64,000 bases of DNA from Clostridiales bacterium (GTDB lineage Bacteria; Bacillota; Clostridia; Christensenellales; Borkfalkiaceae): NCBI GenBank assembly GCA_015069465.1, contig SVIO01000005.1, positions 1-64,000 of the forward strand. Direction: 5' to 3'. Positions 1 to 64,000 of this stretch are shown piece by piece. The notes below the pieces were generated by a model. That model was not told the DNA's origin and ran no database searches. It saw only the letters and a list, made by a program, of their open reading frames with translations. A program made the position numbers and the translations under genes. The first letter of the stretch is position 1; the number at the start of each line of letters is the position of its first letter.

Positions 1-527
1 AAAGCTGAACCCTTGATGATTGGTGTATCATCGCCTGGGAAGCCATATTCAGAGAGAAGTTCTCTGATTTCCATTTCAACGAGTTCCAAAAGTTCTGGGT
101 CGTCGAGTTGGTCACATTTGTTCATAAATACTACAATGTAAGGAACGCCTACTTGACGAGCAAGAAGGATGTGTTCTCTTGTTTGTGGCATTGGACCATC
201 AGTTGCAGCAACAACGAGGATAGCGCCGTCCATTTGAGCAGCACCTGTAATCATGTTCTTTACATAGTCTGCGTGGCCTGGACAGTCAACGTGTGCATAG
301 TGACGGTTATCTGTTTCATATTCTACGTGTGAAGTATTAATTGTAATACCTCTTGCCTTTTCTTCTGGTGCCTTATCGATTTCATCGTATTTCATTTTCT
401 TAGCTTGACCCTTAGCAGCCATTGTCATAGTGATAGCAGCAGTAAGAGTTGTTTTGCCGTGGTCAACGTGGCCGATAGTACCAATGTTAATGTGTGGTTT
501 TGTTCTTTCGAATTTAGCCTTTGCCAT
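1..527 (-). CDS. tuf: Elongation factor Tu, N-terminal part (cut by window edge)
   Basis: Translation GTPase that delivers aminoacyl-tRNA to the ribosomal A site. The reading frame starts [20 protein letters not shown] and runs off the left edge after about 175 residues, so only the G domain is visible. Seen motifs: the P-loop GHVDHGKTT, the switch I region ending RGITINTSH, the G3 motif DCPGHADYV and the G4 motif NKCD. The start is fixed by a strong GGAGGAAACC ribosome site just upstream. It is the last gene of the rpoB-rpoC-rpsL-rpsG-fusA-tuf series. A 128-base gap separates it from fusA, and that gap holds a promoter of its own. Identity is certain; only the length is unknown. Confidence 0.98.
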
Positions 528-619
528 TTTGGTTTCCTCCAAATTTTTCAATAATTATATTTTTTTAATTTTTATTTGTTTTTTATTAGTTTTTAGGGTT
601 TTTTCCTAAGTATAATTCT

Positions 620-648
620 ATTTTACAATAATTTTATATAATTGTCAA
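620..648 (-). promoter_or_regulatory. Sigma-A promoter for tuf
   Basis: On the minus strand TTGACA (648-643) and TAAAAT (625-620) are separated by 17 bases, a near-consensus sigma-A promoter. It begins right after the fusA stop codon and predicts a start near position 613, giving a leader of about 86 bases before tuf. The leader contains a short TTAGG/CCTAA stem (about 594-608). It would let tuf be transcribed apart from the upstream operon. Confidence 0.75.
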
Positions 649-655
649 CAGTTAA

Positions 656-2725
656 TTATGCTTTTTTACCCATAATCTTTTCAGCAACTGACTTTGGAAC
701 TTCTGCATAGTGAGAGAATTGCATTGTGTAGTTGCCTCTACCTTGTGTTCTTGAACGAAGGTCTGTTGCATAACCGAACATTTCTGCTAGTGGGATATGC
801 GCATCGATAACCTTAACGCCGTTTCTATCATCAGTACCTTGGATAATACCACGACGAGCAGTAACGTTACCCATAAGGTCACCAAAGTAATCATCTGGTG
901 TTACGATTTCAACCTTCATAACAGGTTCAAGAAGAACACTCTTTGCTTTTGCTAAGCCATCTTTAAGAGCCATAGAACCAGCAATCTTAAACGCCATTTC
1001 TGATGAGTCTACATCGTGGTAACTACCATCGTAAACTGTAACTTTGAAGTCAACTACTTCGTAGCCAGCTAAGATACCGTTCTTAGATGCTTCCATAATA
1101 CCCTTGTTGATAGGTTGGATAAATTCCTTAGGAATAGAACCACCAACTGTTTCATCAACGAATTCATAGCCCTTGCCTGCTTCTTGTGGTTCAAGACGAA
1201 TCTTACAGTGACCATATTGACCGTGACCACCTGATTGACGCTTGAACATACCTTCTGCTTCAACTGCTTGTCTAATTGTTTCCTTATAAGAAACTTGTGG
1301 CTTACCAACGTTTGCTTCTACTCTGAATTCTCTTAAGAGTCTATCTACGATAATTTCAAGGTGAAGTTCGCCCATACCAGCGATGATTGTTTGACCTGTT
1401 TCGCCATCTGTATATGTCTTAAATGTTGGGTCTTCTTCTGCAAGTTTTGCAAGAGCAAAGCCCATCTTTTCTTGACCTTGTTTTGTTTTTGGTTCGATAG
1501 CAACTTGGATAACTGGGTCTGGGAATTCCATTTGTTCTAGGATGATTGGTTTGCTTTCATCACACAAAGTATCACCTGTTGTTGTATCTTTTAAACCTAC
1601 TAACGCACAAATTTCACCTGAGTAAACTGCATCAACTTCTTCTCTGTGGTTAGCGTGCATTCTAAGAATACGAGCAACTCTTTCCTTTTTGCCCTTAACA
1701 CTGTTATATACATAAGAACCTGTCTTAAGTACACCAGAGTAAGCACGGAAGAAAGCAAGTTTACCAACGAATGGGTCTGTCATAATCTTAAATGCAAGAC
1801 CACTGAACGCTTCGTCATCTTTTGGTTCTCTCTTTATTTCTTCGCCCTTATCGTTAACACCACTTACAGCACCAACATCAAGTGGGCTTGGTAAGTAATC
1901 AACGATAGCGTCGAGAAGGTTTTGAACGCCCTTGTTTCTATATGAAGAACCACAAAGAACTGGTGTAACTTTCATAGCGAGAGTTGCATCACGCAAGCCC
2001 TTTTTAATTTCTTCAACAGAAAGGTCGCCTTCTTCAAAATATTTTTCCATCAATGCATCATCAGATTCAGCAGCAATTTCAACAACTTGTGCTCTTGCTT
2101 CTTCAACTGCATCTTGCATATCACTTGGAACGTCTTGAATGTCGATTTCTCTTCCTAAGTCATCAAGATAAATGAATGCTTTTCTTGTGATAACATCGAT
2201 GATACCTTTGAATGTATCTTCCTTACCGATAGGAAGGATAATTGGAACAGCGTTTGTATGAAGTCTTTCCTTCATCATTTTGATAGCGTTATCATAGTTA
2301 GCGCCATTGATATCCATCTTATTTACATAAGCGATTCTTGGAACTTTATACTTATCTGCTTGTCTCCAAACAGTTTCACTTTGAGGTTCAACGCCACCCT
2401 TAGCACAGAATGTTGCAACTGCGCCGTCAAGAATACGGAGTGACCTTTCAACTTCTACAGTAAAGTCAACGTGGCCAGGGGTATCAATAATATTTATACG
2501 GTGATTTTTCCAATAGCATGTTGTAGCAGCACTTGTGATTGTAATACCACGCTCTTGTTCTTGAACCATCCAGTCCATAGTAGCGCCACCTTCGTGGGTT
2601 TCGCCGAGCTTGTGTGTCTTACCTGTGTAAAACAAAATTCTTTCAGTAGTAGTTGTTTTACCAGCATCGATGTGCGCCATAATACCTATATTTCTTGTCA
2701 CACCTAAATCAAAATCTCTTGCCAT
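656..2725 (-). CDS. fusA: Elongation factor G
   Basis: Ribosomal translocase GTPase of 689 residues, the usual length. It begins [20 protein letters not shown], with P-loop [10 protein letters not shown]3 DTPGHVDF and G4 NKMD all visible, followed by domains II-V (the [11 protein letters not shown] stretch of domain IV is present). A GGAG ribosome site lies nine bases before the ATG. It follows rpsG by 15 bases, as in the classic str operon, so S12, S7 and EF-G are probably co-translated from one mRNA. No truncation or odd residue was seen. Confidence 0.98.
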
Positions 2726-2740
2726 ATTCGTTCTCCAAAA

Positions 2741-3211
2741 TTAGAATCTATAATGTGCAAAAGCCTTGTTTGCTTCAGCCATTCTATGTGTATCTTCTTT
2801 CTTCTTAACAGCACTACCTGTGTTGTTGAAAGCGTCTACGAGTTCTGCTGCAAGTCTAGAAGCCATTTCTCTTTCGCCTCTCTTTCTTGCTGCTGCAACC
2901 AACCATCTGATTGCAAGTGTTTGTCTTCTTTCAGCACGGATTTCAATTGGAACTTGATAGTTAGCACCACCAACTCTCCTCGCTTTTACTTCTACTAAAG
3001 GCATAATGTTGTTGAGCGCTTGAGCGAACATTTCCTTTGCGTCTTGGCCTACTTTTTCAGCAGCCACTGCAAATGCTTCATAAACAATGCCTTGTGCAAT
3101 GCCCTTTTTACCATCAAGCATAACTTGGTTGATAAGTTTTGTTACAACCTTATCATTATACATTGGGTCTGGCAAAACATCTCTTTTTGCAATATTGCCT
3201 CTTCTTGGCAT
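2741..3211 (-). CDS. rpsG: 30S ribosomal protein S7
   Basis: Primary 16S rRNA-binding protein that nucleates the 30S head. It has 156 residues, starts [20 protein letters not shown] and contains the conserved [15 protein letters not shown] and [13 protein letters not shown] segments. An AAGGAGG ribosome site precedes the ATG. It lies between rpsL and fusA. The 213-base spacer upstream is longer than usual and can fold into several stems (see the separate entry). S7 is the known translational repressor of the str operon in E. coli, so this spacer is a natural place for feedback control; that is inference here. Confidence 0.98.
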
Positions 3212-3255
3212 AATTAAATCCTCCTTTAAATTTTTTGCACTTTTCTTAGTGCCTT

Positions 3256-3382
3256 TAAGGGTAAACCCTTAGTTTAGTACAGCTATCGCTTGCCTTATCA
3301 AATTTAAGGTAGCGAACCTTCTGTCTTTCGACATACTGCCTACCAAATCGGGCTAATTTTCCGAATTCCGATTATAAGTAGG
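3256..3382 (-). promoter_or_regulatory. Structured rpsL-rpsG spacer, candidate S7 control element
   Basis: Within the spacer are three inverted repeats. An outer stem CCTAC (3339-3343) / GTAGG (3378-3382) encloses ATCGG (3347-3351) / CCGAT (3368-3372). AAGGT (3306-3310) pairs with ACCTT (3316-3320). TAAGGG (3256-3261) pairs with CCCTTA (3266-3271) around a four-base loop. E. coli S7 binds the rpsL-rpsG spacer to repress its own operon. The position matches, but I cannot align the folds, so the function is inferred. Confidence 0.4.
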
Positions 3383-3424
3383 TGTCTTAAATTAAATAAG
3401 TTTTTTCTTCTATTTGTTTTTTAC

Positions 3425-3796
3425 TTATTTAGGTCTCTTTGCGCCGTATTTTGACCTTGCTTGACGACGCTTTGCAACGCCTGCTGTGTCAAGAGCGCCA
3501 CGGATAATGTGGTATCTTACACCTGGTAAGTCTTTAACCCTTCCACCACGGATAAGAACAGAGCTGTGTTCTTGAAGGTTGTGGCCTTCACCTGGGATAT
3601 AAACAATACCTTCAGCTTTATTAGTCAAACGAACACGAGCAATCTTACGAAGCGCTGAGTTAGGCTTCTTTGGAGTTGTTGTTGTTACTGACAAACAAAC
3701 ACCACGCTTTTGTGGACATTCGTCGAGCGCTGGTGACTTTGACTTGTAAGTAATGTTCTTTCTACCTTGTCTGATTAACTGTTGAATTGTTGGCAT
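3425..3796 (-). CDS. rpsL: 30S ribosomal protein S12
   Basis: Decoding-centre protein of 123 residues. The start is the ATG of [13 protein letters not shown], chosen because a GGAGGTG ribosome site sits just upstream and the usual S12 length results; an earlier in-frame start 35 codons upstream has no family match. The streptomycin-relevant segments [12 protein letters not shown] and [13 protein letters not shown] carry the wild-type lysines, so no classical rpsL resistance change is visible. It lies 197 bases after rpoC, behind its own promoter. The L7Ae-like gene found between rpoC and rpsL in B. subtilis is absent. Confidence 0.98.
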
Positions 3797-3874
3797 ATCG
3801 CACCTCCTTAAATTATTTCGGATATTCAGAAAACGGATTCGGAAACTTCCGTCAATGAAACAAATTTTGCTTTT

Positions 3875-3939
3875 TTCAGTGGGCGTTTTTATTTTGCCCA
3901 CTGAATTATTATTTTACCATTTATTGTCGGTTTAGTCAA
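3875..3939 (-). promoter_or_regulatory. rpsL promoter with a hairpin at the predicted RNA 5' end
   Basis: On the minus strand TTGACT (3939-3934) and TAAAAT (3916-3911) are 17 bases apart, predicting transcription from about 3904. A perfect 10-bp stem, TTCAGTGGGC (3875-3884) with GCCCACTGAA (3896-3905), would begin almost exactly at the first transcribed base. No U-run follows on this strand, so it is not a terminator for rpoC. A 5'-terminal stem of this kind could stabilise the ribosomal-protein mRNA. Confidence 0.6.
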
Positions 3940-3993
3940 ATAAAATGTACCATTTTCTTGGCTTTTTTATTTGAAAACCTTAATAATTATCTA

Positions 3994-6900
3994 TTATTCA
4001 GCGTCTTGCGCAGGTCTTTGAATTACTGTTTGTGGTGACACGTTTTTGTAATTCTTAATTCCTGTACCTGCTGGAATAAGTTTACCGATAATTACATTTT
4101 CTTTTAAGCCTACAAGTGGGTCAATCTTATTCTTGATTGCGGCTTCTGTTAATACTCTTGCTGTTTCTTGGAATGATGCTGCAGAAAGGAAACTTTCTTT
4201 TGCGAGCGCAGCCTTTGTAATACCAAGAAGAATTCTCTTACCTTGTGGTGGTTCAAGACCATTTTCAAGAGCATTGATTGTTTCTTCTTCAAACCTATGA
4301 ACGTCAAGTTTTTCACCTGGAAGAATATCTGCTCCACCTGGGTTTTCTACTTGAACTTTCTTCATCATTTGACGAACGATGATTTCTACGTGCTTATCGT
4401 TGATATCAACGCCTTGTGAACGGTAAACACTTTGAATTTCTTTAAGGATATAGTCTTGTACGCCCTTGATACCCTTTGTCTTCAAAATGTCTTGTGGATA
4501 TACTGAACCATTTGTTAAAACTGAACCTGGTTCAACTCTATCACCCGTCTTAACGATAACGCCTGTTCCGAAAGGAATTGTATAATCTTCGCTCTTAGAA
4601 CCATCATCTGGCTTAACGATAACGTGAATAATCTTATCTTTTTCTTCGATTTCAACCGTTCCACTGTGTTCGCAAACGATTGCAGCGTGTTTTGGTCTAC
4701 GAGCTTCGAATAATTCTTCAACTCTTGGAAGACCTTGTGTAATATCGCCTGTACTTGCAATACCACCGGTGTGGAATGTTCTCATGGTGAGCTGTGTACC
4801 TGGTTCACCGATTGATTGAGCAGCGATAATACCAACTGCTTCACCAATTTGAACAGGATTGTTGTTTGACATGTTCTTACCATAACACTTAGCACAAACA
4901 CCAGTCTTTGATTTACAAGTGAATATACTTCTAATTTCTACTTGTTCAATGCCAACTTTAACGATTTCATCAGCCATATCTTCATCAATCATTTCGTTAG
5001 CCTTAACCATAACTTCGCCGTTTGTTGGATTTATGATATCTTTAACTGTAAATCTACCAGCGATTCTATCACGAAGCCCTTCGATAATTTCGCCCTTAGA
5101 GCCCTTAATTGCACTAACGACAACACCCTTAACAGCATCGCCTGTGCTTGCGAAACAGTCGTCTTCTTTAATGATAACTTCTTGAGATACGTCAACTAAA
5201 CGACGAGTTAAGTAACCAGAGTCGGCAGTTTTAAGCGCTGTATCGGCAAGACCTTTACGACCACCGTGTGATGAAATAAAGTATTCCAAAACTGAAAGGC
5301 CTTCCCTAAAGCATGACTTAACAGGGATTTCGATAGTTTTACCGTTAGTATCTGTCATAAGACCACGCATACCAGCAAGTTGTTTAATTTGGTCTTTAGA
5401 ACCACGGGCACCAGAGTTTGCCATCATCAAGATTGGGTTGAATTCATCAAGTGAATCCATAAGTTTATCTGTAACGTCTTCTGTTGCTTGTTTCCAGATG
5501 TTAACAACCTTTTTATATCTTTCATCATCAGTGATAAAGCCCTTCTTATAAAGGTTTTCAATCTTAAGCACGTGCTTTTCTGCTTCGCCTAAAATTTCTG
5601 CCTTATCTTTTGGCATATGCATATCGAATACGCTAGTTGTGATAGCACCGATTGTTGAATATTTAAAGCCGAGAGCCTTAACCTTGTCAAGAACATCAGC
5701 AGCACAACTTGCGCCATGACGCTTAAAGCAAGCACCGACAATTTTTTGAAGGTCTTTCTTGCCTGTCAATTTGTCGATTTCATATTTAAGGTAATCTTCC
5801 TTAGTCTTTCTTTGAACAAAACCTAATGTTTGTGGGATTGCTTCGTTGAATATAATCTTACCAACAGAAGTCTTAACTCTGCCTGTGATTACTTCGCCAA
5901 GGGCTTCCACTTGTCTACGAACATAAATTTCATCTTGAAGCCCAATCTTACCTGTTTGATAAGCCATAATTGCTTCTTCTGGTGATGCATAAGAAACGGT
6001 ATATTCTGGAACGCCATAAACTGTGCCGTTTTCATCAGGTCTACCTTTTTCATTATACTTTTCACCAATCTTCTTTCTTAAAATGGTCAAGTAGTATGCA
6101 CCCATAACCATATCTTGTGATGGTGACATAACAGGCTTACCGTCAGAAAGTTTTAAGATGTTGTTTGATGCAAGCATCAAGAACCTTGCTTCTGCTTGTG
6201 CTTCAACTGAAAGTGGAACGTGAACAGCCATTTGGTCACCGTCGAAGTCGGCGTTGAATGCGCCACAAACCAGTGGGTGAAGTTTGATTGCTCTACCTTC
6301 AATAAGAACAGGTTCAAATGCTTGGATTGATAATCTGTGAAGTGTAGGCGCACGGTTGAGCATAACTGGGTGGTCTTTGATAACTTCTTCTAAAACATCC
6401 CAAACTACTGCCTTACCACGCTCTACTGTACGCTTTGCGTTTTTAATGTTGTGGCAAACGTTAGTTTCAACGAGTTTTTTCATAACGAAAGGCTTGAAAA
6501 GTTCAATAGCCATTTCCTTTGGCAAACCACATTGATAAAGTTTAAGTTCTGGTCCTACAACGATAACTGAACGGCCTGAGTAGTCAACACGCTTACCGAG
6601 AAGGTTTTGACGGAAACGACCTTGCTTACCACGAAGCATGCCAGAAAGTGATTTTAATTCACGGTTGCCAGCGCCACTAATTGCTTTGCCACGACGACCA
6701 TTGTCGATGAGAGCGTCAACTGCTTCTTGAAGCATACGCTTTTCATTTCTAATAATGATTTCAGGAGCACCGAGTTCCATTAACTTTTTCAAACGGTTAT
6801 TTCTGTTGATAACCCTTCTATATAAGTCGTTTAAGTCACTCGTTGCAAATCTACCACCATCGAGTTGCACCATTGGGCGAAGTTCTGGTGGGATTACAGG

Positions 6901-7599
6901 AAGAACGTCTAAAATCATCCATTCAGGGCGATTGCCACTCTTTCTAAATGATTCGATAATTTCTATCCTTTTAACTGCTCTAATTCTCTTTTGACCAGAA
7001 GCGTTTTCAGCAATTTCTTTCTTTGTTTCAGCGCTTTCTTTTTCAAGGTCGATAGCCATCAAAAGTTCTTTAATGGCTTCTGCACCCATGCCTGTTTTGA
7101 AAGAACCAGCGCCGTATTGTTCTTCCATTTCAAGTTTTTCTCTGTCGTTAATAACTTGCTTGTATGTTAGTGGTGTTGTACCTGGGTCTAAAACCACGTG
7201 ACAAGCAAAGTATAAAACTTGTTCCAAAGCCTTAGGGCTCATATCGAGCATAAGACCAATTCTTGAAGGAACGCCCTTGAAATACCAAATGTGAGAAACA
7301 GGCGCTGCAAGTTCGATGTGACCTAATCTATCACGGCGAACTTTAGACTTTGTGATTTCAACGCCACACTTGTCGCAAATAACGCCTTTATATCTAATGC
7401 GTTTATATTTACCACAGTGACATTCCCAGTCCTTTGTAGGTCCAAAGATTCTTTCGCAGAAAAGTCCACCCATTTCTGGTTTTTGTGTTCTATAGTTAAT
7501 AGTTTCTGGCTTTGTTACTTCGCCATAAGACCATTCTCTAATTTTTTCGGGAGACGCTACTCCTATTTGTATAGAATCAAAATTGTTAAGTTCAAACAT
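3994..7599 (-). CDS. rpoC: DNA-directed RNA polymerase subunit beta'
   Basis: Catalytic large subunit of RNA polymerase, 1201 residues, full length for Firmicutes. Visible are the N-terminal zinc-binding cluster [20 protein letters not shown], the Mg2+-binding NADFDGD active-site loop, and the second zinc site ending CAKCYG. It ends QRPAQDAE. It follows rpoB by 19 bases with a GGGGG ribosome site in the gap, so the two are co-transcribed and tightly coupled. Nothing irregular was seen. Confidence 0.98.
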
Positions 7600-7618
7600 A
7601 ATTCTCTATCCCCCTTTA

Positions 7619-10600
7619 TTATTCCTCATCCTCAAATTCAAGTTCTTCGTCATCATCGTCGAACATATCATCATCTGGAATTGTTGTGTCTATTTCATCA
7701 TCGTCATCTTCAAACATATCTTTAGTGAAATTAAATTCATCATCAATTTCAACAGATTCGCTATCTTCGAAGATTGTTTCAGGAATATCGCCTTCGATTT
7801 CGTCAAGTTCAACTTCTTCACGAGTATCTTTTTCACGAACGTAAGGCATATCATCGATATCCCCTTCGATAAGGTCTTTAAGAGCAAGTTCTTCTTTGTT
7901 TTCTGTGAGCACTTTCATATCGAGTGCCAAAGATTGTAATTCTTTTAATAATACCTTAAATGCTTCTGGGATACCAGGTTCGCTGATATTTGTTCCTTTA
8001 ACGATTGATTCGTATGTCTTAACCCTACCAACGATATCGTCAGACTTAACGGTTAAGATTTCTTGTAAGATGTGCGCTGCGCCGTATGCTTCAAGCGCCC
8101 AAATTTCCATTTCACCGAAACGTTGTCCACCGAATTGCGCCTTACCACCCAAAGGTTGTTGTGTAACAAGGCTGTATGGACCTGTTGAACGTGCGTGAAT
8201 CTTATCGTCAACCAAGTGGATAAGTTTAATCATATACATTTGACCAACAGTAACTCTGTTTTCAAATGGTTCGCCCGTTCTACCATCGTAAAGTTGAATC
8301 TTACCATCAACTTCGCCGTCTGGGTTAACTATATTGTTTTCTTTTAATAATTCTCTAATATCGCTTTCAGTTGCGCCGTCGAATACAGGTGTTGCAATCT
8401 TCCAGCCGAGTTGTTTACATACTAAACCTAAGTGCACTTCAAGAACTTGACCGATGTTCATACGAGATGGAACGCCGAGTGGGTTAAGTACGATTTGAAG
8501 TGGTGTACCATCAGCCATAAATGGCATATCTGATTCTGGTAAAATCCTTGAGATAACACCCTTGTTTCCGTGACGACCAGCCATCTTGTCACCGATGCTA
8601 ATCTTTCTCTTTTGAGCGATATATACTCTAACGAGTTTGTTTACACCTGGAGATAATTCGTCTTTATTTGCACGAGTAAAGATTTTAACGTCAACAACGA
8701 TACCACCCTCGCCGTGTGGAACTTTTAGAGATGTATCTCTAACTTCTCTTGCCTTTTCACCAAAGATTGCTCTTAAGAGTCTTTCTTCTGGTGTGAGTTC
8801 TGTTTCGCCCTTAGGTGTAACCTTACCAACGAGAATATCGCCACTGTTAACTTCTGCACCGATTCTAACGATACCGTTTTCATCTAAGTCTTTAAGCGCA
8901 TCTTCGCCAACGTTTGGAATATCTCTTGTAATTTCTTCTTCACCAAGGCGAGTATCTCTCGCTTCGATTTCGTGTTCTTCGATGTGAATTGTTGTAAATA
9001 CGTCTTCACGAACGAGTTTTTCTGAAAGCAAGATAGCATCTTCGTAGTTATAACCTTCCCAACTCATAAAGCCGACTAAGATGTTGCGACCGAGCGCAAG
9101 TTCGCCGTTTTTAGTTGATGGGCCGTCTGCGATAGTTTGTCCTTTTTCAATTCTTTCGCCCTTATCAACGATTGGTCTTTGATTTAGGCAAGTTCCTTGG
9201 TTAGAACGCTCAAATTTCTTAAGTGTATATTGTCTTAAGTTTCCGTCATCTTCCTTAATAACGATAAGGTCACTTGCAACACTTTCAACAACGCCGGCGT
9301 TTACAGCGTTTACCATAACGCCTGAGTCGTAAGCGATTCTTCTTTCAATACCGGTTGCAACTATAGCATTTTCTGGGCAAAGTAGTGGAACGGCTTGACG
9401 TTGCATGTTAGAGCCCATGAGTGCACGGTTGGTATCGTCGTTTTCTAAGAACGGAATAAGTGCTGTTGCGACAGATATAAGTTGTTTTGGTGAAACATCC
9501 ATATAATCCATCTTTTCTTTAACATCTTCGGTAATTTCATCTCTGTGTCTACAAGAAACACGGTCATTAGCGAAGTATTTGTTATCGATAAGTGGTTCGT
9601 TTGCTTGTGCAACGATGTAGTTATCTTCTTCATCAGCAGTCAAGTATTCAACTTGTTCTGTAACGATAGTTTGCATATTGCCATTTTCATCAAGCACGTG
9701 CTCCACCTTTCTATAAGGCGATTCGATAAAGCCGAATTCGTTTACCTTAGCATAAGCAGCGAGTGATGAGATAAGACCGATGTTTTGTCCTTCAGGTGTT
9801 TCGATAGGACACATTCTGCCATAGTGAGAGTGGTGAACGTCACGAACGTCAAACGTTGCTCTATCTCTATTCAAACCACCAGGGCCGAGAGCAGAAAGTT
9901 TTCTCTTGTGCGTGAGTTCGGCAATTGGGTTTGTTTGGTCCATAAATTGTGATAATTGTGATGAACCAAAGAATTCCTTGATAGCAGAACTTACAGGTCT
10001 AACATTTATTAAACCTTGTGGAGAAACATCTTTAGGGTCTTGAGTTGCCATTCTTTCTTTGATAACTCTTTCAAGTCTTGCAACACCGATTCTAAATTGG
10101 TTTTGAAGTAATTCGCCAACTGAACGAACACGACGGTTACCTAAGTGGTCGATATTGTCAACAGTATTGATATCAAATGCTAAGTCTAAGTTTACAGAAA
10201 CTGAAGCAACGATATCATCAACAGTGATGTGTTTATGATTTAATTTTTCAACAAGTGGACGGATTGTCTTTCTTGTTTCAGCATCCAATCTTTCTGGAAT
10301 ATCGCCACTTTCGATAATATCATAATAGCAAAGACAAGCATTGATGAACTTAGTTCTAATTTCAAGTGCCTTTTCTTCGTTCTTCTTATCTTCTGGCTTT
10401 TCTTCACCACTTGGAATTTGCTTTTCTTCAAGATAGAACATTGCGTTGATTTGTTCTTTTAAGATTTCAGCAGTTTTTTCAACGCCGTTTTCTTTTGCAG
10501 TTTGATATACAACCTTAGAAAATTCTAGGGTTGGGAAATAAACGTACTTTAATAAACCAAAGCAGTCTGGATTGATTCCTGTAACTTCTTTGTAGTTTAC

Positions 10601-11629
10601 AACGTTGTTAGAAATAATTTTATGTCTTTCGCCATTAACGTCAGCAACGAAAGTGCTAATACCTGCGTTTTGGATTTGTTCAGCAATAGGCTTTGAAATC
10701 TTTTGACCTTTTGTAGCCAAAACTTCGCCATCACTTGTAATGATGTCGTCTGCGCTAACTAAGCCAACGATTCTTGCACCGAGCCTTAATCTTCTGTTAA
10801 ATTTATATCTACCAACTCTTGCAAGGTCATATCTTCTTGCATCGAAGAATAAGTTTTTAAGATGTTGCTTAACTGCTTCTTCTGTTGGGATTTCACCTGG
10901 ACGCAAACGGCGATATAACTCGATAAGGCCATCGCTTTCAGATTTAGAAGTATCCTTTTCAGCAGTATCTAAAATCATCTTGTTGCCTTCAAAGAGTTCG
11001 TTTAGGGCATCATCGCTACCAAAACCTAAAGCCCTTAAAAGAACTGTAGCAGTAAGTTTTCTCGTTCTGTCAACATGCACCCACAAAACGTTTTGTGAAT
11101 CTTGTTCAAACTCAAGCCAAGCACCCCTTGAAGGGATAACAGTAGTGTCGAAAAGGCGTCTACCAGACTTGTCCATTTCAGAGCCGTTATAAACGCCTGG
11201 AGAACGAACGAGTTGAGAAACGATAACTCTTTCAGCACCGTTGATAATAAACGAGCCGTTGTCTGTCATAAGTGGGAAATCGCCCATAAATACTTCTTGG
11301 TCGATAACTTCATCAGTCACTTTATTAACAAGTCTAACTTTAACTTTAAGTGGGCGAGCGTAAGTAGCATCTCTATCCCTGCACTCTTTTTCATCGTACT
11401 TTGGCTTACCATCAAGGTTGTAATCTAAGAAATAGAGTTCAAAGTGGTCAGAATAGTCTGTGATTGGTGAAAAATCTTCTAAGACCTCGCCTATGCCATC
11501 TTTAATAAAAGCGTCATAAGAGTCTTTTTGAATTTTGACAAGATAAGGAAGTTCGATTGCTTCTTTAATTTTGCTAAAAGTTCTTCTTTTAACCTTGCCA
11601 CATTCAATTTCAGGTAAAATTCGTGTCAT
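7619..11629 (-). CDS. rpoB: DNA-directed RNA polymerase subunit beta, with a long acidic tail
   Basis: RNA polymerase beta subunit, 1336 residues from the ATG of [18 protein letters not shown]. That start has an AAGGAG site at proper distance; an upstream in-frame start 34 codons earlier lies in the leader. The rifampicin-region segment [20 protein letters not shown], followed by LSALGPGG, has the sensitive-type residues. The last 66 residues (about 1271-1336) form a strongly acidic extension, 37 of 66 being Asp or Glu, beyond the conserved end of the family. No rplJ-rplL genes lie upstream; the neighbour is the divergent rqcP. Confidence 0.97.
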
Positions 11630-11721
11630 CAAAACACACTCCTTAAAAAAAATTTTAAATTTTAAGCCGATAGGTTTACAAAACATTGAAAATGTTGTAT
11701 AATAAACCTTGTCGAGAAAAG

Positions 11722-11750
11722 TTAGTATCAAAAAGCGATTTTTTTGTCAA
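11722..11750 (-). promoter_or_regulatory. Proximal rpoB promoter
   Basis: TTGACA (11750-11745) and TACTAA (11727-11722) are separated by 17 bases on the minus strand, predicting a start near 11715 and a leader of about 86 bases before the rpoB ATG. Confidence 0.6.
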
Positions 11751-11830
11751 AAAAGCACGAAAAAATCCTTATTTTTTAGCCGTTTTTTTGCAAAAAGGCG
11801 ATAAAACTCGATATTAACCTATCATAATAC

Positions 11831-11867
11831 ATTATATTATGTTAACCTATAAAATCAAGATTGTCAA
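11831..11867 (-). promoter_or_regulatory. Distal rpoB promoter
   Basis: TTGACA (11867-11862) is followed after 17 bases by TAACAT (11844-11839). An overlapping alternative pairs TTGATT (11858-11853) with TATAAT (11836-11831) at 16 bases. Either would give a leader of about 200 bases that also contains runs of T and the palindrome TTTTTGCAAAAA near 11790. Tandem promoters are common for polymerase operons; which is used cannot be told from sequence. Confidence 0.5.
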
Positions 11868-11948
11868 GTGTTTTTTATTGATTTTAAAAATATTTTTATT
11901 TTTTGATTTTTTTTACAATATATATAGTAATTTAAGGTGTAATTTTTT

Positions 11949-12194
11949 ATGAGAATTGATAAGTTTTTGAAAGTTTCTAGGCTACTTAAACGCAGAACGG
12001 TTGCCCAACAAGCATGCGATGGTGGAAGAGTTAGCGTAAACGGGCGCCAAGTAAAGCCATCTCACCAAATTAAAGAAGGCGATATTGTGGAAATCGGCTT
12101 TAATAGTGGCTCTGTTAAGTTTAAGGTGCTTTTCATAAAAGAAACCGTTAGAAAAGAAGAAGCAGAAAAAATGTACGAAATTATTTTTGAGTAG
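11949..12194 (+). CDS. rqcP: S4-domain RNA-binding protein RqcP (YabO family)
   Basis: Small S4-domain protein of 81 residues, MRIDKFLKVSRLLKRRTVAQ, with the typical S4 alpha-L motif followed by GGRVSVNGRQVKPSHQIKEGD. Known members (B. subtilis YabO/RqcP, E. coli Hsp15) bind the stalled 50S-peptidyl-tRNA complex. RqcP works with RqcH to add C-terminal alanine tails during ribosome quality control. An AAGGTG site precedes the start. It is divergent from rpoB and is followed nine bases later by ispDF, so both probably share one transcript. The family call is firm; choosing RqcP over Hsp15 rests on the Gram-positive context. Confidence 0.85.
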   Translation: MRIDKFLKVSRLLKRRTVAQQACDGGRVSVNGRQVKPSHQIKEGDIVEIGFNSGSVKFKVLFIKETVRKEEAEKMYEIIFE

Positions 12195-12203
12195 GTATAT
12201 TAG

Positions 12204-13319
12204 ATGAAAACGAGTTTAGTTCTTGCCTGTGCTGGAAAAGGAGTGCGTGCAGGTTTTAATCAAAATAAACTTTTAATGACTAGTGGTGGTCAAACTATTT
12301 TAGAGCAAACCTTAAATGCTTTTGCTACAAGTGGACTAATTGACCAAATAGTTATTACTGCAAGTAAAGAAGATTTTGATTTTGTTAAAAATTTAGTTTT
12401 AAATAAAGCCACCGTTGTTTTGGGGGGCGACACTAGAACTGAATCTATAAAAAATGCTCTTGAAAAGGTTGATGGCGATATAGTGCTTATTCACGATGGG
12501 GCAAGACCTTATGTTAGCAAAAGGCTTATTGAAGATTGCATAAACACGGCTAAAGAATTTGGCAGTGCTATTCCTATAATAAAAAGCCGTGACACCATAG
12601 CAAAGATTAAGGACAATAACATAACCGAATATTTAGGCAAAGACAGCCTAGCAAATATCCAAACCCCACAAGGCTTTTTGGCAAGCGCTATAAAAGATGC
12701 TTATCGAAAACTTGGCGACAAAGCATTTAATGATGATGGCGAAATGTATTTAAATTACGCTGGAAGTTTAAATTACTTCGATGGCGATGTCGATAATATT
12801 AAACTAACCTATAAAAAAGACTTTAATTTAGAAAGCAAACCTATGTATCGTTTTGGCACGGGGTTTGACTGCCATAAATTAGTGGAAAATAGAAAACTTA
12901 TTTTAGGTGGCGTTATTATTCCCCACAACAAAGGACTTTTAGGTCACTCTGATGCCGATGTACTTGCCCACGCTATTATGGATGCTATTTTATCTGCCCT
13001 TTCGCTTAGAGATATCGGCTATCATTTTTCGGATAAAGACCCAAAATATAAAGATGCTAACAGCATGGCTTTACTTAAGTCAGTTTTAGAAATGGTAAAC
13101 CAAAAAGGATATAAGGTTGAAAGCATTTCGGCAACCATAATGGCAGAAAAACCAAAACTTCTTGGCTACATACCTGAAATAACAAAATCGCTATCCACTG
13201 CCATTAATCTTGCCCCAGAGTTTGTGGGAATAGGCGCAACCACCTTAGAAGGCTTAGGTTTTGTTGGCAGAGAAGAAGGCATTTGCACCCACGCCACAGC
13301 AACCTTAATTAGAATATAA
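12204..13319 (+). CDS. ispDF: Bifunctional IspD-IspF isoprenoid enzyme
   Basis: A 371-residue fusion catalysing two steps of the methylerythritol phosphate pathway: CDP-methylerythritol formation from MEP and CTP, and cyclisation to MEcPP. The IspD half (about 1-210) has a CTP loop (ACAGKGVRAG, then NKLL), DGARP (98-102) and QTPQ (153-156). The IspF half (about 215-371) has the metal ligands of FDCH (Asp222, His224), the HSDADV motif (248-253) and a C-terminal THATATLIRI. An AGGT site sits before the ATG. In most Firmicutes these are separate genes; the fusion is better known in alpha- and epsilon-proteobacteria. The intermediate IspE step is not encoded here. Confidence 0.95.
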   Translation: MKTSLVLACAGKGVRAGFNQNKLLMTSGGQTILEQTLNAFATSGLIDQIVITASKEDFDFVKNLVLNKATVVLGGDTRTESIKNALEKVDGDIVLIHDGARPYVSKRLIEDCINTAKEFGSAIPIIKSRDTIAKIKDNNITEYLGKDSLANIQTPQGFLASAIKDAYRKLGDKAFNDDGEMYLNYAGSLNYFDGDVDNIKLTYKKDFNLESKPMYRFGTGFDCHKLVENRKLILGGVIIPHNKGLLGHSDADVLAHAIMDAILSALSLRDIGYHFSDKDPKYKDANSMALLKSVLEMVNQKGYKVESISATIMAEKPKLLGYIPEITKSLSTAINLAPEFVGIGATTLEGLGFVGREEGICTHATATLIRI

Positions 13320-13557
13320 TATATATATAATATATAATGTTAAATAAAAACAATAATATTACGCAAGGAATTTGCATATAACTTTTAGCCACAGACTAAA
13401 AATATCGCTAAATTATTTAACTCTTTTGTGGATAAGAAAAGCCCACTACATTTCGCTTTTGCGAAGTATAGTGGGCTATACTTTTATTTTGGATTAAACA
13501 TCCCTATGGGACATGCGCTTTTTTGATTGCCTTTTGTTTTGCACATTTATTAAATTT
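13320..13557. terminator. Convergent spacer with a bidirectional terminator hairpin
   Basis: The spacer between ispDF and the YfcC-type gene is AT-rich at its left end. It holds the stem GCCCACTA (13441-13448) / TAGTGGGC (13469-13476), whose loop contains a further CGC/GCG stem, with T-rich sequence to the right and A-rich sequence to the left. It can end transcription from both sides. No gene was found in the rest. Confidence 0.75.
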
Positions 13558-14991
13558 TTAATATCCTATTCCGGTTGCAAAGAATAAAAACAACAAGGTT
13601 AAAATAAACACTGTTATTTGCATTTTATAAGTCCATTTAACCCACTTGCCGTAAGACACGTTTGCCATTGAAAGACCTATTAAAAGCACGGGGTTGGTTG
13701 GCAAAATCATATCTGTAAAGCCATCGGCCATACAATATGTTAAAATTACAACCGAAGGTGAAATACCAAGTTCAGCGCAAATAGGCACGATAATAGGCAT
13801 GATAAGCATTATCTTTGCCGATGCCGAGCCGATGAATACTTGCAAAATTAAGATAAGTAGGTATATCAAAAGCACGCATAAAAACTTTGACTTTCCACTT
13901 AAAAAGTTTACAACGTTATTAGTAATAGTGCCAATGATAAGTCCTTCATCAAGCACGTATTTAACAGAAGACGCAAGCGCTATTAAAAACACTGCTGGAA
14001 GCATAGAAAACATGCCAGATAAAAAGTTCACAAAAACTTTCTTCTTGCTTTCACTAACAATAAGTCCACAAACTATTCCACCCACCAAGAACACAACAGC
14101 CAAAATAGGAATTGCATAACCCGATATAACTCTAACAGATGCGATTAAAATTAAAATGACAAACGCAATGCTTAAAAATATTGCATATGCTTTAAAAGCC
14201 TTGCCATCTTTAACATCTTTGTCTAAGTTAAAGTCAATATTTTCAAGTTTTTCCCTATCGATATCAAAAGTTAAAGATTTTGTTTTATCTTTGGTTATCT
14301 TTTTTGCATAACCTAATATAAAAGCACAAACCAAGGCATACACACAAACGAAAAAGATAATTCTAAGCCACACGCCGTCAAACACAGCAACACCTGCCAT
14401 TTGAGATGCAAGCCCCACCGAAAACGGATTAGTTATTGCCGAAGAAAAGCCAAAACACGCAGAAAGCATACACACGCCAAGTCCTATCATAGAGTCAAAG
14501 CCAAGCGAAAGCATAAGCACCACAACGATAGGTAAAAGTGTTACTAATTCTTCAAACATGCCGAAAAATGAACCAAAAGCCATAAAGAATAGCACTGCAA
14601 TCATAATTACAAGCGTTTTCTTTTTCGAAAAAGCCTTTATTGCCCTTCTTATAAGCGCTTTAAGCCCACCCGTTTTTTCCATTACGTTAAAGCAACCAGA
14701 CATAACTAAAAGGAACAAACTAATCATAATGATAGTAAGTCCGTTATCGCTTGCAAAAACCATGATAGGCGCTAAAATGATTTTCCAAATAGGCACGCCC
14801 CCATTAACATCTAGATAATGAAAAGAGCCAGCAATTATATTGCCTTTTTCATCGAGCAAATACTCGCCTTTTGGCACGACATAAGTAAGAACGCCGACAG
14901 CGACTAAAATAACGAATAAAATGACAGCAATTACTATAAACGAGCGCAAATTTATTGTGCTAAACGCTTTTTCTTTTGTTTGTTTTCCCAT
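13558..14991 (-). CDS. YfcC-family multi-TM transporter
   Basis: Integral membrane protein of 477 residues with about a dozen hydrophobic segments, beginning with a lysine-rich cytosolic tail (MGKQTKEKAF). The segments around SSAITNPFSVGLASQMAG and ADGFTDMILPTNPVLLIGLS match the YfcC/COG1288 group of the ion transporter superfamily, which includes proposed arginine/ornithine or other amino acid carriers. Both segments carry the short Asn/Ser-rich re-entrant motifs expected of that fold. The substrate is unknown. It lies 18 bases after the DedA-PlsC gene, so the two may be co-transcribed, though no functional link is evident. Confidence 0.8.
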   Translation of the reverse strand: MGKQTKEKAFSTINLRSFIVIAVILFVILVAVGVLTYVVPKGEYLLDEKGNIIAGSFHYLDVNGGVPIWKIILAPIMVFASDNGLTIIMISLFLLVMSGCFNVMEKTGGLKALIRRAIKAFSKKKTLVIMIAVLFFMAFGSFFGMFEELVTLLPIVVVLMLSLGFDSMIGLGVCMLSACFGFSSAITNPFSVGLASQMAGVAVFDGVWLRIIFFVCVYALVCAFILGYAKKITKDKTKSLTFDIDREKLENIDFNLDKDVKDGKAFKAYAIFLSIAFVILILIASVRVISGYAIPILAVVFLVGGIVCGLIVSESKKKVFVNFLSGMFSMLPAVFLIALASSVKYVLDEGLIIGTITNNVVNFLSGKSKFLCVLLIYLLILILQVFIGSASAKIMLIMPIIVPICAELGISPSVVILTYCMADGFTDMILPTNPVLLIGLSMANVSYGKWVKWTYKMQITVFILTLLFLFFATGIGY

Positions 14992-15009
14992 AAACTTTTC
15001 CCCAACGCT

Positions 15010-16920
15010 TTATTTAATTGCTAAATTATACAAAACTTCGCTTGCGTTATACCACATAACCGAACTTCTTTTGTTTTCAGGCACAAAATACCAAAGCACT
15101 TTGTTTTCATAAACTTCAAAGTCTTCTCCAGCGCCAAATAGCAAACGATATATAGTTTTAATAGAAAAAAATTTTTCTATTTGCTCACCATCGAGAGTGC
15201 CTTTATAAGTTAAGCCATTTCTATCAAGCGTGCAAGTTCCAAATCCTGCAAATCTCATAAAACTCTTTCCATCAAGCGATGGAAGTTTTAAAGTTACCTT
15301 ACTTTCTAGTTTATAATTTTCATCACTTTCTATCTGCTGTTTGAGTAAATCCTTTTGATAATCATACCACTCGGCAAAATTATTAAAAGGTTTACTTCCC
15401 ACAAAGGCATATCTATCGTTTAAGGTTGCCCTTAAGCCACACTCGGTGCAGAAAACGTCCCTTTTATACGTGACGAGTGAAAGCCTTTTTCCACAATGTG
15501 GGCAAACATATAAAATGTTTTCTAACCCTTCTGCAAGGTCAGGCTGATTATATCTAATTTCTTTGCGATTTTCAAGCCACTCAAAATCGTTGTAATTTAA
15601 AGCGCTTTCAATTTTGGTTTTAAGTTGTTCTTCTGTTATATCTTTAATTTCCTCAGCCGATACAAGTTGATTTAATTCAACTTCAACCACTGATTTTTTG
15701 CGCCAACCCTTTGCCCATTTTGGATAAGCAAAATATCCACCGTTTATTTTTATAGTATATAGTGGCACGCCCATCTTTTTAAAGAATTTATGCGTTGTCG
15801 GTTGAATATCTTCAAACTTTCCAACAGTTGAAAGCCTTGCTTCTGGCATCATTATCAATATGCCATTTTCGCTTAATACTTTTATGCAGTTTTTAGCGTT
15901 TTCAATATCGCTTGTGAACATGCTCTTAGGAAAAGCACCTAGTTTTTTTAACAAACCTGCCAAATCTTTTCTATAGTAATATAACCTTGCCATTAGTATG
16001 TTAGGTTTTTTCTTTGCAAGCAGTGAATAAGCATACAAAAAGTCTACAAACGAGCCGTGGTTACATAAAACTATTGCAGGACCTTTTACGTCTGCGTTAA
16101 TCTTTTTAACCACTTTAACTTTACTTCTTCTATAAAGATAAGCACCGATTCTTACGAAAAAGTAAACAAAAGGATTAGGTTTTTTAGCGATTACTTCGGA
16201 ATTTTGCTTAAAAGCGTGTTTTTTAATAAATTGGTTGATTTTTTTGTAAACCTTCTTTTTATTCATTAAAAAGAGAATAACCAAAACAACTATTATCACA
16301 AACACGATTATTGAAAAAGTCCAACTCATTGCCGTTGCCAAATGCCCAAGAGCAACGCCCACAAATATTGATGGTATAGAGCCTAGTGTTGTTAAAATAA
16401 AATATCTTGGATATTTTAGGTTTAGCGAACAAGCAAAAAGACAAATTACCCCGAGTGGAACTGCTGGCAAAACGTATAGTAGCAGTATAATAAAAGCAAC
16501 CCTTTTAGAAGTTCTAAGTTTATCAAAATCTAAATCGATGCCCTTATGTGATGATTTTATATCTCTTTTGCCAAAGACTTTATAGGCAAGATAAATTAAA
16601 GAATTGCCAAGCACGACACCTATAAGGCAAATCAATATCCCATGCCATACGCCATAGCCCATGCCTGCCAAAACTTGCACAGGTTCTTCTGGCATAAACG
16701 GAATAATAACTTGCATCATTGAAAGTATGCTTAAAGTTATACAGCCACGAAGCCCAAAACTTCTAATAAGTTCTACAAACTCTTCTTGGTCTAAATCTGC
16801 AGTAAATAGTTGTTTAATAATAATCCTATTGTCGCCAGAAAACATAAACCAAAACAAGCCTGCCACTGCAAGCATTGTTAAAACTATGGATAAAATTTTA
16901 ATTTTTAGGCTTTTGTTCAT
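15010..16920 (-). CDS. DedA/VTT-type membrane domain fused to PlsC-like acyltransferase and a zinc ribbon
   Basis: A 636-residue three-part protein. Residues 1-220 hold six or so membrane segments of the DedA/TVP38 (VTT) family, with the glycine-rich GYGVWHGILICLIGVVLGN stretch and a second LLYVLPAVPLG loop; relatives flip or scramble lipids such as undecaprenyl phosphate or phosphatidylethanolamine. Residues 250-450 are a lysophosphatidate-type acyltransferase with the catalytic NHGSFVD (His288, Asp293) and the acceptor motif MMPEAR (about 357-362). Residues 470-500 form a zinc ribbon, CPHC (473-476) and CTEC (491-494), followed by about 130 unassigned residues. The fusion suggests acylation of a lipid coupled to its movement across the membrane. 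Each domain call is good; the joint role is inferred. Confidence 0.85.
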   Translation of the reverse strand: MNKSLKIKILSIVLTMLAVAGLFWFMFSGDNRIIIKQLFTADLDQEEFVELIRSFGLRGCITLSILSMMQVIIPFMPEEPVQVLAGMGYGVWHGILICLIGVVLGNSLIYLAYKVFGKRDIKSSHKGIDLDFDKLRTSKRVAFIILLLYVLPAVPLGVICLFACSLNLKYPRYFILTTLGSIPSIFVGVALGHLATAMSWTFSIIVFVIIVVLVILFLMNKKKVYKKINQFIKKHAFKQNSEVIAKKPNPFVYFFVRIGAYLYRRSKVKVVKKINADVKGPAIVLCNHGSFVDFLYAYSLLAKKKPNILMARLYYYRKDLAGLLKKLGAFPKSMFTSDIENAKNCIKVLSENGILIMMPEARLSTVGKFEDIQPTTHKFFKKMGVPLYTIKINGGYFAYPKWAKGWRKKSVVEVELNQLVSAEEIKDITEEQLKTKIESALNYNDFEWLENRKEIRYNQPDLAEGLENILYVCPHCGKRLSLVTYKRDVFCTECGLRATLNDRYAFVGSKPFNNFAEWYDYQKDLLKQQIESDENYKLESKVTLKLPSLDGKSFMRFAGFGTCTLDRNGLTYKGTLDGEQIEKFFSIKTIYRLLFGAGEDFEVYENKVLWYFVPENKRSSVMWYNASEVLYNLAIK

Positions 16921-17154
16921 AGTCTAGTTTTTCCCATATGTACTAATTATATTGGAATATGATAGCACAATTACACAAATAAGTCAACCAGTGCGCTTAT
17001 ACGCACTAGTATATAAACAATTATATATTATTTATTGTTGTTAAGTCAACAATATTTATAATTAAATAATATTTTTATGGTATAAATTATTTGGAAATAT
17101 TCACTTGATTTAATCGTCAAAATTTGATACAATTTTTATAGATTTAGGAGAATT
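16921..17154. promoter_or_regulatory. Divergent promoter region upstream of rsmE
   Basis: For rsmE, TTGATT (17105-17110) and TACAAT (17128-17133) are 17 bases apart, and a GGAG site lies before its ATG. The region also has a stem AGTGCG/CGCACT (16991-17008) and AT-rich inverted repeats around TTGTTG/CAACAA near 17036-17054, whose role is unknown. No further gene is visible. Confidence 0.6.
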
Positions 17155-17898
17155 ATGTATAACTTTTTTATAACAAATCAAAACTTAAATGGCGAAATGG
17201 TTAAAATTGACGGCGCTGACTTTAATCATATTAAAAACGTTCTTCGCATGAAAGTAGGAGACAAGTTTTTAGTTAGCCTTGATGGTAAAAGCAGTCTTTG
17301 TAAAATTGCAAGTTTTGAAAACGACTTTTTGCTTGCAGAAATTATAGAAAAAGATTGCTATGACAAGGCGCTCCCTATCGAAATTTATTTATTTCAAGGA
17401 CTTCCAAAAAGCGATAAGTTAGAACTTATTATTCAAAAAGCAGTTGAACTTGGTGTAAAAGAAATTATTCCTGTACAAATGGAAAGAAGCATTGCTAAAA
17501 TTGAAAGTTCAAAAGTTAAGTCAAAAACAGAGCGTTTTAGGGCAATTGCCGAAAGTGCCGCAAAACAAAGTAAAATGCCTTTTATACCCACCGTTAAAGA
17601 GCCTATTTCATTTAATGGCGCAATAGATTTTGCAAAAACGCTTGATATTCTTCTTATCCCTTATGAAAACAAAGATGGAATAGAAAGCACAATTTGTGCC
17701 CTTCAAAAAATACAAAAAGGTGCTAAGGTAGGCATTTTTATAGGTCCAGAAGGTGGTTTTTCTCAAAAAGAAATAGAACTTGCCGACAAAAACGGATATT
17801 TAATTTCTTTAGGAAAACGAATCCTTCGCACCGAAACGGCATCTATAACTGCAATGTCAATGCTAATGCTTTATGCCGAAATGAAATTAGATAAATAA
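17155..17898 (+). CDS. rsmE: 16S rRNA m3U1498 methyltransferase
   Basis: SPOUT-class methyltransferase of 247 residues that methylates U1498 of 16S rRNA using SAM. The N-terminal PUA-like part reads DGADFNHIKNVLRMKVGD. The C-terminal knot has LFQGLPKSDKLELIIQKAVELGV, the IGPEGGFSQKEIELA loop and the terminal LGKRILRTETASITAMSML motif typical of RsmE. In many Firmicutes it lies next to prmA or dnaJ; here it stands alone, facing the phosphoglucomutase gene with a shared terminator between them. Confidence 0.96.
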   Translation: MYNFFITNQNLNGEMVKIDGADFNHIKNVLRMKVGDKFLVSLDGKSSLCKIASFENDFLLAEIIEKDCYDKALPIEIYLFQGLPKSDKLELIIQKAVELGVKEIIPVQMERSIAKIESSKVKSKTERFRAIAESAAKQSKMPFIPTVKEPISFNGAIDFAKTLDILLIPYENKDGIESTICALQKIQKGAKVGIFIGPEGGFSQKEIELADKNGYLISLGKRILRTETASITAMSMLMLYAEMKLDK

Positions 17899-17920
17899 TA
17901 AAATTTAAATTTAGCCAAAA

Positions 17921-17956
17921 AAAGAGTATGAACTTTAATTTTAGTCCATACTCTTT
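17921..17956. terminator. Bidirectional terminator between rsmE and phosphoglucomutase
   Basis: AAAGAGTATG (17921-17930) pairs with CATACTCTTT (17947-17956), with a further ACT/AGT pairing inside. A-rich sequence lies on the left and T-rich on the right, so it can act in both directions. Confidence 0.85.
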
Positions 17957-17969
17957 ATTTTTTGTTTTT

Positions 17970-19679
17970 TTAGCCTAAATATTTTGTAAAGTCTTTTTTT
18001 ACTTGTTCAAACACTTCAAGTGCTTGCTCTTGGCTTTGGGCTTTTATCGAATAATAAACTTTTAGTTTTGGCTCTGTGCCACTTGGTCTAACGCACACAA
18101 AACTGCCACCTTCTAGTTCATAATAAACGGCGTTCACCTTTTCGCTATCAAGTGGTTTTATAGTTCCATCAGCAAGTTTTACTTGCGCCTTAGAGTAATC
18201 CCTTGTTGCAACTACCTTAACCCCACCCATGCTATCGATAGATAAAGTTTTCATGTTGTCAACAACGGCGTTCATTTCTTTCATTGCGTTTAAGCCACTA
18301 TACGCCGTGCTTATATTTGTATCAAACACATAGCCGTATTTTTTATAAATGTCAGTTAGTCTTTGATATATGCCTATGCCGTTATAATTATAATAGCATA
18401 TCATTTCAGCAAAGAGCATACTTGCAACGACTGCATCTTTATCCCTACAATGCGTACCCCTTAAATAGCCACAACTTTCTTCAAAGCCAAAGATAAATTC
18501 TCTTAAGCCCGTGTCATCAAGCTGTTTGATTTTTTCGCCTATAAACTTAAAACCAACAGGTGTTTCTATAATCTCCACACCATAATCATCGGCAATAAGT
18601 TTAGCAAGAGAAGTTGAAACAAAACTCTTTACAACAAAGCCTTTTTGGCTAAGTTTTCCACTTTCTTTTAACCTTAACAAAACATAATCTAAAAGTAGTG
18701 CGCCCGTTTGATTGCCTGATAAATTTATAAACTCGCCTTTATCGTTTCTAATAGCAACGCCAAGCCTATCGCAGTCTGGGTCTGTGCCAAAAACCACGTC
18801 GGCTTTCTTAAAGTCTGCCATTTTTATACCGAGCGAAAGGGTTTCTTTAACTTCTGGGTTTGGAACGTTTACCGTGCTAAACTCTGTGTCTGGCATACTT
18901 TGTTCTGGAACGAGAGTTAAGGATATGCCTATCTTTTTAAGTATTGTGGTAACGGGAACATAACCACTTCCGTGAACAGGGGTATATACAAGTTTAATTG
19001 TCTTTCCCACCTTTTTTACTTGCTTAGGCGACAAACAAAGTTTTTTGATTTGTTTATAATATTTTTTATCAATAGATTTGCTTACGGCTTTTATTTTGTT
19101 TTCTTTAGTTTGGTCGCACAAAATCTTATCGCTAAGTGGGTCTTCTATTTGGTTAATATATTCAACAACCCTTGCAGTTGACTCTATTGCCATTTGCGCA
19201 CCGTCTTCGCCATAAACTTTATAGCCATTGTATTCTTTTGGGTTATGGCTTGCTGTTATCATAATTCCTGCAATCGCCTTCATCTCTCTAACAGCAAATG
19301 ATAGCATAGGCACAGGGTGAACTTTAGAAAATAAAAATGCCTTTATTCCGTTTGAAACGAGAACGAGTGCCGATGCATATGCAAACTCATAAGACATGCG
19401 CCTTGTGTCATAAGAAATAACAACTCCACGCTTTTTTGCATCTTCACCTAAACTCTTTATATATTCTGCTAAGCCTTGCGTTGCTCTTTTTACGGTATAA
19501 ATGTTCATCATATTTATTCCCATACCGATAAAACCACGCATTCCTGCCGTTCCAAACTCTAAGTCCTTGCCAAAACGATATTCTATTTCCTTTTCATCAG
19601 TGATATCTTTTAACTCTTTGATTTCCTTTTGGCTAAGCAACTTGCTGTTTAACCAGTGGTGATATAAATCTTTATACAT
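17970..19679 (-). CDS. pgcA: Phosphoglucomutase / phosphomannomutase (PgcA type)
   Basis: Alpha-D-phosphohexomutase of 569 residues interconverting hexose 1- and 6-phosphates, linking glycolysis to sugar-nucleotide and wall polymer synthesis. The phosphoserine loop is TASHNPKEYNGYK, the Mg2+ loop GTDPDCDRLG and the sugar-binding loop GFEESCGYLRGTH; the C-terminal phosphate-binding loop reads VRPSGTEPKLK. I start it at MYKDLYHHWL, where an AAGGGGA site lies upstream; an earlier in-frame ATG 25 codons away gives a hydrophobic stretch without family match. It is a single-gene unit. Confidence 0.93.
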   Translation of the reverse strand: MYKDLYHHWLNSKLLSQKEIKELKDITDEKEIEYRFGKDLEFGTAGMRGFIGMGINMMNIYTVKRATQGLAEYIKSLGEDAKKRGVVISYDTRRMSYEFAYASALVLVSNGIKAFLFSKVHPVPMLSFAVREMKAIAGIMITASHNPKEYNGYKVYGEDGAQMAIESTARVVEYINQIEDPLSDKILCDQTKENKIKAVSKSIDKKYYKQIKKLCLSPKQVKKVGKTIKLVYTPVHGSGYVPVTTILKKIGISLTLVPEQSMPDTEFSTVNVPNPEVKETLSLGIKMADFKKADVVFGTDPDCDRLGVAIRNDKGEFINLSGNQTGALLLDYVLLRLKESGKLSQKGFVVKSFVSTSLAKLIADDYGVEIIETPVGFKFIGEKIKQLDDTGLREFIFGFEESCGYLRGTHCRDKDAVVASMLFAEMICYYNYNGIGIYQRLTDIYKKYGYVFDTNISTAYSGLNAMKEMNAVVDNMKTLSIDSMGGVKVVATRDYSKAQVKLADGTIKPLDSEKVNAVYYELEGGSFVCVRPSGTEPKLKVYYSIKAQSQEQALEVFEQVKKDFTKYLG

Positions 19680-19876
19680 TATTATCCCCTTATCACTTTT
19701 AAATTTTAGACTATTGAGTATAATATTAACAAATAATAAATATGCCCTAAACATTATAATTATACAGTTAATCCTTAATTATGTCAAAGAATTTTGTTTT
19801 TTTTGTGCGTGTAAACGGTTTTTTTTAGCCAATATAATTTTTTCATTAAATTTTTTGAAAAATAATTCACAAACAG

Positions 19877-19905
19877 TTGACATTAAAATAACATTTTGAT
19901 ATAAT
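19877..19905 (+). promoter_or_regulatory. Promoter of the tRNA cluster
   Basis: TTGACA (19877-19882) and TATAAT (19900-19905), both perfect consensus boxes, are 17 bases apart. They predict a start near 19912, 23 bases before tRNA-Gly. This is as strong a sigma-A promoter as the window holds, as expected for stable RNA. Confidence 0.85.
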
Positions 19906-19934
19906 TCATTAGCGTTGTTTACAGCATAACGGGT

Positions 19935-20008
<74 letters not shown>

Positions 20009-20041
20009 AACAAATAATCTTATGTTGGGGACTTTGGTTAT

Positions 20042-20118
20042 GCACCTGTAGCTCAGTTGGATAGAGCATCGGCCTTCTAAGCCGAGGGTCAGGGGTTCGA
20101 ATCCCTTCAGGCGCACCA
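20042..20118 (+). tRNA. tRNA-Arg (anticodon TCT) with an A3:C70 acceptor mismatch
   Basis: Anticodon stem TCGGC/GCCGA presents TCT, and CCA is encoded. The acceptor reads GCACCTG against CAGGCGC, so the third pair is A:C. A guanine at that site would restore a perfect helix. All other arms are regular. Confidence 0.95.
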
Positions 20119-20122
20119 TAAT

Positions 20123-20200
20123 GGCGGATGTAGCTCAGTTGGTTAGAGCGCAAGATTGTGGTCCTTGAGGTCGTGGGTTCGATTCCCATCATCCGCCCCA
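20123..20200 (+). tRNA. tRNA-His (anticodon GTG)
   Basis: The extra 5' G pairs with C73, the His-specific feature, ahead of acceptor GCGGATG/CATCCGC. The anticodon loop presents GTG. The closing pair of the anticodon stem (31:39) is A:C. CCA is encoded. Confidence 0.95.
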
Positions 20201-20209
20201 CTAATATTT

Positions 20210-20284
20210 AGGGGTATCGCCAAGCGGTAAGGCACTGGATTTTGATTCCAGCATTCGTAGGTTCAAATCCTGCTACCCCTGCCA
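20210..20284 (+). tRNA. tRNA-Gln (anticodon TTG)
   Basis: Acceptor AGGGGTA pairs with TACCCCT and starts with a weak A1:U72 pair. The anticodon stem CTGGA/TCCAG presents TTG. CCA is encoded. Confidence 0.96.
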
Positions 20285-20288
20285 ACAT

Positions 20289-20364
20289 GATTCATTAGCT
20301 CAGTCGGTAGAGCACGTGACTTTTAATCACGGTGTCCGGGGTTCGAATCCCCGATGGATCACCA
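20289..20364 (+). tRNA. tRNA-Lys (anticodon TTT)
   Basis: Acceptor GATTCAT pairs with ATGGATC (one G:T pair), the anticodon stem CGTGA/TCACG presents TTT, and CCA is encoded. Confidence 0.96.
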
Positions 20365-20367
20365 AGT

Positions 20368-20400
20368 AGATGCACATCTAAGTATTTTAGGTGTGCATCT
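20368..20400 (+). other. Hairpin between the two tRNA-Lys genes
   Basis: AGATGCACA (20368-20376) pairs with TGTGCATCT (20392-20400), and CTA/TAG extends the stem inward. No T-run follows, so it is more likely a processing signal or spacer stem than a terminator. Confidence 0.6.
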
Positions 20401-20416
20401 ATAAAAAATTAAATAA

Positions 20417-20492
20417 CTGCCATTAGCTCAGTTGGTAGAGCACCTGACTCTTAATCAGGGTGTCCGGGGTTCGAGTCCCCGATGGCGGACCA
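20417..20492 (+). tRNA. tRNA-Lys (anticodon CTT)
   Basis: Acceptor CTGCCAT pairs with ATGGCGG (C1:G72, T2:G71), the anticodon stem CCTGA/TCAGG presents CTT, and CCA is encoded. The bases AGTCCCCGATGGCG (20474-20487) near its 3' end recur in the repeats downstream. Confidence 0.95.
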
Positions 20493-20499
20493 AAAAAAG

Positions 20500-20528
20500 G
20501 CAAGAACTTTTGTTCTTGCTTTTTTTTG
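20500..20528 (+). terminator. Terminator of the tRNA cluster
   Basis: GCAAGAAC (20500-20507) and GTTCTTGC (20512-20519) flank a TTTT loop and are followed by eight T. Confidence 0.93.
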
Positions 20529-20537
20529 TTTGTTTAA

Positions 20538-21023
20538 GGGGACGAGAATATGGAGAAAATTGCTGAAAGCAATTTGTCCGTAGGACTAAACAGTGGTCAC
20601 CCACTGTTTATCGGGTAGGTCGCACAGGCGAGAGTCACCGATGGCGATATGTTTTTTCTTAAAATTAAACTTTCGATACTTTTTGCGAGTTTTTATTTTT
20701 GCTGATACTCTTTAGGGTATCGGTATTTTTTTATTCTTCGGGGACGAGAATATGGAGAAAATTTGATTTATCAAAGCTCACCCTCACAAAAAAGCTTTTG
20801 CTAAGCAAAATTTTTTTGTGATAAGGAAAAGCAACGAAACGATTTTATGTTTTGCCTTTGCCAAAACATTTTGAGTGAAGTTTGCTTTGACGCAGTCCCC
20901 GATGGCGATATGTTTTTTCTTAAAATTAAACTTTCGATACTTTTTGCGAGTTTTTATTTTTGCTGATACTCTTTAGAGTGCTAGTATTTTTTTATTCTTC
21001 ATAAACGAGAATATGGAGAAAAT
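20538..21023 (+). repeat. Hairpin-rich tandem element 3' of the tRNA cluster, with tRNA-Lys 3'-end copies
   Basis: Two full units and a third left boundary of an apparently non-coding repeat. Each unit opens with a 24-base block (GGGGACGAGAATATGGAG then AAAATT) at 20538-20561 and 20740-20763; a shortened third opening lies at 21004-21023. Each full unit closes with an identical 78-base block (20638-20715 and 20899-20976, 261 bases apart). The interiors differ but are each a string of stem-loops: AAATTGCT/AGCAATTT, GTCC/GGAC and AAACAGTGG/CCACTGTTT in the first; TTTGAT/ATCAAA, TCACAAAAAA/TTTTTTTGTGA and ATGTTTTG/CAAAACAT in the second. In the second unit CGGGGAC and GTCCCCG at the boundaries pair with each other. 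The closing block of unit 2 starts inside AGTCCCCGATGGCG (20894-20907), identical to 14 bases of tRNA-Lys(CTT); unit 1 has one mismatch (20633-20646). No open frame fits. Confidence 0.8.
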
Positions 21024-21043
21024 TGATTTTATTAAAATATACT

Positions 21044-21076
21044 AAAAAAGCAAACTCAAAATCGGTTTGCTTTTTT
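21044..21076 (-). terminator. Terminator after the DUF4097 gene
   Basis: AAAAAAGCAAAC (21044-21055) pairs with GTTTGCTTTTTT (21065-21076). It lies just downstream of the minus-strand gene and is symmetric enough to act both ways. Confidence 0.8.
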
Positions 21077-21081
21077 ATACT

Positions 21082-21996
21082 CTAATTGTTTGCAATTGTT
21101 ATTTCTATATCGCCTGTTTTGGTTTTTATTTCGCATCTTCCACCTGATACAGTGGATGGAATATCTATATCGCCTGTATTAGTTTGCACTATAAATTGTT
21201 TGCTAGATAAAAGACTTCCTTCAATATCGCCTGTAGAAGTTGTTATAACTATCTCGCCAGCATCACAGCGATAAAACTCAACTTCGCCCGTGCTTGTTGT
21301 AATTGAAATTTTATTAACGGCAATTAACTCTTGCATTTTTATATCACCGGTTGACCCCGTTGACACAAGATTTTGGCAGTTTACATTTTTTAATTTAATA
21401 TCTCCCGTGGTTACTGCCAAATCATAACTTTCAGCACTTGCATTTTCAACAATAATGTCACCTGTGGTAACGTGAATTTTTGTTTGTTTTGTGCTTGATG
21501 CAAAACATTTTATATCACTTGTTGTGCCAGAAATATCAATACTTTCAAAACTAAATTCTTTAGGTATTTTAACGTTACCTGTTGAAACTTCTAAACTTAA
21601 ACTTGCCCCACTTAAATCAGGCAAATACATGGTAATTTTGGGCAAAGCCGAAATTATATCTAAATAATCATACCATTTTTTCTTATTTACCTTCTTTATT
21701 TTTAATTCACCATTTTCAACATAGGTTTTATGTGTTTCTTTTTTGTTTTCATAGCAAACCACCTTGCACTTGCCATCGGTTGAAGGCTTAAAATCAATGT
21801 TGGCAGTGGTTGCAAAAATGATTATTTTATTAAAATTATCATCAATCACATACTCGTTTGTCATAAAGTTTCTTTGTGCAAACTTTTTAAAACTCCAATC
21901 GTATTTTGCCACACTCACCAAAAATAGTGCTAAGCCGACAATTACAAAACATAATAATATAATCAACCACATTTTTATTGTTCTCCTTTTCATCAT
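21082..21996 (-). CDS. Membrane-anchored DUF4097-type beta-repeat protein
   Basis: A 304-residue protein with a short basic N-terminus (MMKRRTIK), one hydrophobic anchor (about residues 9-28) and an extracytoplasmic domain. The domain carries eight TGDI-like repeats (TGNV, TGDI, TGDI, TGDI, TGEV, TGDI, TGDI, TGDI) spaced about 20 residues apart. This is the DUF4097 right-handed beta-helix pattern, often called a putative adhesin. Such genes usually sit with PadR-type regulators and DUF1700 proteins; neither is present here. A GGAGAG site precedes the first ATG; a second possible start (MWLIILL, ten codons on) also has a GGAG upstream. Function unknown; surface location inferred. Confidence 0.8.
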   Translation of the reverse strand: MMKRRTIKMWLIILLCFVIVGLALFLVSVAKYDWSFKKFAQRNFMTNEYVIDDNFNKIIIFATTANIDFKPSTDGKCKVVCYENKKETHKTYVENGELKIKKVNKKKWYDYLDIISALPKITMYLPDLSGASLSLEVSTGNVKIPKEFSFESIDISGTTSDIKCFASSTKQTKIHVTTGDIIVENASAESYDLAVTTGDIKLKNVNCQNLVSTGSTGDIKMQELIAVNKISITTSTGEVEFYRCDAGEIVITTSTGDIEGSLLSSKQFIVQTNTGDIDIPSTVSGGRCEIKTKTGDIEITIANN

Positions 21997-22137
21997 TTTC
22001 TCTCCTTTCTAAAAATAGGTTTTTGTTAAAATCAAAACTTTTTCACCTTTTTATCTAGTAAACAATACCACGAGACACTATGTTTGTCAATAATTTTTAT
22101 AAATTTATTTTTATGCACCAAATATTTTCAAATATGC

Positions 22138-22167
22138 TTGCAATTTTTGTGTGAAAAACTATATAAT
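22138..22167 (+). promoter_or_regulatory. Promoter predicting a leaderless nucleoside hydrolase mRNA
   Basis: TTGCAA (22138-22143), an 18-base spacer and TATAAT (22162-22167) put the predicted first transcribed base at 22174, the A of the ATG. No Shine-Dalgarno sequence is present. Confidence 0.6.
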
Positions 22168-22173
22168 AATTAT

Positions 22174-23148
22174 ATGAATAAAATATTTAACAAAAACGAT
22201 TATAAAACAGATAATAAGGTTTACAAGGTTATTATAGACACCGACCCAGGCGTTGATGATGCAGCCTGCCTTATCTATGCTTTTTTTGATGAAAACATTG
22301 ACATAAAACTTCTAACAACAGTTGTTGGCAACATTTCTCTTGACAAAACAACGAGAAATCTTCTTCATCTTATGGATATCTTCGATATTGATATCCCTGT
22401 TGCTCGTGGAGCAAGTAAAGCAATGGCTAGAGAAAGTATAAATGCAGAGTTTATTCACCAAAAAGAAGGACTTGGTGGATACGAGCCAACAGGAGAAATT
22501 ACTCACAAACTTTTGGATATCGATGCGATTGAAGCAATGTATAAGGTTATTAAAGAAGGAGATGGCGATATTATTCCTATAATTTTAGGGCCACAAACAA
22601 ACTTGGGGATTTTACTTAATAAACACCCTGATATTATTGAAAAAATTCCACAAATAGTGTTTATGGGTGGCTCACCTTTTGGCAATCCTAACTACCCAGA
22701 CCACATTTCCTTTAATATCTCATCCGACCCAGAAGCCTTTAAGATTGTTTTAGATAGCAAGATTCCACTCGTTATGGTTCCATCCGATGTAGGAAGAAGA
22801 AAGGCGCATCTATCAGAAGATTTTGTTAACGACTTAGCCAACATAAATGATGCAGGCAAATTTCTCGCTAAAATGTATTCTAAATATTGGGAGCCAGATT
22901 ATCCTGATAAAAGGGTTGCAACAAACGACTCTCTTGCACTCTTTGCGTTATGCTACCCTAAAATGTTTACATTTGAAAAGGTAAGCGTTTCGGTTGACCT
23001 TGAAAAAACGCCAGGAAAAACTTTTGTTGATTTTGATGGCAAAGGCAATGTCTACTTTATAACCGATGTAGATAGAGAAGCATTTTTGAATCTTCTTATT
23101 TCCGACCTTGAAAAAATTGGCAATAAAAGAATAAATAATAAATATTGA
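22174..23148 (+). CDS. Inosine-uridine preferring nucleoside hydrolase
   Basis: Ribonucleoside N-ribohydrolase of 324 residues that splits nucleosides to ribose and free base for salvage. The signature DTDPGVDDAACL (Ca2+- and ribose-binding aspartates) stands near the N-terminus. GPQTNLGILL, VFMGG and the distal NDSLALFAL segment with the last Ca2+ ligand also match the family. I start at MNKIFNKNDY because homology begins shortly after; an earlier in-frame ATG 30 codons upstream gives a Phe/Leu-rich stretch overlapping the promoter. The ATG has no ribosome site, and the TATAAT box lies six bases before it. It stands alone, followed by its own terminator. Confidence 0.92.
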   Translation: MNKIFNKNDYKTDNKVYKVIIDTDPGVDDAACLIYAFFDENIDIKLLTTVVGNISLDKTTRNLLHLMDIFDIDIPVARGASKAMARESINAEFIHQKEGLGGYEPTGEITHKLLDIDAIEAMYKVIKEGDGDIIPIILGPQTNLGILLNKHPDIIEKIPQIVFMGGSPFGNPNYPDHISFNISSDPEAFKIVLDSKIPLVMVPSDVGRRKAHLSEDFVNDLANINDAGKFLAKMYSKYWEPDYPDKRVATNDSLALFALCYPKMFTFEKVSVSVDLEKTPGKTFVDFDGKGNVYFITDVDREAFLNLLISDLEKIGNKRINNKY

Positions 23149-23169
23149 TAATATTTCACTTACAATAAA

Positions 23170-23195
23170 AAGGCACTATATCAGTGTCTTTTTTT
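23170..23195 (+). terminator. Terminator after nucleoside hydrolase
   Basis: AAGGCACT (23170-23177) and AGTGTCTT (23183-23190), with one G:T pair, are followed by a T-run to 23195. Confidence 0.8.
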
Positions 23196-23243
23196 ACATA
23201 AAAATTCTAAAAACTGCTATGATTTTAGAAAAAAACTACAAAT

Positions 23244-23272
23244 TTGACATTTTTTTATATTTGTGATAGAAT
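23244..23272 (+). promoter_or_regulatory. Promoter of the membrane pyrophosphatase gene
   Basis: TTGACA (23244-23249) and TAGAAT (23267-23272), 17 bases apart, predict a start near 23279 and a 44-base leader with an AAGGAG site. Confidence 0.75.
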
Positions 23273-23322
23273 ATTGATAATTTCTATTTTTTAAATAGTT
23301 TAATAATTAAAAGGAGATTTAT

Positions 23323-25428
23323 ATGGAACCTAAAATTTACATCCCTTTGTTGCTAATTATCTTTGCAGCTGTTGTAACTTTGTGTTATGTTTTTGTTCTA
23401 TTTCGCAAAGTTTCACGCTTAAAGTTAGGCAACAAAAAAGTTGAAGAACTTCAACAATATATTCACGGTGGTGCAATGACTTTCCTTATTCGTGAATATA
23501 AACTTATTATACCTTTCGTTATCGGCGTTGGTATTTTACTTGCAGCACTTGGCTTTATCCCTGCACTTCAAGGTGCAGAAGGCATTGGCTGGCAATCGGC
23601 AATTTGCTTTGTTATCGGTGCTCTTTTCTCTGCGGCAGCAGGTTGGATTGGTATGTCGATTGCAACTAAAGCAAATGCAAGAACTGCAATTAAAGCACAA
23701 GAAGAAGGTATGTCTGGTGCATTAAAAACTGCTTTTGGTGGTGGTGCAGTGCTTGGTCTATCAGTTGCAGGCTTTGGACTTTTAGGTCTTGTTGCAATTT
23801 TCCTTGTAGTTTATTTTATAAGCGCAGATGTTGCACTCCCTGTTCAAATACTAACAGGCTATAGCCTTGGTTGTTCGCTTATCGCATTGTTTGCCCGTGT
23901 TGGTGGTGGTATTTACACAAAAGCAGCCGACGTTGGTGCTGACCTTGTTGGTAAGCTTGAAGCAGGTATCCCTGAAGATGATGCAAGAAACCCAGCAACA
24001 ATTGCTGATAACGTTGGTGATAATGTTGGCGATATTGCAGGTATGGGCTCTGACCTTACAGAATCTTATGTTGGCTCAATTATTTCTTGCTTAACTATGG
24101 CGCTTTTCACTTTTGGAACAAGCATGAATAATTATAAATTCTTACTCTTCCCTCTTCTTATTTGTGGAATTGGCGTTTTGGCATCAGTTTTATCTGCAAT
24201 TATCGTTCGCTCAAGAAATTGGAAAGACCCACATAAAGCACTAAACATTGCAACCTATATAGCAACGGGAATAGTTGTTGTTGCTTCTGTGCTTTTGGCT
24301 ATTTTCTTCCTTGGTGAATGGAAATATATGCTTTGCGTTATTGTTGGCCTTGCTTCAGGTGTGGCTATAGGCTTTGTTGCAGAACTTTATACATCTGATG
24401 AATATAAGGCTGTTAAACAAATTGCAAAAGAATCTCAAACAGGTCACGGCACAAATATTATTGCTGGTCTTGGCGTAGGCATGAAATCTACTTGGCTTAC
24501 TATCGTTTGCCTTGCCCTTGCTATTGCACTTGCATATTTCTTTGGTGGTGGCGTTGAGGCTGGCGCTTATGGCATTTCTCTTGCTGCTGTTGGTATGCTT
24601 TGCACGGTTGGCATAACTGTTTCTGTAGATGGATATGGCCCTATCGCCGACAACGCTGGTGGCATTGCTGAAATGGCAGGTCTTCCTAAAGAAGTTCGTG
24701 GAATAACAGATAAACTTGATGCTGTTGGTAACACTACTGCTGCTATAGGTAAAGGTTTCTGCATAGGCTCAGCAACACTTACTTCACTTGCATTTATATT
24801 ATCGTTTATTCACGCAGCAAATATTGAAATTAGTCTTTCTAACCCTTGCGTTCTTATTGGTATGCTTATTGGCGCTATGCTACCTTACCTATTCTCAGCA
24901 ATGACTATTGCTTCAGTAGGAAAAGCTGCTAACAAAATGGTTGAAGAAGTTAGGTCTCAATTTGAAAATGACCCTGCTATATTAGAAGGCAAAAGCGTTC
25001 CTAATTACAATCGTTGCATAGACATTTCAACAAGGGCATCTCTCCGTGAAATGATTGCCCCTGGTCTTCTTGCAATTTTAGCACCTATCGTTGCTGGCTT
25101 AATCTTTGGCCCTGCAGGTCTTGGTGGACTCTTAATAGGTGGCCTTGTTTCAGCAATTATGCTTGCTGTGTTTATGGCTAACTCAGGTGGCGCTTGGGAC
25201 AATGCAAAAAAATACATAGAATCTGGCAAATTTGGTGGCAAAGGTAGTGACACTCATAAAGCGGCGATAACAGGTGACACTGTTGGCGACCCACTTAAAG
25301 ACACTGCTGGTCCTGCAATGGATATTTTAATTAAACTTATGTCAGTTATATCACTTATCTTAGTTCCTGTACTAATAAAAATTACGCCACTTTGGGATAT
25401 AATTGTAAATATATTTGCAAACCTTTAA
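23323..25428 (+). CDS. hppA: K+-dependent ion-pumping membrane pyrophosphatase
   Basis: Multi-pass pump of 701 residues, full length, that couples PPi hydrolysis to H+ or Na+ export. The substrate loop [20 protein letters not shown], followed by [20 protein letters not shown], and the late [16 protein letters not shown] carry the metal-binding aspartates. The diagnostic site in [10 protein letters not shown] (residues 469-478) has Ala at 473 and Gly at 476, the pattern of the K+-dependent group; K+-independent pumps have Lys at the first of these. Whether H+ or Na+ is moved cannot be read reliably. It is monocistronic, with its own promoter and terminator. It pairs in function with PPDK, encoded later in the window. 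Confidence 0.95.
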
Positions 25429-25450
25429 TTTCATAAATTAACAAAACCTA

Positions 25451-25481
25451 AAAGCACACTCAAATTTGAGTGTGCTTTTTT
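25451..25481 (+). terminator. Terminator of hppA
   Basis: The perfect 14-bp palindromic stem AAAGCACACTCAAA / TTTGAGTGTGCTTT (25451-25478) is followed by T to 25481. Confidence 0.9.
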
Positions 25482-25494
25482 AAGAATAAAAAAA

Positions 25495-25780
25495 CAAAGC
25501 CATATAGCCTTGCATTGTATAATAAAATTTAAGGTTCCCAAAAATTGTCGAAGAAGTTTTTGGGATAAAGGAAAAGCAGGCTTAAAGTCATTGCTTTTTT
25601 AGAAATAAAAAAAGCAAGACCATATAGCCTTGCTTTTCCGTGGAACTGGTGACGGGTAATTCCCCTAATAGGGGAAATGTCTCTAAAGAGACAAAGGGGT
25701 TGCCGTCCCACGCTAGTGGATTGAACCGTGGGTGAAAGTCCCGTCATTTTAAAAGAAAAACAAGGCATAAAGCCTTGTTT
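25495..25780 (-). repeat. Hairpin-rich element 3' of tRNA-Thr, with a copy of the tRNA 3' end
   Basis: Read on the minus strand, tRNA-Thr is followed by a terminator-like stem (about 25753-25780), a compact multi-hairpin block, and then a near copy of the tRNA 3' end (25641-25656; 15 of 16 bases match 25783-25798). After that copy comes another terminator-like stem, AAAAGCAAG/CTTGCTTTT (about 25612-25636). The block is bounded by TGACGGG (25650-25656) and CCCGTCA (25740-25746). It contains stems TTCCCC/GGGGAA, TGTCTCT/AGAGACA (25678-25693) and CCCACG/CGTGGG (25707-25732). Further out lie a CCCAAAAA/TTTTTGGG stem near 25537-25562 and a 14-base direct repeat, CCATATAGCCTTGC, at 25500 and 25620. 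No protein frame is credible. Confidence 0.75.
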
Positions 25781-25782
25781 TT

Positions 25783-25858
25783 TGGAGCTGGTGACGGGAC
25801 TTGAACCTGCGACCTGCTGATTACGAATCAGCTGCTCTACCGACTGAGCCACACCAGC
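25783..25858 (-). tRNA. tRNA-Thr (anticodon CGT)
   Basis: Acceptor GCTGGTG pairs with CACCAGC, the anticodon stem GCTGA/TCAGC presents CGT, T-loop TTCAAGT is regular, and CCA is encoded. Confidence 0.96.
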
Positions 25859-25947
25859 AAATAAGTATAAATTTATCTTTTTATTTCTATGCTATATTAT
25901 CACAAAATTAGCAAAATCGCAATAAAATTTATACTTAAAATTTAAAT

Positions 25948-26742
25948 TTATTCTTTTTGTAAAATCTTTTTTATTTTATTGGCATTTTCTTTGCCTAATT
26001 TATATCCTTGCTCGATAGCAAAGTCAATATCTTTAAGTTTATATTGATTCATATTGCCAAGTTCAGGCATAAGATAAAGGTCGGCTTTTTGTTTTTTCTT
26101 TTTTTGCCCGGTAATTTCGTTATCGGTAATTTCAAACATGCGAGAAAGTAAGGTAAAAATATTATATTTTTTATCGCAAGTTCTTATCTCTCCTAATACA
26201 TCAACTGCAACGATAACTTCTGCACCCATGTTTCTAACTTCTTCTACAGGCACTCTTTCAACCACCCCACCATCAACTAATAGATAATCACCTTTAACGA
26301 CAGGCTTAAAGATTGATGGAATTGATGAACTTGCAACAACTGCTTCACACACTTCATCATCACTATCCCCTAAAACCACCTTTTTGCCAGTTATAACATC
26401 GGTTGCAACACAACTAAAAGGTATTTGCATACCAGAAAACTTTGTGCAACCTAAATATTGTTTTATTTTCTTACGCATTTTTTGAGAGCGTAAAAGTGAT
26501 GCCCCACCAAGTGGATTAAGTGAAAGGTCAAAAATATCAGATGCTTTTAATTTTTTAACAATGTTTATCATGCGCTCAACAGTTAAACCCTTAGAATAAC
26601 AAGCCCCAACGATAGAGCCCATAGAAGTGCCACTGATAAAATCTGGCTTAATGCCTTCTTCTTCCATTGCTTTCAAAAAGCCTATATGACTAACCCCACG
26701 GCTACCACCAGCGCCAAGCGCAAACCCTAATTTTTTTGACAT
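25948..26742 (-). CDS. Patatin-like phospholipase (RssA/YlbK type)
   Basis: Serine acyl hydrolase of 264 residues with the patatin features in order: the oxyanion loop GAGGSRGVSHIGFL near the N-terminus, the nucleophile elbow GTSMGSI, and the catalytic aspartate in LVDGGVVERVP. Family members hydrolyse phospholipids or related esters with a Ser-Asp dyad. The start at MSKKLGFALG has an AAGGTG site; a GTG three codons earlier is also in frame. There is no signal peptide or membrane segment, so it is probably cytosolic or membrane-peripheral. The substrate is unknown. Confidence 0.9.
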   Translation of the reverse strand: MSKKLGFALGAGGSRGVSHIGFLKAMEEEGIKPDFISGTSMGSIVGACYSKGLTVERMINIVKKLKASDIFDLSLNPLGGASLLRSQKMRKKIKQYLGCTKFSGMQIPFSCVATDVITGKKVVLGDSDDEVCEAVVASSSIPSIFKPVVKGDYLLVDGGVVERVPVEEVRNMGAEVIVAVDVLGEIRTCDKKYNIFTLLSRMFEITDNEITGQKKKKQKADLYLMPELGNMNQYKLKDIDFAIEQGYKLGKENANKIKKILQKE

Positions 26743-26822
26743 TTTAATCACCTTATATTATTGTATTACATATAATATTACCCATATATTAGCACAATAA
26801 ACTTAAATTTTCAAGCATTTAC

Positions 26823-26851
26823 TTGAATTTTAAATATGTATTTGGTATAAT
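26823..26851 (+). promoter_or_regulatory. Promoter predicting a leaderless DUF6062 mRNA
   Basis: TTGAAT (26823-26828) and TATAAT (26846-26851), 17 bases apart, place the start at 26858, the A of the ATG. No ribosome site is present. Confidence 0.65.
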
Positions 26852-26857
26852 AAAAAT

Positions 26858-27535
26858 ATGAATTATCATATAGATACAGGTTTAATAATAGAAAAATTTA
26901 ATGTTGACTGCGAGTGTCCACTATGCGAAATTAAAAAGGTTGTTGAAGAACAATTTTTGCACGAATTCTTAAACGATGCCGTTATGGAAGACAACACGAG
27001 AATTAAAGTGGGCAAACTCGGTTTTTGCGATAGGCACTTTGATATGCTTTTTTCAAGACAAAACAAACTTTCCGTTGCACTTCAAATAAGAACAAGGTTA
27101 AACGTTTTAAGTCAAGGTATAACCGAACTAAAGACCTTAAAGGGTGCAAAAAAACAAGCAGAATATCTCGAAAAGGCTAATCAAACTTGTGCCATTTGTG
27201 ACCTTACAGATGAGAGCATGGTGAAATATTATAAAACCATTGCTCAAATGTTTGCAAAGGAAAAAGACTTTTATAAAACTTTGATTGCATCTAAAGGATT
27301 TTGCATGCACCACTATGCAATGCTATTAAAATATGCTAGTAGCGCAAGCGTGTTTGCAAAAAATTATGTAAACATTTTAAGTGGCGTGCAAATGCGTGCT
27401 ATAGAGCGAATTGATGCCGACCTAAAAAAGTTTTGCGATAAGCACGATTATCGCAATGCAAACGAGCCACTTGGCTCTGCAGAAACTGCCCTTCCAAGAA
27501 TTAGAACAAAACTTTATGGCAAAAAATATGACTAA
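26858..27535 (+). CDS. DUF6062 protein with two Cys/His metal-site repeats
   Basis: A 225-residue soluble protein of the DUF6062 type, known mainly from Clostridia and without an assigned role. It is built as an internal duplication. Each half has a CxxC pair (Cys20/Cys23; Cys111/Cys114) followed by helices and a GFCxxH motif (Cys57/His60; Cys149/His152), which looks like two C2CH zinc sites. The duplicated parts start DCECPLCEIK and QTCAICDL. The tail is basic and proline-containing. It has its own promoter and shares a bidirectional terminator with the MATE gene. Zinc binding is inferred from the residues only. Confidence 0.75.
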   Translation: MNYHIDTGLIIEKFNVDCECPLCEIKKVVEEQFLHEFLNDAVMEDNTRIKVGKLGFCDRHFDMLFSRQNKLSVALQIRTRLNVLSQGITELKTLKGAKKQAEYLEKANQTCAICDLTDESMVKYYKTIAQMFAKEKDFYKTLIASKGFCMHHYAMLLKYASSASVFAKNYVNILSGVQMRAIERIDADLKKFCDKHDYRNANEPLGSAETALPRIRTKLYGKKYD

Positions 27536-27564
27536 TTTTATAAAAACAAATTACTTTTAACAAA

Positions 27565-27590
27565 AAAAGGACTTAAGTTTAAGTCCTTTT
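27565..27590. terminator. Bidirectional terminator between DUF6062 and MATE genes
   Basis: AAAAGGACTTAA (27565-27576) and TTAAGTCCTTTT (27579-27590) form a perfect stem flanked by A and T runs. Confidence 0.9.
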
Positions 27591-27618
27591 TCTATTTTAT
27601 CTATATAAATTTTTATTC

Positions 27619-28965
27619 TTACTCACTTTCCTTTTCTTTTTGAAGAAAAAGTTTTTTTCTCATAACTATAAGCATAATGACTGCAAAGATTGCAGATAAA
27701 AGACATGCAGTAGCATAGTTTAGCCACAAACCATCTAGTTTTAGTGGCAATAAAATAGCAATTGCAACAAGTGGGAACACCAAGCATATTGAAATAGAAA
27801 TCGCTAAAGCAGGCAAGGGCTTTTCTATCGCAAGTAAAAATGTTTGTATGGTGTGGCTTATCCACTTGAATAAATATGCTATAGAAAATAGCCTTAATGC
27901 GTGTGCCGAGTATTCTAAAAGCGAAAAATCGTTTAAAAAAGCACTAGAAAAGGTTTCTGGAATTACAAACATTAAAATAGCAAAGAAAATGGAAATTATT
28001 GCCCCTGCAATAAATGAATATTTGACAAGAAGTGTAACCCTTTGATTTTCATTTGCGCCATAATTATAGCCGATTGCTGGCTGAAGTGAATCGAGCACGC
28101 CATAAAGCATTTGTTCTACAATACCACCAATAGTAAAGAGTATTCCATAAACGACAACGGCGTTATCCCCACCGAATTTTATGAGCATTATGTTCATTAC
28201 TATTGAAAATAATCTGCCTGCAACGTTAGTTAAAAAGGCAGGTGTGCCGTTTGACACAATTTCTTTTAACATTTTAGAATTTGCCTTAAACTTAACAAAC
28301 TTTAACTGGAGTTTGCCTGTAAAGAAAAAGGAATATGCTATACCAATACAAATCACTAACACAATGTTTGCACCAAATGCAGCGCCTTGTATTCCCCAGT
28401 TAAAACCGACAACGAATAAAAGTTCAGTTAAAACCGTGCCTATACTCATAAAAATATTAAGGTACATGCTCGTTTTTATCTTGCCTGAAATTCTTAGGTA
28501 GTTATCCACGGCGAAAAACAGAGTTGATATAGGCGAAAAAATAGCATAAACTCTTGCGTATTTTACGCCATACATAGCAATGTCACCCTTAGCCCCCACA
28601 AGCGACATAAAACTTGGTGCTAAAAAATATAAGAGCAAGCCTATTACTATGCCTGTTATAATTATTAAAAGCGTTGCATAGGTAAAGTATTCGTTGGCTT
28701 TTTTATCTTCTTTTTTGCCCAGCAAAATGGCGATAGGCACAGATGAGCCTACGCCAATTAAGTCTGCAAGCGAAAAGTTTATAATAACAAGTGGCATTGC
28801 AAGTCCTAAGCCACCAAGTGCCACACTACCAACAAACTTTCCAACAAATATGGCATCAAATACGGTGTAGACTGACATCATAAGCATGCTTATGCCACCT
28901 GGGATTGACGCTTTTAAGAATAATTTTAATGGGTTTGTATGTAAAAATAGTTTTTTGTTGTCCAT
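27619..28965 (-). CDS. MATE-family multidrug/metabolite exporter
   Basis: Membrane transporter of 448 residues with the two six-helix halves of the MATE fold. The N-terminal loop PGGISMLMMSVYTVFDAIFVG is typical of the DinF/MepA-like branch, as is the mid-protein GIQGAAFGANIVLV. Such proteins export cationic drugs or metabolites by H+ or Na+ antiport. Its ATG overlaps the engB stop by one base (TAATG), so it is translationally coupled at the end of the arsR-uvrC-HAD-lon-engB run. The substrate is unknown. Confidence 0.92.
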   Translation of the reverse strand: MDNKKLFLHTNPLKLFLKASIPGGISMLMMSVYTVFDAIFVGKFVGSVALGGLGLAMPLVIINFSLADLIGVGSSVPIAILLGKKEDKKANEYFTYATLLIIITGIVIGLLLYFLAPSFMSLVGAKGDIAMYGVKYARVYAIFSPISTLFFAVDNYLRISGKIKTSMYLNIFMSIGTVLTELLFVVGFNWGIQGAAFGANIVLVICIGIAYSFFFTGKLQLKFVKFKANSKMLKEIVSNGTPAFLTNVAGRLFSIVMNIMLIKFGGDNAVVVYGILFTIGGIVEQMLYGVLDSLQPAIGYNYGANENQRVTLLVKYSFIAGAIISIFFAILMFVIPETFSSAFLNDFSLLEYSAHALRLFSIAYLFKWISHTIQTFLLAIEKPLPALAISISICLVFPLVAIAILLPLKLDGLWLNYATACLLSAIFAVIMLIVMRKKLFLQKEKESE

Positions 28966-29570
28966 TAGTCTTGTTCTTCTATCTCTTCTTGCTCTAAGTT
29001 AATAGCCTTTTCGATAATATCTAAAAGTTCATTTTTGCCGTAGCCTGTGTCTGCACTCGTTGCAGTGACATCTGCATATCCCACCCTAAGTGATGATGCA
29101 ATTTCATTAATTCTTGGCTTTATTCTTGTTTTTGCAAGTTTATCTGCCTTTGTTGCAACAAGGGCAAACGGCACGGCATAATGGTATAGATAATTTATCA
29201 TCATTTTATCATCACTAGTCGGTTCGTGCCTAATATCTACGAGCGAAAGAAGAAGTCTTATGTTTTGAGTGCCTAAAAAGGTCTCAAGAAGCCTTCCCCA
29301 CTTTTGCTTTTCTTCCTTTGGTGCTTTTGCAAAGCCATAACCCGGAAGGTCAGCAAGTACAAACTCGCCAAAATCAAAGTAGTTTATAAGCCTTGTTCTA
29401 CCTGGGGTGGTAGATGTTTTAGCAAGTTTTTTCTTATTTGCAAGCATGTTTATAAGCGAACTTTTGCCCACGTTAGATTTGCCTGCAACGGCAATTATAG
29501 GCTTTGAAGTTTGATAAAACTTATCCACACTTGCAACGCTTGTTATAAAAACAGCATCTTTAATCTTCAT
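28965..29570 (-). CDS. engB: Ribosome biogenesis GTPase EngB/YsxC
   Basis: TrmE-Era-family GTPase of 201 residues needed for late 50S assembly. Motifs: P-loop AGKSNVGKSSLI, switch I TSTTPGRTR, G3 DLPGYGFA, G4 TKAD and G5 SADTGYGK. It follows lon by nine bases, the same order as in B. subtilis (lonA-ysxC), and overlaps the MATE gene by one base. A short acidic tail (EQEEIEEQD) ends the protein. Confidence 0.97.
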   Translation of the reverse strand: MKIKDAVFITSVASVDKFYQTSKPIIAVAGKSNVGKSSLINMLANKKKLAKTSTTPGRTRLINYFDFGEFVLADLPGYGFAKAPKEEKQKWGRLLETFLGTQNIRLLLSLVDIRHEPTSDDKMMINYLYHYAVPFALVATKADKLAKTRIKPRINEIASSLRVGYADVTATSADTGYGKNELLDIIEKAINLEQEEIEEQD

Positions 29571-29579
29571 AATTTTTCC

Positions 29580-31955
29580 TTAATTATTTATTGCCTTTTC
29601 AAAAACTTCATCAATGTTTTCGACAGCAATAAAATCTATTTTTTCTCGTATTTCTTTTGGTATATCTACTAAATCTTTTTGGTTATCTTTTGGAATTATA
29701 ATGTTTGTTATTCCAAGTCTATAAGCAGCAAGTGACTTTTCTTTAAGCCCACCGATTGCCAAAACTTTACCCCTTAAGGTTATTTCACCCGTCATAGCAA
29801 CAGTCTTTTTAACGGCTTTATTAGTAAAGGCTGAAAGTATTGCCGTTGCCATTGTGATACCTGCGCTTGGTCCGTCTTTTGGGGTTGCACCTTCTGGAAC
29901 GTGGATATGAATATCCGTCTTTTCAAACCTACTGCTATCAATATTATATTTATCGGCATTTGCACGGATATAACTAATCGCTGCCCTTGCAGATTCTTTC
30001 ATAACGTCGCCGAGTTTACCTGTTAAAACAATCTCGCCCTTTCCTTGCATTAACGAAACTTCTATTGTTAAAGTTGTTCCACCAACGCTTGTCCAAGCAA
30101 GCCCTGTCGCTGCGCCAACTTCATCTTTTTCAAGCGCCATATCCCTTGCGTGCTTTTTAATGCCAAGATACTCATTAACTGCAACTTTATCAATAACTTG
30201 CTTTTTAAGTCTAGGTTTTTGAGCAACTAAAGTTGCCACCTTTCTTATAACGCTTGAAATTTCACGCTCTAAATTTCTAACGCCTGCTTCTAAAGTGTAA
30301 CTCGTTATAATCTCTTCAATACCTTCATCGGTAAATGCTATATTTTTCTTTGTTAAGCCGTTATTTTTTAGTTGCTTTGGAATTAAATATTGCTTTGCAA
30401 TTTGAAGTTTTTCTTCTTTTGTATAACCTGAAATTTCTATTACTTCCATTCTATCGAGAAGTGGATAAGGAATAGTGTCAAGCGAGTTTGCTGTAGTTAT
30501 AAACATAACTTTAGATAGGTCAAATGGCACTTCTAAAAATCTATCTCTAAAAGTTGTATTTTGCTCTGGGTCAAGCACTTCTAAAAGTGCGCTCGCTGGG
30601 TCGCCGTGTATGTCAGAAGAAAGTTTATCAATCTCATCAAGCAAAAACACAGGGTTATTTGAGCCTGCATTTTTAAGCCCAAAAATAATTCTACCTGGCA
30701 TAGCACCAACATAAGTTCTTCTGTGTCCCCTTATTTCGGACTCATCTTTAACGCCACCCAAACTCATTCTTACAAACTTTCTGTTTAAGGCTCTTGCGAT
30801 TGAAGTTGCAACCGAAGTTTTACCTACCCCCGGAGGCCCAACAAAACACAAGATAGGTCCTTTAATTTTCTTTGTTAGTTTTAAAACTGCAAGGTATTCA
30901 ATAATTCTTTGTTTAACCTTTTCTAATCCAAAATGGTCTTTATCCAAAATTTCCATTGCCTTTTTTAAGTCGGCAGTGTCACTTGTGCTAAAGTTAAATG
31001 GCAATTCCTTAATCCAATCAAGATAGTTTAATATAATTGAATAATCTGGTGAAGATGGATTGATTTTATCAAGTCTTGCAATTTCTTTTAATGCCTTTTC
31101 TTCAATACTTTTTGGCAATTTCTTTTCTAAAATAACATTTTTAAGTTGTTCAAGTTCATCAAGGTCATCGCCAAGTTCATCGTGAATAGCCTTAAGTTGT
31201 TCTCTAAGATAAAATTCTTTTTGGCTTTTATCGATACTCGTGCGAACTTTAGATGTTATTTTTCGCTCGATTTTAGCAATTTCTATTTCGTTTTTGAATA
31301 GTTTTTCAAACTCTTGTGCTCTTTTTTCGGTGCTATCAATCTCTAAAATCTTTTGCACGTCTTTTTCATTTAGTGGTGCTGTTGATAAAGCGTTATCGAT
31401 ATATTCGTTTACGTCGGTTATGCTTGCAAATAGCCCCAAAACGTCTTTATTTATGCCCTTGCCAAGCAATGCATACTCTGCAAACACGTTTTTAAGCACC
31501 CTTAAATATGCTTCGTTAATAGTTACATCTTCGATAGGAATATAAGGGTTATCTATAACTTTAACGGCAAAATATCCCTTGTCGTTTGTAAAACTTGTTA
31601 TTTTTACCCTTTTTAATGCTTGAACGCTAATCTTAAGTGATGCGCCTTGACCTTTTATAACTTGTTTAATGTGCGCAAGCACGCCCACCTTTAAAATTTC
31701 GCTCTTTTTTGGGTTTTCTATAAACGCATTTTTTTGTGGGGCAATAACGATTTTAGAATCCCTAGAAACTGCCATGTTTACAGCGTTTATAGATGCAATT
31801 CTGCCCACTTCAAAGTTAAGTAGCGTTTTAGGAAAAAGTGATTTTCCCCTTAGCGCCACTAATGGATATTCATTTTGCTCATCGGCAACAATTTCTTTGT
31901 TTTCAATATCTTGTTGATTATCTTCGCTTAAAACTACTTGTATTTGTTCTTCCAT
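29580..31955 (-). CDS. lon: ATP-dependent protease Lon
   Basis: Lon protease of 791 residues with all three domains: the N-terminal substrate domain (from YPLVALRGKSLFPKTLLNFE), the AAA+ module with Walker A GPPGVGKTS and sensor segments, and the C-terminal peptidase with catalytic Ser in PKDGPSAGITMATA and Lys in GGLKEKSLAAYR. It degrades misfolded and regulatory proteins in the cytosol. An AGAAAGGAAGA site precedes the ATG. No heat-shock operator is visible upstream, only a 37-base gap to the HAD gene. Confidence 0.97.
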   Translation of the reverse strand: MEEQIQVVLSEDNQQDIENKEIVADEQNEYPLVALRGKSLFPKTLLNFEVGRIASINAVNMAVSRDSKIVIAPQKNAFIENPKKSEILKVGVLAHIKQVIKGQGASLKISVQALKRVKITSFTNDKGYFAVKVIDNPYIPIEDVTINEAYLRVLKNVFAEYALLGKGINKDVLGLFASITDVNEYIDNALSTAPLNEKDVQKILEIDSTEKRAQEFEKLFKNEIEIAKIERKITSKVRTSIDKSQKEFYLREQLKAIHDELGDDLDELEQLKNVILEKKLPKSIEEKALKEIARLDKINPSSPDYSIILNYLDWIKELPFNFSTSDTADLKKAMEILDKDHFGLEKVKQRIIEYLAVLKLTKKIKGPILCFVGPPGVGKTSVATSIARALNRKFVRMSLGGVKDESEIRGHRRTYVGAMPGRIIFGLKNAGSNNPVFLLDEIDKLSSDIHGDPASALLEVLDPEQNTTFRDRFLEVPFDLSKVMFITTANSLDTIPYPLLDRMEVIEISGYTKEEKLQIAKQYLIPKQLKNNGLTKKNIAFTDEGIEEIITSYTLEAGVRNLEREISSVIRKVATLVAQKPRLKKQVIDKVAVNEYLGIKKHARDMALEKDEVGAATGLAWTSVGGTTLTIEVSLMQGKGEIVLTGKLGDVMKESARAAISYIRANADKYNIDSSRFEKTDIHIHVPEGATPKDGPSAGITMATAILSAFTNKAVKKTVAMTGEITLRGKVLAIGGLKEKSLAAYRLGITNIIIPKDNQKDLVDIPKEIREKIDFIAVENIDEVFEKAINN

Positions 31956-31992
31956 AATCTTCCTTTCTTGTGTTTTTCTTTATGTAATCTTT

Positions 31993-32811
31993 TTATAAAC
32001 AATATTTTTCTAATAAATGTTTTACAGGCTTGTCCTTAAAGTCAACTGTCACTTCTTTAGCAATGCTTTTAAGTTTTTCACTTGCATCGCCAACGGCAAC
32101 GCCATACCACTCGCCGTCAATGAGTGGAATATCGTTGGTGCTATCCCCCACGGTCAAAACTTCGCTTAGTGGAATATTATAGTGCTTTGCCAAAAATTTT
32201 ACGGCTTCGCCCTTGTTATATTTTTTATTTATGCACTCAAGTAGATATTTTGCACCCGAATTAAACATAATGTCCGTTTTATTATACTCGCCATTATATT
32301 TTTCCATAAGCCCCATTACCTTTTCAGGCTCACATAAAGCGCACATCTTACTAACCATTTTGTTTTGGCTTAAAATTTCCTTTGCTAAATCAGGAACGGC
32401 ATAAACTTGGGTCTTTAATGCACTTGCATAAATTTTAATATACTCGGCATATTTTTCGTTTGGCTGATAATATAATTTTTCGCCGATATATGCAAGCGCC
32501 AAAGCATCATCACGCACAAACTTAAGGACAACTTCTGCACTTTCTTTTGGTAAAAGCCCACCTTCTAAAAGGGCAGTGCCACTTTCTATATCCTTTATCA
32601 TTGCGCCTTGAAAAGACACGCATAAGCCATCAAGATTAGCACTTTTACAAATTCTTTGAGCCGAACTAAACATTCTGCCCGTGCAAACTACAAACTTGCC
32701 ACCTTTATTTTGAAATTCTTTTATTTTGATAAGCGTTTCGTCATCAATGGTGTTGAGTGGTGCTCCCCCCAAAGTGCCATCATAATCGCTTATAACTAGT
32801 TTATATTTCAT
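31993..32811 (-). CDS. Cof-type HAD phosphatase
   Basis: HAD-superfamily hydrolase of 272 residues with a type II cap (Cof/YidA group). Motif I DYDGTLGG holds the nucleophile aspartate, motif II the threonine in VVCTGR, motif III the lysine before GEAVKFL, and motif IV GDSTNDIPLI. Relatives dephosphorylate sugar phosphates, flavin or nucleotide metabolites; the substrate is not predictable. Its ATG overlaps the uvrC stop by four bases, so translation is coupled. Confidence 0.9.
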   Translation of the reverse strand: MKYKLVISDYDGTLGGAPLNTIDDETLIKIKEFQNKGGKFVVCTGRMFSSAQRICKSANLDGLCVSFQGAMIKDIESGTALLEGGLLPKESAEVVLKFVRDDALALAYIGEKLYYQPNEKYAEYIKIYASALKTQVYAVPDLAKEILSQNKMVSKMCALCEPEKVMGLMEKYNGEYNKTDIMFNSGAKYLLECINKKYNKGEAVKFLAKHYNIPLSEVLTVGDSTNDIPLIDGEWYGVAVGDASEKLKSIAKEVTVDFKDKPVKHLLEKYCL

Positions 32812-34643
32812 CTTAGTTCTTCCTTTGTAAGCACATCTATAATTAACTGCGCTTGTTTTTCGCCTATGCCTTTAACTGACATAAGTTGCTCTTTTGTGGC
32901 ACTAATTATTCCACTTAAATCCTTAAACTCTTTAAGTAGCAACTGCCTTTTAACCTTGCCTAGACCTTTAACCGAGTCAAGCACCGAAGAAAGCGCCCTT
33001 TTGCCCCTTAATGTGCGATGATAATTGATAGCAAACCTATGTGCCTCATCTCTTATTCTTTGCAACATTTGCAAGCAATAATCACGCTTTTCTAAAATAA
33101 TAGGCAGACTGCTATCTAAAACAAAAATTTCTTCTTCACGCTCGGCAAGTGCTATCAAATCTATGTCTTTGATTTTAAACTCATCAAACACTTGTTTTAT
33201 GCTAGAGAGTTGACCTTTGCCACCATCGATTATGATAAGGTCTGGCTTTGGGAACTTTTCGCTGTCCGTTTTAAGCCTTATAAGCCTTCTTCTCATCATT
33301 TCTTGATGGCTTTTATAGTCATCTGCCCCTTCAACCGTTTTTATCTTAAATCTGCGATAAGAATCAAGGTCCTTTTCGCCATCGATGAACACCACCATAC
33401 TGCCAACCTTATCCACGCCACTTATGTTTGAAATGTCATAGCACTCCATGCGTTTTGGATAATTTTTAAGGTTTAATTTTTGCATCAAACTCTTGCAAGC
33501 ATTTATAGTCATGTCGTTTTTATGCTCGATTTTGTTTGTTGCCGTTTGTAAATGCTCTAAAGCATTGGCTTCTGCCATATCACATAGTTGCTTTCTTATG
33601 CCTTGCTTAACTGCCAAAATGCTAACCGACTTATTAAAGTTTTGCTTAAAATATTTTTCTAAAATATCGCTTTCAGTAACATCAATTGAACTTATAATTT
33701 CATCGGGTATTTCCACCCCGTTTTTATAATATCTTAAAATAAATTCTCTTAAAAAATCGCTATCGCTTTGTCCATAATACGAAAAGGAAAAGTTTTTTGC
33801 GCCAAGCATTCTTCCACTTCTAACGATAAGCAAACTTATAGTGCTATAAATATCGTTTGTTTTATAGCCAAAAATATCTGCATTTAAGAATTTGTTTAAC
33901 GATGTTATTCGTTTTTGTTTAATCTTTTCTAAACTAAATAGTTTATCTCTAAACTTTAAGGCAAGTTCAAACTCTTCTTTTTGGCTGGCGAAATTCATCT
34001 TTTCTTTTAATAGATTTTCAGCAAAAGACATATCCCCAGATAAAAAGTCTATTGCCCTGTTCACTTTTGACATATACTCATCGTGGTGAACTTTTCCCGT
34101 GCAAGGCGCAATACATTTTTTTATGTGAAAGTTTAAGCATTCTTTTATAGGTTTTGTTAGTTTTTTAGTACAAGGTCTAACGCCAAACGCTAGGTTTATA
34201 ATCTCTAAAACATCTCTTACGCTTACGCCACCCATAAACGGCCCAAAATATTTAGCACCGTCCTTTTTAATTTTTCGAGTGATTGTAAAGGTAGGAAAGT
34301 TTTCTTTTAAGTCGATTTTTAGGTATGGATAAGTTTTATCATCTTTTAATAAAATGTTATATCTTGGTTTATACTTTTTTATAAGGTTATTCTCTAAGGA
34401 AAGCGCATCGATTTCGGTTGGCGCAATGATATAATAAAAATCTTTGACATTACTAACCATTGCCATAACCTTGTCGGTTTTGACACTCGCTTGAAAATAT
34501 TGCCTTACCCTGTTTTTAAGGTTTTTTGCCTTGCCAACGTATATAACTTGCCCAGCGCCGTCTTGCATTACATATACGCCAGGATTTTCGGGAAGATGTT
34601 TTAATTTTTCTCTAATAATATCCACCCTTTTATTATAAACCAT
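32808..34643 (-). CDS. uvrC: Excinuclease ABC subunit C
   Basis: Nucleotide-excision repair endonuclease of 611 residues, full length. In order: GIY-YIG domain (NPGVYVMQDGAGQVIYVGKA), UVR helix pair for UvrB contact (FELALKFRDKLFSLE), RNase H-like endonuclease with IDGGKGQL, and tandem helix-hairpin-helix motifs ending in SVKGIGEKQAQLI. It begins 21 bases after an ArsR-type regulator. It is the second gene of a six-gene minus-strand run that mixes DNA repair, proteolysis and ribosome assembly. Confidence 0.97.
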   Translation of the reverse strand: MVYNKRVDIIREKLKHLPENPGVYVMQDGAGQVIYVGKAKNLKNRVRQYFQASVKTDKVMAMVSNVKDFYYIIAPTEIDALSLENNLIKKYKPRYNILLKDDKTYPYLKIDLKENFPTFTITRKIKKDGAKYFGPFMGGVSVRDVLEIINLAFGVRPCTKKLTKPIKECLNFHIKKCIAPCTGKVHHDEYMSKVNRAIDFLSGDMSFAENLLKEKMNFASQKEEFELALKFRDKLFSLEKIKQKRITSLNKFLNADIFGYKTNDIYSTISLLIVRSGRMLGAKNFSFSYYGQSDSDFLREFILRYYKNGVEIPDEIISSIDVTESDILEKYFKQNFNKSVSILAVKQGIRKQLCDMAEANALEHLQTATNKIEHKNDMTINACKSLMQKLNLKNYPKRMECYDISNISGVDKVGSMVVFIDGEKDLDSYRRFKIKTVEGADDYKSHQEMMRRRLIRLKTDSEKFPKPDLIIIDGGKGQLSSIKQVFDEFKIKDIDLIALAEREEEIFVLDSSLPIILEKRDYCLQMLQRIRDEAHRFAINYHRTLRGKRALSSVLDSVKGLGKVKRQLLLKEFKDLSGIISATKEQLMSVKGIGEKQAQLIIDVLTKEELR

Positions 34644-34664
34644 TTTAAAATAATTTACAAGTAG

Positions 34665-34997
34665 TTAATACCCCAAAAACTCCACTCCTTTTAAAAGAAC
34701 ATCGTTTAATGTGTCATTTCTAAGCGAATAAAAAACAACTTTTCCTTGCCTTCTCGTTTTTACGGCATTTAAGTTTTTAAGAAGTCTTAGTTGGTGCGAC
34801 ACCGTTGTTTGATTTAATCCTAACAGAGCCGATAGGTCACTAACACACATTTCGCTTATGGCAAGTGCCGATATCATTTTAAGTCTTGTGTAATCGGAAA
34901 ACATAGAAAAAAAGCACACAAGGTCATCTAAAATTTCGCCTTTTGGCACATAGTCGTTTACTAATGTTTGAAGCCTTTTGTCAAGTAATAATTCCAT
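34665..34997 (-). CDS. ArsR-family winged-helix regulator
   Basis: A 110-residue winged-helix repressor with the ArsR fold: recognition helix NQTTVSHQLRLLKNL and wing RRQGKVVFYSL. The alpha-3 region reads SEMCVSDLSALL. Metal-sensing ArsR/SmtB proteins have a CxC pair there, while this protein keeps only the first cysteine, so arsenic-type sensing is doubtful. It heads the run leading into uvrC and has a GGGGG ribosome site. A direct repeat in the intergenic region to its right may be its operator. The inducer is unknown. Confidence 0.85.
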   Translation of the reverse strand: MELLLDKRLQTLVNDYVPKGEILDDLVCFFSMFSDYTRLKMISALAISEMCVSDLSALLGLNQTTVSHQLRLLKNLNAVKTRRQGKVVFYSLRNDTLNDVLLKGVEFLGY

Positions 34998-35035
34998 TAT
35001 AAATCCCCCTAATAGTCATTTTTAGTACATAATAA

Positions 35036-35101
35036 ATACTTGCACATATATTTTAACAAAATTATACTTGCACATTTTTATATAATTTCACGCATATAAT
35101 A
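35036..35101. promoter_or_regulatory. Direct repeat ATACTTGCACAT between arsR and a small plus-strand gene
   Basis: ATACTTGCACAT occurs at 35036-35047 and 35064-35075, 28 bases (about 2.7 helical turns) apart, between divergent genes. CATATAATA follows at 35093-35101 and can be read as a sigma-A -10 (TATAAT) or as a sigma-K-like CATAnnnTA. The repeat is a candidate binding site for the neighbouring ArsR protein, by position only. Confidence 0.4.
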
Positions 35102-35138
35102 GAAAAATAGCGAATTTTATATAAAAGGAGGATTTAAT

Positions 35139-35297
35139 ATGCTATCAAATAATCTTACTTTAATCGCACTGCTATTTTTACTAACCTGTAATAACAGCAT
35201 AGACACAACACAATTATTGTTGTTGCTTGCCCTTCTTAGCACAACTAACGGCATAGGCTTATTTAACAACAATAACAATTGCAACTGCAATAACTAA
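35139..35297 (+). CDS. Tiny hydrophobic protein with an Asn/Cys tail
   Basis: A 52-residue open frame with a very strong AAGGAGG ribosome site seven bases before the ATG and its own terminator. The product starts MLSNNLTLIALLFLLTCNNS, continues through a second Leu-rich stretch (QLLLLLALLS) and ends LFNNNNNCNCNN. The two hydrophobic stretches and the Asn/Cys tail resemble the composition of small spore-coat or envelope peptides of Firmicutes, but I recognise no family. It is divergent from arsR. A CATATAATA box upstream would allow a sporulation sigma factor. Coding is likely from the ribosome site and terminator; function is unknown. Confidence 0.7.
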   Translation: MLSNNLTLIALLFLLTCNNSIDTTQLLLLLALLSTTNGIGLFNNNNNCNCNN

Positions 35298-35326
35298 TTG
35301 TATATGCCTGATAAACAACCGATAAA

Positions 35327-35357
35327 AAAGGACTGCAACAGCAGTCCTTTTATTTTT
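35327..35357 (+). terminator. Terminator of the tiny Asn/Cys gene
   Basis: AAAGGACTGC (35327-35336) pairs with GCAGTCCTTT (35341-35350), followed by T-rich sequence. Confidence 0.85.
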
Positions 35358-35437
35358 ATTAAAACTATTTATTATTAATTTAACACTTGTACCTTTATTT
35401 TTTATTTTATACTATTGTGCTTTTTTTCTTATCGATT

Positions 35438-35505
35438 GTTTATACTTTTATTCTTCCAAGTTTTATACTTTTATTCTTCTAGGTTTTATACTTTTGACAA
35501 TAATC
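35438..35505. repeat. Three direct repeats of TTTATACTTTT
   Basis: TTTATACTTTTATTCTTC recurs at about 35439, 35462 and (shortened, TTTATACTTTTGACAAT) 35486, roughly every 23 bases, two helical turns. Further along, GGTGG/CCACC (35538-35560) forms a stem. This is a gene-free stretch between a terminator and the XRE gene; a protein-binding array is possible. Confidence 0.6.
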
Positions 35506-35582
35506 GACAATATAAGACATAATTAGCAAAATATTAGGTGGTCAATCAGTTTCACCACCGATAAATAAGTGTTATAATATGT

Positions 35583-36032
35583 TTAGTTTCTAAAATCCGT
35601 TCTACCTAAAAGATAGTCAGGTGAAACATTAAAATAGTCACAAAGCAATTCTAATATTTCTAATTCAGGCAGAAAGTTTTTACTAAACCATTTTGAGATA
35701 CTGCTTTTGTCAAATGCACAATCGCCAGCTACTTTATAATGTGAAACGTCTTTTTCATAGCACAATTCTTCAAAGCGCTGGTAGAAAGTTATGCCGTTAG
35801 AAGATTTATCAAAACCTTCTTCATTTGTCTTTCCTAAAAGATAGTTTATCGGTATGTTAAAGAAGTCTGCAATTCGCATTAACGTTTTGACACTAGGAAT
35901 AATACCATACAAAAGAGCGTTTGAAAGCGTGCTTTGACTTAAAGGAATAAGCTTTGCTATCTCTGTGCGATTATAGTCCGAATCTTCAAGTATTGAATTA
36001 AATCTTTTTTGAAATGATAAAGATATAGCCAA
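35583..36032 (-). CDS. Double-XRE helix-turn-helix regulator
   Basis: A 149-residue protein made of two Cro/C1-type helix-turn-helix domains. The first has SQSTLSNALLYGIIPSVKTLMR and ends NYLLGKTNE. The second (about 80-149) has DKSSISKWFSKN and ends DYLLGRTDFRN. No sensor or membrane domain is present. It has a GGGGGAGA ribosome site. The palindrome just upstream is the likely operator, suggesting autoregulation. A second protein of the same design lies 2.4 kb away. Partner genes are unknown. Confidence 0.85.
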   Translation of the reverse strand: MAISLSFQKRFNSILEDSDYNRTEIAKLIPLSQSTLSNALLYGIIPSVKTLMRIADFFNIPINYLLGKTNEEGFDKSSNGITFYQRFEELCYEKDVSHYKVAGDCAFDKSSISKWFSKNFLPELEILELLCDYFNVSPDYLLGRTDFRN

Positions 36033-36049
36033 TTAATATCTCCCCCTAA

Positions 36050-36121
36050 TTATTTAGGTGGCTAATACAACAAAACACCTATACATATAGTATAAGTGTT
36101 AAAAAATTAAATATAGGTGAC
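36050..36121. promoter_or_regulatory. Palindromic operator upstream of the double-XRE gene
   Basis: AACACCTATAC (36074-36084) and GTATAAGTGTT (36090-36100) form an 11-bp inverted repeat with one mismatch around ATATA. Extra TAGGTG half-sites flank it (about 36056-36061 and 36113-36119). The spacing suits a dimeric Cro-like regulator and the site covers the promoter region between the regulator and the plus strand. Confidence 0.6.
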
Positions 36122-36149
36122 TTATAAGAAACGTCACACAAGGAGCATT

Positions 36150-36197
36150 ATGAAAATTTTAACAAAAGAGTGGGCAACTCAGGTATGCTTGTTTTAG
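36150..36197 (+). pseudogene. 15-codon frame after a strong ribosome site: leader peptide or gene remnant
   Basis: An AAGGAG site precedes ATG and the peptide MKILTKEWATQVCLF, then a stop. The opening resembles the N-terminus of DUF4085-type proteins (M-K-[YIL]-x-T-K-E-W), so it may be the stump of a lost gene. A change of frame would continue as GMLVLEEKF and stop again. A hairpin, AACCACTC/GAGTGGTT (36221-36243), lies just downstream, so a regulatory leader peptide is also possible. Confidence 0.3.
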
Positions 36198-36427
36198 AAG
36201 AAAAATTTTAGATAAAAAATAACCACTCTTAAAATGAGTGGTTAAATGCAAAGCTTCACATCAAATTATTTCAACATCATAGATACTTTGCTTGGTTAAG
36301 CAACAACGTTCTTAACTTCAATCCTTTGGATATGCTGATGTGACTATATTTTATTATATTTTATGGAGATTGTCAAATGAATAGAAGAAGAAAACCTAAA
36401 AAAGCTAATTTATCAGGTTGACAAGTT

Positions 36428-36759
36428 ACGGATGAAATTGAACTTGTTGGTCATAATCTAACTTATTTTAAGTGCTTAGATGCGAACAAGATAAGGCAAC
36501 ACCTACTACCTATTTTAAGCAGTTAGAAGCGAGTTGCAGAAGGCTCGCTTATCAAAACGGATGAAATTGACCTTGTTGGTCATAATCTAACTTATTTTAA
36601 GTGCTTAGATGCGAACAAGATAAGGCAACACCTACTACCTATTTTAAGCAGTTAGAAGCGAGTTGCAGAAGGCTCGCTTATCAAAACGGATGAAATAGAC
36701 CGTCTGGTCATTGAAGTCGTTTTGATAAAGCAGTAAACGACCTGCAACGATGTTTATAA
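36428..36759. repeat. 129-bp tandem repeat ending in a 98-nt structured repeat
   Basis: Two nearly identical 129-bp units begin with ACGGATGAAATTGA at 36428 and 36557. A third start at 36686 runs into different sequence. Each unit contains the stem AAGCGAG/CTCGCTT. The last part (36662-36759) is a 98-nt block found again at 40937-41034. It folds with outer GTTGCAG/CTGCAAC, middle TTATCAAAACG/CGTTTTGATAA and inner GACC/GGTC stems. Because 129 is a multiple of three some frames stay open across units, but each is broken by stops. I regard the block as non-coding. Confidence 0.8.
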
Positions 36760-36765
36760 CTGAAT

Positions 36766-36800
36766 AAAAAAAGGTGCAAGGAATTTCCTTGCACCTTTTT
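36766..36800 (-). terminator. Terminator of GAPDH
   Basis: A perfect stem AAAAAGGTGCAAGG / CCTTGCACCTTTTT around a short AATTT-type loop lies directly downstream of the minus-strand gap gene. Confidence 0.9.
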
Positions 36801-36812
36801 TATGTCTTAAAA

Positions 36813-37835
36813 TTAGATTTCTGAGAAGTATTTAATAGTTCTAACCATTTGGCTTGTGTATGAGTTTTCGTTGTCATACCAAGAAACTACTTGAACTTGA
36901 TATGTGTCGTCATCAATCTTAGATACCATTGTTTGTGTAGCATCGAAGAGTGAGCCATATCTCATACCGATAACGTCAGAAGAAACGATTTCGTCTGTGT
37001 TGTAACCGAAAGATTCTGTAGCTTGAGCCTTCATAGCAGCGTTGATACCTTCTTTAGTAACGTCTTTGCCCTTAACAACAGCGATAAGGATTGTTGTTGA
37101 ACCTGTTGCAGTTGGAACACGTTGAGCAGCACCGATTAGTTTGCCGTTGAGTTCAGGGATAACAAGACCGATAGCCTTTGCAGCGCCTGTTGAGTTAGGA
37201 ACGATGTTCATAGCACCAGCACGGCTTCTTCTCTTGTCGCCCTTTCTTTGTGGACCGTCAAGAATCATTTGGTCGCCTGTGTAAGCGTGAACTGTTGTCA
37301 TGATACCAGATTGGATAGGAGCATAATCATTAAGAGCCTTAGCCATAGGAGCAAGACAGTTTGTTGTGCAAGATGCAGCTGAAATGATTGTGTCTTCCTT
37401 TGTAAGTGATTTGTGGTTTACGTTATAAACGATTGTTGGAAGGTCGTTGCCTGCTGGAGCAGAGATAACAACTTTCTTAGCACCTGCTGTGATGTGAGCT
37501 TCTGCCTTTGCTTTTGCTGTATAGAAACCTGTGCATTCTAAAACAACGTCAACATCGTATTTAGCCCATGGGCAGTTAGCAGCGTCTTTTTCAGCAGAAA
37601 TTTTGATTTCTTTTCCGTCAACGATGATTGAATCTTCTGTTGATTCAACTGTGTGACCTTGTGCTACGTAATTACCTTGCATTGTGTCATACTTTAAGAG
37701 ATGAGCGAGCATTTCTGGGCTTGTTAAATCGTTGATAGCAACAACTTCATAACCTTCTGCACCGAACATTTGTCTAAATGCAAGACGACCGATACGGCCG
37801 AAACCATTGATTGCAACTTTTGTTACTTTTGACAT
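36813..37835 (-). CDS. gap: Glyceraldehyde-3-phosphate dehydrogenase
   Basis: NAD-dependent glycolytic enzyme of 340 residues. The Rossmann motif is [15 protein letters not shown], the catalytic cysteine lies in [15 protein letters not shown], the His in [10 protein letters not shown], and the substrate loop in [16 protein letters not shown]. The start [10 protein letters not shown] has a GGAGG site eight bases upstream; an in-frame TTG five codons earlier overlaps that site and is unlikely. It is transcribed alone from a strong promoter and ends at a strong terminator. The other lower-glycolysis genes (pgk, tpi, eno) are not adjacent. Confidence 0.97.
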
Positions 37836-37914
37836 TTTAATGTCCTCCAAATAATATAATTTTATAATTTTTTAATTGTTTTTTTCGAAATTTTGACCAA
37901 ATTTCTTCTTATAT

Positions 37915-37943
37915 ATTATATATACAAAAAACTATTAAGTCAA
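37915..37943 (-). promoter_or_regulatory. GAPDH promoter
   Basis: TTGACT (37943-37938) and TATAAT (37920-37915) are 17 bases apart on the minus strand, giving a leader of about 73 bases. Confidence 0.8.
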
Positions 37944-38009
37944 ACATTTTTATACCATTTTCCTTTTGTTTTTTAATTTATATCTAATTTTATTATCGCC
38001 ATTTATTTC

Positions 38010-38450
38010 TTAAACATCTATATTTAAGGCATTTCCAACTATCATATCCAAACTAACATTAAAAAATTTAGCAATTACTATTAAGTTAGAAGTCTTTGGG
38101 AACATTCCTTTCTTCCATCTATAATAATCGTATTCTCCTAAGTTCATTTGCTTTAATGCACCCATTATAGATAAATTATTTTGCTTCAATAAAATATCAA
38201 AATTTTCTATGAAAGAATTGGAATTATTTACGACAAAACCCTCAAAATTTTCATCATCTAAACCAAATAGATAATCCAACGAACAGTTAAACTCTTTTGC
38301 CATTTTAACAGCGACATCAATTCTCGGATAATAATTATCATTAAAATATCCATTAATAGTTGTTGAAGATACACCTATTTTATTTGCCAATTTTAACCTA
38401 TTTAAACCATTTTCTTTTAAAAGTTCTGCTAATCTTTGCTTAAAATTCAT
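38010..38450 (-). CDS. Second double-XRE helix-turn-helix regulator
   Basis: A 146-residue protein with the same two-domain layout as the regulator 2 kb away. The first Cro-like domain contains SSTTINGYFNDNYYPRIDVAVK and DYLFGLDDE. The second (about 75-146) contains GEYDYYRWKKGMFPKTSNLIVIA. The second domain is divergent in its recognition helix. It starts nine bases after the aminopeptidase stop, so it is probably in that transcript. AT-richness is slightly higher than in the flanking metabolic genes. Targets unknown. Confidence 0.8.
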   Translation of the reverse strand: MNFKQRLAELLKENGLNRLKLANKIGVSSTTINGYFNDNYYPRIDVAVKMAKEFNCSLDYLFGLDDENFEGFVVNNSNSFIENFDILLKQNNLSIMGALKQMNLGEYDYYRWKKGMFPKTSNLIVIAKFFNVSLDMIVGNALNIDV

Positions 38451-38459
38451 ATTTTTATA

Positions 38460-39575
38460 CTATTTAAGGTTTTCTGGGTTTAGGCATAATAGGTCATCAG
38501 TTACGAACAAACCGTCTTTTCTTATAAGTTCGCCGTCGAGATAAATTTCACCACCACCATATTCTTTTGTTTGAATTTGCACTAAATCCCAATGAAGTGC
38601 AGAGATATTTCCATTATAGCATTCATCATAGCAACACCCTGGGGTAAAGTGGATAGAGCCTGATATTTTTTCATCGAAAAGAATATCGCCCATAGGTTTT
38701 TTGATATATGGGTTAACGCCAAACGCAAACTCGCCAACGTATCTTGCACCTTCATCGGTGTCAAAAATAGCGTTTACCTTTTCAGTGTCGTTTGCTGTTG
38801 CTTTTATAATTTTGCCGTCCTTAAATGTAAGGCTAACGTTTTCAAACTTAAATCCGTTTTCAACAGATGGTGTGTTATATGTTATAGTTCCGTTAACGCT
38901 TTCCTTTATAGGTGCTGTGTAAATTTCGCCATCTGGAATATTTCTGCTTCCAGAACATTTTTGACTGCCTATTCCTTTGATTGAAAAACTTATGTCGGTA
39001 TCTTTTGCTATAATTCTAACCTTATCGGCATTATCTAGTCTTTTCTTTAACGCATCCATTGCCCTATCCATCTTTGAATAGTCTAAAGTGCAAACATTAA
39101 AGTAAAATTCTTCAAAAGCGTCCGTGCTCATTCCTGCACTTTGCGCCATGCCTTCGGTTGGGTATCTTAAAACAACCCACTTGGTCTTTTTAACCCTTAG
39201 TTCGTGATGAACGGGGTGAGAATAATACTCGCTTTCAGCCTTCATTTTATCTTCTGGAACGTCAGAGAGTTCGTTGCAATTCTCGCCACCACGGATACCG
39301 ATATAAGCATCCATTTCAGCCATGCGATAGCCATCGTATTTTGCCCTGAGTTTTGCTTGCTCTTCAGTTTGACCCATAAGTAGTTTTCTTGTTATTCTAT
39401 TGTCATAAAGTTCTACAAATGGATATGCCCCCACCTTATACGCTTCATCAACCAAAGCATTAACGAGCATATAGTCAATGCCCTTTGCTTCGATTAAAAC
39501 CTTTTCGCCCTTTTTTAGAGCGCAAGAATAGTTTATAAGCACGTTTGCGAGTTTCAAAATTCTATTGTCTTGCAT
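38460..39575 (-). CDS. M29-family metallo-aminopeptidase
   Basis: Thermophilic-aminopeptidase-type exopeptidase (M29, AmpS/PepS-like) of 371 residues that removes N-terminal residues from peptides using two metal ions. Expected metal and active-site segments are present: the central RNIPDGEIYTAP (Glu ligand), DEGARYVGEFAFGVNP, and near the end SIHFTPGCCYDECYNGN and SALHWDLVQI with the late His and Asp ligands. Compared with the family consensus the length is normal for the shorter branch. It is followed by the double-XRE gene. Confidence 0.9.
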   Translation of the reverse strand: MQDNRILKLANVLINYSCALKKGEKVLIEAKGIDYMLVNALVDEAYKVGAYPFVELYDNRITRKLLMGQTEEQAKLRAKYDGYRMAEMDAYIGIRGGENCNELSDVPEDKMKAESEYYSHPVHHELRVKKTKWVVLRYPTEGMAQSAGMSTDAFEEFYFNVCTLDYSKMDRAMDALKKRLDNADKVRIIAKDTDISFSIKGIGSQKCSGSRNIPDGEIYTAPIKESVNGTITYNTPSVENGFKFENVSLTFKDGKIIKATANDTEKVNAIFDTDEGARYVGEFAFGVNPYIKKPMGDILFDEKISGSIHFTPGCCYDECYNGNISALHWDLVQIQTKEYGGGEIYLDGELIRKDGLFVTDDLLCLNPENLK

Positions 39576-39663
39576 AAAAACACCTTTTATATTTTATTTT
39601 CACATCAATTATACAACTAATTGGTTTTTTTATAAAGTATTTTTGATTAAAATAAAAAAATAT

Positions 39664-39692
39664 TTGCTTAATTGCAAAAAAAATGATATTAT
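39664..39692 (+). promoter_or_regulatory. Aldolase promoter
   Basis: TTGCTT (39664-39669) and TATTAT (39687-39692) are 17 bases apart, about 66 bases before the fba ATG. Confidence 0.6.
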
Positions 39693-39764
39693 ATTAGTTG
39701 TTGGGAATAAAACCGACAAAATTACGCAAAAAAATTATATATATATTATTTGGAGGCTATTATT

Positions 39765-40745
39765 ATGGCATTAGTAAACTCAAAGAAAATGTTTGAAATG
39801 GCTTATAAGAACGGCTATGCTATCGGCGCTTTCAATGTTAACAACATGGAAATCGTTCAAGGTATTACCGAAGCTTGTAAAGAAGAAAACGCACCTGTTA
39901 TTTTGCAAGTATCAAAGGGCGCAAGAGCATATGCTAACCACACATACCTTGTTAAACTTGTAGAAGCAGCTGTTAAGGAATGTCCAGAAATTCCTATCGT
40001 ATTGCACTTAGACCATGGTCCAGACTTCGAAACATGTAAGTCTTGTATCGATGGTGGCTTTACATCAGTTATGATTGACGGCTCACACCTTCCTTTTGAA
40101 GAAAATATCGAACTTACAAAGAAAGTTGTTGAATATGCTCACGCTCGTGGCGTTACAGTTGAAGGCGAACTCGGCACACTTGCTGGTATCGAAGATGACG
40201 TTAAGGTTGAACACGGCTCTGAAAGTTATACAAAACCAGAAGAAGTTATCGAATTCGTTGAAAGAACAGGCGTTGACTCACTCGCTATCGCTATCGGTAC
40301 ATCACACGGCGCTTATAAATTTAAGCCAGAACAATGCACAAGAAATGAAGAAGGCATCTTAGTTCCACCTGCACTTCGTTTTGATATCTTAGAAGCAGTT
40401 TCTAAGAAACTCCCTGGTTTCCCTATCGTTTTACACGGCTCATCTTCAGTTCCACAAGAATATGTTAAGATGGTAAACGAAAACGGTGGTAAAATGCCAG
40501 ATGCTATCGGTGTTCCAGAAGAACAATTAAGAAAGGCTGCAACACTTTCAGTTTGCAAAATCAATATCGACTCTGACCTTCGTTTAGCAATGACAGGTAC
40601 AATCCGTCAATTCTTCAACGAAAAACCAGACAAGTTCGACCCAAGAGAATATTTAAAACCTGCTCGTGCTAACATCAAAGAACTCGTTAGACATAAACTC
40701 AAAAACGTTCTTGGTTGTGCTGGCAAAGCAGACGAATGCAAATAA
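39765..40745 (+). CDS. fba: Class II fructose-bisphosphate aldolase
   Basis: Zinc aldolase of 326 residues cleaving fructose 1,6-bisphosphate in glycolysis. The start MALVNSKKMFEMAYKNGYAI has a GGAGG site nine bases upstream. Zn/active-site segments: VLHLDHGPDFETCKSCIDGGFTSVMIDGSHLP, VEGELGTLAG, AIGTSHGAYKF and VLHGSSSVPQEYV; the late KINIDSDLRLA binds the phosphate. The insert-containing length matches the longer class IIB group that includes many Clostridia. Single-gene unit with its own promoter and terminator. Confidence 0.96.
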   Translation: MALVNSKKMFEMAYKNGYAIGAFNVNNMEIVQGITEACKEENAPVILQVSKGARAYANHTYLVKLVEAAVKECPEIPIVLHLDHGPDFETCKSCIDGGFTSVMIDGSHLPFEENIELTKKVVEYAHARGVTVEGELGTLAGIEDDVKVEHGSESYTKPEEVIEFVERTGVDSLAIAIGTSHGAYKFKPEQCTRNEEGILVPPALRFDILEAVSKKLPGFPIVLHGSSSVPQEYVKMVNENGGKMPDAIGVPEEQLRKAATLSVCKINIDSDLRLAMTGTIRQFFNEKPDKFDPREYLKPARANIKELVRHKLKNVLGCAGKADECK

Positions 40746-40762
40746 TTTCAATATAAACACAA

Positions 40763-40793
40763 AACTCTCGGCTTTCACCGAGAGTTTTTTTAT
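40763..40793 (+). terminator. Terminator of fba
   Basis: AACTCTCGG (40763-40771) and CCGAGAGTT (40778-40786) are followed by a T-run. Confidence 0.9.
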
Positions 40794-40808
40794 TTTCCTT
40801 ATCTTTCC

Positions 40809-40900
40809 CCCTTAAAGAGTAAGGGGCTAAGGGGTTATGAGGAGTTTTACAATTAGGTATTATTAAGGGGAAGGCATTTATAAAATGTCTTCCCCTTTTG
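40809..40900. other. C/G-rich hairpins in the fba-groEL spacer
   Basis: The largest is AAGGGGAAGGCATTT / AAATGTCTTCCCCTT (40865-40897, one G:T pair). CCCCTT and AAGGGG runs recur from 40809. The T-run after the second arm is short, so termination is possible but not certain. The spacer holds no gene. Confidence 0.6.
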
Positions 40901-40936
40901 GTTCATATTTTTTGCCCTAAAAAGTATTAGAAACAA

Positions 40937-41034
40937 GTTGCAGTAGGCTCGCTTATTAAAACGGATGAAATAGACCGTCTGGTCATTGAAGTCGTTTTGA
41001 TAAAGCAGTAAACGACCTGCAACGATGTTTATAA
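40937..41034. repeat. Second copy of the 98-nt structured repeat, next to the groEL stop
   Basis: Same length as and near-identical to 36662-36759, 4275 bases away. Of the two differences I see, one is in a loop and the other turns a C:G pair of the middle stem into U:G, so the fold is kept. It ends six bases from the groEL stop codon and would be in the 3' untranslated part of the groESL mRNA. Confidence 0.85.
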
Positions 41035-41040
41035 GGCTTT

Positions 41041-42964
<1,924 letters not shown>

Positions 42965-43000
42965 ATATATACTCCTTAAACTATATTGTTTTTGCTGATT

Positions 43001-43027
43001 TTAGCACTCTCTAGGTTAAAGTGCTAA
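43001..43027 (-). promoter_or_regulatory. CIRCE operator for HrcA
   Basis: TTAGCACTC (43001-43009), nine bases, then AAGTGCTAA (43019-43027). This matches the CIRCE inverted repeat with one changed base (GAGTGCTAA would be perfect). It overlaps the transcription start region of groESL, the usual place for HrcA repression. Confidence 0.95.
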
Positions 43028-43032
43028 CACTA

Positions 43033-43060
43033 ATTATACACGACTAAAATTATTTGTCAA
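43033..43060 (-). promoter_or_regulatory. groESL promoter
   Basis: TTGACA (43060-43055) and TATAAT (43038-43033), both perfect, are 16 bases apart, directly upstream of CIRCE. Confidence 0.9.
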
Positions 43061-43154
43061 TAGAATATGCTAGTTATCATCAAAAATTTTTCAAATAATT
43101 TTAGGCTATTTTGTTTTTACGCTAAATTTATAAAAAATATTCTATAATTTTTGT

Positions 43155-45443
43155 TTATCTGCCGAACTTTCTTAATAGATATTCTTTTAAGTCATTATCC
43201 GACATTTGATTTTTTTGCTGTTTTTTCTTGTTAGCATCAATTCTTCCTTGCTTTCTTTCCTTATCGGTTTTATTACTGCTAACTGCTATTCCGTTAGGAA
43301 GGTCTGCCGTTTTCATTGTGAGTGAAATTTTCTTCTTTACAGTGTCAACCCCTAAAACCTTAACCTTAACTAAGTCGCCAACTTTTAAAACATCTGATGG
43401 GTGTTTGATATATCCATCGCTTATTTGAGAGATATGCACTAAGCCGTCTTGATGCACGCCGATATCAACGAATACGCCAAAATCGATTACATTTCTTACC
43501 GTGCCGTTAATTTCCATGCCTTCTTTTAGGTCTGCTAAATCCATTAAGTCGCTTCTTAAAATTGGCTTTGGCAAACTATCACGAATATCTCTACCCGGTT
43601 TTAAGAGTTCATTTACTATATCGTTTAGGGTTGGAATACCTATTTCGCAAAACTCTGCTGTTTTTTCAACGCTCATTTTTGCGATACGCTCTTTAATATC
43701 ACCGATTTTGCCGTTTGCAACATCTTCTAAAGTATAGCCTGTAAAGTCAAGAAGTTTTTGCGTTGCTTTGTAACTTTCTGGGTGAACGCCTGTGTTATCG
43801 AGCACGTTGCCACCAACAATTCTTAAAAAGCCTGCGCATTGTTCAAATGCTTTTGCGCCGAGTTTTTTAACTTTAAGCAAGTCTTCTCTTTTACTAAATG
43901 GTTTTTCTGCCCTATATTTAACAATCTCTTTTGCAATGCCCTTATTTAGCCCTGCAACATAAGAAAGTAAACTTGGAGATGCAGTGTTAAGGTCCACGCC
44001 AACACTGTTAACGCAATCTTCAACAACGCCACCTAAAACTTCGGTAAGCCTTGCTTCTGGCATATCGTGTTGATATTGACCAACGCCAATAGATTTAACA
44101 TCAATTTTAATAAGTTCAGCAAGTGGGTCTTGAAGTCTTCTTGCGATAGAAACGGCACTTCTTTGTGCTGGCTCAAAGTCTGGGAATTCTTCTGCACCAA
44201 GTTTACTTGCACTATAAACTGATGCGCCTGCTTCGTTTACAACTGCATAAGAAAGGGCAAGGCCACTATCTTTGATAAGGTTTGCAACAAAGATTTCCGA
44301 TTCTTTACTTGCAGTGCCATTACCTATTGAAATAATTGAAACATTGTGCTTCTTAATAAGTTTTAAGAGTGTTGCACTTGCTTCTTCTATTTTGTTTTGT
44401 GGTGGGGTTGGAAAAACTACAGCCGTGTCTAAAACGTTGCCTTCCGAATCGATAACTGCGATTTTACAACCCGTTCTATACGCTGGGTCTAAGCCTAAAA
44501 TAGTCTTTCCTTTTAGTGGTGGTTGAAGTAAGAGTGGGCGAAGGTTAACTTCAAACATTTTTATTGCTTGCTCGCTTGCCTTTTCGGTGAGTTCGCTTCT
44601 AACTTCCCTTTCGATTGATGGGAAAATAAGTCTTGAATAAGCATCGGCACCTGCTTCTTTTACGATTTGACCACATCTATCTTCATTTTTAACATATGCT
44701 TTTGTAATTTCATCGATAAAATCTTGTGTTTCAACCACAACGTTTACTTTTAAGCACTCTTCCTTTTCGCCACGGTTGATTGCCAAAATTCTATGTGATG
44801 GTATTTTTTGGATTTTTTCGTTATATTCAGTATACATATCGTATGTTTTTGCATTTTCGTTTTCTAAAAGTTTGCAAGCAATAGCGCCCAAATCGAAAAC
44901 CTTTTTTCTAAGCACTTTTCTAAGTTCTGCATCGTCAGAAATCTTTTCTGCAATGATGTCAGATGCGCCAGCAATAGCACTGTCTATGCTGTCAACACCC
45001 TTTTCTTCATTTATAAATTCGCTTGCTTTTTTATCTAAGTCCACGCCTATATTTTGCTCTAAAATAAACTCGGCAAGTGGCATAAGCCCCTTTTCGATAG
45101 CAACAGATGCCCTTGTCTTTCTTTTTTGCTTATATGGGCGATAAATGTCTTCGGCTTCGGTTAAAGTTTCGGCAGAGCCGAGAGCAATCATTATTTCATC
45201 GGTCATCTTGCCTTGCTCTGTGATTGAGTCTGCAATCTCTTGCTTTCTCTTGTCTAAATTACCCAAATATTTAAGCCTATCTGCAAATTCCCTTAAAACT
45301 TGGTCATCGCAAGAACCTGTTTGTTCTTTTCTATACCTTGCAATAAATGGAATTGTGTTGCCTTCTTCAATTAGTCTTATAATATTTGCTGAGTGTTCTA
45401 CTTTTAGGTTAAATTCTTTGCTGAGTTTTAATGAATAGTCCAT
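43155..45443 (-). CDS. tex: Tex-family S1 RNA-binding protein
   Basis: Transcription accessory protein of 762 residues. Visible parts: N-terminal helical Tex domain (NTIPFIARYRKEQTGSCDD), the YqgF/RNase H-like core (GLDPAYRTGCKIAVID), helix-hairpin-helix segments (SYVAGLNKGIAKEIVKYR), and a C-terminal S1 domain (EINGTVRNVIDFGVFVDIGV) with a basic tail. Tex binds nucleic acid and is linked to transcription and gene expression under stress. It starts two bases from the rarA stop, so the two are co-translated. No missing domain was seen. Confidence 0.95.
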   Translation of the reverse strand: MDYSLKLSKEFNLKVEHSANIIRLIEEGNTIPFIARYRKEQTGSCDDQVLREFADRLKYLGNLDKRKQEIADSITEQGKMTDEIMIALGSAETLTEAEDIYRPYKQKRKTRASVAIEKGLMPLAEFILEQNIGVDLDKKASEFINEEKGVDSIDSAIAGASDIIAEKISDDAELRKVLRKKVFDLGAIACKLLENENAKTYDMYTEYNEKIQKIPSHRILAINRGEKEECLKVNVVVETQDFIDEITKAYVKNEDRCGQIVKEAGADAYSRLIFPSIEREVRSELTEKASEQAIKMFEVNLRPLLLQPPLKGKTILGLDPAYRTGCKIAVIDSEGNVLDTAVVFPTPPQNKIEEASATLLKLIKKHNVSIISIGNGTASKESEIFVANLIKDSGLALSYAVVNEAGASVYSASKLGAEEFPDFEPAQRSAVSIARRLQDPLAELIKIDVKSIGVGQYQHDMPEARLTEVLGGVVEDCVNSVGVDLNTASPSLLSYVAGLNKGIAKEIVKYRAEKPFSKREDLLKVKKLGAKAFEQCAGFLRIVGGNVLDNTGVHPESYKATQKLLDFTGYTLEDVANGKIGDIKERIAKMSVEKTAEFCEIGIPTLNDIVNELLKPGRDIRDSLPKPILRSDLMDLADLKEGMEINGTVRNVIDFGVFVDIGVHQDGLVHISQISDGYIKHPSDVLKVGDLVKVKVLGVDTVKKKISLTMKTADLPNGIAVSSNKTDKERKQGRIDANKKKQQKNQMSDNDLKEYLLRKFGR

Positions 45444-45444
45444 G

Positions 45445-46758
45445 TTATACCTTTTTGCCTTTATTCTTTCTTATTTGTTTTACTGTTTTTTCGTATCCGT
45501 TGTCTTTTGGAATATAATACTTTTTGCCATCGAGTTTATCTGGCAAATATTGTTGCTCTACATAACCACCATAGTTGTGTGGGTATTTATAAAGCCCTTT
45601 TTTCTCTTTGTCTACTTTTGATGCAAACTCATAATTTTTTAAGTGTGGTGGGATATTGTCATCTTTTTCATTTATTGCATCTTCCTTTGCCATTTGCATT
45701 GCTTCAACAACGCTGTTTGACTTTTCGGCTTCACACACATATATTATTGCTTCGGATAGTGGAATAAGCCCTTCTGGTAAGCCTAACCTTTCAAACGCAA
45801 GCATTGCATTCGTTGCAACCACTAACGCATTTGGGTCTGCCATTCCAACATCTTCTGCCGAGTGAACGATAAGTCTTCTTGCAAGTAAAAGTGGGTCACA
45901 ACCACCTTGAATAAGCCTTTGCATATAGTATAGCGCTGCATCGGAATCGCTTCCCCTTAAACTTTTGCAAAATGCCGAAAGTATGTCGTAATACAAATTT
46001 TCATCATAGGACATTGCCTTTTGTTGAATAGATTCTTCTGCATCTTTTAAAGACACAACTATCTTTCCATCTTTATCGGGGTTTGTGGTTAGAACGGCAA
46101 GTTCTAAAGCGTTATATGCCACCCTTAAATCGCCGTCAGCCATACGAGCAATATGCAAAAGTGCATCAGTATTAACCTCGGCATCATAATTGCCAAGCCC
46201 CTTTTCTTTATCTATAAGCGCCTTTTCTAATGCGCCCACAATGTCGCTATCTTTTAGTTTTTTAAGTTCAAAAACCCTACATCTAGAAACGATAGCAGGG
46301 GTCATTGAGGCATAAGGATTTTCGGTTGTTGAACCTATAAAAATAATATCCCCTTGCTCAATGGCTGGAAGCAAACTGTCACTTTGGGTTTTGTTAAACC
46401 TATGACACTCATCTAAAAGCAAATATGTCTTTTTGCCATAAAGTTTTAGGCTTTCTTTTGCCTTTTCAACAACTTGCTTAACGTCACTAACGCCACTGCT
46501 AACGGCATTTAACTTTACAAAATTATTGTTGGTGCTGTTTGCTATAACGTTTGCAAGAGTGGTCTTGCCACACCCCGGTGGTCCCCAAAAAATGCAACTG
46601 CCAAGCCTATCGAGTTTTATTGCACGCCTTAAAAGACTTGTTTCCTTTGCGATATGCTCTTGCCCAATAAAATCCGAAAGGGTTTTTGCCCTCATTCTTT
46701 CTGCAAGTGGGATATTTACATTTGTGTTTTTTTCATTTAATATATCAAATAAATCCAT
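45445..46758 (-). CDS. rarA: Replication-associated recombination ATPase RarA (MgsA)
   Basis: Clamp-loader-like AAA+ ATPase of 437 residues acting at stalled forks. Walker A is WGPPGCGKTTLA, Walker B LLLDECHRF, and sensor 1 IFIGSTTENPYASM. The C-terminal tetramerisation part includes SLRGSDSDAALYYMQRLI and IPPHLKNYEF. It is followed directly by tex. The gene is divergent from ylbJ across 53 bases. Confidence 0.96.
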   Translation of the reverse strand: MDLFDILNEKNTNVNIPLAERMRAKTLSDFIGQEHIAKETSLLRRAIKLDRLGSCIFWGPPGCGKTTLANVIANSTNNNFVKLNAVSSGVSDVKQVVEKAKESLKLYGKKTYLLLDECHRFNKTQSDSLLPAIEQGDIIFIGSTTENPYASMTPAIVSRCRVFELKKLKDSDIVGALEKALIDKEKGLGNYDAEVNTDALLHIARMADGDLRVAYNALELAVLTTNPDKDGKIVVSLKDAEESIQQKAMSYDENLYYDILSAFCKSLRGSDSDAALYYMQRLIQGGCDPLLLARRLIVHSAEDVGMADPNALVVATNAMLAFERLGLPEGLIPLSEAIIYVCEAEKSNSVVEAMQMAKEDAINEKDDNIPPHLKNYEFASKVDKEKKGLYKYPHNYGGYVEQQYLPDKLDGKKYYIPKDNGYEKTVKQIRKNKGKKV

Positions 46759-46811
46759 AAAAATATTTTAACATATCCTATATTTTTTTTCAAGTCATAA
46801 TACAATATATT

Positions 46812-47792
46812 ATGGTTAAAAATGTAAACACTTTATTTTCTATTACAATTTTCTTGTCTTTAATCGCCATTTCGCTAATTTTATCGTTTGGGCGTGGTTT
46901 TTCTTTGCTTACCCTAGAAGGAATCAATCTATGGCTAGCCCTAATTCTCCCTGCAATGCTACCATATTTTTTTATAACGGCAGTGCTATCTTCACTAAGC
47001 ATAACAAGTAAACTTGCAGATAAATTTTCGCCACTGACAACACGGCTTTTTAACACGAGTGGTGCGTGTGGATACGCTTTTTTTATGAGCCTTATTGCAG
47101 GCTATCCAATAGGCGCAAAAATCGTTTGCGACCTAAGAGAAAGTGGGGTGATAAGTGATAGCGAAGGGGTAAGGGCATCTACCTTTTGCTCGACATCTTC
47201 GCCCATGTTTTTAATAAATAGCGTTGGGGCGATAATGTTTAATAGCACGACTTTCGGTCTAATTTTGCTCGTTAGTAATTTTTTGTCAGCAATAATTATA
47301 GGCATAATTTTTTCAAATTATAAAAAGGCTGATAAACCTATAAATAAGCCTTTTATCTCCAGCCAAAAAATTGATAACATTTTATATGAAAGTGCATATT
47401 CATCGGTCATTTCGGTGCTTGTTGTTGGGGCTATTATAACCATTTTTTATATATTTTCTTCACTGCTTTTTCACCTTAATATTTTAACCCCAATAATTAA
47501 ACTTTTCAGCCTAGTTTTAGGTGATTTTGAAATGTCTAAAGCACTAACTTTTGGGCTTATTGAAAGCACTAATGGCTTAAAAATTTTGTCCACACTATCT
47601 ATCGGCACCCTTACCCTACCACTATGTGCTTTTATTTGTGGGTTTGGTGGGCTTTCGGTTATAATGCAGTCTATCGCTTACCTAAAAAAAGCAAAAATAA
47701 AGACTGCACCATTTATAAAAGCCAAACTTTTATGTGCAGTCTTAAATTTTTTAATCACTCTTATTATTTGCCTAATTTTTCAGCCGATATAA
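46812..47792 (+). CDS. ylbJ: Sporulation membrane protein YlbJ (nucleoside-recognition/Gate family)
   Basis: A 326-residue polytopic membrane protein with about eight hydrophobic segments. Its FMSLIAGYPIGAKIVCDL loop and the later CAFICGFGGLSVIMQSIAYL match the YlbJ branch of the Gate (nucleoside recognition) family. In B. subtilis ylbJ is expressed in the mother cell and needed for a proper spore cortex. There it stands in line with rsmD and coaD; here it faces them, and its 3' end overlaps the coaD 3' end by 29 bases. No ribosome site is visible before the ATG, and a TACAAT box ends five bases before it, so translation may be leaderless or nearly so. Confidence 0.85.
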   Translation: MVKNVNTLFSITIFLSLIAISLILSFGRGFSLLTLEGINLWLALILPAMLPYFFITAVLSSLSITSKLADKFSPLTTRLFNTSGACGYAFFMSLIAGYPIGAKIVCDLRESGVISDSEGVRASTFCSTSSPMFLINSVGAIMFNSTTFGLILLVSNFLSAIIIGIIFSNYKKADKPINKPFISSQKIDNILYESAYSSVISVLVVGAIITIFYIFSSLLFHLNILTPIIKLFSLVLGDFEMSKALTFGLIESTNGLKILSTLSIGTLTLPLCAFICGFGGLSVIMQSIAYLKKAKIKTAPFIKAKLLCAVLNFLITLIICLIFQPI

Positions 47793-48246
47793 ACTCGCAA
47801 ACAACCTTTGGCAAATATTCGCTTGCATCAGTTCCCATGCTTAAAATAGTTCTTATTGCACTTGAACTAATGTGCACGAGTTCTTTTGGTGTTGGAATAT
47901 AGATAGTTGTCATATCGCCATACATATCTCTATTAAACCTTTCCATTGTGGTTTCGTATTTATAATCGTCTATATCCCTTATGCCCCTAACGTTAACTTT
48001 AATGCCATTTTTCTTCATAAAGTCAACAAGCATCCCGTCAAAACTTGCAATTTCAACCTTTTTGTTGCCACCAACTGCAAGTTCTATCATTTTTTTGCGA
48101 GACTCTAGGTCAAACATAGGCGTTTTGTCTTGATTTACTCCAAGAGCAACAACAACCTTGTCAAACATCTCTAAACACTTTTCTATAACAAAGGTGTGAC
48201 CTATTGTTATAGGGTCAAATGTTCCTGCAAAAACACAAACTTTCAT
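47764..48246 (-). CDS. coaD: Pantetheine-phosphate adenylyltransferase
   Basis: PPAT of 160 residues, catalysing the fourth step of coenzyme A synthesis (4'-phosphopantetheine + ATP to dephospho-CoA). The nucleotidyltransferase signature GTFDPITIGH is at the N-terminus and HISSSAIR near the C-terminus. Its ATG shares one base with the rsmD stop (TAATG), so the two are coupled, as in other Firmicutes. Its last 29 bases overlap the convergent ylbJ end. Confidence 0.97.
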   Translation of the reverse strand: MKVCVFAGTFDPITIGHTFVIEKCLEMFDKVVVALGVNQDKTPMFDLESRKKMIELAVGGNKKVEIASFDGMLVDFMKKNGIKVNVRGIRDIDDYKYETTMERFNRDMYGDMTTIYIPTPKELVHISSSAIRTILSMGTDASEYLPKVVCEFISAEKLGK

Positions 48247-48782
48247 TACTTTTCCTCTTTTTTAAAAAACGTTAAATGCACCCTGCCATACTTTCTTTTA
48301 TCATAAACGACAAGTCCATCAATTTCGCCCTGCCACTCGTTTTCATCTTCGAAAATGACAATGCCATCATCGTTCAAAACTTGTCCACAATATAAAAGGC
48401 TGTCCTTTTTTTTGTCGCTTCTGTATGGTGGGTCTATAAAAATTATATCAAACTTTTTATCCGTTAAAGTTAAAAATCTAACAGCATCGCAGTTTGAAAT
48501 AATATACTCATCATCGACTTTAAGTTTTTCTAGATTTTTTCTTAAAAGCGATATGCTGTTTTTTGATATGTCGTTAAATATAACGCTTTTTGCATATCTC
48601 GAAAGGGCTTCTATGCCCATTGCACCCGTGCCTGAGTAAAGGTCTAAAAACACGCTATTCGGCGTTTTATTTTGAACTATATTGAATAGGCTTTCCCTAA
48701 CCCTATCAGCCGTTGGGCGAATATCATCACCACTAAACTCCAAAAGGGTTCTGCCCTTATATTTACCTGCTACTATACGCAA
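48246..48782 (-). CDS. rsmD: 16S rRNA m2G966 methyltransferase
   Basis: Rossmann-fold methyltransferase of 178 residues acting on G966 of 16S rRNA. It starts MRIVAGKYKGRTL and contains RPTADRVRESLFNI, the SAM loop LDLYSGTGAMGIEALSR and the catalytic DPPY in IFIDPPYRSDKK. It sits two bases after the upstream membrane-protein gene and overlaps coaD by one base. Confidence 0.96.
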   Translation of the reverse strand: MRIVAGKYKGRTLLEFSGDDIRPTADRVRESLFNIVQNKTPNSVFLDLYSGTGAMGIEALSRYAKSVIFNDISKNSISLLRKNLEKLKVDDEYIISNCDAVRFLTLTDKKFDIIFIDPPYRSDKKKDSLLYCGQVLNDDGIVIFEDENEWQGEIDGLVVYDKRKYGRVHLTFFKKEEK

Positions 48783-48784
48783 AA

Positions 48785-49375
48785 TTATTCACCGTGAAGT
48801 CTTTTATGTGTATTTTTAATTTTATCTTGCCTTTTTTGCATTTTCTTTGCACCCAAATAATAAAACACGCCGTGTAAAATTATCAAGATAGGTGCTGAAA
48901 TAAGCGTCCAATAATAAGAAGAATAAAGCACAATGCTATGTGCGCTTAAAAAATCTATATTAAAGAATCCAAAAAATACCATATAGAAAAGTTCAACTGC
49001 CTTTACTGCAATGTTGTTTGGAGTGCCAATAGCAAGGTCTAAAAGCAAAAATAATGCGAGTGGAATACACGCCATTGCCCCTGCGATAAAGCCTTTTCTA
49101 ACGGAAAATTCATAATCTAAATCTAACTTATAATCATCGCCTGTTTGAACTATAAGTTCTCTAATTTTGTCGTTTGAAATGCGCACCATAAGTGCCTTTT
49201 CGCCATCTTTATAAGCGATTGCACAATAAATAAAAATGAACACGCCAAGATTTAAGGTTAAAAGCGCAAGCCTAGCCCATGGCATACCTTGAACTAAAAG
49301 TGCACCAGAACCTAATATGCCTGATGAAATTAAATAAACGACCATTAAAAAAAGCTTCTTAAAGTAAAACTTCAT
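48785..49375 (-). CDS. Four-TM membrane protein of unknown function
   Basis: A 196-residue protein with four or five hydrophobic segments: two near the N-terminus (about 6-45), two or three in the second half, and a soluble stretch (about 60-95, containing RISNDKIRELIVQTGDDYKLD) between. The C-terminus is strongly basic. I recognise no family. The start MKFYFKKLFL has an AGGTGA site that overlaps the alr stop codon. An in-frame start 15 codons earlier would lie inside alr. It sits between alr and rsmD-coaD, so it is part of that transcript; nothing else indicates its role. Confidence 0.7.
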   Translation of the reverse strand: MKFYFKKLFLMVVYLISSGILGSGALLVQGMPWARLALLTLNLGVFIFIYCAIAYKDGEKALMVRISNDKIRELIVQTGDDYKLDLDYEFSVRKGFIAGAMACIPLALFLLLDLAIGTPNNIAVKAVELFYMVFFGFFNIDFLSAHSIVLYSSYYWTLISAPILIILHGVFYYLGAKKMQKRQDKIKNTHKRLHGE

Positions 49376-49383
49376 ATTTTCAC

Positions 49384-50403
49384 CTAATGTAAATAAATTT
49401 TTTGTGACCTTAACGAACACTTAGTTAAAATTTCATAACTAATAGTGTTATATTTTTTTGCAAGTTTGTCTGCATTATCCAAAATAAGAACGCCCCTTTT
49501 GGTTACCTCTGCCCTTTCTAGTGCAGATATATCCATGCACCTGTTGTTAAACTGCCCTTTTGTTTTTTGGCGTGGTAGTCCGTCTGCATAACCAAACCTA
49601 ACAAGATAAAGAATTTTATCTTGACTTAACGCTAAATTTCCATATAGACAATTATCGCCCTTTTTTAAGGCTCTTTCTTTAACAAGTGGAGCATAGATTT
49701 TCATAATGGGCTTTACGCTGACAAGATTGCTAGCAAAAGGTTTGTATCCATACATTAAAATGCCGATTCTAACCATATCACTTGGAATTTTTGCTAAAAA
49801 TCCACCACTTGCTGATAAATGACATATTGCCTTATTATTATAACCCTTAATTAAATTATTTGCAAGCAAAAATTTGTTTTGTATACTTTTTGTGCTTTTT
49901 TTATTTTCAGGACAGGGTAAATGTGAAAATAATCCATCTAAAACTAAATATTTAGAATCAGTTATTTTTTTTGCCAAAACTTCTAACTCATCTAAACTAT
50001 CCACGCCAAGCCTATTCATGCCAGCGTTATATTTTATATGAATTTTAACACGCCTTTTTTGTTTTTTGCACTCTTTTTCTATTTTTATAACCTGATAAAT
50101 ACTATCCACACTTAAAGTTAGGCCATAAAAAACAGCTTCTATTAAATCACAAGGCATGGCTGGAGAAAGCACCAAAATATCTTTATCTATCCCACTTTGC
50201 CTAAGCCTGATTCCTTCTTGAACGATAGCAACGGCAAAATAGTCGCACTCGGTGTAAATGGCGTTTGCAATTTCACTTGCGCCGTGACCATACCCATCGG
50301 CTTTTACAACAGCACAGAATTTAACGCCTTTATCTAGTTTTGCCTTTATGTTTTTTACGTTTTGTCTTAATATGTTTAAGTTTATATACGCCTTATTTAA
50401 CAT
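49384..50403 (-). CDS. alr: Alanine racemase
   Basis: Fold-type III PLP enzyme making D-alanine for peptidoglycan, 339 residues. The PLP lysine lies in FCAVVKADGYGHGA. YNAGMNRLG holds the motif after the central barrel, and RIGILMYGY and CMDIS belong to the second half. The protein is about 25-40 residues shorter than typical. The shortage falls in the C-terminal beta-domain, where the segment between the CMD motif and the final NTISYEILTK is compact. All catalytic regions remain, including a tyrosine-bearing VRFGYADGLPR. It heads the alr-membrane protein-rsmD-coaD run. Confidence 0.92.
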   Translation of the reverse strand: MLNKAYINLNILRQNVKNIKAKLDKGVKFCAVVKADGYGHGASEIANAIYTECDYFAVAIVQEGIRLRQSGIDKDILVLSPAMPCDLIEAVFYGLTLSVDSIYQVIKIEKECKKQKRRVKIHIKYNAGMNRLGVDSLDELEVLAKKITDSKYLVLDGLFSHLPCPENKKSTKSIQNKFLLANNLIKGYNNKAICHLSASGGFLAKIPSDMVRIGILMYGYKPFASNLVSVKPIMKIYAPLVKERALKKGDNCLYGNLALSQDKILYLVRFGYADGLPRQKTKGQFNNRCMDISALERAEVTKRGVLILDNADKLAKKYNTISYEILTKCSLRSQKIYLH

Positions 50404-50464
50404 ACTTTTATTTTATGTAATCTAAAATAAAAAAAGTTCTTTATTTACCTTTTCAAAAACAAGA

Positions 50465-50489
50465 AAAGCCGACAAAACTTGTCGGCTTT
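50465..50489 (-). terminator. Terminator after the ABC transporter gene
   Basis: AAAGCCGACAA (50465-50475) pairs with TTGTCGGCTTT (50479-50489), followed on the minus strand by T-rich sequence. Confidence 0.85.
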
Positions 50490-50511
50490 AGTTGATGTTT
50501 TTTATTATCTA

Positions 50512-53451
50512 TTATGAATTCTTTCTAATAAGAGCAACCGGTTTTTCCTTTATAATTTTTATTATAGGAAGAAGTGAAGAAACAAAGCCTGTTGCAAGGC
50601 TTACGCCAAGTATTATTAGAACTTGTCTTATGCCAAAAAGTGCAAAACTAATTGTCATGTTCATAATGTCTAAGATATACTTATTTACAAATATACCTCC
50701 CACATATCCAACAACACTTGCAAAAATGCCGTTTATAAGCGCTATTATCATGCTTTCAATGAGGAACATAATAAAAATGTTTTTACCCTTAGCCCCAAGT
50801 GCCCTAAGTATGCCAATGGTGTGCCTTTTCGAAGTGATACTTGTTGTTATATAGTTCATAAGCATAAACATTGAGAACACGATTATAATTAGCGAAACGT
50901 AAAGGAAAAGTTGTAAAAGTTGGTTTAAGAACTCTTCGTTATCTGCAAGCGATTCTATCATGCTGTTGTTATACCACCTAACCATAAAACCATCGGTATC
51001 AACTAGCATGTTGCCAAGAATTTCTGCACCCTTAGAATTATCTTTTAGTGCTGAAACTGCCCTAGAGTATATGCCTTGGTTTGTGCTTACACCAATTGAT
51101 GACAATCCTTGACTTGATAATACGAGTGGGTCGTAACTATTCTCTTTAGCAAAAACAGACAAGTTGTCTTTATTTGTATCAAAATAAAAACCAACTATAT
51201 AAACGGTTTTTATGTCTTCGGTTTTATCGCCAATAATCTTTGAAAGTTTTATGTTTTTGCGATACATGTTTGAAGTAAATTTATAATTAGTATCGTTATA
51301 AATTTCTTTCATAAATTGGAATAGTTCTTTTGTTTTTTCTCTTTTACCATCAACTGTTTTTTCGGCTAAAATAGCGTCTGTTATACTAATTATTTTTGCT
51401 TGATATTTTCCACCATTTTTGTAATATTCTTCATTGAAAAGTAGCCTTAAGTTATTTATGCTTACAAGTGCTTCGTTGCTCTGTAAACTTGGTGAACCTT
51501 GTGAAAAACTGTTGTTTTCTACATCTGCAAACATAATCGAGTCTAAACTATCAAATTCATTTATATTATAGTAATATGGACAAGCCGTTCTTGTTTGAGC
51601 CTTGCTTGCAACTGTTTGCGTTCCTACATAGTCGGTTTTATTGTAGTCGGCAAAATATGCTGTTTTTCTATTATAAGTCTCTCTTATATTTTGAACATAT
51701 CCATCTGGCAAAAATAATGATAGATGACACCCAGAATTTATAAAGGTTATAAAGTCTTGGCTAAGAGCATACATTTGACCATCAGTTGCTTCTTTTAGTT
51801 TTGAATATTTTTGTGGAATATCCCCACAATCTATAATGGCAGAAATTACAAAAGTTTTTGTGTTAATCGTGCTTATGCCAAGCCTTGCACCTATAAGGTC
51901 ACCAATGCTCTTAACATCTCTTTTTCCACCAAACTCTTCGGCGTTATTTATTTGCATATATCGAATTATATTTCTTGCCATATAAGAAGATATGCCAACG
52001 CCTTGATAGTCTTCGTCTTGAGATTTTAGGCTAGGATACTCTCCATATACTATTTCGTAGTTAAACTCTCTTGGCAAAATAAAATTATTAACTATTTCGC
52101 TTTGTTTGAACTCAACAATACCGTTAAACTCTTTATAGTAGTAGTCTCCACCTGTAGCCAAAGTGCCACTTACAGCCCTATCATTTATAGCGTGGCTTTT
52201 GTTAAAGTTTTCTCTTTCTTTTGTTCCATAAGCAAATTCTTGTTGGTCCTTAATATCGTATATTCCCCTAAAAGAATAGTTTGTTTCTTTGTTTAATTTA
52301 TTTAATTGATTTTGCGAAAACTTGAACTCTGCATTATCATAGCCATAATTATTATACCCAGCATAAATAGACACCGTTTGATAGTTATCGCTATTTAAAA
52401 GGCTAATTAGCGCCCTTTCATCGTTAAAAGAGCCAACTGCATCAAACACGCCGAACACTGCAAATGCAATAATAGATAAAAGCACTGTAAATACAAGCCT
52501 TACAGGTTTTGATAAAAGCGATTTTAATCCAAGCCCTGCAACGCTTTTAAGTTTCATTTTGCTGTGGATAAACTTTATGCTTTCTTTGTTAGAGTTTTGG
52601 CTTTGTATCTCTTTTGTCTTTTCTTTTTGCTTAATGCAAATTTTTTCGGTTATGTTAATTTTCTTTCTTTCTTTAATTGCCTTAGCAAGTTTTTTTGTAT
52701 CTTCCTCGCTAAGGTCAGAACCTGCCTTTACGACAAGTTCTTGTTCAAACTCGTGAACGACATCTGTAATTTCAATATCTCTTTGAGTAATATCTTCAAC
52801 CACCTGTCCATCGACAAGCCTAATGATTCTGTCTGCATACTTTTCAGCAAACTCCATTTCGTGCGATACTACAACTATTAGTTTTTCTTTTGAAAGTTCT
52901 TTAAGTAGTGACATTACTTGCACGCCGGTTGCACTATCGAGCGCTCCCGTTGGCTCATCGGCAAGAACTATCTTTGGATTTTTTATTAAAGCCCTTGCAA
53001 TTGATGCCCTTTGCTTTTGACCACCAGAAAGTTGATATGGTTTTCTTTTTTCATAACCACCGATTTCTACCGTGTTTAAAAGTTTTTCTATGTCTTCTTC
53101 TTTGGCTTTTTTGCCTTGAAGTTCGTTTGCTATGTCAATATTCTTTTCAATATTATAGTCGGAAAGCAAGTTGTATTCTTGGAATACAAAACCAACCAAG
53201 GTATTTCTATAACTATCATAGTCGCTTGGTGAAAATTCGGAAAATTTCTTTCCACCAACTATAATATCACCACTATCTAAACTATCAAGCCCACCTATAA
53301 CATTTAATAGGGTTGTTTTACCACAACCACTTTTACCAACGATAAACACCAAACCCTTGTCATCAAACTTAATGCTGACATTGTTTAGGGCGTTGGTATC
53401 CCCTGCTTTTGTTACGTATTTTTTGCTTACATTTATAAGTTCAATCATCAT
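50512..53451 (-). CDS. Single-chain ABC transporter: MacB/LolD-type ATPase fused to an FtsX-type permease
   Basis: A 979-residue fusion. Residues 1-225 are the ATPase: Walker A GKSGCGKTT (39-47), signature LSGGQKQR (141-148), Walker B IVLADEP (161-167). A charged linker (about 225-300) leads to a first membrane helix (about 315-340), then a large extracytoplasmic region of roughly 500 residues, then three C-terminal helices in FtsX form ending ALIRKNS. Family members act as mechanotransmitters in antimicrobial-peptide resistance or lipoprotein and toxin handling. ATPase and permease are usually separate in Firmicutes. The second of two adjacent ATGs (53448) has the better distance from an AGAGG site. 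No sensor kinase or regulator is adjacent, so the substrate is open. Confidence 0.9.
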   Translation of the reverse strand: MMIELINVSKKYVTKAGDTNALNNVSIKFDDKGLVFIVGKSGCGKTTLLNVIGGLDSLDSGDIIVGGKKFSEFSPSDYDSYRNTLVGFVFQEYNLLSDYNIEKNIDIANELQGKKAKEEDIEKLLNTVEIGGYEKRKPYQLSGGQKQRASIARALIKNPKIVLADEPTGALDSATGVQVMSLLKELSKEKLIVVVSHEMEFAEKYADRIIRLVDGQVVEDITQRDIEITDVVHEFEQELVVKAGSDLSEEDTKKLAKAIKERKKINITEKICIKQKEKTKEIQSQNSNKESIKFIHSKMKLKSVAGLGLKSLLSKPVRLVFTVLLSIIAFAVFGVFDAVGSFNDERALISLLNSDNYQTVSIYAGYNNYGYDNAEFKFSQNQLNKLNKETNYSFRGIYDIKDQQEFAYGTKERENFNKSHAINDRAVSGTLATGGDYYYKEFNGIVEFKQSEIVNNFILPREFNYEIVYGEYPSLKSQDEDYQGVGISSYMARNIIRYMQINNAEEFGGKRDVKSIGDLIGARLGISTINTKTFVISAIIDCGDIPQKYSKLKEATDGQMYALSQDFITFINSGCHLSLFLPDGYVQNIRETYNRKTAYFADYNKTDYVGTQTVASKAQTRTACPYYYNINEFDSLDSIMFADVENNSFSQGSPSLQSNEALVSINNLRLLFNEEYYKNGGKYQAKIISITDAILAEKTVDGKREKTKELFQFMKEIYNDTNYKFTSNMYRKNIKLSKIIGDKTEDIKTVYIVGFYFDTNKDNLSVFAKENSYDPLVLSSQGLSSIGVSTNQGIYSRAVSALKDNSKGAEILGNMLVDTDGFMVRWYNNSMIESLADNEEFLNQLLQLFLYVSLIIIVFSMFMLMNYITTSITSKRHTIGILRALGAKGKNIFIMFLIESMIIALINGIFASVVGYVGGIFVNKYILDIMNMTISFALFGIRQVLIILGVSLATGFVSSLLPIIKIIKEKPVALIRKNS

Positions 53452-53514
53452 AAACCTCTTTAAGTTTAGAAAGTTATAGAATACTCTTTATTATTTTAAC
53501 ATTTTTCCATACAA

Positions 53515-53544
53515 AAAGGCAAGCAAAAATGTTTGCTTGCCTTT
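53515..53544 (-). terminator. Terminator after the cation exchanger gene
   Basis: AAAGGCAAGCAAA (53515-53527) pairs with TTTGCTTGCCTTT (53532-53544). Confidence 0.88.
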
Positions 53545-53566
53545 CTTTAGTTTATTTAATTATGTA

Positions 53567-54571
53567 TTATGCTAAAACATAAACAATGTTAAACACAAAA
53601 TATGCTAGATAAATTGCAAACATCATAACGCCTTGTGTTCTTGTAAACTTTTTAAATATTAGCGTTGGGATAATACCTATTGCTATGATTAAAAGGGTTA
53701 CAGGCATTGTAATAAACAAATGCAATCCAGAAACTAAAAGTCCAGACCCACCTACGATAAATACACTTAGTGGAAGAATAATTGCAAGGTCAATTGTGTT
53801 TGCGCCGATTATGTTACCAATGCTAAGACTTGCTTGACCTTTTTTAACTGCAATAATCATTGTAACAAGTTCTGGAAGAGATGTGCCTATAGCCAAAATT
53901 GTAACGCCGATAAGTGCTTTTGATAGACCTAACTTAATAGCAAGTTGTTCGGCATTGTTCCTTAACAAGATTGCGCCACCACCGATTGCGGCAGTACCTA
54001 AAATAAGTTTTAATAGGTTGATTGTAACGCTTTTTTTGTTTGCAACAGGCTTTTCTTCATCTTGAGATGCGCTTGCGTGTTTTTTTGCCGAAATAACGTT
54101 TTCAACAATAAACACTATAAAAAGAACGAGAAGTATTGCAGAGCCAATATAACCAAAAAGTCCGTTTGTGTTAAGTGAAATTGTTTTGCTTTCCATACCA
54201 AAAAGTGAAAAAGCAACAAGCAGACCCATAACAACCGTTAAAAGTATACCCTTAAACGCATAATCTTTTCTTTTGATAATAAATGGCTGAGCAATAAGTG
54301 CTATTGCCATAATTACACCCGAGTTAAACACAACCGAGCCAACGGCATTACCGATTGCCATATCAGGACTTGATTTTACTGAAATTAGCGAAACCACTAT
54401 TTCAGGCAGGGTTGTTGCAACGCTAACTATGGTAGCACCGACAATAAACTTTGGTATGCCACTAACTTCTGCAAGCCAACTTGCCCCATCAACGAAATAG
54501 TCGCCACCTTTTATAATCAGCACCAAGCCAACCACTAACAACAAACATATAACTACAATGTTATCAGACAT
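53567..54571 (-). CDS. CaCA-family Ca2+/cation antiporter (YrbG type)
   Basis: Membrane exchanger of 334 residues made of two inverted five-helix repeats. The alpha motifs are ATTLPEIVVSLISVK followed by GNAVGSVVFNSG in the first half, and GTSLPELVTMIIAVKK followed by GNIIGANTIDL in the second. The acidic residue of each (LPE) binds the cation. Members exchange Ca2+ for Na+ or H+. A short charged loop (HASASQDEEKPVANKK) divides the halves. Transcribed alone, between terminators. Confidence 0.92.
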   Translation of the reverse strand: MSDNIVVICLLLVVGLVLIIKGGDYFVDGASWLAEVSGIPKFIVGATIVSVATTLPEIVVSLISVKSSPDMAIGNAVGSVVFNSGVIMAIALIAQPFIIKRKDYAFKGILLTVVMGLLVAFSLFGMESKTISLNTNGLFGYIGSAILLVLFIVFIVENVISAKKHASASQDEEKPVANKKSVTINLLKLILGTAAIGGGAILLRNNAEQLAIKLGLSKALIGVTILAIGTSLPELVTMIIAVKKGQASLSIGNIIGANTIDLAIILPLSVFIVGGSGLLVSGLHLFITMPVTLLIIAIGIIPTLIFKKFTRTQGVMMFAIYLAYFVFNIVYVLA

Positions 54572-54596
54572 TTGTTTTTCTCCTTATAAACAACAT

Positions 54597-54633
54597 GAAG
54601 CCAAATGTTTTGCTTGGCAAAGCATTTGGCTTC
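54597..54633 (-). terminator. Terminator after ppdK
   Basis: GAAGCCAAATG (54597-54607) pairs with CATTTGGCTTC (54623-54633); the A-rich left side gives a T-run on the minus strand. Confidence 0.85.
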
Positions 54634-54677
54634 AACTTCTTTTGTTTTATTTATGCATTAAAGCCCTTTTAACTCAA

Positions 54678-57305
54678 TTACCTTGGGCATTTGAGTTGTG
54701 CTTGTGCAGCAGCGAGTCGAGCAATTGGAACTCTGAATGGTGAGCATGAAACGTATGTCAAACCTGTCTTATGACAGAATTCGATTGTAGATGGGTCACC
54801 ACCGTGTTCACCACAGATACCAAGTTTGATGTTTGGACGAGTTGTCTTACCAAGTTTAACAGCAGTTTCAACTAATCTACCAACACCGATTTGGTCGAGT
54901 TTAGCAAATGGGTCGTTTTCATAAATCTTCTTTTCATAATAAGCATTTAAGAACTTACCAGCATCGTCACGAGAGAAACCAAATGTCATTTGTGTTAAGT
55001 CGTTTGTACCAAATGAGAAGAATTCTGCTTCTTTAGCAATTTCATCAGCAGTGAGTGCTGCTCTTGGGATTTCAATCATTGTACCAACTTTATATGTGAG
55101 TTTAATGCCAGCGTTTGCAATGCATTCATCAGCAGTCTTAACAACTAATGCCTTAACATAAGCAAGTTCTTTGATTTCGCCAACAAGTGGAATCATGATT
55201 TCTGGAACGATGTTCCATGCTGGGTGCTTTTTGCTTACAGCAATTGCTGCACCGATAACTGCTTTTGTTTGCATAACTGCGATTTCTGGATATGTAACAG
55301 CAAGTCTGCAACCACGGTGTCCCATCATTGGGTTGAATTCGTGTAAGCCTGCGATTGTTGCTTTGATGTCTGCAACTGTCTTGCCCATTTCTTTTGCAAG
55401 TGCTGCGATATCTTCTTCTGCTGTTGGAACGAATTCGTGTAGTGGTGGGTCAAGGAAACGAATTGTTACAGGGTTACCTTCCATTGCTTCGTAAAGTGCT
55501 TCAAAGTCACCTTGTTGCATTGGAAGAAGTTTTTCAAGAGCCTTTTCTCTTTGTTCAACTGTATCAGAAACAATCATTTCTCTCATTGCTTTAATTCTGT
55601 CTGCTTCGAAGAACATGTGTTCTGTTCTGCAAAGACCGATACCTTCAGCACCAAATGAACGAGCTTGTTTAGCATCCTTTGGAGTATCAGCGTTTGTTCT
55701 TACTTGGAGTGAACGATATTTGTCAGCCCAATCCATAATTCTGCCAAAGTAACCAGAAATTGATGCAGGAACTGTTGGGATTGCTTCGCCATAAATGTTA
55801 CCTGTTGAACCATCAAGTGAAATGTAGTCGCCTTCAACGAAAGTCTTTCCACCGAGTGAGAAAGTTTTCTTTTCTTCATCGATTTTGATTTCGCCACAAC
55901 CAGAAACACAACATGTACCCATACCACGAGCAACAACGGCTGCGTGTGATGTCATACCACCACGAACTGTCAAGATACCTTGTGCATAGTGCATACCTTC
56001 GATATCTTCTGGTGATGTTTCAAGTCTAACGAGAATAACTTTTTCGCCTTTCTTTGTAACCCATTCTGTAGCATCTTCTGCAATAAATACAACTTTACCA
56101 CAAGCAGCACCTGGAGATGCAGGAAGTGCTGAGCCGATAGGCTTAGCGTTCTTTAATGCCTTAGCATCGAATTGTGGGTGAAGTAATGCATCGAGTTGTT
56201 TTGGGTCAATCATAAGAACGGCTTGCTTTTCATCAATCATGCCTTCGTCAACTAAGTCGCAAGCAATCTTGAGAGCAGCAGCGGCTGTACGCTTACCGTT
56301 TCTTGTTTGCAACATAAAGAGTTTGCCATCTTCGATAGTAAATTCCATATCTTGCATATCTCTATAGTGGTCTTCGAGTTTAGCAACAATTTTAACGAAT
56401 TGTTCATAAACTGCTGGATTTTCTTGTTTTAATTGGTCGATAGTTTGTGGTGTTCTAACGCCGGCAACAACGTCTTCGCCTTGAGCGTTCATTAAGTATT
56501 CACCATATAAACCTTTTTCACCTGTTGATGGGTTACGAGAGAACGCAACACCTGTACCTGAAGTGTTACCCATGTTACCGAATACCATTTCTTGTACGTT
56601 AACTGCTGTACCCCAACTTGCAGGGATATCGTTCATTCTTCTGTAGTAAATTGCTCTTGGGTTATCCCATGAACGGAAAACTGCCCTTACAGCACCAAAA
56701 AGTTGTTCTTTTGGGTCTTGTGGGAATTCAGCACCGATTTTTGCTTTATATTCAGCCTTAAATTGTTCAGCAAGATTCTTAAGGTCATCAGCAGTGAGTT
56801 CTGTGTCAAGTTTAACGCCCTTTTCTTCTTTCATCTTGTCGATAAGTTCTTCAAAGTATTTCTTACCAACTTCCATAACAACGTCTGAATACATTTGAAT
56901 AAATCTACGATAAGAGTCATAAGCAAACCTTCTGTTGCCTGTCTTTTCAGCAAACTTTTCAACAACGATGTCGTTTAAGCCAAGGTTAAGAATTGTATCC
57001 ATCATACCTGGCATTGATGCTCTTGCACCAGAACGAACAGATACTAAAAGTGGATTTGATAAATCACCAAACTTCTTACCTGTAATTTCTTCTAGTTTTG
57101 CAACGTATTCCATAATTTGTGCTTGAATTTCGCTGTTGATTTTTTCACCATCAGCATAATATTGTGTGCACGCTTCAGTTGTGATTGTGAAACCACGAGG
57201 AACAGGCATACCGAGATTTGTCATTTCAGCAAGGTTTGCACCCTTACCACCAAGCAATTCTCTCATTTGGCCATTGCCTTCACTGAATAAATAAATATAC
57301 TTCAT
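54678..57305 (-). CDS. ppdK: Pyruvate, phosphate dikinase
   Basis: PPDK of 875 residues that interconverts pyruvate + ATP + Pi and PEP + AMP + PPi. All domains are visible: the N-terminal ATP-grasp part (ELLGGKGANLAEMTNLGMPV), the swivelling phosphohistidine domain with GGMTSHAAVVARGMGTCCVSG, and the C-terminal PEP barrel ending GICGEHGGDPSTIEF. The family's catalytic cysteine lies in VSCSPFRVPIARLAAAQ. A GGAGG site precedes the ATG. No PDRP regulator gene is adjacent. In anaerobic Clostridia PPDK often runs towards pyruvate, using PPi in place of pyruvate kinase; with hppA it links the PPi pool to carbon flow and ion pumping. Confidence 0.97.
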   Translation of the reverse strand: MKYIYLFSEGNGQMRELLGGKGANLAEMTNLGMPVPRGFTITTEACTQYYADGEKINSEIQAQIMEYVAKLEEITGKKFGDLSNPLLVSVRSGARASMPGMMDTILNLGLNDIVVEKFAEKTGNRRFAYDSYRRFIQMYSDVVMEVGKKYFEELIDKMKEEKGVKLDTELTADDLKNLAEQFKAEYKAKIGAEFPQDPKEQLFGAVRAVFRSWDNPRAIYYRRMNDIPASWGTAVNVQEMVFGNMGNTSGTGVAFSRNPSTGEKGLYGEYLMNAQGEDVVAGVRTPQTIDQLKQENPAVYEQFVKIVAKLEDHYRDMQDMEFTIEDGKLFMLQTRNGKRTAAAALKIACDLVDEGMIDEKQAVLMIDPKQLDALLHPQFDAKALKNAKPIGSALPASPGAACGKVVFIAEDATEWVTKKGEKVILVRLETSPEDIEGMHYAQGILTVRGGMTSHAAVVARGMGTCCVSGCGEIKIDEEKKTFSLGGKTFVEGDYISLDGSTGNIYGEAIPTVPASISGYFGRIMDWADKYRSLQVRTNADTPKDAKQARSFGAEGIGLCRTEHMFFEADRIKAMREMIVSDTVEQREKALEKLLPMQQGDFEALYEAMEGNPVTIRFLDPPLHEFVPTAEEDIAALAKEMGKTVADIKATIAGLHEFNPMMGHRGCRLAVTYPEIAVMQTKAVIGAAIAVSKKHPAWNIVPEIMIPLVGEIKELAYVKALVVKTADECIANAGIKLTYKVGTMIEIPRAALTADEIAKEAEFFSFGTNDLTQMTFGFSRDDAGKFLNAYYEKKIYENDPFAKLDQIGVGRLVETAVKLGKTTRPNIKLGICGEHGGDPSTIEFCHKTGLTYVSCSPFRVPIARLAAAQAQLKCPR

Positions 57306-57487
57306 TTTTATCCTCCAAAGTATTTTGTTTTTATTTTTTGTCTTTTATATTCTTACAGCCTTTCTATTTTACTACATATACAAAAATTTTTCAACTATTT
57401 TATTAAATTTTTCGCATTTTTTACGCTCGAATAAAAATTTTTATATAAAAAATGTAACTATTCCTAATTTTTCTATATATTTTTTAA

Positions 57488-58204
57488 CTATGTTAAAATA
57501 TCATTTAGTTCTTTTAACGACTTAATATTTTCTTCCGTTCTATTTTTTATGTAATATTCAAGTAGTTTAAGTGCCTTTTTTGTGCCTTGATGTTCATCGG
57601 TTAAACTACCATCTTTTGCTTCTATTAAAGCGCTTAAAGTTATGCCGTTTATTTCTCTGCCTATGTTATCAAAGCATTTTTCACAAATAAAAGCACCGTT
57701 TCTATAATCAAAAAACGTTCTTTTTTCTATTTTGTTTTCGCAACAAAAACAGCCGTCTAGTTTTAAGCCGAAACCTTGATTTTCAAGTGCTAGCACCAAA
57801 AACTTAACGAGTGCCGATAAATAATCGTCGGTATAGGCAATTTCTTTTAGAGCATTTATGGTTAGCATAAACTCTTTTTCATCGACCATTTCTTCTTGAT
57901 AAAAATGCTTGATAAACTCGGTTACAGTACCTGCACAAAAAAACTTTTGGATGTTTTCTCTAATAGGATAAAAACTATCTATAAGCGAAGCGCCGATTAC
58001 CGTTCTTTTATCGCCCGATTTAGAAAAAATATATTCTGCAAAACAAAAAGGCTCGGCTGCAAATTTTAACTTTGCGCCTGCCTTTTTTACGCCTTTAATT
58101 TTAGCACAAACAACACCTTTATTTAAGGTGAAAATGTTTAATAACTTATCGTTTTCAGAAAAGTTTATCCCACTTAAAACTATGCCGTTTTGTTTTTCTT
58201 CCAT
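57488..58204 (-). CDS. recO: DNA repair protein RecO
   Basis: Recombination mediator of 238 residues that loads RecA with RecF/RecR and anneals ssDNA. It has an N-terminal OB fold (NGIVLSGINFSENDKLLNIFT), a helical middle and a C-terminal zinc ribbon, CFCCENKIEKRTF and ICEKCF. It follows yqzL by eight bases, the era-yqzL-recO order of Bacilli and Clostridia. It is the last gene of the yqfC-to-recO series. Confidence 0.93.
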   Translation of the reverse strand: MEEKQNGIVLSGINFSENDKLLNIFTLNKGVVCAKIKGVKKAGAKLKFAAEPFCFAEYIFSKSGDKRTVIGASLIDSFYPIRENIQKFFCAGTVTEFIKHFYQEEMVDEKEFMLTINALKEIAYTDDYLSALVKFLVLALENQGFGLKLDGCFCCENKIEKRTFFDYRNGAFICEKCFDNIGREINGITLSALIEAKDGSLTDEHQGTKKALKLLEYYIKNRTEENIKSLKELNDILT

Positions 58205-58212
58205 ATTTAACT

Positions 58213-58335
58213 CTATTTGTTAAGTTTTCTGTAAAAGAGATAATGTGAAGCAATGCCCGTCGTTTTAAAAAGTTCCCAAGCAACTTCGCCTATATCATCT
58301 TTTTTGTTGTTTTTTGGTTTTTGATTTTTTGCCAT
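58213..58335 (-). CDS. yqzL: YqzL-family small protein
   Basis: A 40-residue protein: a Lys/Asn-rich start (MAKNQKPKNNKKDDIGEVAW) followed by WELFKTTGIASHYLFYRKLN. The W-x-x-F-x-x-T-G-x-x-x-x-Y-L core is that of YqzL, which lies between era and recO in B. subtilis, exactly as here. A GGGGG site precedes the ATG. The basic extension of about 15 residues is longer than I expect for the family. Role unknown. Confidence 0.82.
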   Translation of the reverse strand: MAKNQKPKNNKKDDIGEVAWELFKTTGIASHYLFYRKLNK

Positions 58336-58413
58336 AAATTCCCCCAATACTAGTTTGTGTGAAATTTAGGCATATTATTCTTTTGTTTTAGGCTTTTATG
58401 CTAGTCATTTTTT

Positions 58414-59301
58414 CTACATGTTTTCTTCGCCATAGCCATATTCTTTCATAAGCCCAGCGCTATTTCGCCAATCTTCTTTAACCTTAATGTATGTGGTTAA
58501 GAAAACCTTTTTGCCCAAAAACTTTTCCATATCTTGTCTTGCAAAAGAAGAAACTTCTTTTATCGCCTTGCCACCCTTACCTATTAAAATGGCTTTGTGG
58601 TTAGGCTTTTCACAAACGATGTCAAGGTTTATTTCGTATGTATTGCCGTTTTCTCTTAAGAAAAATTTATTTATGATTATCGCCACGCCGTGTGGAATTT
58701 CTTTGTCAAACTTAAGTAAAATCTTCTCTCTCATAATTTCGGAAATCATAAACTTATATGACCTATCCGAAACGATATCTTCTTTAAAAATTCTTTCGCC
58801 CTCTGGAAGTTTAGAAAGAATAACTTTCAAAAGTTCTTTTAAGTTTTTATTTTTTCTTGCCGAAACAGGCACTATGTCTAAGCCTTCACTAGAGAGTTCT
58901 TTTAATTCGGAAATAAGCAAACTCTCGTTCATAATATCTGTTTTTGAAAGAACCAACACTGTTGGCACGCTCTGTTTAGCATACTTTTTAACAAGTTCTC
59001 TATCGGTATCGCTTAACCCTTCGTGCGCATCGATAACAAATAGCACAAGGTCAACGTCTTGACTTGCATCGGCTGTGGTCTTTTGCATAACCGAATTTAA
59101 CAGGTTATCAGCCTTATAAATACCGGGGGTGTCCACAAAGGCAATTTGATAATCTTCAGTTGTTAAAATACCCAAAATTCTATCTCTTGTCGTTTGTGGT
59201 TTTGGCGAAACTATAGCCACTTTTTCGCCCACAAGCACGTTTATAAGCGTGCTTTTACCAGCGTTTGCTCTGCCTACGACTGCTACGAATCCACTTTTCA
59301 T
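58414..59301 (-). CDS. era: GTPase Era
   Basis: Ribosome-assembly GTPase of 295 residues that binds the 3' end of 16S rRNA. The P-loop reads GRANAGKST, with Ala-Asn-Ala where most Era proteins have Pro-Asn-Val. Switch SPKPQTTRDR, G3 DTPGIYKA and G4 SKTD are regular, and the KH domain has GKGGKAIKEV. It follows ybeY by 38 bases and precedes yqzL and recO. The dgkA and cdd genes found in between in B. subtilis are absent. Confidence 0.97.
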   Translation of the reverse strand: MKSGFVAVVGRANAGKSTLINVLVGEKVAIVSPKPQTTRDRILGILTTEDYQIAFVDTPGIYKADNLLNSVMQKTTADASQDVDLVLFVIDAHEGLSDTDRELVKKYAKQSVPTVLVLSKTDIMNESLLISELKELSSEGLDIVPVSARKNKNLKELLKVILSKLPEGERIFKEDIVSDRSYKFMISEIMREKILLKFDKEIPHGVAIIINKFFLRENGNTYEINLDIVCEKPNHKAILIGKGGKAIKEVSSFARQDMEKFLGKKVFLTTYIKVKEDWRNSAGLMKEYGYGEENM

Positions 59302-59339
59302 TATTTTTCCTTTTTCAATAGGTTTTTTCTTTAATTTTA

Positions 59340-59816
59340 TTAGTCTTGTTTTTCTCTTGGATAAAGAACTTTCATAATTTCTTTTTCTTTTGCTCTCATC
59401 TCTAACTTATCTTCATCTGTCATATGGTCATAACCAAACAAATGCAAAAGTCCATGCACAACTAAATATTCCCTTTCTCTTTTTTCGCTGTGGCCATATT
59501 CTACTGCTTGTTCACGAATTTTTTGGTCACAAAGCACTATAGAGCCAAGAAAAATGTATTTGCCTTCAAGTTCAGTTTTACAATCGTTTGGCGTTAAGAT
59601 TTTGCCTTTAATACCTTCCATGCTTGGATAAGATAAAACATCGGTAACACTATCTTTACCACGGGTTGTTTTGTTTAGGTATTGCATATACTCGCCGTCT
59701 TGAAAGATTATTTCTGCCTTAAAATAAGATTTTTGACCAAGCCCTTTATAAACTGCTTTTGCCACCTTTTTAAGTTTTGGATTTCTATCTAAACATTCTA
59801 AAAATATTTTTCCCAT
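59340..59816 (-). CDS. ybeY: Endoribonuclease YbeY
   Basis: Zinc-dependent rRNA maturation factor of 158 residues that helps process the 16S rRNA 3' end. The metal motif VVHGLLHLFGYDH has the three histidines of HxxxHxxxxxH, and the TDVLSYP segment is the usual upstream signature. It lies 11 bases after pgpH and upstream of era, its common partner in 16S maturation. Confidence 0.96.
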   Translation of the reverse strand: MGKIFLECLDRNPKLKKVAKAVYKGLGQKSYFKAEIIFQDGEYMQYLNKTTRGKDSVTDVLSYPSMEGIKGKILTPNDCKTELEGKYIFLGSIVLCDQKIREQAVEYGHSEKREREYLVVHGLLHLFGYDHMTDEDKLEMRAKEKEIMKVLYPREKQD

Positions 59817-59827
59817 ATCGTGTGCTC

Positions 59828-61297
59828 CTATACGCCCATACCATCAAGGCTTACTTTTGGATATTCTATTCTGCTGTGATATACACCTGTTAAATGGTTT
59901 ACTACCGTGTGAATTATAATGTTAAGTTCGTTCAAAGTGATTTCGCACTCTTCAAACTGACCTAATTGCATTCTTTCGTTAACGATTTGTCTAACAACCT
60001 TTTTAACGTTATCTCTCGAACGGTCTTGAAGCGACCTTGCGGCTGCTTCACAACCATCGGCAATCATGATAATCGCTGCTATTTTTGTGCTTGGCTTTGG
60101 ACCAGCATAACTATATTGAGAAAGGTCAACGTCGCCGTCAGTAAACTTTTTAGCCTTGCCATAGAAATAAAGAATAGGAAGCGTTCCGTGATGCTCTTTA
60201 CAAACGTCTGCAATTTCTTTTGGCAAACGATTTTTCATAATAAGTTCATATCCATCTTGTGCGTGCGACCTAATAATGTTTGCAGATAATTCTGGCGTTA
60301 AGTCATCGTGTGGATTTTCGCCGTCGGCTTGATTTTCCTTAAAGAACTCTGGCCTTCTAAGTTTGCCTATGTCGTGATAATAAGCACAAGTTCTTGCAAG
60401 CAATCCGTCTTCTCCAATGGCTAGGGCACATGCCTCTGCAATGTTAGAAACAACTATAGAGTGGTTAAACGTGCCCGGTGCTTGTTGGATAAGTTTTTTA
60501 ACGAGTTTAGCATTATGCTCAATGAGTTCTGAGAACTTAAAGCAAGACACCTTTTTAAATATTGCTTCAAATATAGGTAAAAGCACCATAAACACGGAAA
60601 CTGAAAGTGGCCCTGATGCAGTTGCACAAATTAGGTCAACGACAACGTTGTCTGCCGCTTCAAGATGTTCTATAATTGTTATTGCAACGCTTATGAGTGA
60701 TGGAAGCGCCACCAAAAAACTCATGAGTAAAAGTTTTAATCTTGAAAACACCTTATCTAAACAAAGCGATGCGATAACACCTGATGAAAAACCCATTATG
60801 AGCGATGGATATTTGCCTGTTTCCACATTTGCCGTAAACGAGTCGAACAAGAATATGATAATACAGAAAATTATGTTCATAAAAAAGGCTTTTCTTTTGT
60901 CGGTTAAAAATAGTGTTAGTAGCGCAACGAGTGCAAGTGGACGAAGGTATGTGTCAACATAATTGCCACTTGCAAAACATGCAACTAGTGAAATTTCTAT
61001 TATTAAAAAGAGCATCTCTGAGTTTGCTGCGTTTCTAAGAAAGTTCTTATCTTCATATAGAAAATATAAAGCCATAACAGCAACTATCAAACTGAGCATT
61101 GTAAGAAACCTAAATGACGATGCAAGGTTTTTCAAAAAACTTGCGATATCATTTTTGCCACCCGACATACCATCTACATAAATAGTAAGCAAAAATAACC
61201 CACTTATTATAGCGATGTTTAGAACATAAACTAAAATGTTTAAGAATATGTCCCTGCCTGTCCAATCTTCGATTTTTTGTGATTTTGTTTTTAACAT
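59828..61297 (-). CDS. pgpH: PgpH-type 7TM-HD phosphodiesterase lacking the extracellular sensor
   Basis: Membrane HD-domain protein of 489 residues. N-terminal part: about seven hydrophobic segments. C-terminal part: the HD domain, with QAPGTFNHSIVVSNIAEAC, YYHDIGKLRRPEFF (catalytic His-Asp) and CKEHHGTLPILYFY. PgpH hydrolyses c-di-AMP in Firmicutes. Full proteins are about 700 residues because a 7TMR-HDED domain is inserted between helices 1 and 2; here that loop is only about 25 residues, so the sensor domain is missing. It follows yqfD by 12 bases. The phoH gene that separates them in B. subtilis is absent. Confidence 0.88.
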   Translation of the reverse strand: MLKTKSQKIEDWTGRDIFLNILVYVLNIAIISGLFLLTIYVDGMSGGKNDIASFLKNLASSFRFLTMLSLIVAVMALYFLYEDKNFLRNAANSEMLFLIIEISLVACFASGNYVDTYLRPLALVALLTLFLTDKRKAFFMNIIFCIIIFLFDSFTANVETGKYPSLIMGFSSGVIASLCLDKVFSRLKLLLMSFLVALPSLISVAITIIEHLEAADNVVVDLICATASGPLSVSVFMVLLPIFEAIFKKVSCFKFSELIEHNAKLVKKLIQQAPGTFNHSIVVSNIAEACALAIGEDGLLARTCAYYHDIGKLRRPEFFKENQADGENPHDDLTPELSANIIRSHAQDGYELIMKNRLPKEIADVCKEHHGTLPILYFYGKAKKFTDGDVDLSQYSYAGPKPSTKIAAIIMIADGCEAAARSLQDRSRDNVKKVVRQIVNERMQLGQFEECEITLNELNIIIHTVVNHLTGVYHSRIEYPKVSLDGMGV

Positions 61298-61309
61298 AAT
61301 CTTTTCCTT

Positions 61310-62242
61310 TTATCCTGCATAAATTATATATCTATAGTTTAGCGTTGTAGTGTAAATATATGTATCTTGTTCTTTTTGGCATTTACAAGAAGCCCAAACG
61401 ATATCTTTATCGTATGCCATTGCTTTTGCTAAGATTATTGCCTTTTGTTCTTGCCCAACTTCTTTATCTATATAGGTAAATTCTTGGCTAACTATTATAG
61501 AAACGGTTGCTATTACGTTTATTTTAACAGTTTGCTCTTTAATAGTCATATACCCATCGACAATAAGGTCACCTGCATTTACCTTATCGCCCACCTTTTT
61601 AACGGCAGTGCCACGATAAACCTTTATCCTTTCTATAACGCCACTTTCGTTGCTGGTTAGCGAATAAACGTTGCCTAAAAGCGTGTCGGTTTTGTCGGTT
61701 GCAAGCGCTAGGTCAAAACAAAGGGTATTGCCCTTTTTGGTTATCCCAACAAATGATAATTGAGGGCTTTTTGATAATATTTGGTCTTCTAATGTTTCAA
61801 TATCTATATTAGAAAACCTTGTATATGGCTTTATGCCAACGCCGTTTAGATAGGCAAGCACTTCTTTTTCCAAAACACTTCCACTGCCCGAAAAACTAAA
61901 GCCATATATGAAATCGTTATAAAAATAACAAGACAAACAAAAAATTACTGCGCCCACCACTATACCTGCCTTTCTCCAAAGCATAAGAAGTGGCAATAGC
62001 ACGCCTTTTTCTTTAATCTTTTTTATATTATAGCACAATTCTTTTGCAATTGCAAAAAATTTTGCACTTTCTTTTATTGAAACGCTAACTATCAGCCGTT
62101 TATTAGTAATTTTTTTAATATCGAATAGCGTTATGCCCCTATTTTTTGCAGAAAGCAAAAATCTATCAAGATTCAGCCCCTCTACCATATAGGTGGCCTT
62201 TACACCTAAAAAATTCTTTCCACGCTTATTATTTTTCCACAA
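61310..62242 (-). CDS. yqfD: Sporulation protein YqfD
   Basis: A 310-residue protein with a soluble N-terminal region (GLNLDRFLLSAKNRGITLFDI), one membrane helix (about 90-112) and an extracytoplasmic domain containing ESGVIERIKVYRGTAVKKVGD, as in YqfD of spore formers, where mutants are blocked in engulfment/stage IV steps. I choose the TTG of MWKNNKRGKNFLG because AGGAGA stands nine bases upstream; another TTG seven codons earlier is in frame. The start lies inside the 3' end of yqfC (37-base overlap), so the two are coupled. Confidence 0.85.
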   Translation of the reverse strand: MWKNNKRGKNFLGVKATYMVEGLNLDRFLLSAKNRGITLFDIKKITNKRLIVSVSIKESAKFFAIAKELCYNIKKIKEKGVLLPLLMLWRKAGIVVGAVIFCLSCYFYNDFIYGFSFSGSGSVLEKEVLAYLNGVGIKPYTRFSNIDIETLEDQILSKSPQLSFVGITKKGNTLCFDLALATDKTDTLLGNVYSLTSNESGVIERIKVYRGTAVKKVGDKVNAGDLIVDGYMTIKEQTVKINVIATVSIIVSQEFTYIDKEVGQEQKAIILAKAMAYDKDIVWASCKCQKEQDTYIYTTTLNYRYIIYAG

Positions 62243-62469
62243 ATCACCACGTCTCCTAAACAATATTTTTTGATATAAAGGTCTTTGCCACCAACCTTTA
62301 TTCCACCATTTTTTAATGACAAAATCACCTGTTCTTTTTCATAACTAACAATGCCTTTTACATTTTCAAAATACCCTGCACTCTCGCCAAATAAAACTGC
62401 ACGATATGAGCACTCTATCGGCAGTTCGTTTTGACAAAAACAATCTTTTATATTATCAATAAACCCCAT
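62206..62469 (-). CDS. yqfC: Sporulation protein YqfC
   Basis: An 87-residue soluble protein, MGFIDNIKDCFCQNELP, followed by a beta-rich YabP/YqfC domain (VKGIVSYEKEQVILSLKNGGIKV and DVVICGKIISVERI). YqfC always accompanies yqfD in spore-forming Firmicutes and is expressed in the mother cell. A GGGGGG site precedes the ATG. It is the first gene of the yqfC-yqfD-pgpH-ybeY-era-yqzL-recO series. Confidence 0.85.
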   Translation of the reverse strand: MGFIDNIKDCFCQNELPIECSYRAVLFGESAGYFENVKGIVSYEKEQVILSLKNGGIKVGGKDLYIKKYCLGDVVICGKIISVERIF

Positions 62470-62538
62470 AGTCCCCCCTAAACATTTATTTATATGTATA
62501 TGCGAAAATTTTGTAAATTAGATAAATGAATAATAAAA

Positions 62539-62571
62539 AAAGTGTGCAACTCACAAAGAATTACACACTTT
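62539..62571 (-). terminator. Terminator of the aconitase-family gene
   Basis: AAAGTGTGCAA (62539-62549) pairs with TTACACACTTT (62561-62571, one mismatch), and seven T follow on the minus strand. Confidence 0.88.
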
Positions 62572-62607
62572 TATTTTACGGATTTATTTAGTTAATATAG
62601 AGACCTA

Positions 62608-64000
62608 TTAACCCCTATAGTAATTGATTAAACAGCCTTTAAGGATAATTTGCTTTTCTGCATCGGTTAAAGCATCCATTTTTAAGGTGATTTCTCTCTT
62701 GTTTTCGCCAAGGATAACTGCCTTAAATTCTTTTTTGCCACTTTCAATGCCTTTTTTGATATCTTTAATTAAGATATATTCATCGATAGCAAAGTCGTTT
62801 TTATCTGCTAAAAATGGTATCATACCCCAGTTGATAAGGTTGCTACGATATCTCTTTGTTGCATATTCAAAGGCGATGTTAGCCACGCCACCTAAAACTC
62901 TTTGGCAAGATGCTGCTTGTTCTCTTGCAGAACCATCGCCCGGTTTAATTGAGCAAACAACGCTTCCATAAGTTGTTTTATTTTCATCAAGACCGAGTTC
63001 GATTGGGAAAGCGCCATCTCTAACAGCCTTAGCCCTGCCAACATACATTGGGTCTTTTCTAGAAAGGGCAAACTCAGCGAGTTTAAGTGGGTTAGAACGA
63101 TATGAAGATGTTTCGCCTGATGGGATAAGTTCGTCGGTTGTTGTTACAGGGTCGTTTAGAACTGATACAACTTTTAATAACAAATCATCTTTAAGTGCTT
63201 GCATCTTTGGCCAGTCTGCAATGTTTGGTCCGTAAACCAATTCTTTTTTAGCATCGCCACTATTTACAGCGTTAAATACTCTTGCCTTATAAATCTTGTT
63301 ATCGAAACGATATTTTTTAACCTTATTTGAATATGCTTCGTCCATAGCAGAAGTGATAGCGCCACCGTTTTTAGCCGTTGCAGCAATACTTCTTGCGTCC
63401 ATAAGAGCAACTGCAGAAAGTTGTCCGTTTGCAGGCTTGCTACCTTCTCTACTTTCAAAGTTTCTTGTTGTATGACGGATTGATAAGCCGTTGTTTTGTG
63501 GAACGTCACCTGCGCCAAAGCAAGGACCACAGAAAGCAGTTTTAATAACAGCGCCGTTTTCAATAAGTTTAGAGATATATCCGTTATCTACAAGACCTTT
63601 ATAAACAGGTTGGCTTGATGGATACACATCTAAGGTAAAGTCGTTATTGTTGATTTCAGCATCGCCCAAGATATTAGATGCTTCTGAGATATTTTCATAC
63701 ATACCACCAGCGCAACCAGCGATAACGCCTTGTTCAACGTAAACTTTGCCGTCTTTGATTTTATCAACGAGTTTAAATTCGCCTTTTCCTTGTGGCAATA
63801 GTTTTTGTCCTGCTTCTTCGCACTCTTTTAATAGTTCATAAGGGCGAGATAAGAATTCACGGATAGTGTATGCGTTTGATGGATGGAAAGGAAGTGCAAT
63901 CATAGGCTCTACCTTTGATAAATCAATAACGATACCCTTATCGTAATATGTGCCTTCTTCTGGGTTCATTTCCTTATATGCATCGGCTCTGCCGTGTTCG
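62608..64000 (-). CDS. Aconitase-family hydratase, C-terminal two thirds (cut by window edge)
   Basis: The frame is open to the right edge (EHGRADAYKE precedes the first ATG seen), so the N-terminus lies outside; 464 residues are visible. Features of the aconitase fold: the cluster-ligand segment FCGPCFGAGDVP, the substrate segment TRNFESREGSKP (NRNFxGRxG in standard enzymes), and the swivel domain with PGDGSAREQAA and the cysteine-bearing ASCQRVLGG. The substitutions set it apart from AcnA/AcnB and place it in the group of shorter or YbhJ-like hydratases. The reaction is probably citrate-isocitrate or a related hydration. Single-gene unit at this end. Confidence 0.8.
   Translation of the reverse strand, partial: EHGRADAYKEMNPEEGTYYDKGIVIDLSKVEPMIALPFHPSNAYTIREFLSRPYELLKECEEAGQKLLPQGKGEFKLVDKIKDGKVYVEQGVIAGCAGGMYENISEASNILGDAEINNNDFTLDVYPSSQPVYKGLVDNGYISKLIENGAVIKTAFCGPCFGAGDVPQNNGLSIRHTTRNFESREGSKPANGQLSAVALMDARSIAATAKNGGAITSAMDEAYSNKVKKYRFDNKIYKARVFNAVNSGDAKKELVYGPNIADWPKMQALKDDLLLKVVSVLNDPVTTTDELIPSGETSSYRSNPLKLAEFALSRKDPMYVGRAKAVRDGAFPIELGLDENKTTYGSVVCSIKPGDGSAREQAASCQRVLGGVANIAFEYATKRYRSNLINWGMIPFLADKNDFAIDEYILIKDIKKGIESGKKEFKAVILGENKREITLKMDALTDAEKQIILKGCLINYYRG

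What the first reader, a model, noticed from the sequence alone, without database searches (positions are those of the whole stretch)
25495..25798. Second tRNA-adjacent hairpin block, beside tRNA-Thr, with a 15/16 copy of the tRNA 3' end
Read on the minus strand: tRNA-Thr, a terminator stem, a block bounded by the inverted repeat TGACGGG/CCCGTCA that holds three tight stems, then a near-copy of the tRNA 3' end, then another terminator-like stem. The left boundary is the reverse complement of the tRNA tail and the right boundary is the tail itself. The sequence is unrelated to the 20.5-kb array but the architecture is the same, which argues against chance.
Basis: partly seen in the sequence, partly recalled or inferred. 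Interest (0 to 1): 0.65.

Follow-up and report, generated by a model that had tools for sequence, protein, structure and literature searches.

The report
tRNA-matched hairpin cassettes beside tRNA genes
Downstream of many tRNA genes in this bacterium and its relatives sit small mobile-looking DNA hairpins whose outer arms copy the end of that particular tRNA, come with interchangeable interiors and sometimes flank defence-like genes, which looks like a gene-capture system anchored on tRNA genes that, as far as I could find, has not been described.

Summary
Behind tRNA-Thr(cgt) lies [terminator][reverse complement of the tRNA's T-arm][three hairpins][15/16 copy of the tRNA 3' end][second terminator]. 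The same architecture follows about a dozen tRNA genes of this genome and 17 of 57 tRNAs examined in two relatives. The cores fall into at least five sequence classes. Class A, the window's core, recurs in at least 19 of 44 genus genomes behind tRNA-Leu, Thr, Pro, Ser, Glu, Arg, Met and Lys. Each block carries the 3' end of its own tRNA and a complementary left arm: the arms covary with the tRNA while the core stays constant. At the same tRNA-Thr(cgt) locus about 15 relatives are empty, and others hold a different class or a tandem array. In one relative, gene cassettes (DNA methyltransferase plus nuclease-like protein, TIR effector, HNH protein) lie between successive copies. I favour site-specific insertion at the tRNA T-loop through folded, integron-attC-like hairpin sites; a hairpin transposon that takes its arms from the target is the main rival. 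No enzyme was identified. The mechanism is inference; the family, its tRNA matching and its presence/absence pattern are shown.

The parts
25783..25858 (-). tRNA-Thr(cgt), the anchor gene; its T-loop/T-stem/acceptor 3' strand/CCA is what the block copies
   Evidence: ARAGORN, Rfam
25757..25782 (-). terminator-like stem T' directly behind the tRNA
   Evidence: sequence; stem in fold
25736..25746 (-). left arm TGACGGGACTT, reverse complement of the tRNA T-loop 3' half / T-stem 3' strand / first 2 nt of the acceptor strand
   Evidence: arms match own tRNA better than others', permutation 0/10000
25657..25727 (-). class A core: GGTTCAATCC, hairpin H1 (25708-25719, TAGC loop), GACGGCAACCCCTTTGTC, hairpin H2 (25679-25692), hairpin H3 (25660-25676)
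   Evidence: family members; H1/H2 stems vary but stay paired; alignment A1
25641..25656 (-). right arm plus copy of the tRNA 3' end, CCCGTCACCAGTTCCA (15/16)
25607..25639 (-). second terminator-like stem T (similar to T' in this locus)
25490..25600 (-). further stems downstream (a third terminator-like copy and a TCCCAAAAACTTCTTCGACAATTTTTGGGA hairpin); relation to the block unclear
   Evidence: sequence; similar hairpins behind tRNA-Leu(taa) and in L045/L059
20417..20492 (+). tRNA-Lys(ctt), anchor of the first array
20528..20648 (+). class B block behind tRNA-Lys(ctt), first unit, tail copy CCGATGGCG near 20638
   Evidence: model R1 match E 1.1e-20
20740..20907 (+). second unit of the Lys array with a different interior, tail copy AGTCCCCGATGGCG at 20894-20907

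Best explanation
The block is one member of a family of small, site-specifically inserted cassettes anchored on tRNA 3' ends. The unit consists of a tRNA tail, a terminator, a left arm complementary to the tRNA T-arm, a variable hairpin core and the junction to the resident tRNA tail. Insertion happens at the T-loop or T-stem 3' strand. The tRNA stays intact because the element supplies the same tail, and the displaced resident tail plus terminator is left as the distal copy. The element end works like an integron attC site: as single-stranded DNA it folds into a multi-hairpin closed by the two arms, which explains why the left arm must covary with the tRNA while interiors are exchangeable. 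Repeated insertion gives tandem arrays and, when units carry genes, arrays of cargo cassettes. Shown: the family, tRNA-specific arms, empty and filled sites, tandem units and cargo between copies. Inferred: folding as the recognised form, insertion by a recombinase acting in trans, and the direction of events.
For: Empty sites, other classes and tandems at one orthologous tRNA locus. Tail copies match their own tRNA: scores are bimodal, 13-25 when filled and at most about 8 when empty. The left arm is matched to the block's own tRNA (permutation 0/10000; class B/C arms 0/20000). Class B cores are 81% identical over 11 loci while tails are 49%. Identity between the near and far copy usually stops 0-7 nt past CCA, as in attL/attR identity blocks. 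Cargo cassettes lie between copies behind tRNA-Ser(gct) and tRNA-Asn(gtt). A model of the class B core found new hits, also in another genus and family, again directly behind tRNAs with their tails. Five blocks fold as ssDNA on the tRNA-matched arms.
Against: No recombinase is tied to the blocks. This genome's only Phage_integrase-family gene is XerS-like and far away. Junction positions differ between classes (T-loop for B/C, T-stem for A and E), which one crossover point would not predict. Class A cores are common outside tRNAs in other Clostridia. One fresh case (tRNA-Leu(gag), L303) shows a duplicated 78-nt segment including the terminator, more like a long target duplication. Integron R-box motifs were not recognised at the junctions.
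Confidence: 0.45

Rival explanations
1. Hairpin transposon (MITE- or REP-like) that inserts at or near hairpins, tRNA T-arms included. Insertion duplicates the tRNA tail and terminator and copies the T-arm in inverted form (fold-back), so the element takes its arms from the target.
For: Class A is a widespread repeat inside other palindromes in gut and rumen Clostridia, some with locus-specific outer inverted repeats. L303 has the D-I-D pattern with an exact 78-nt duplication breaking at the arm. Near and far terminators are similar in several non-tandem loci, including the window. Composite A-in-B blocks suggest nesting.
Against: In several loci with a perfect tail copy the two terminators are unrelated, and cargo genes lie between copies. 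No Y1 transposase, IS110, TnpB, RT or Cas1 gene in this genome. Outer inverted repeats of non-tRNA copies are often weak.
Confidence: 0.3
2. A regulatory RNA element in the tRNA 3' trailer: the antisense T-arm pairs either with the tRNA or with the tail copy and so controls tRNA maturation or readthrough.
For: Conserved hairpins with compensating stems, RNA fold z -10.8, fixed position behind tRNAs.
Against: Blocks lie behind a terminator-like stem, are absent from most tRNAs and most orthologues, have at least five unrelated cores, and are interrupted by kilobases of genes.
Confidence: 0.1
3. Scars of ordinary tRNA-targeting islands and prophages: the tail copies are plain attR remnants and the hairpins are unrelated repeats that accumulated there.
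For: Real islands with integrases do leave tRNA copies at these loci: a prophage at tRNA-Arg(acg) in L222 and islands in L268, L270 and L309. tRNA fragments as element scars are known (PMC9897764).
Against: Island copies start further 5' (25 nt or more, full T-arm) than block copies; blocks repeat the same core with matching left arms behind eight or more tRNA identities, which scars would not do.
Confidence: 0.1

Closest known systems
Integron gene cassettes and attC sites
   Same: Folded multi-hairpin site closed by complementary arms, variable interior, arrays of cassettes with cargo (defence genes here), empty units, a fixed primary site
   Different: Primary site is a tRNA gene rather than attI; arms match each tRNA's T-arm instead of R''/R' boxes; no integron integrase found; many primary sites per genome
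tRNA-targeting genomic islands / ICEs / prophages (T-loop crossovers such as mycobacteriophage Ms6, PMC1762012; tycheposons)
   Same: Insertion at the tRNA 3' end, intact tRNA plus distal partial copy, identity block ending just past CCA, serial accretion
   Different: Units of about 130-200 bp without genes, an inverted T-arm copy in most units, one core used with many different tRNAs
REP / MITE palindromic repeats (RAYT-mobilised REPs, IS200/IS605 derivatives)
   Same: Short, multi-copy, conserved hairpins; class A is dispersed in Clostridia
   Different: Arms adapted to a tRNA, duplicated tRNA tail; no Y1 transposase in this genome
Casposons
   Same: Cas1-type integration, known at tRNA 3' ends with a target duplication (from my knowledge; PMC4046053 and PMC6614799 were found but not read)
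   Different: No Cas1 in this genome and in only 3 of 44 genus genomes; no casposon genes; 14-15 bp duplication (from my knowledge) against about 20 nt or more here

Membership tests
Integron | Integron integrase (IntI, NCBIfam integrase_gron) in the genome | tested here: not met
   Only one PF00589 protein in this genome, XerS-like; integrase_gron 62.7 bits against a cut-off of 265
Integron | attC R''/R' boxes (RYYYAAC / GTTRRRY) at the arms | tested here: inconclusive
   Arms are T-arm sequences such as GGGACTT..AAGTCCC; no R boxes recognised by eye, no attC model was run
Integron | Arrays of cassettes separated by folded sites | tested here: met
   tRNA-Ser(gct) array in L223 and tRNA-Asn(gtt) cassette in L295
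tRNA-integrated genomic island | Direct repeat of the tRNA 3' end at both ends with an intact tRNA | tested here: met
tRNA-integrated genomic island | Own or trans integrase with demonstrated specificity | tested here: inconclusive
   Gene-less units carry no integrase; a ~305-aa recombinase lies behind tRNA-Leu genes in some relatives but is absent here
REP/RAYT | Y1 transposase (PF01797) in genomes that carry the repeat | tested here: not met
   6 of 44 genus genomes, none in this genome
IS200/IS605 TnpB omegaRNA | TnpB (PF07282) | tested here: not met
   No match in this genome
IS110 bridge RNA | IS110 transposase (PF02371) | tested here: not met
   No match in this genome
Casposon / Cas1 integration | Cas1 (PF01867) | tested here: not met
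   3 of 44 genus genomes, not this one
Group II intron / retroelement | Reverse transcriptase (PF00078) | tested here: not met
   No match in this genome
Known Rfam RNA family | Match above gathering score | tested here: not met
   Only tRNAs in the window

The most novel reading that the evidence does not exclude
A previously undescribed gene-capture system in which tRNA genes serve as many parallel primary sites and folded single-stranded hairpin sites acquire arms that match the tRNA they sit behind, so one core can be reprogrammed to any tRNA; cargo, including defence-like genes, accumulates in arrays behind the tRNAs.
Probability: 0.3. Interest if true: 0.9.

Novelty: new variant of a known kind. 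Interest (0 to 1): 0.72.

Why it matters
If the mechanism holds, tRNA 3' ends in this gut/rumen Clostridia genus act as dispersed integron-like platforms that collect defence genes, and the hairpins are a reusable signature for finding such cargo. The tRNA-matched arms pose a testable question: how does a short non-coding element re-write its ends to fit a new tRNA target?

Tried and rejected
Chance: rejected by shuffles and by the family. Plain terminator duplication: the left arm and core are not explained. TnpB guide-RNA idea (tail as guide, GTTC as TAM): attractive geometry, but no TnpB in this genome. IS110 bridge RNA, Cas1, RT and Y1: no gene in this genome. Y1 loci L207-L213 are not flanked by blocks, apart from one class C block in L213 that cannot be tied to the truncated gene. 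Viral origin: one viral contig holds the class A motif; class B and C motifs none; no match in phages (A and B cores) or plasmids (A core). General outer-palindrome test for non-tRNA class A copies: weak overall, 14% in the top 5%. RNAalifold on the class A alignment gave little covariation because the H1 stem is misaligned; counting stems directly worked. The Arg(cct) locus of this genome contains a 1.4-kb insert with a longer tRNA copy, which I read as an ordinary island in front of a class B block. Literature searches found nothing on this architecture, but subscription journals and preprints were not searched.

Full report
WHAT IS THERE. On the minus strand the window reads tRNA-Thr(cgt) (25858-25783), a terminator stem, TGACGGGACTT (the reverse complement of the tRNA's AAGTCCCGTCA), three hairpins, CCCGTCACCAGTTCCA (15/16 of the tRNA end) and another terminator. 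Both the direct and the reverse copy are about one-in-a-thousand events in shuffled sequence, and the block folds on its arms as single-stranded DNA far better than shuffles (the wider region as RNA).

IT IS A FAMILY. The block's core recurs in at least 19 of 44 genomes of the genus. In most copies a tRNA gene lies upstream on the same strand, usually 26-250 nt away, of identity Leu, Thr, Pro, Ser, Glu, Arg, Met or Lys. Nearly every such copy is followed by the 3' end of its own tRNA. In the window's own genome blocks stand behind Thr-cgt, Leu-tag, Leu-caa, Leu-taa, Ser-gct, Ser-tga, Lys-ctt (two units), Gly-ccc (two), Glu-ctc and Arg-cct, with a partial one at a contig end behind Ser-cga. In two other genomes 17 of 57 tRNAs examined have a tail copy; two of these counts come from overlapping stretches and one is a 5.2-kb island. 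The interiors fall into classes. A is this block (GACNGCAACCCYTTTGTC..GACATTTCCCC..GGGGAAT). B is GGAGAAAATTGC..GTCGCACAGGCG, which includes the 20.5-kb locus. C ends GGGAGGCTCGAGAG. D and E are further types (E has ..GTAG..CGGAGA..). Composite B+A blocks exist (Leu-tag of this genome).

ARMS FOLLOW THE tRNA. Over 36 filled loci the left arm matches its own tRNA better than other tRNAs (permutation 0/10000), although not every locus does: some class A and E copies lack a clear left arm. For 16 class B/C blocks the left arm pairs with its own right arm (0/20000). Eleven class B cores are 81% identical while the adjoining tails are 49% identical (alignment A2). Core stems vary but remain paired. 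A covariance model of class B, run over 151 genomes of the order, found additional loci in this genome, in G014 and in one genus of another family. The new loci with a tRNA in reach all lie directly behind it with its tail (Leu, Ser, Glu, Arg). The model included the arm columns, so this is not fully blind to the tRNA, but the tRNA identities were new to it.

PRESENCE AND ABSENCE. The orthologous tRNA-Thr(cgt) locus is empty in about 15 relatives and carries A, B, C, E or other blocks, or tandem arrays of 154-, 157- and 198-bp units, in others. Tail-copy scores are bimodal. The near and far tail copies usually stay identical for only 0-7 nt beyond CCA, as expected for an attachment identity block. 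In tandem arrays the whole unit including the terminator is repeated. One clean case (Leu-gag, L303) duplicates 78 nt, up to the exact start of the left arm.

CARGO. Behind tRNA-Ser(gct) of one relative (L223) four tail copies separate three gene cassettes before glnA. They hold an HNH-domain protein, a methyltransferase and a 399-aa protein; an XRE-type regulator; and a D12 DNA methyltransferase with a PD-(D/E)XK-like protein and a CAP12/Pycsar-type TIR protein. Behind tRNA-Asn(gtt) (L295) a 2.96-kb cassette with a DUF4379 protein carrying a weak REase-like match, plus a second gene, lies between two full copies of terminator, block and tail. These cassettes end in a block, as integron cassettes end in attC.

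WHAT MOVES IT. Not known. This genome has no RT, Y1 transposase, TnpB, IS110 or Cas1 and one tyrosine recombinase, XerS-like. Serine recombinases and DDE transposases were not searched for. Relatives have more, including a ~305-aa recombinase behind tRNA-Leu genes, but the link is not consistent. Blocks were not found in phage records (A and B cores tested) or plasmid records (A core), and nearly not in viral contigs.

INTERPRETATION. The requirement for complementary, tRNA-matched arms with a free interior is what a folded single-strand recombination site would need; the arrays and cargo fit. The main rival is a hairpin transposon that takes its arms from the target; class A outside tRNAs in other Clostridia and L303 speak for it. 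I cannot separate the two with species-level genomes. By the tests run it is not an integron (no IntI; R boxes not seen by eye), not a REP/RAYT, IS110, TnpB or casposon system, and not simply a set of island scars, although real islands and an inovirus-like prophage use the same tRNAs.

NOVELTY. I found no description of this architecture in the open literature searched. T-loop attachment sites and tRNA fragments left by elements are known (PMC1762012, PMC9897764). New here are the tRNA-matched inverted arm, the interchangeable cores and the cassette arrays on many tRNAs.

Noticed in passing
L222 (G031:C60), about 1800-11300: Inovirus-like prophage (rep-like protein, Zot-like ATPase, 365-aa tyrosine integrase) integrated at tRNA-Arg(acg), directly in front of a C+A composite block; functions assigned by eye.
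   Followed up: partly
L092-L206 (GTDB contigs): Class A core (GCAACCCYTTTGTC..GACATTTCCCC) is a frequent palindromic repeat in many gut and rumen Clostridia, mostly away from tRNAs and nested in other palindromes.
   Followed up: partly
L170 and L185 (L170 titled Comamonadaceae; L185's title was not displayed): The same GCAACCCCTTTGTC..GACATTTCCCCTA motif with a different right part occurs in an unrelated proteobacterial record, in inverted pairs; possible distant relative or convergence.
   Followed up: no
L275, L273, L276, L277: A family of ~305-aa tyrosine recombinases, next to lipoprotein genes where the DNA was read, lies 0.3-6 kb behind tRNA-Leu genes in several relatives.
   Followed up: partly
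L223 8530-9393 and 6791-8408; L295 593-2986: Defence-like cargo (CAP12/Pycsar TIR protein, D12 methyltransferase with PD-(D/E)XK-like nuclease, DUF4379/REase-like protein) between block copies.
   Followed up: partly
window 36428-36701: Tandem repeat, 129-bp unit, 2.1 copies at 98% identity.
   Followed up: no
L333 (own genome, tRNA-Arg(cct)): A 1.4-kb insert with a longer tRNA 3' copy and a 168-aa ORF, followed by a class B block: an ordinary island stacked on a block.
   Followed up: partly
L215 (G041, another family of the order): tRNA-Thr(cgt) followed by three 157-bp units that each carry a full T-arm plus tail copy; a different but similar array.
   Followed up: no
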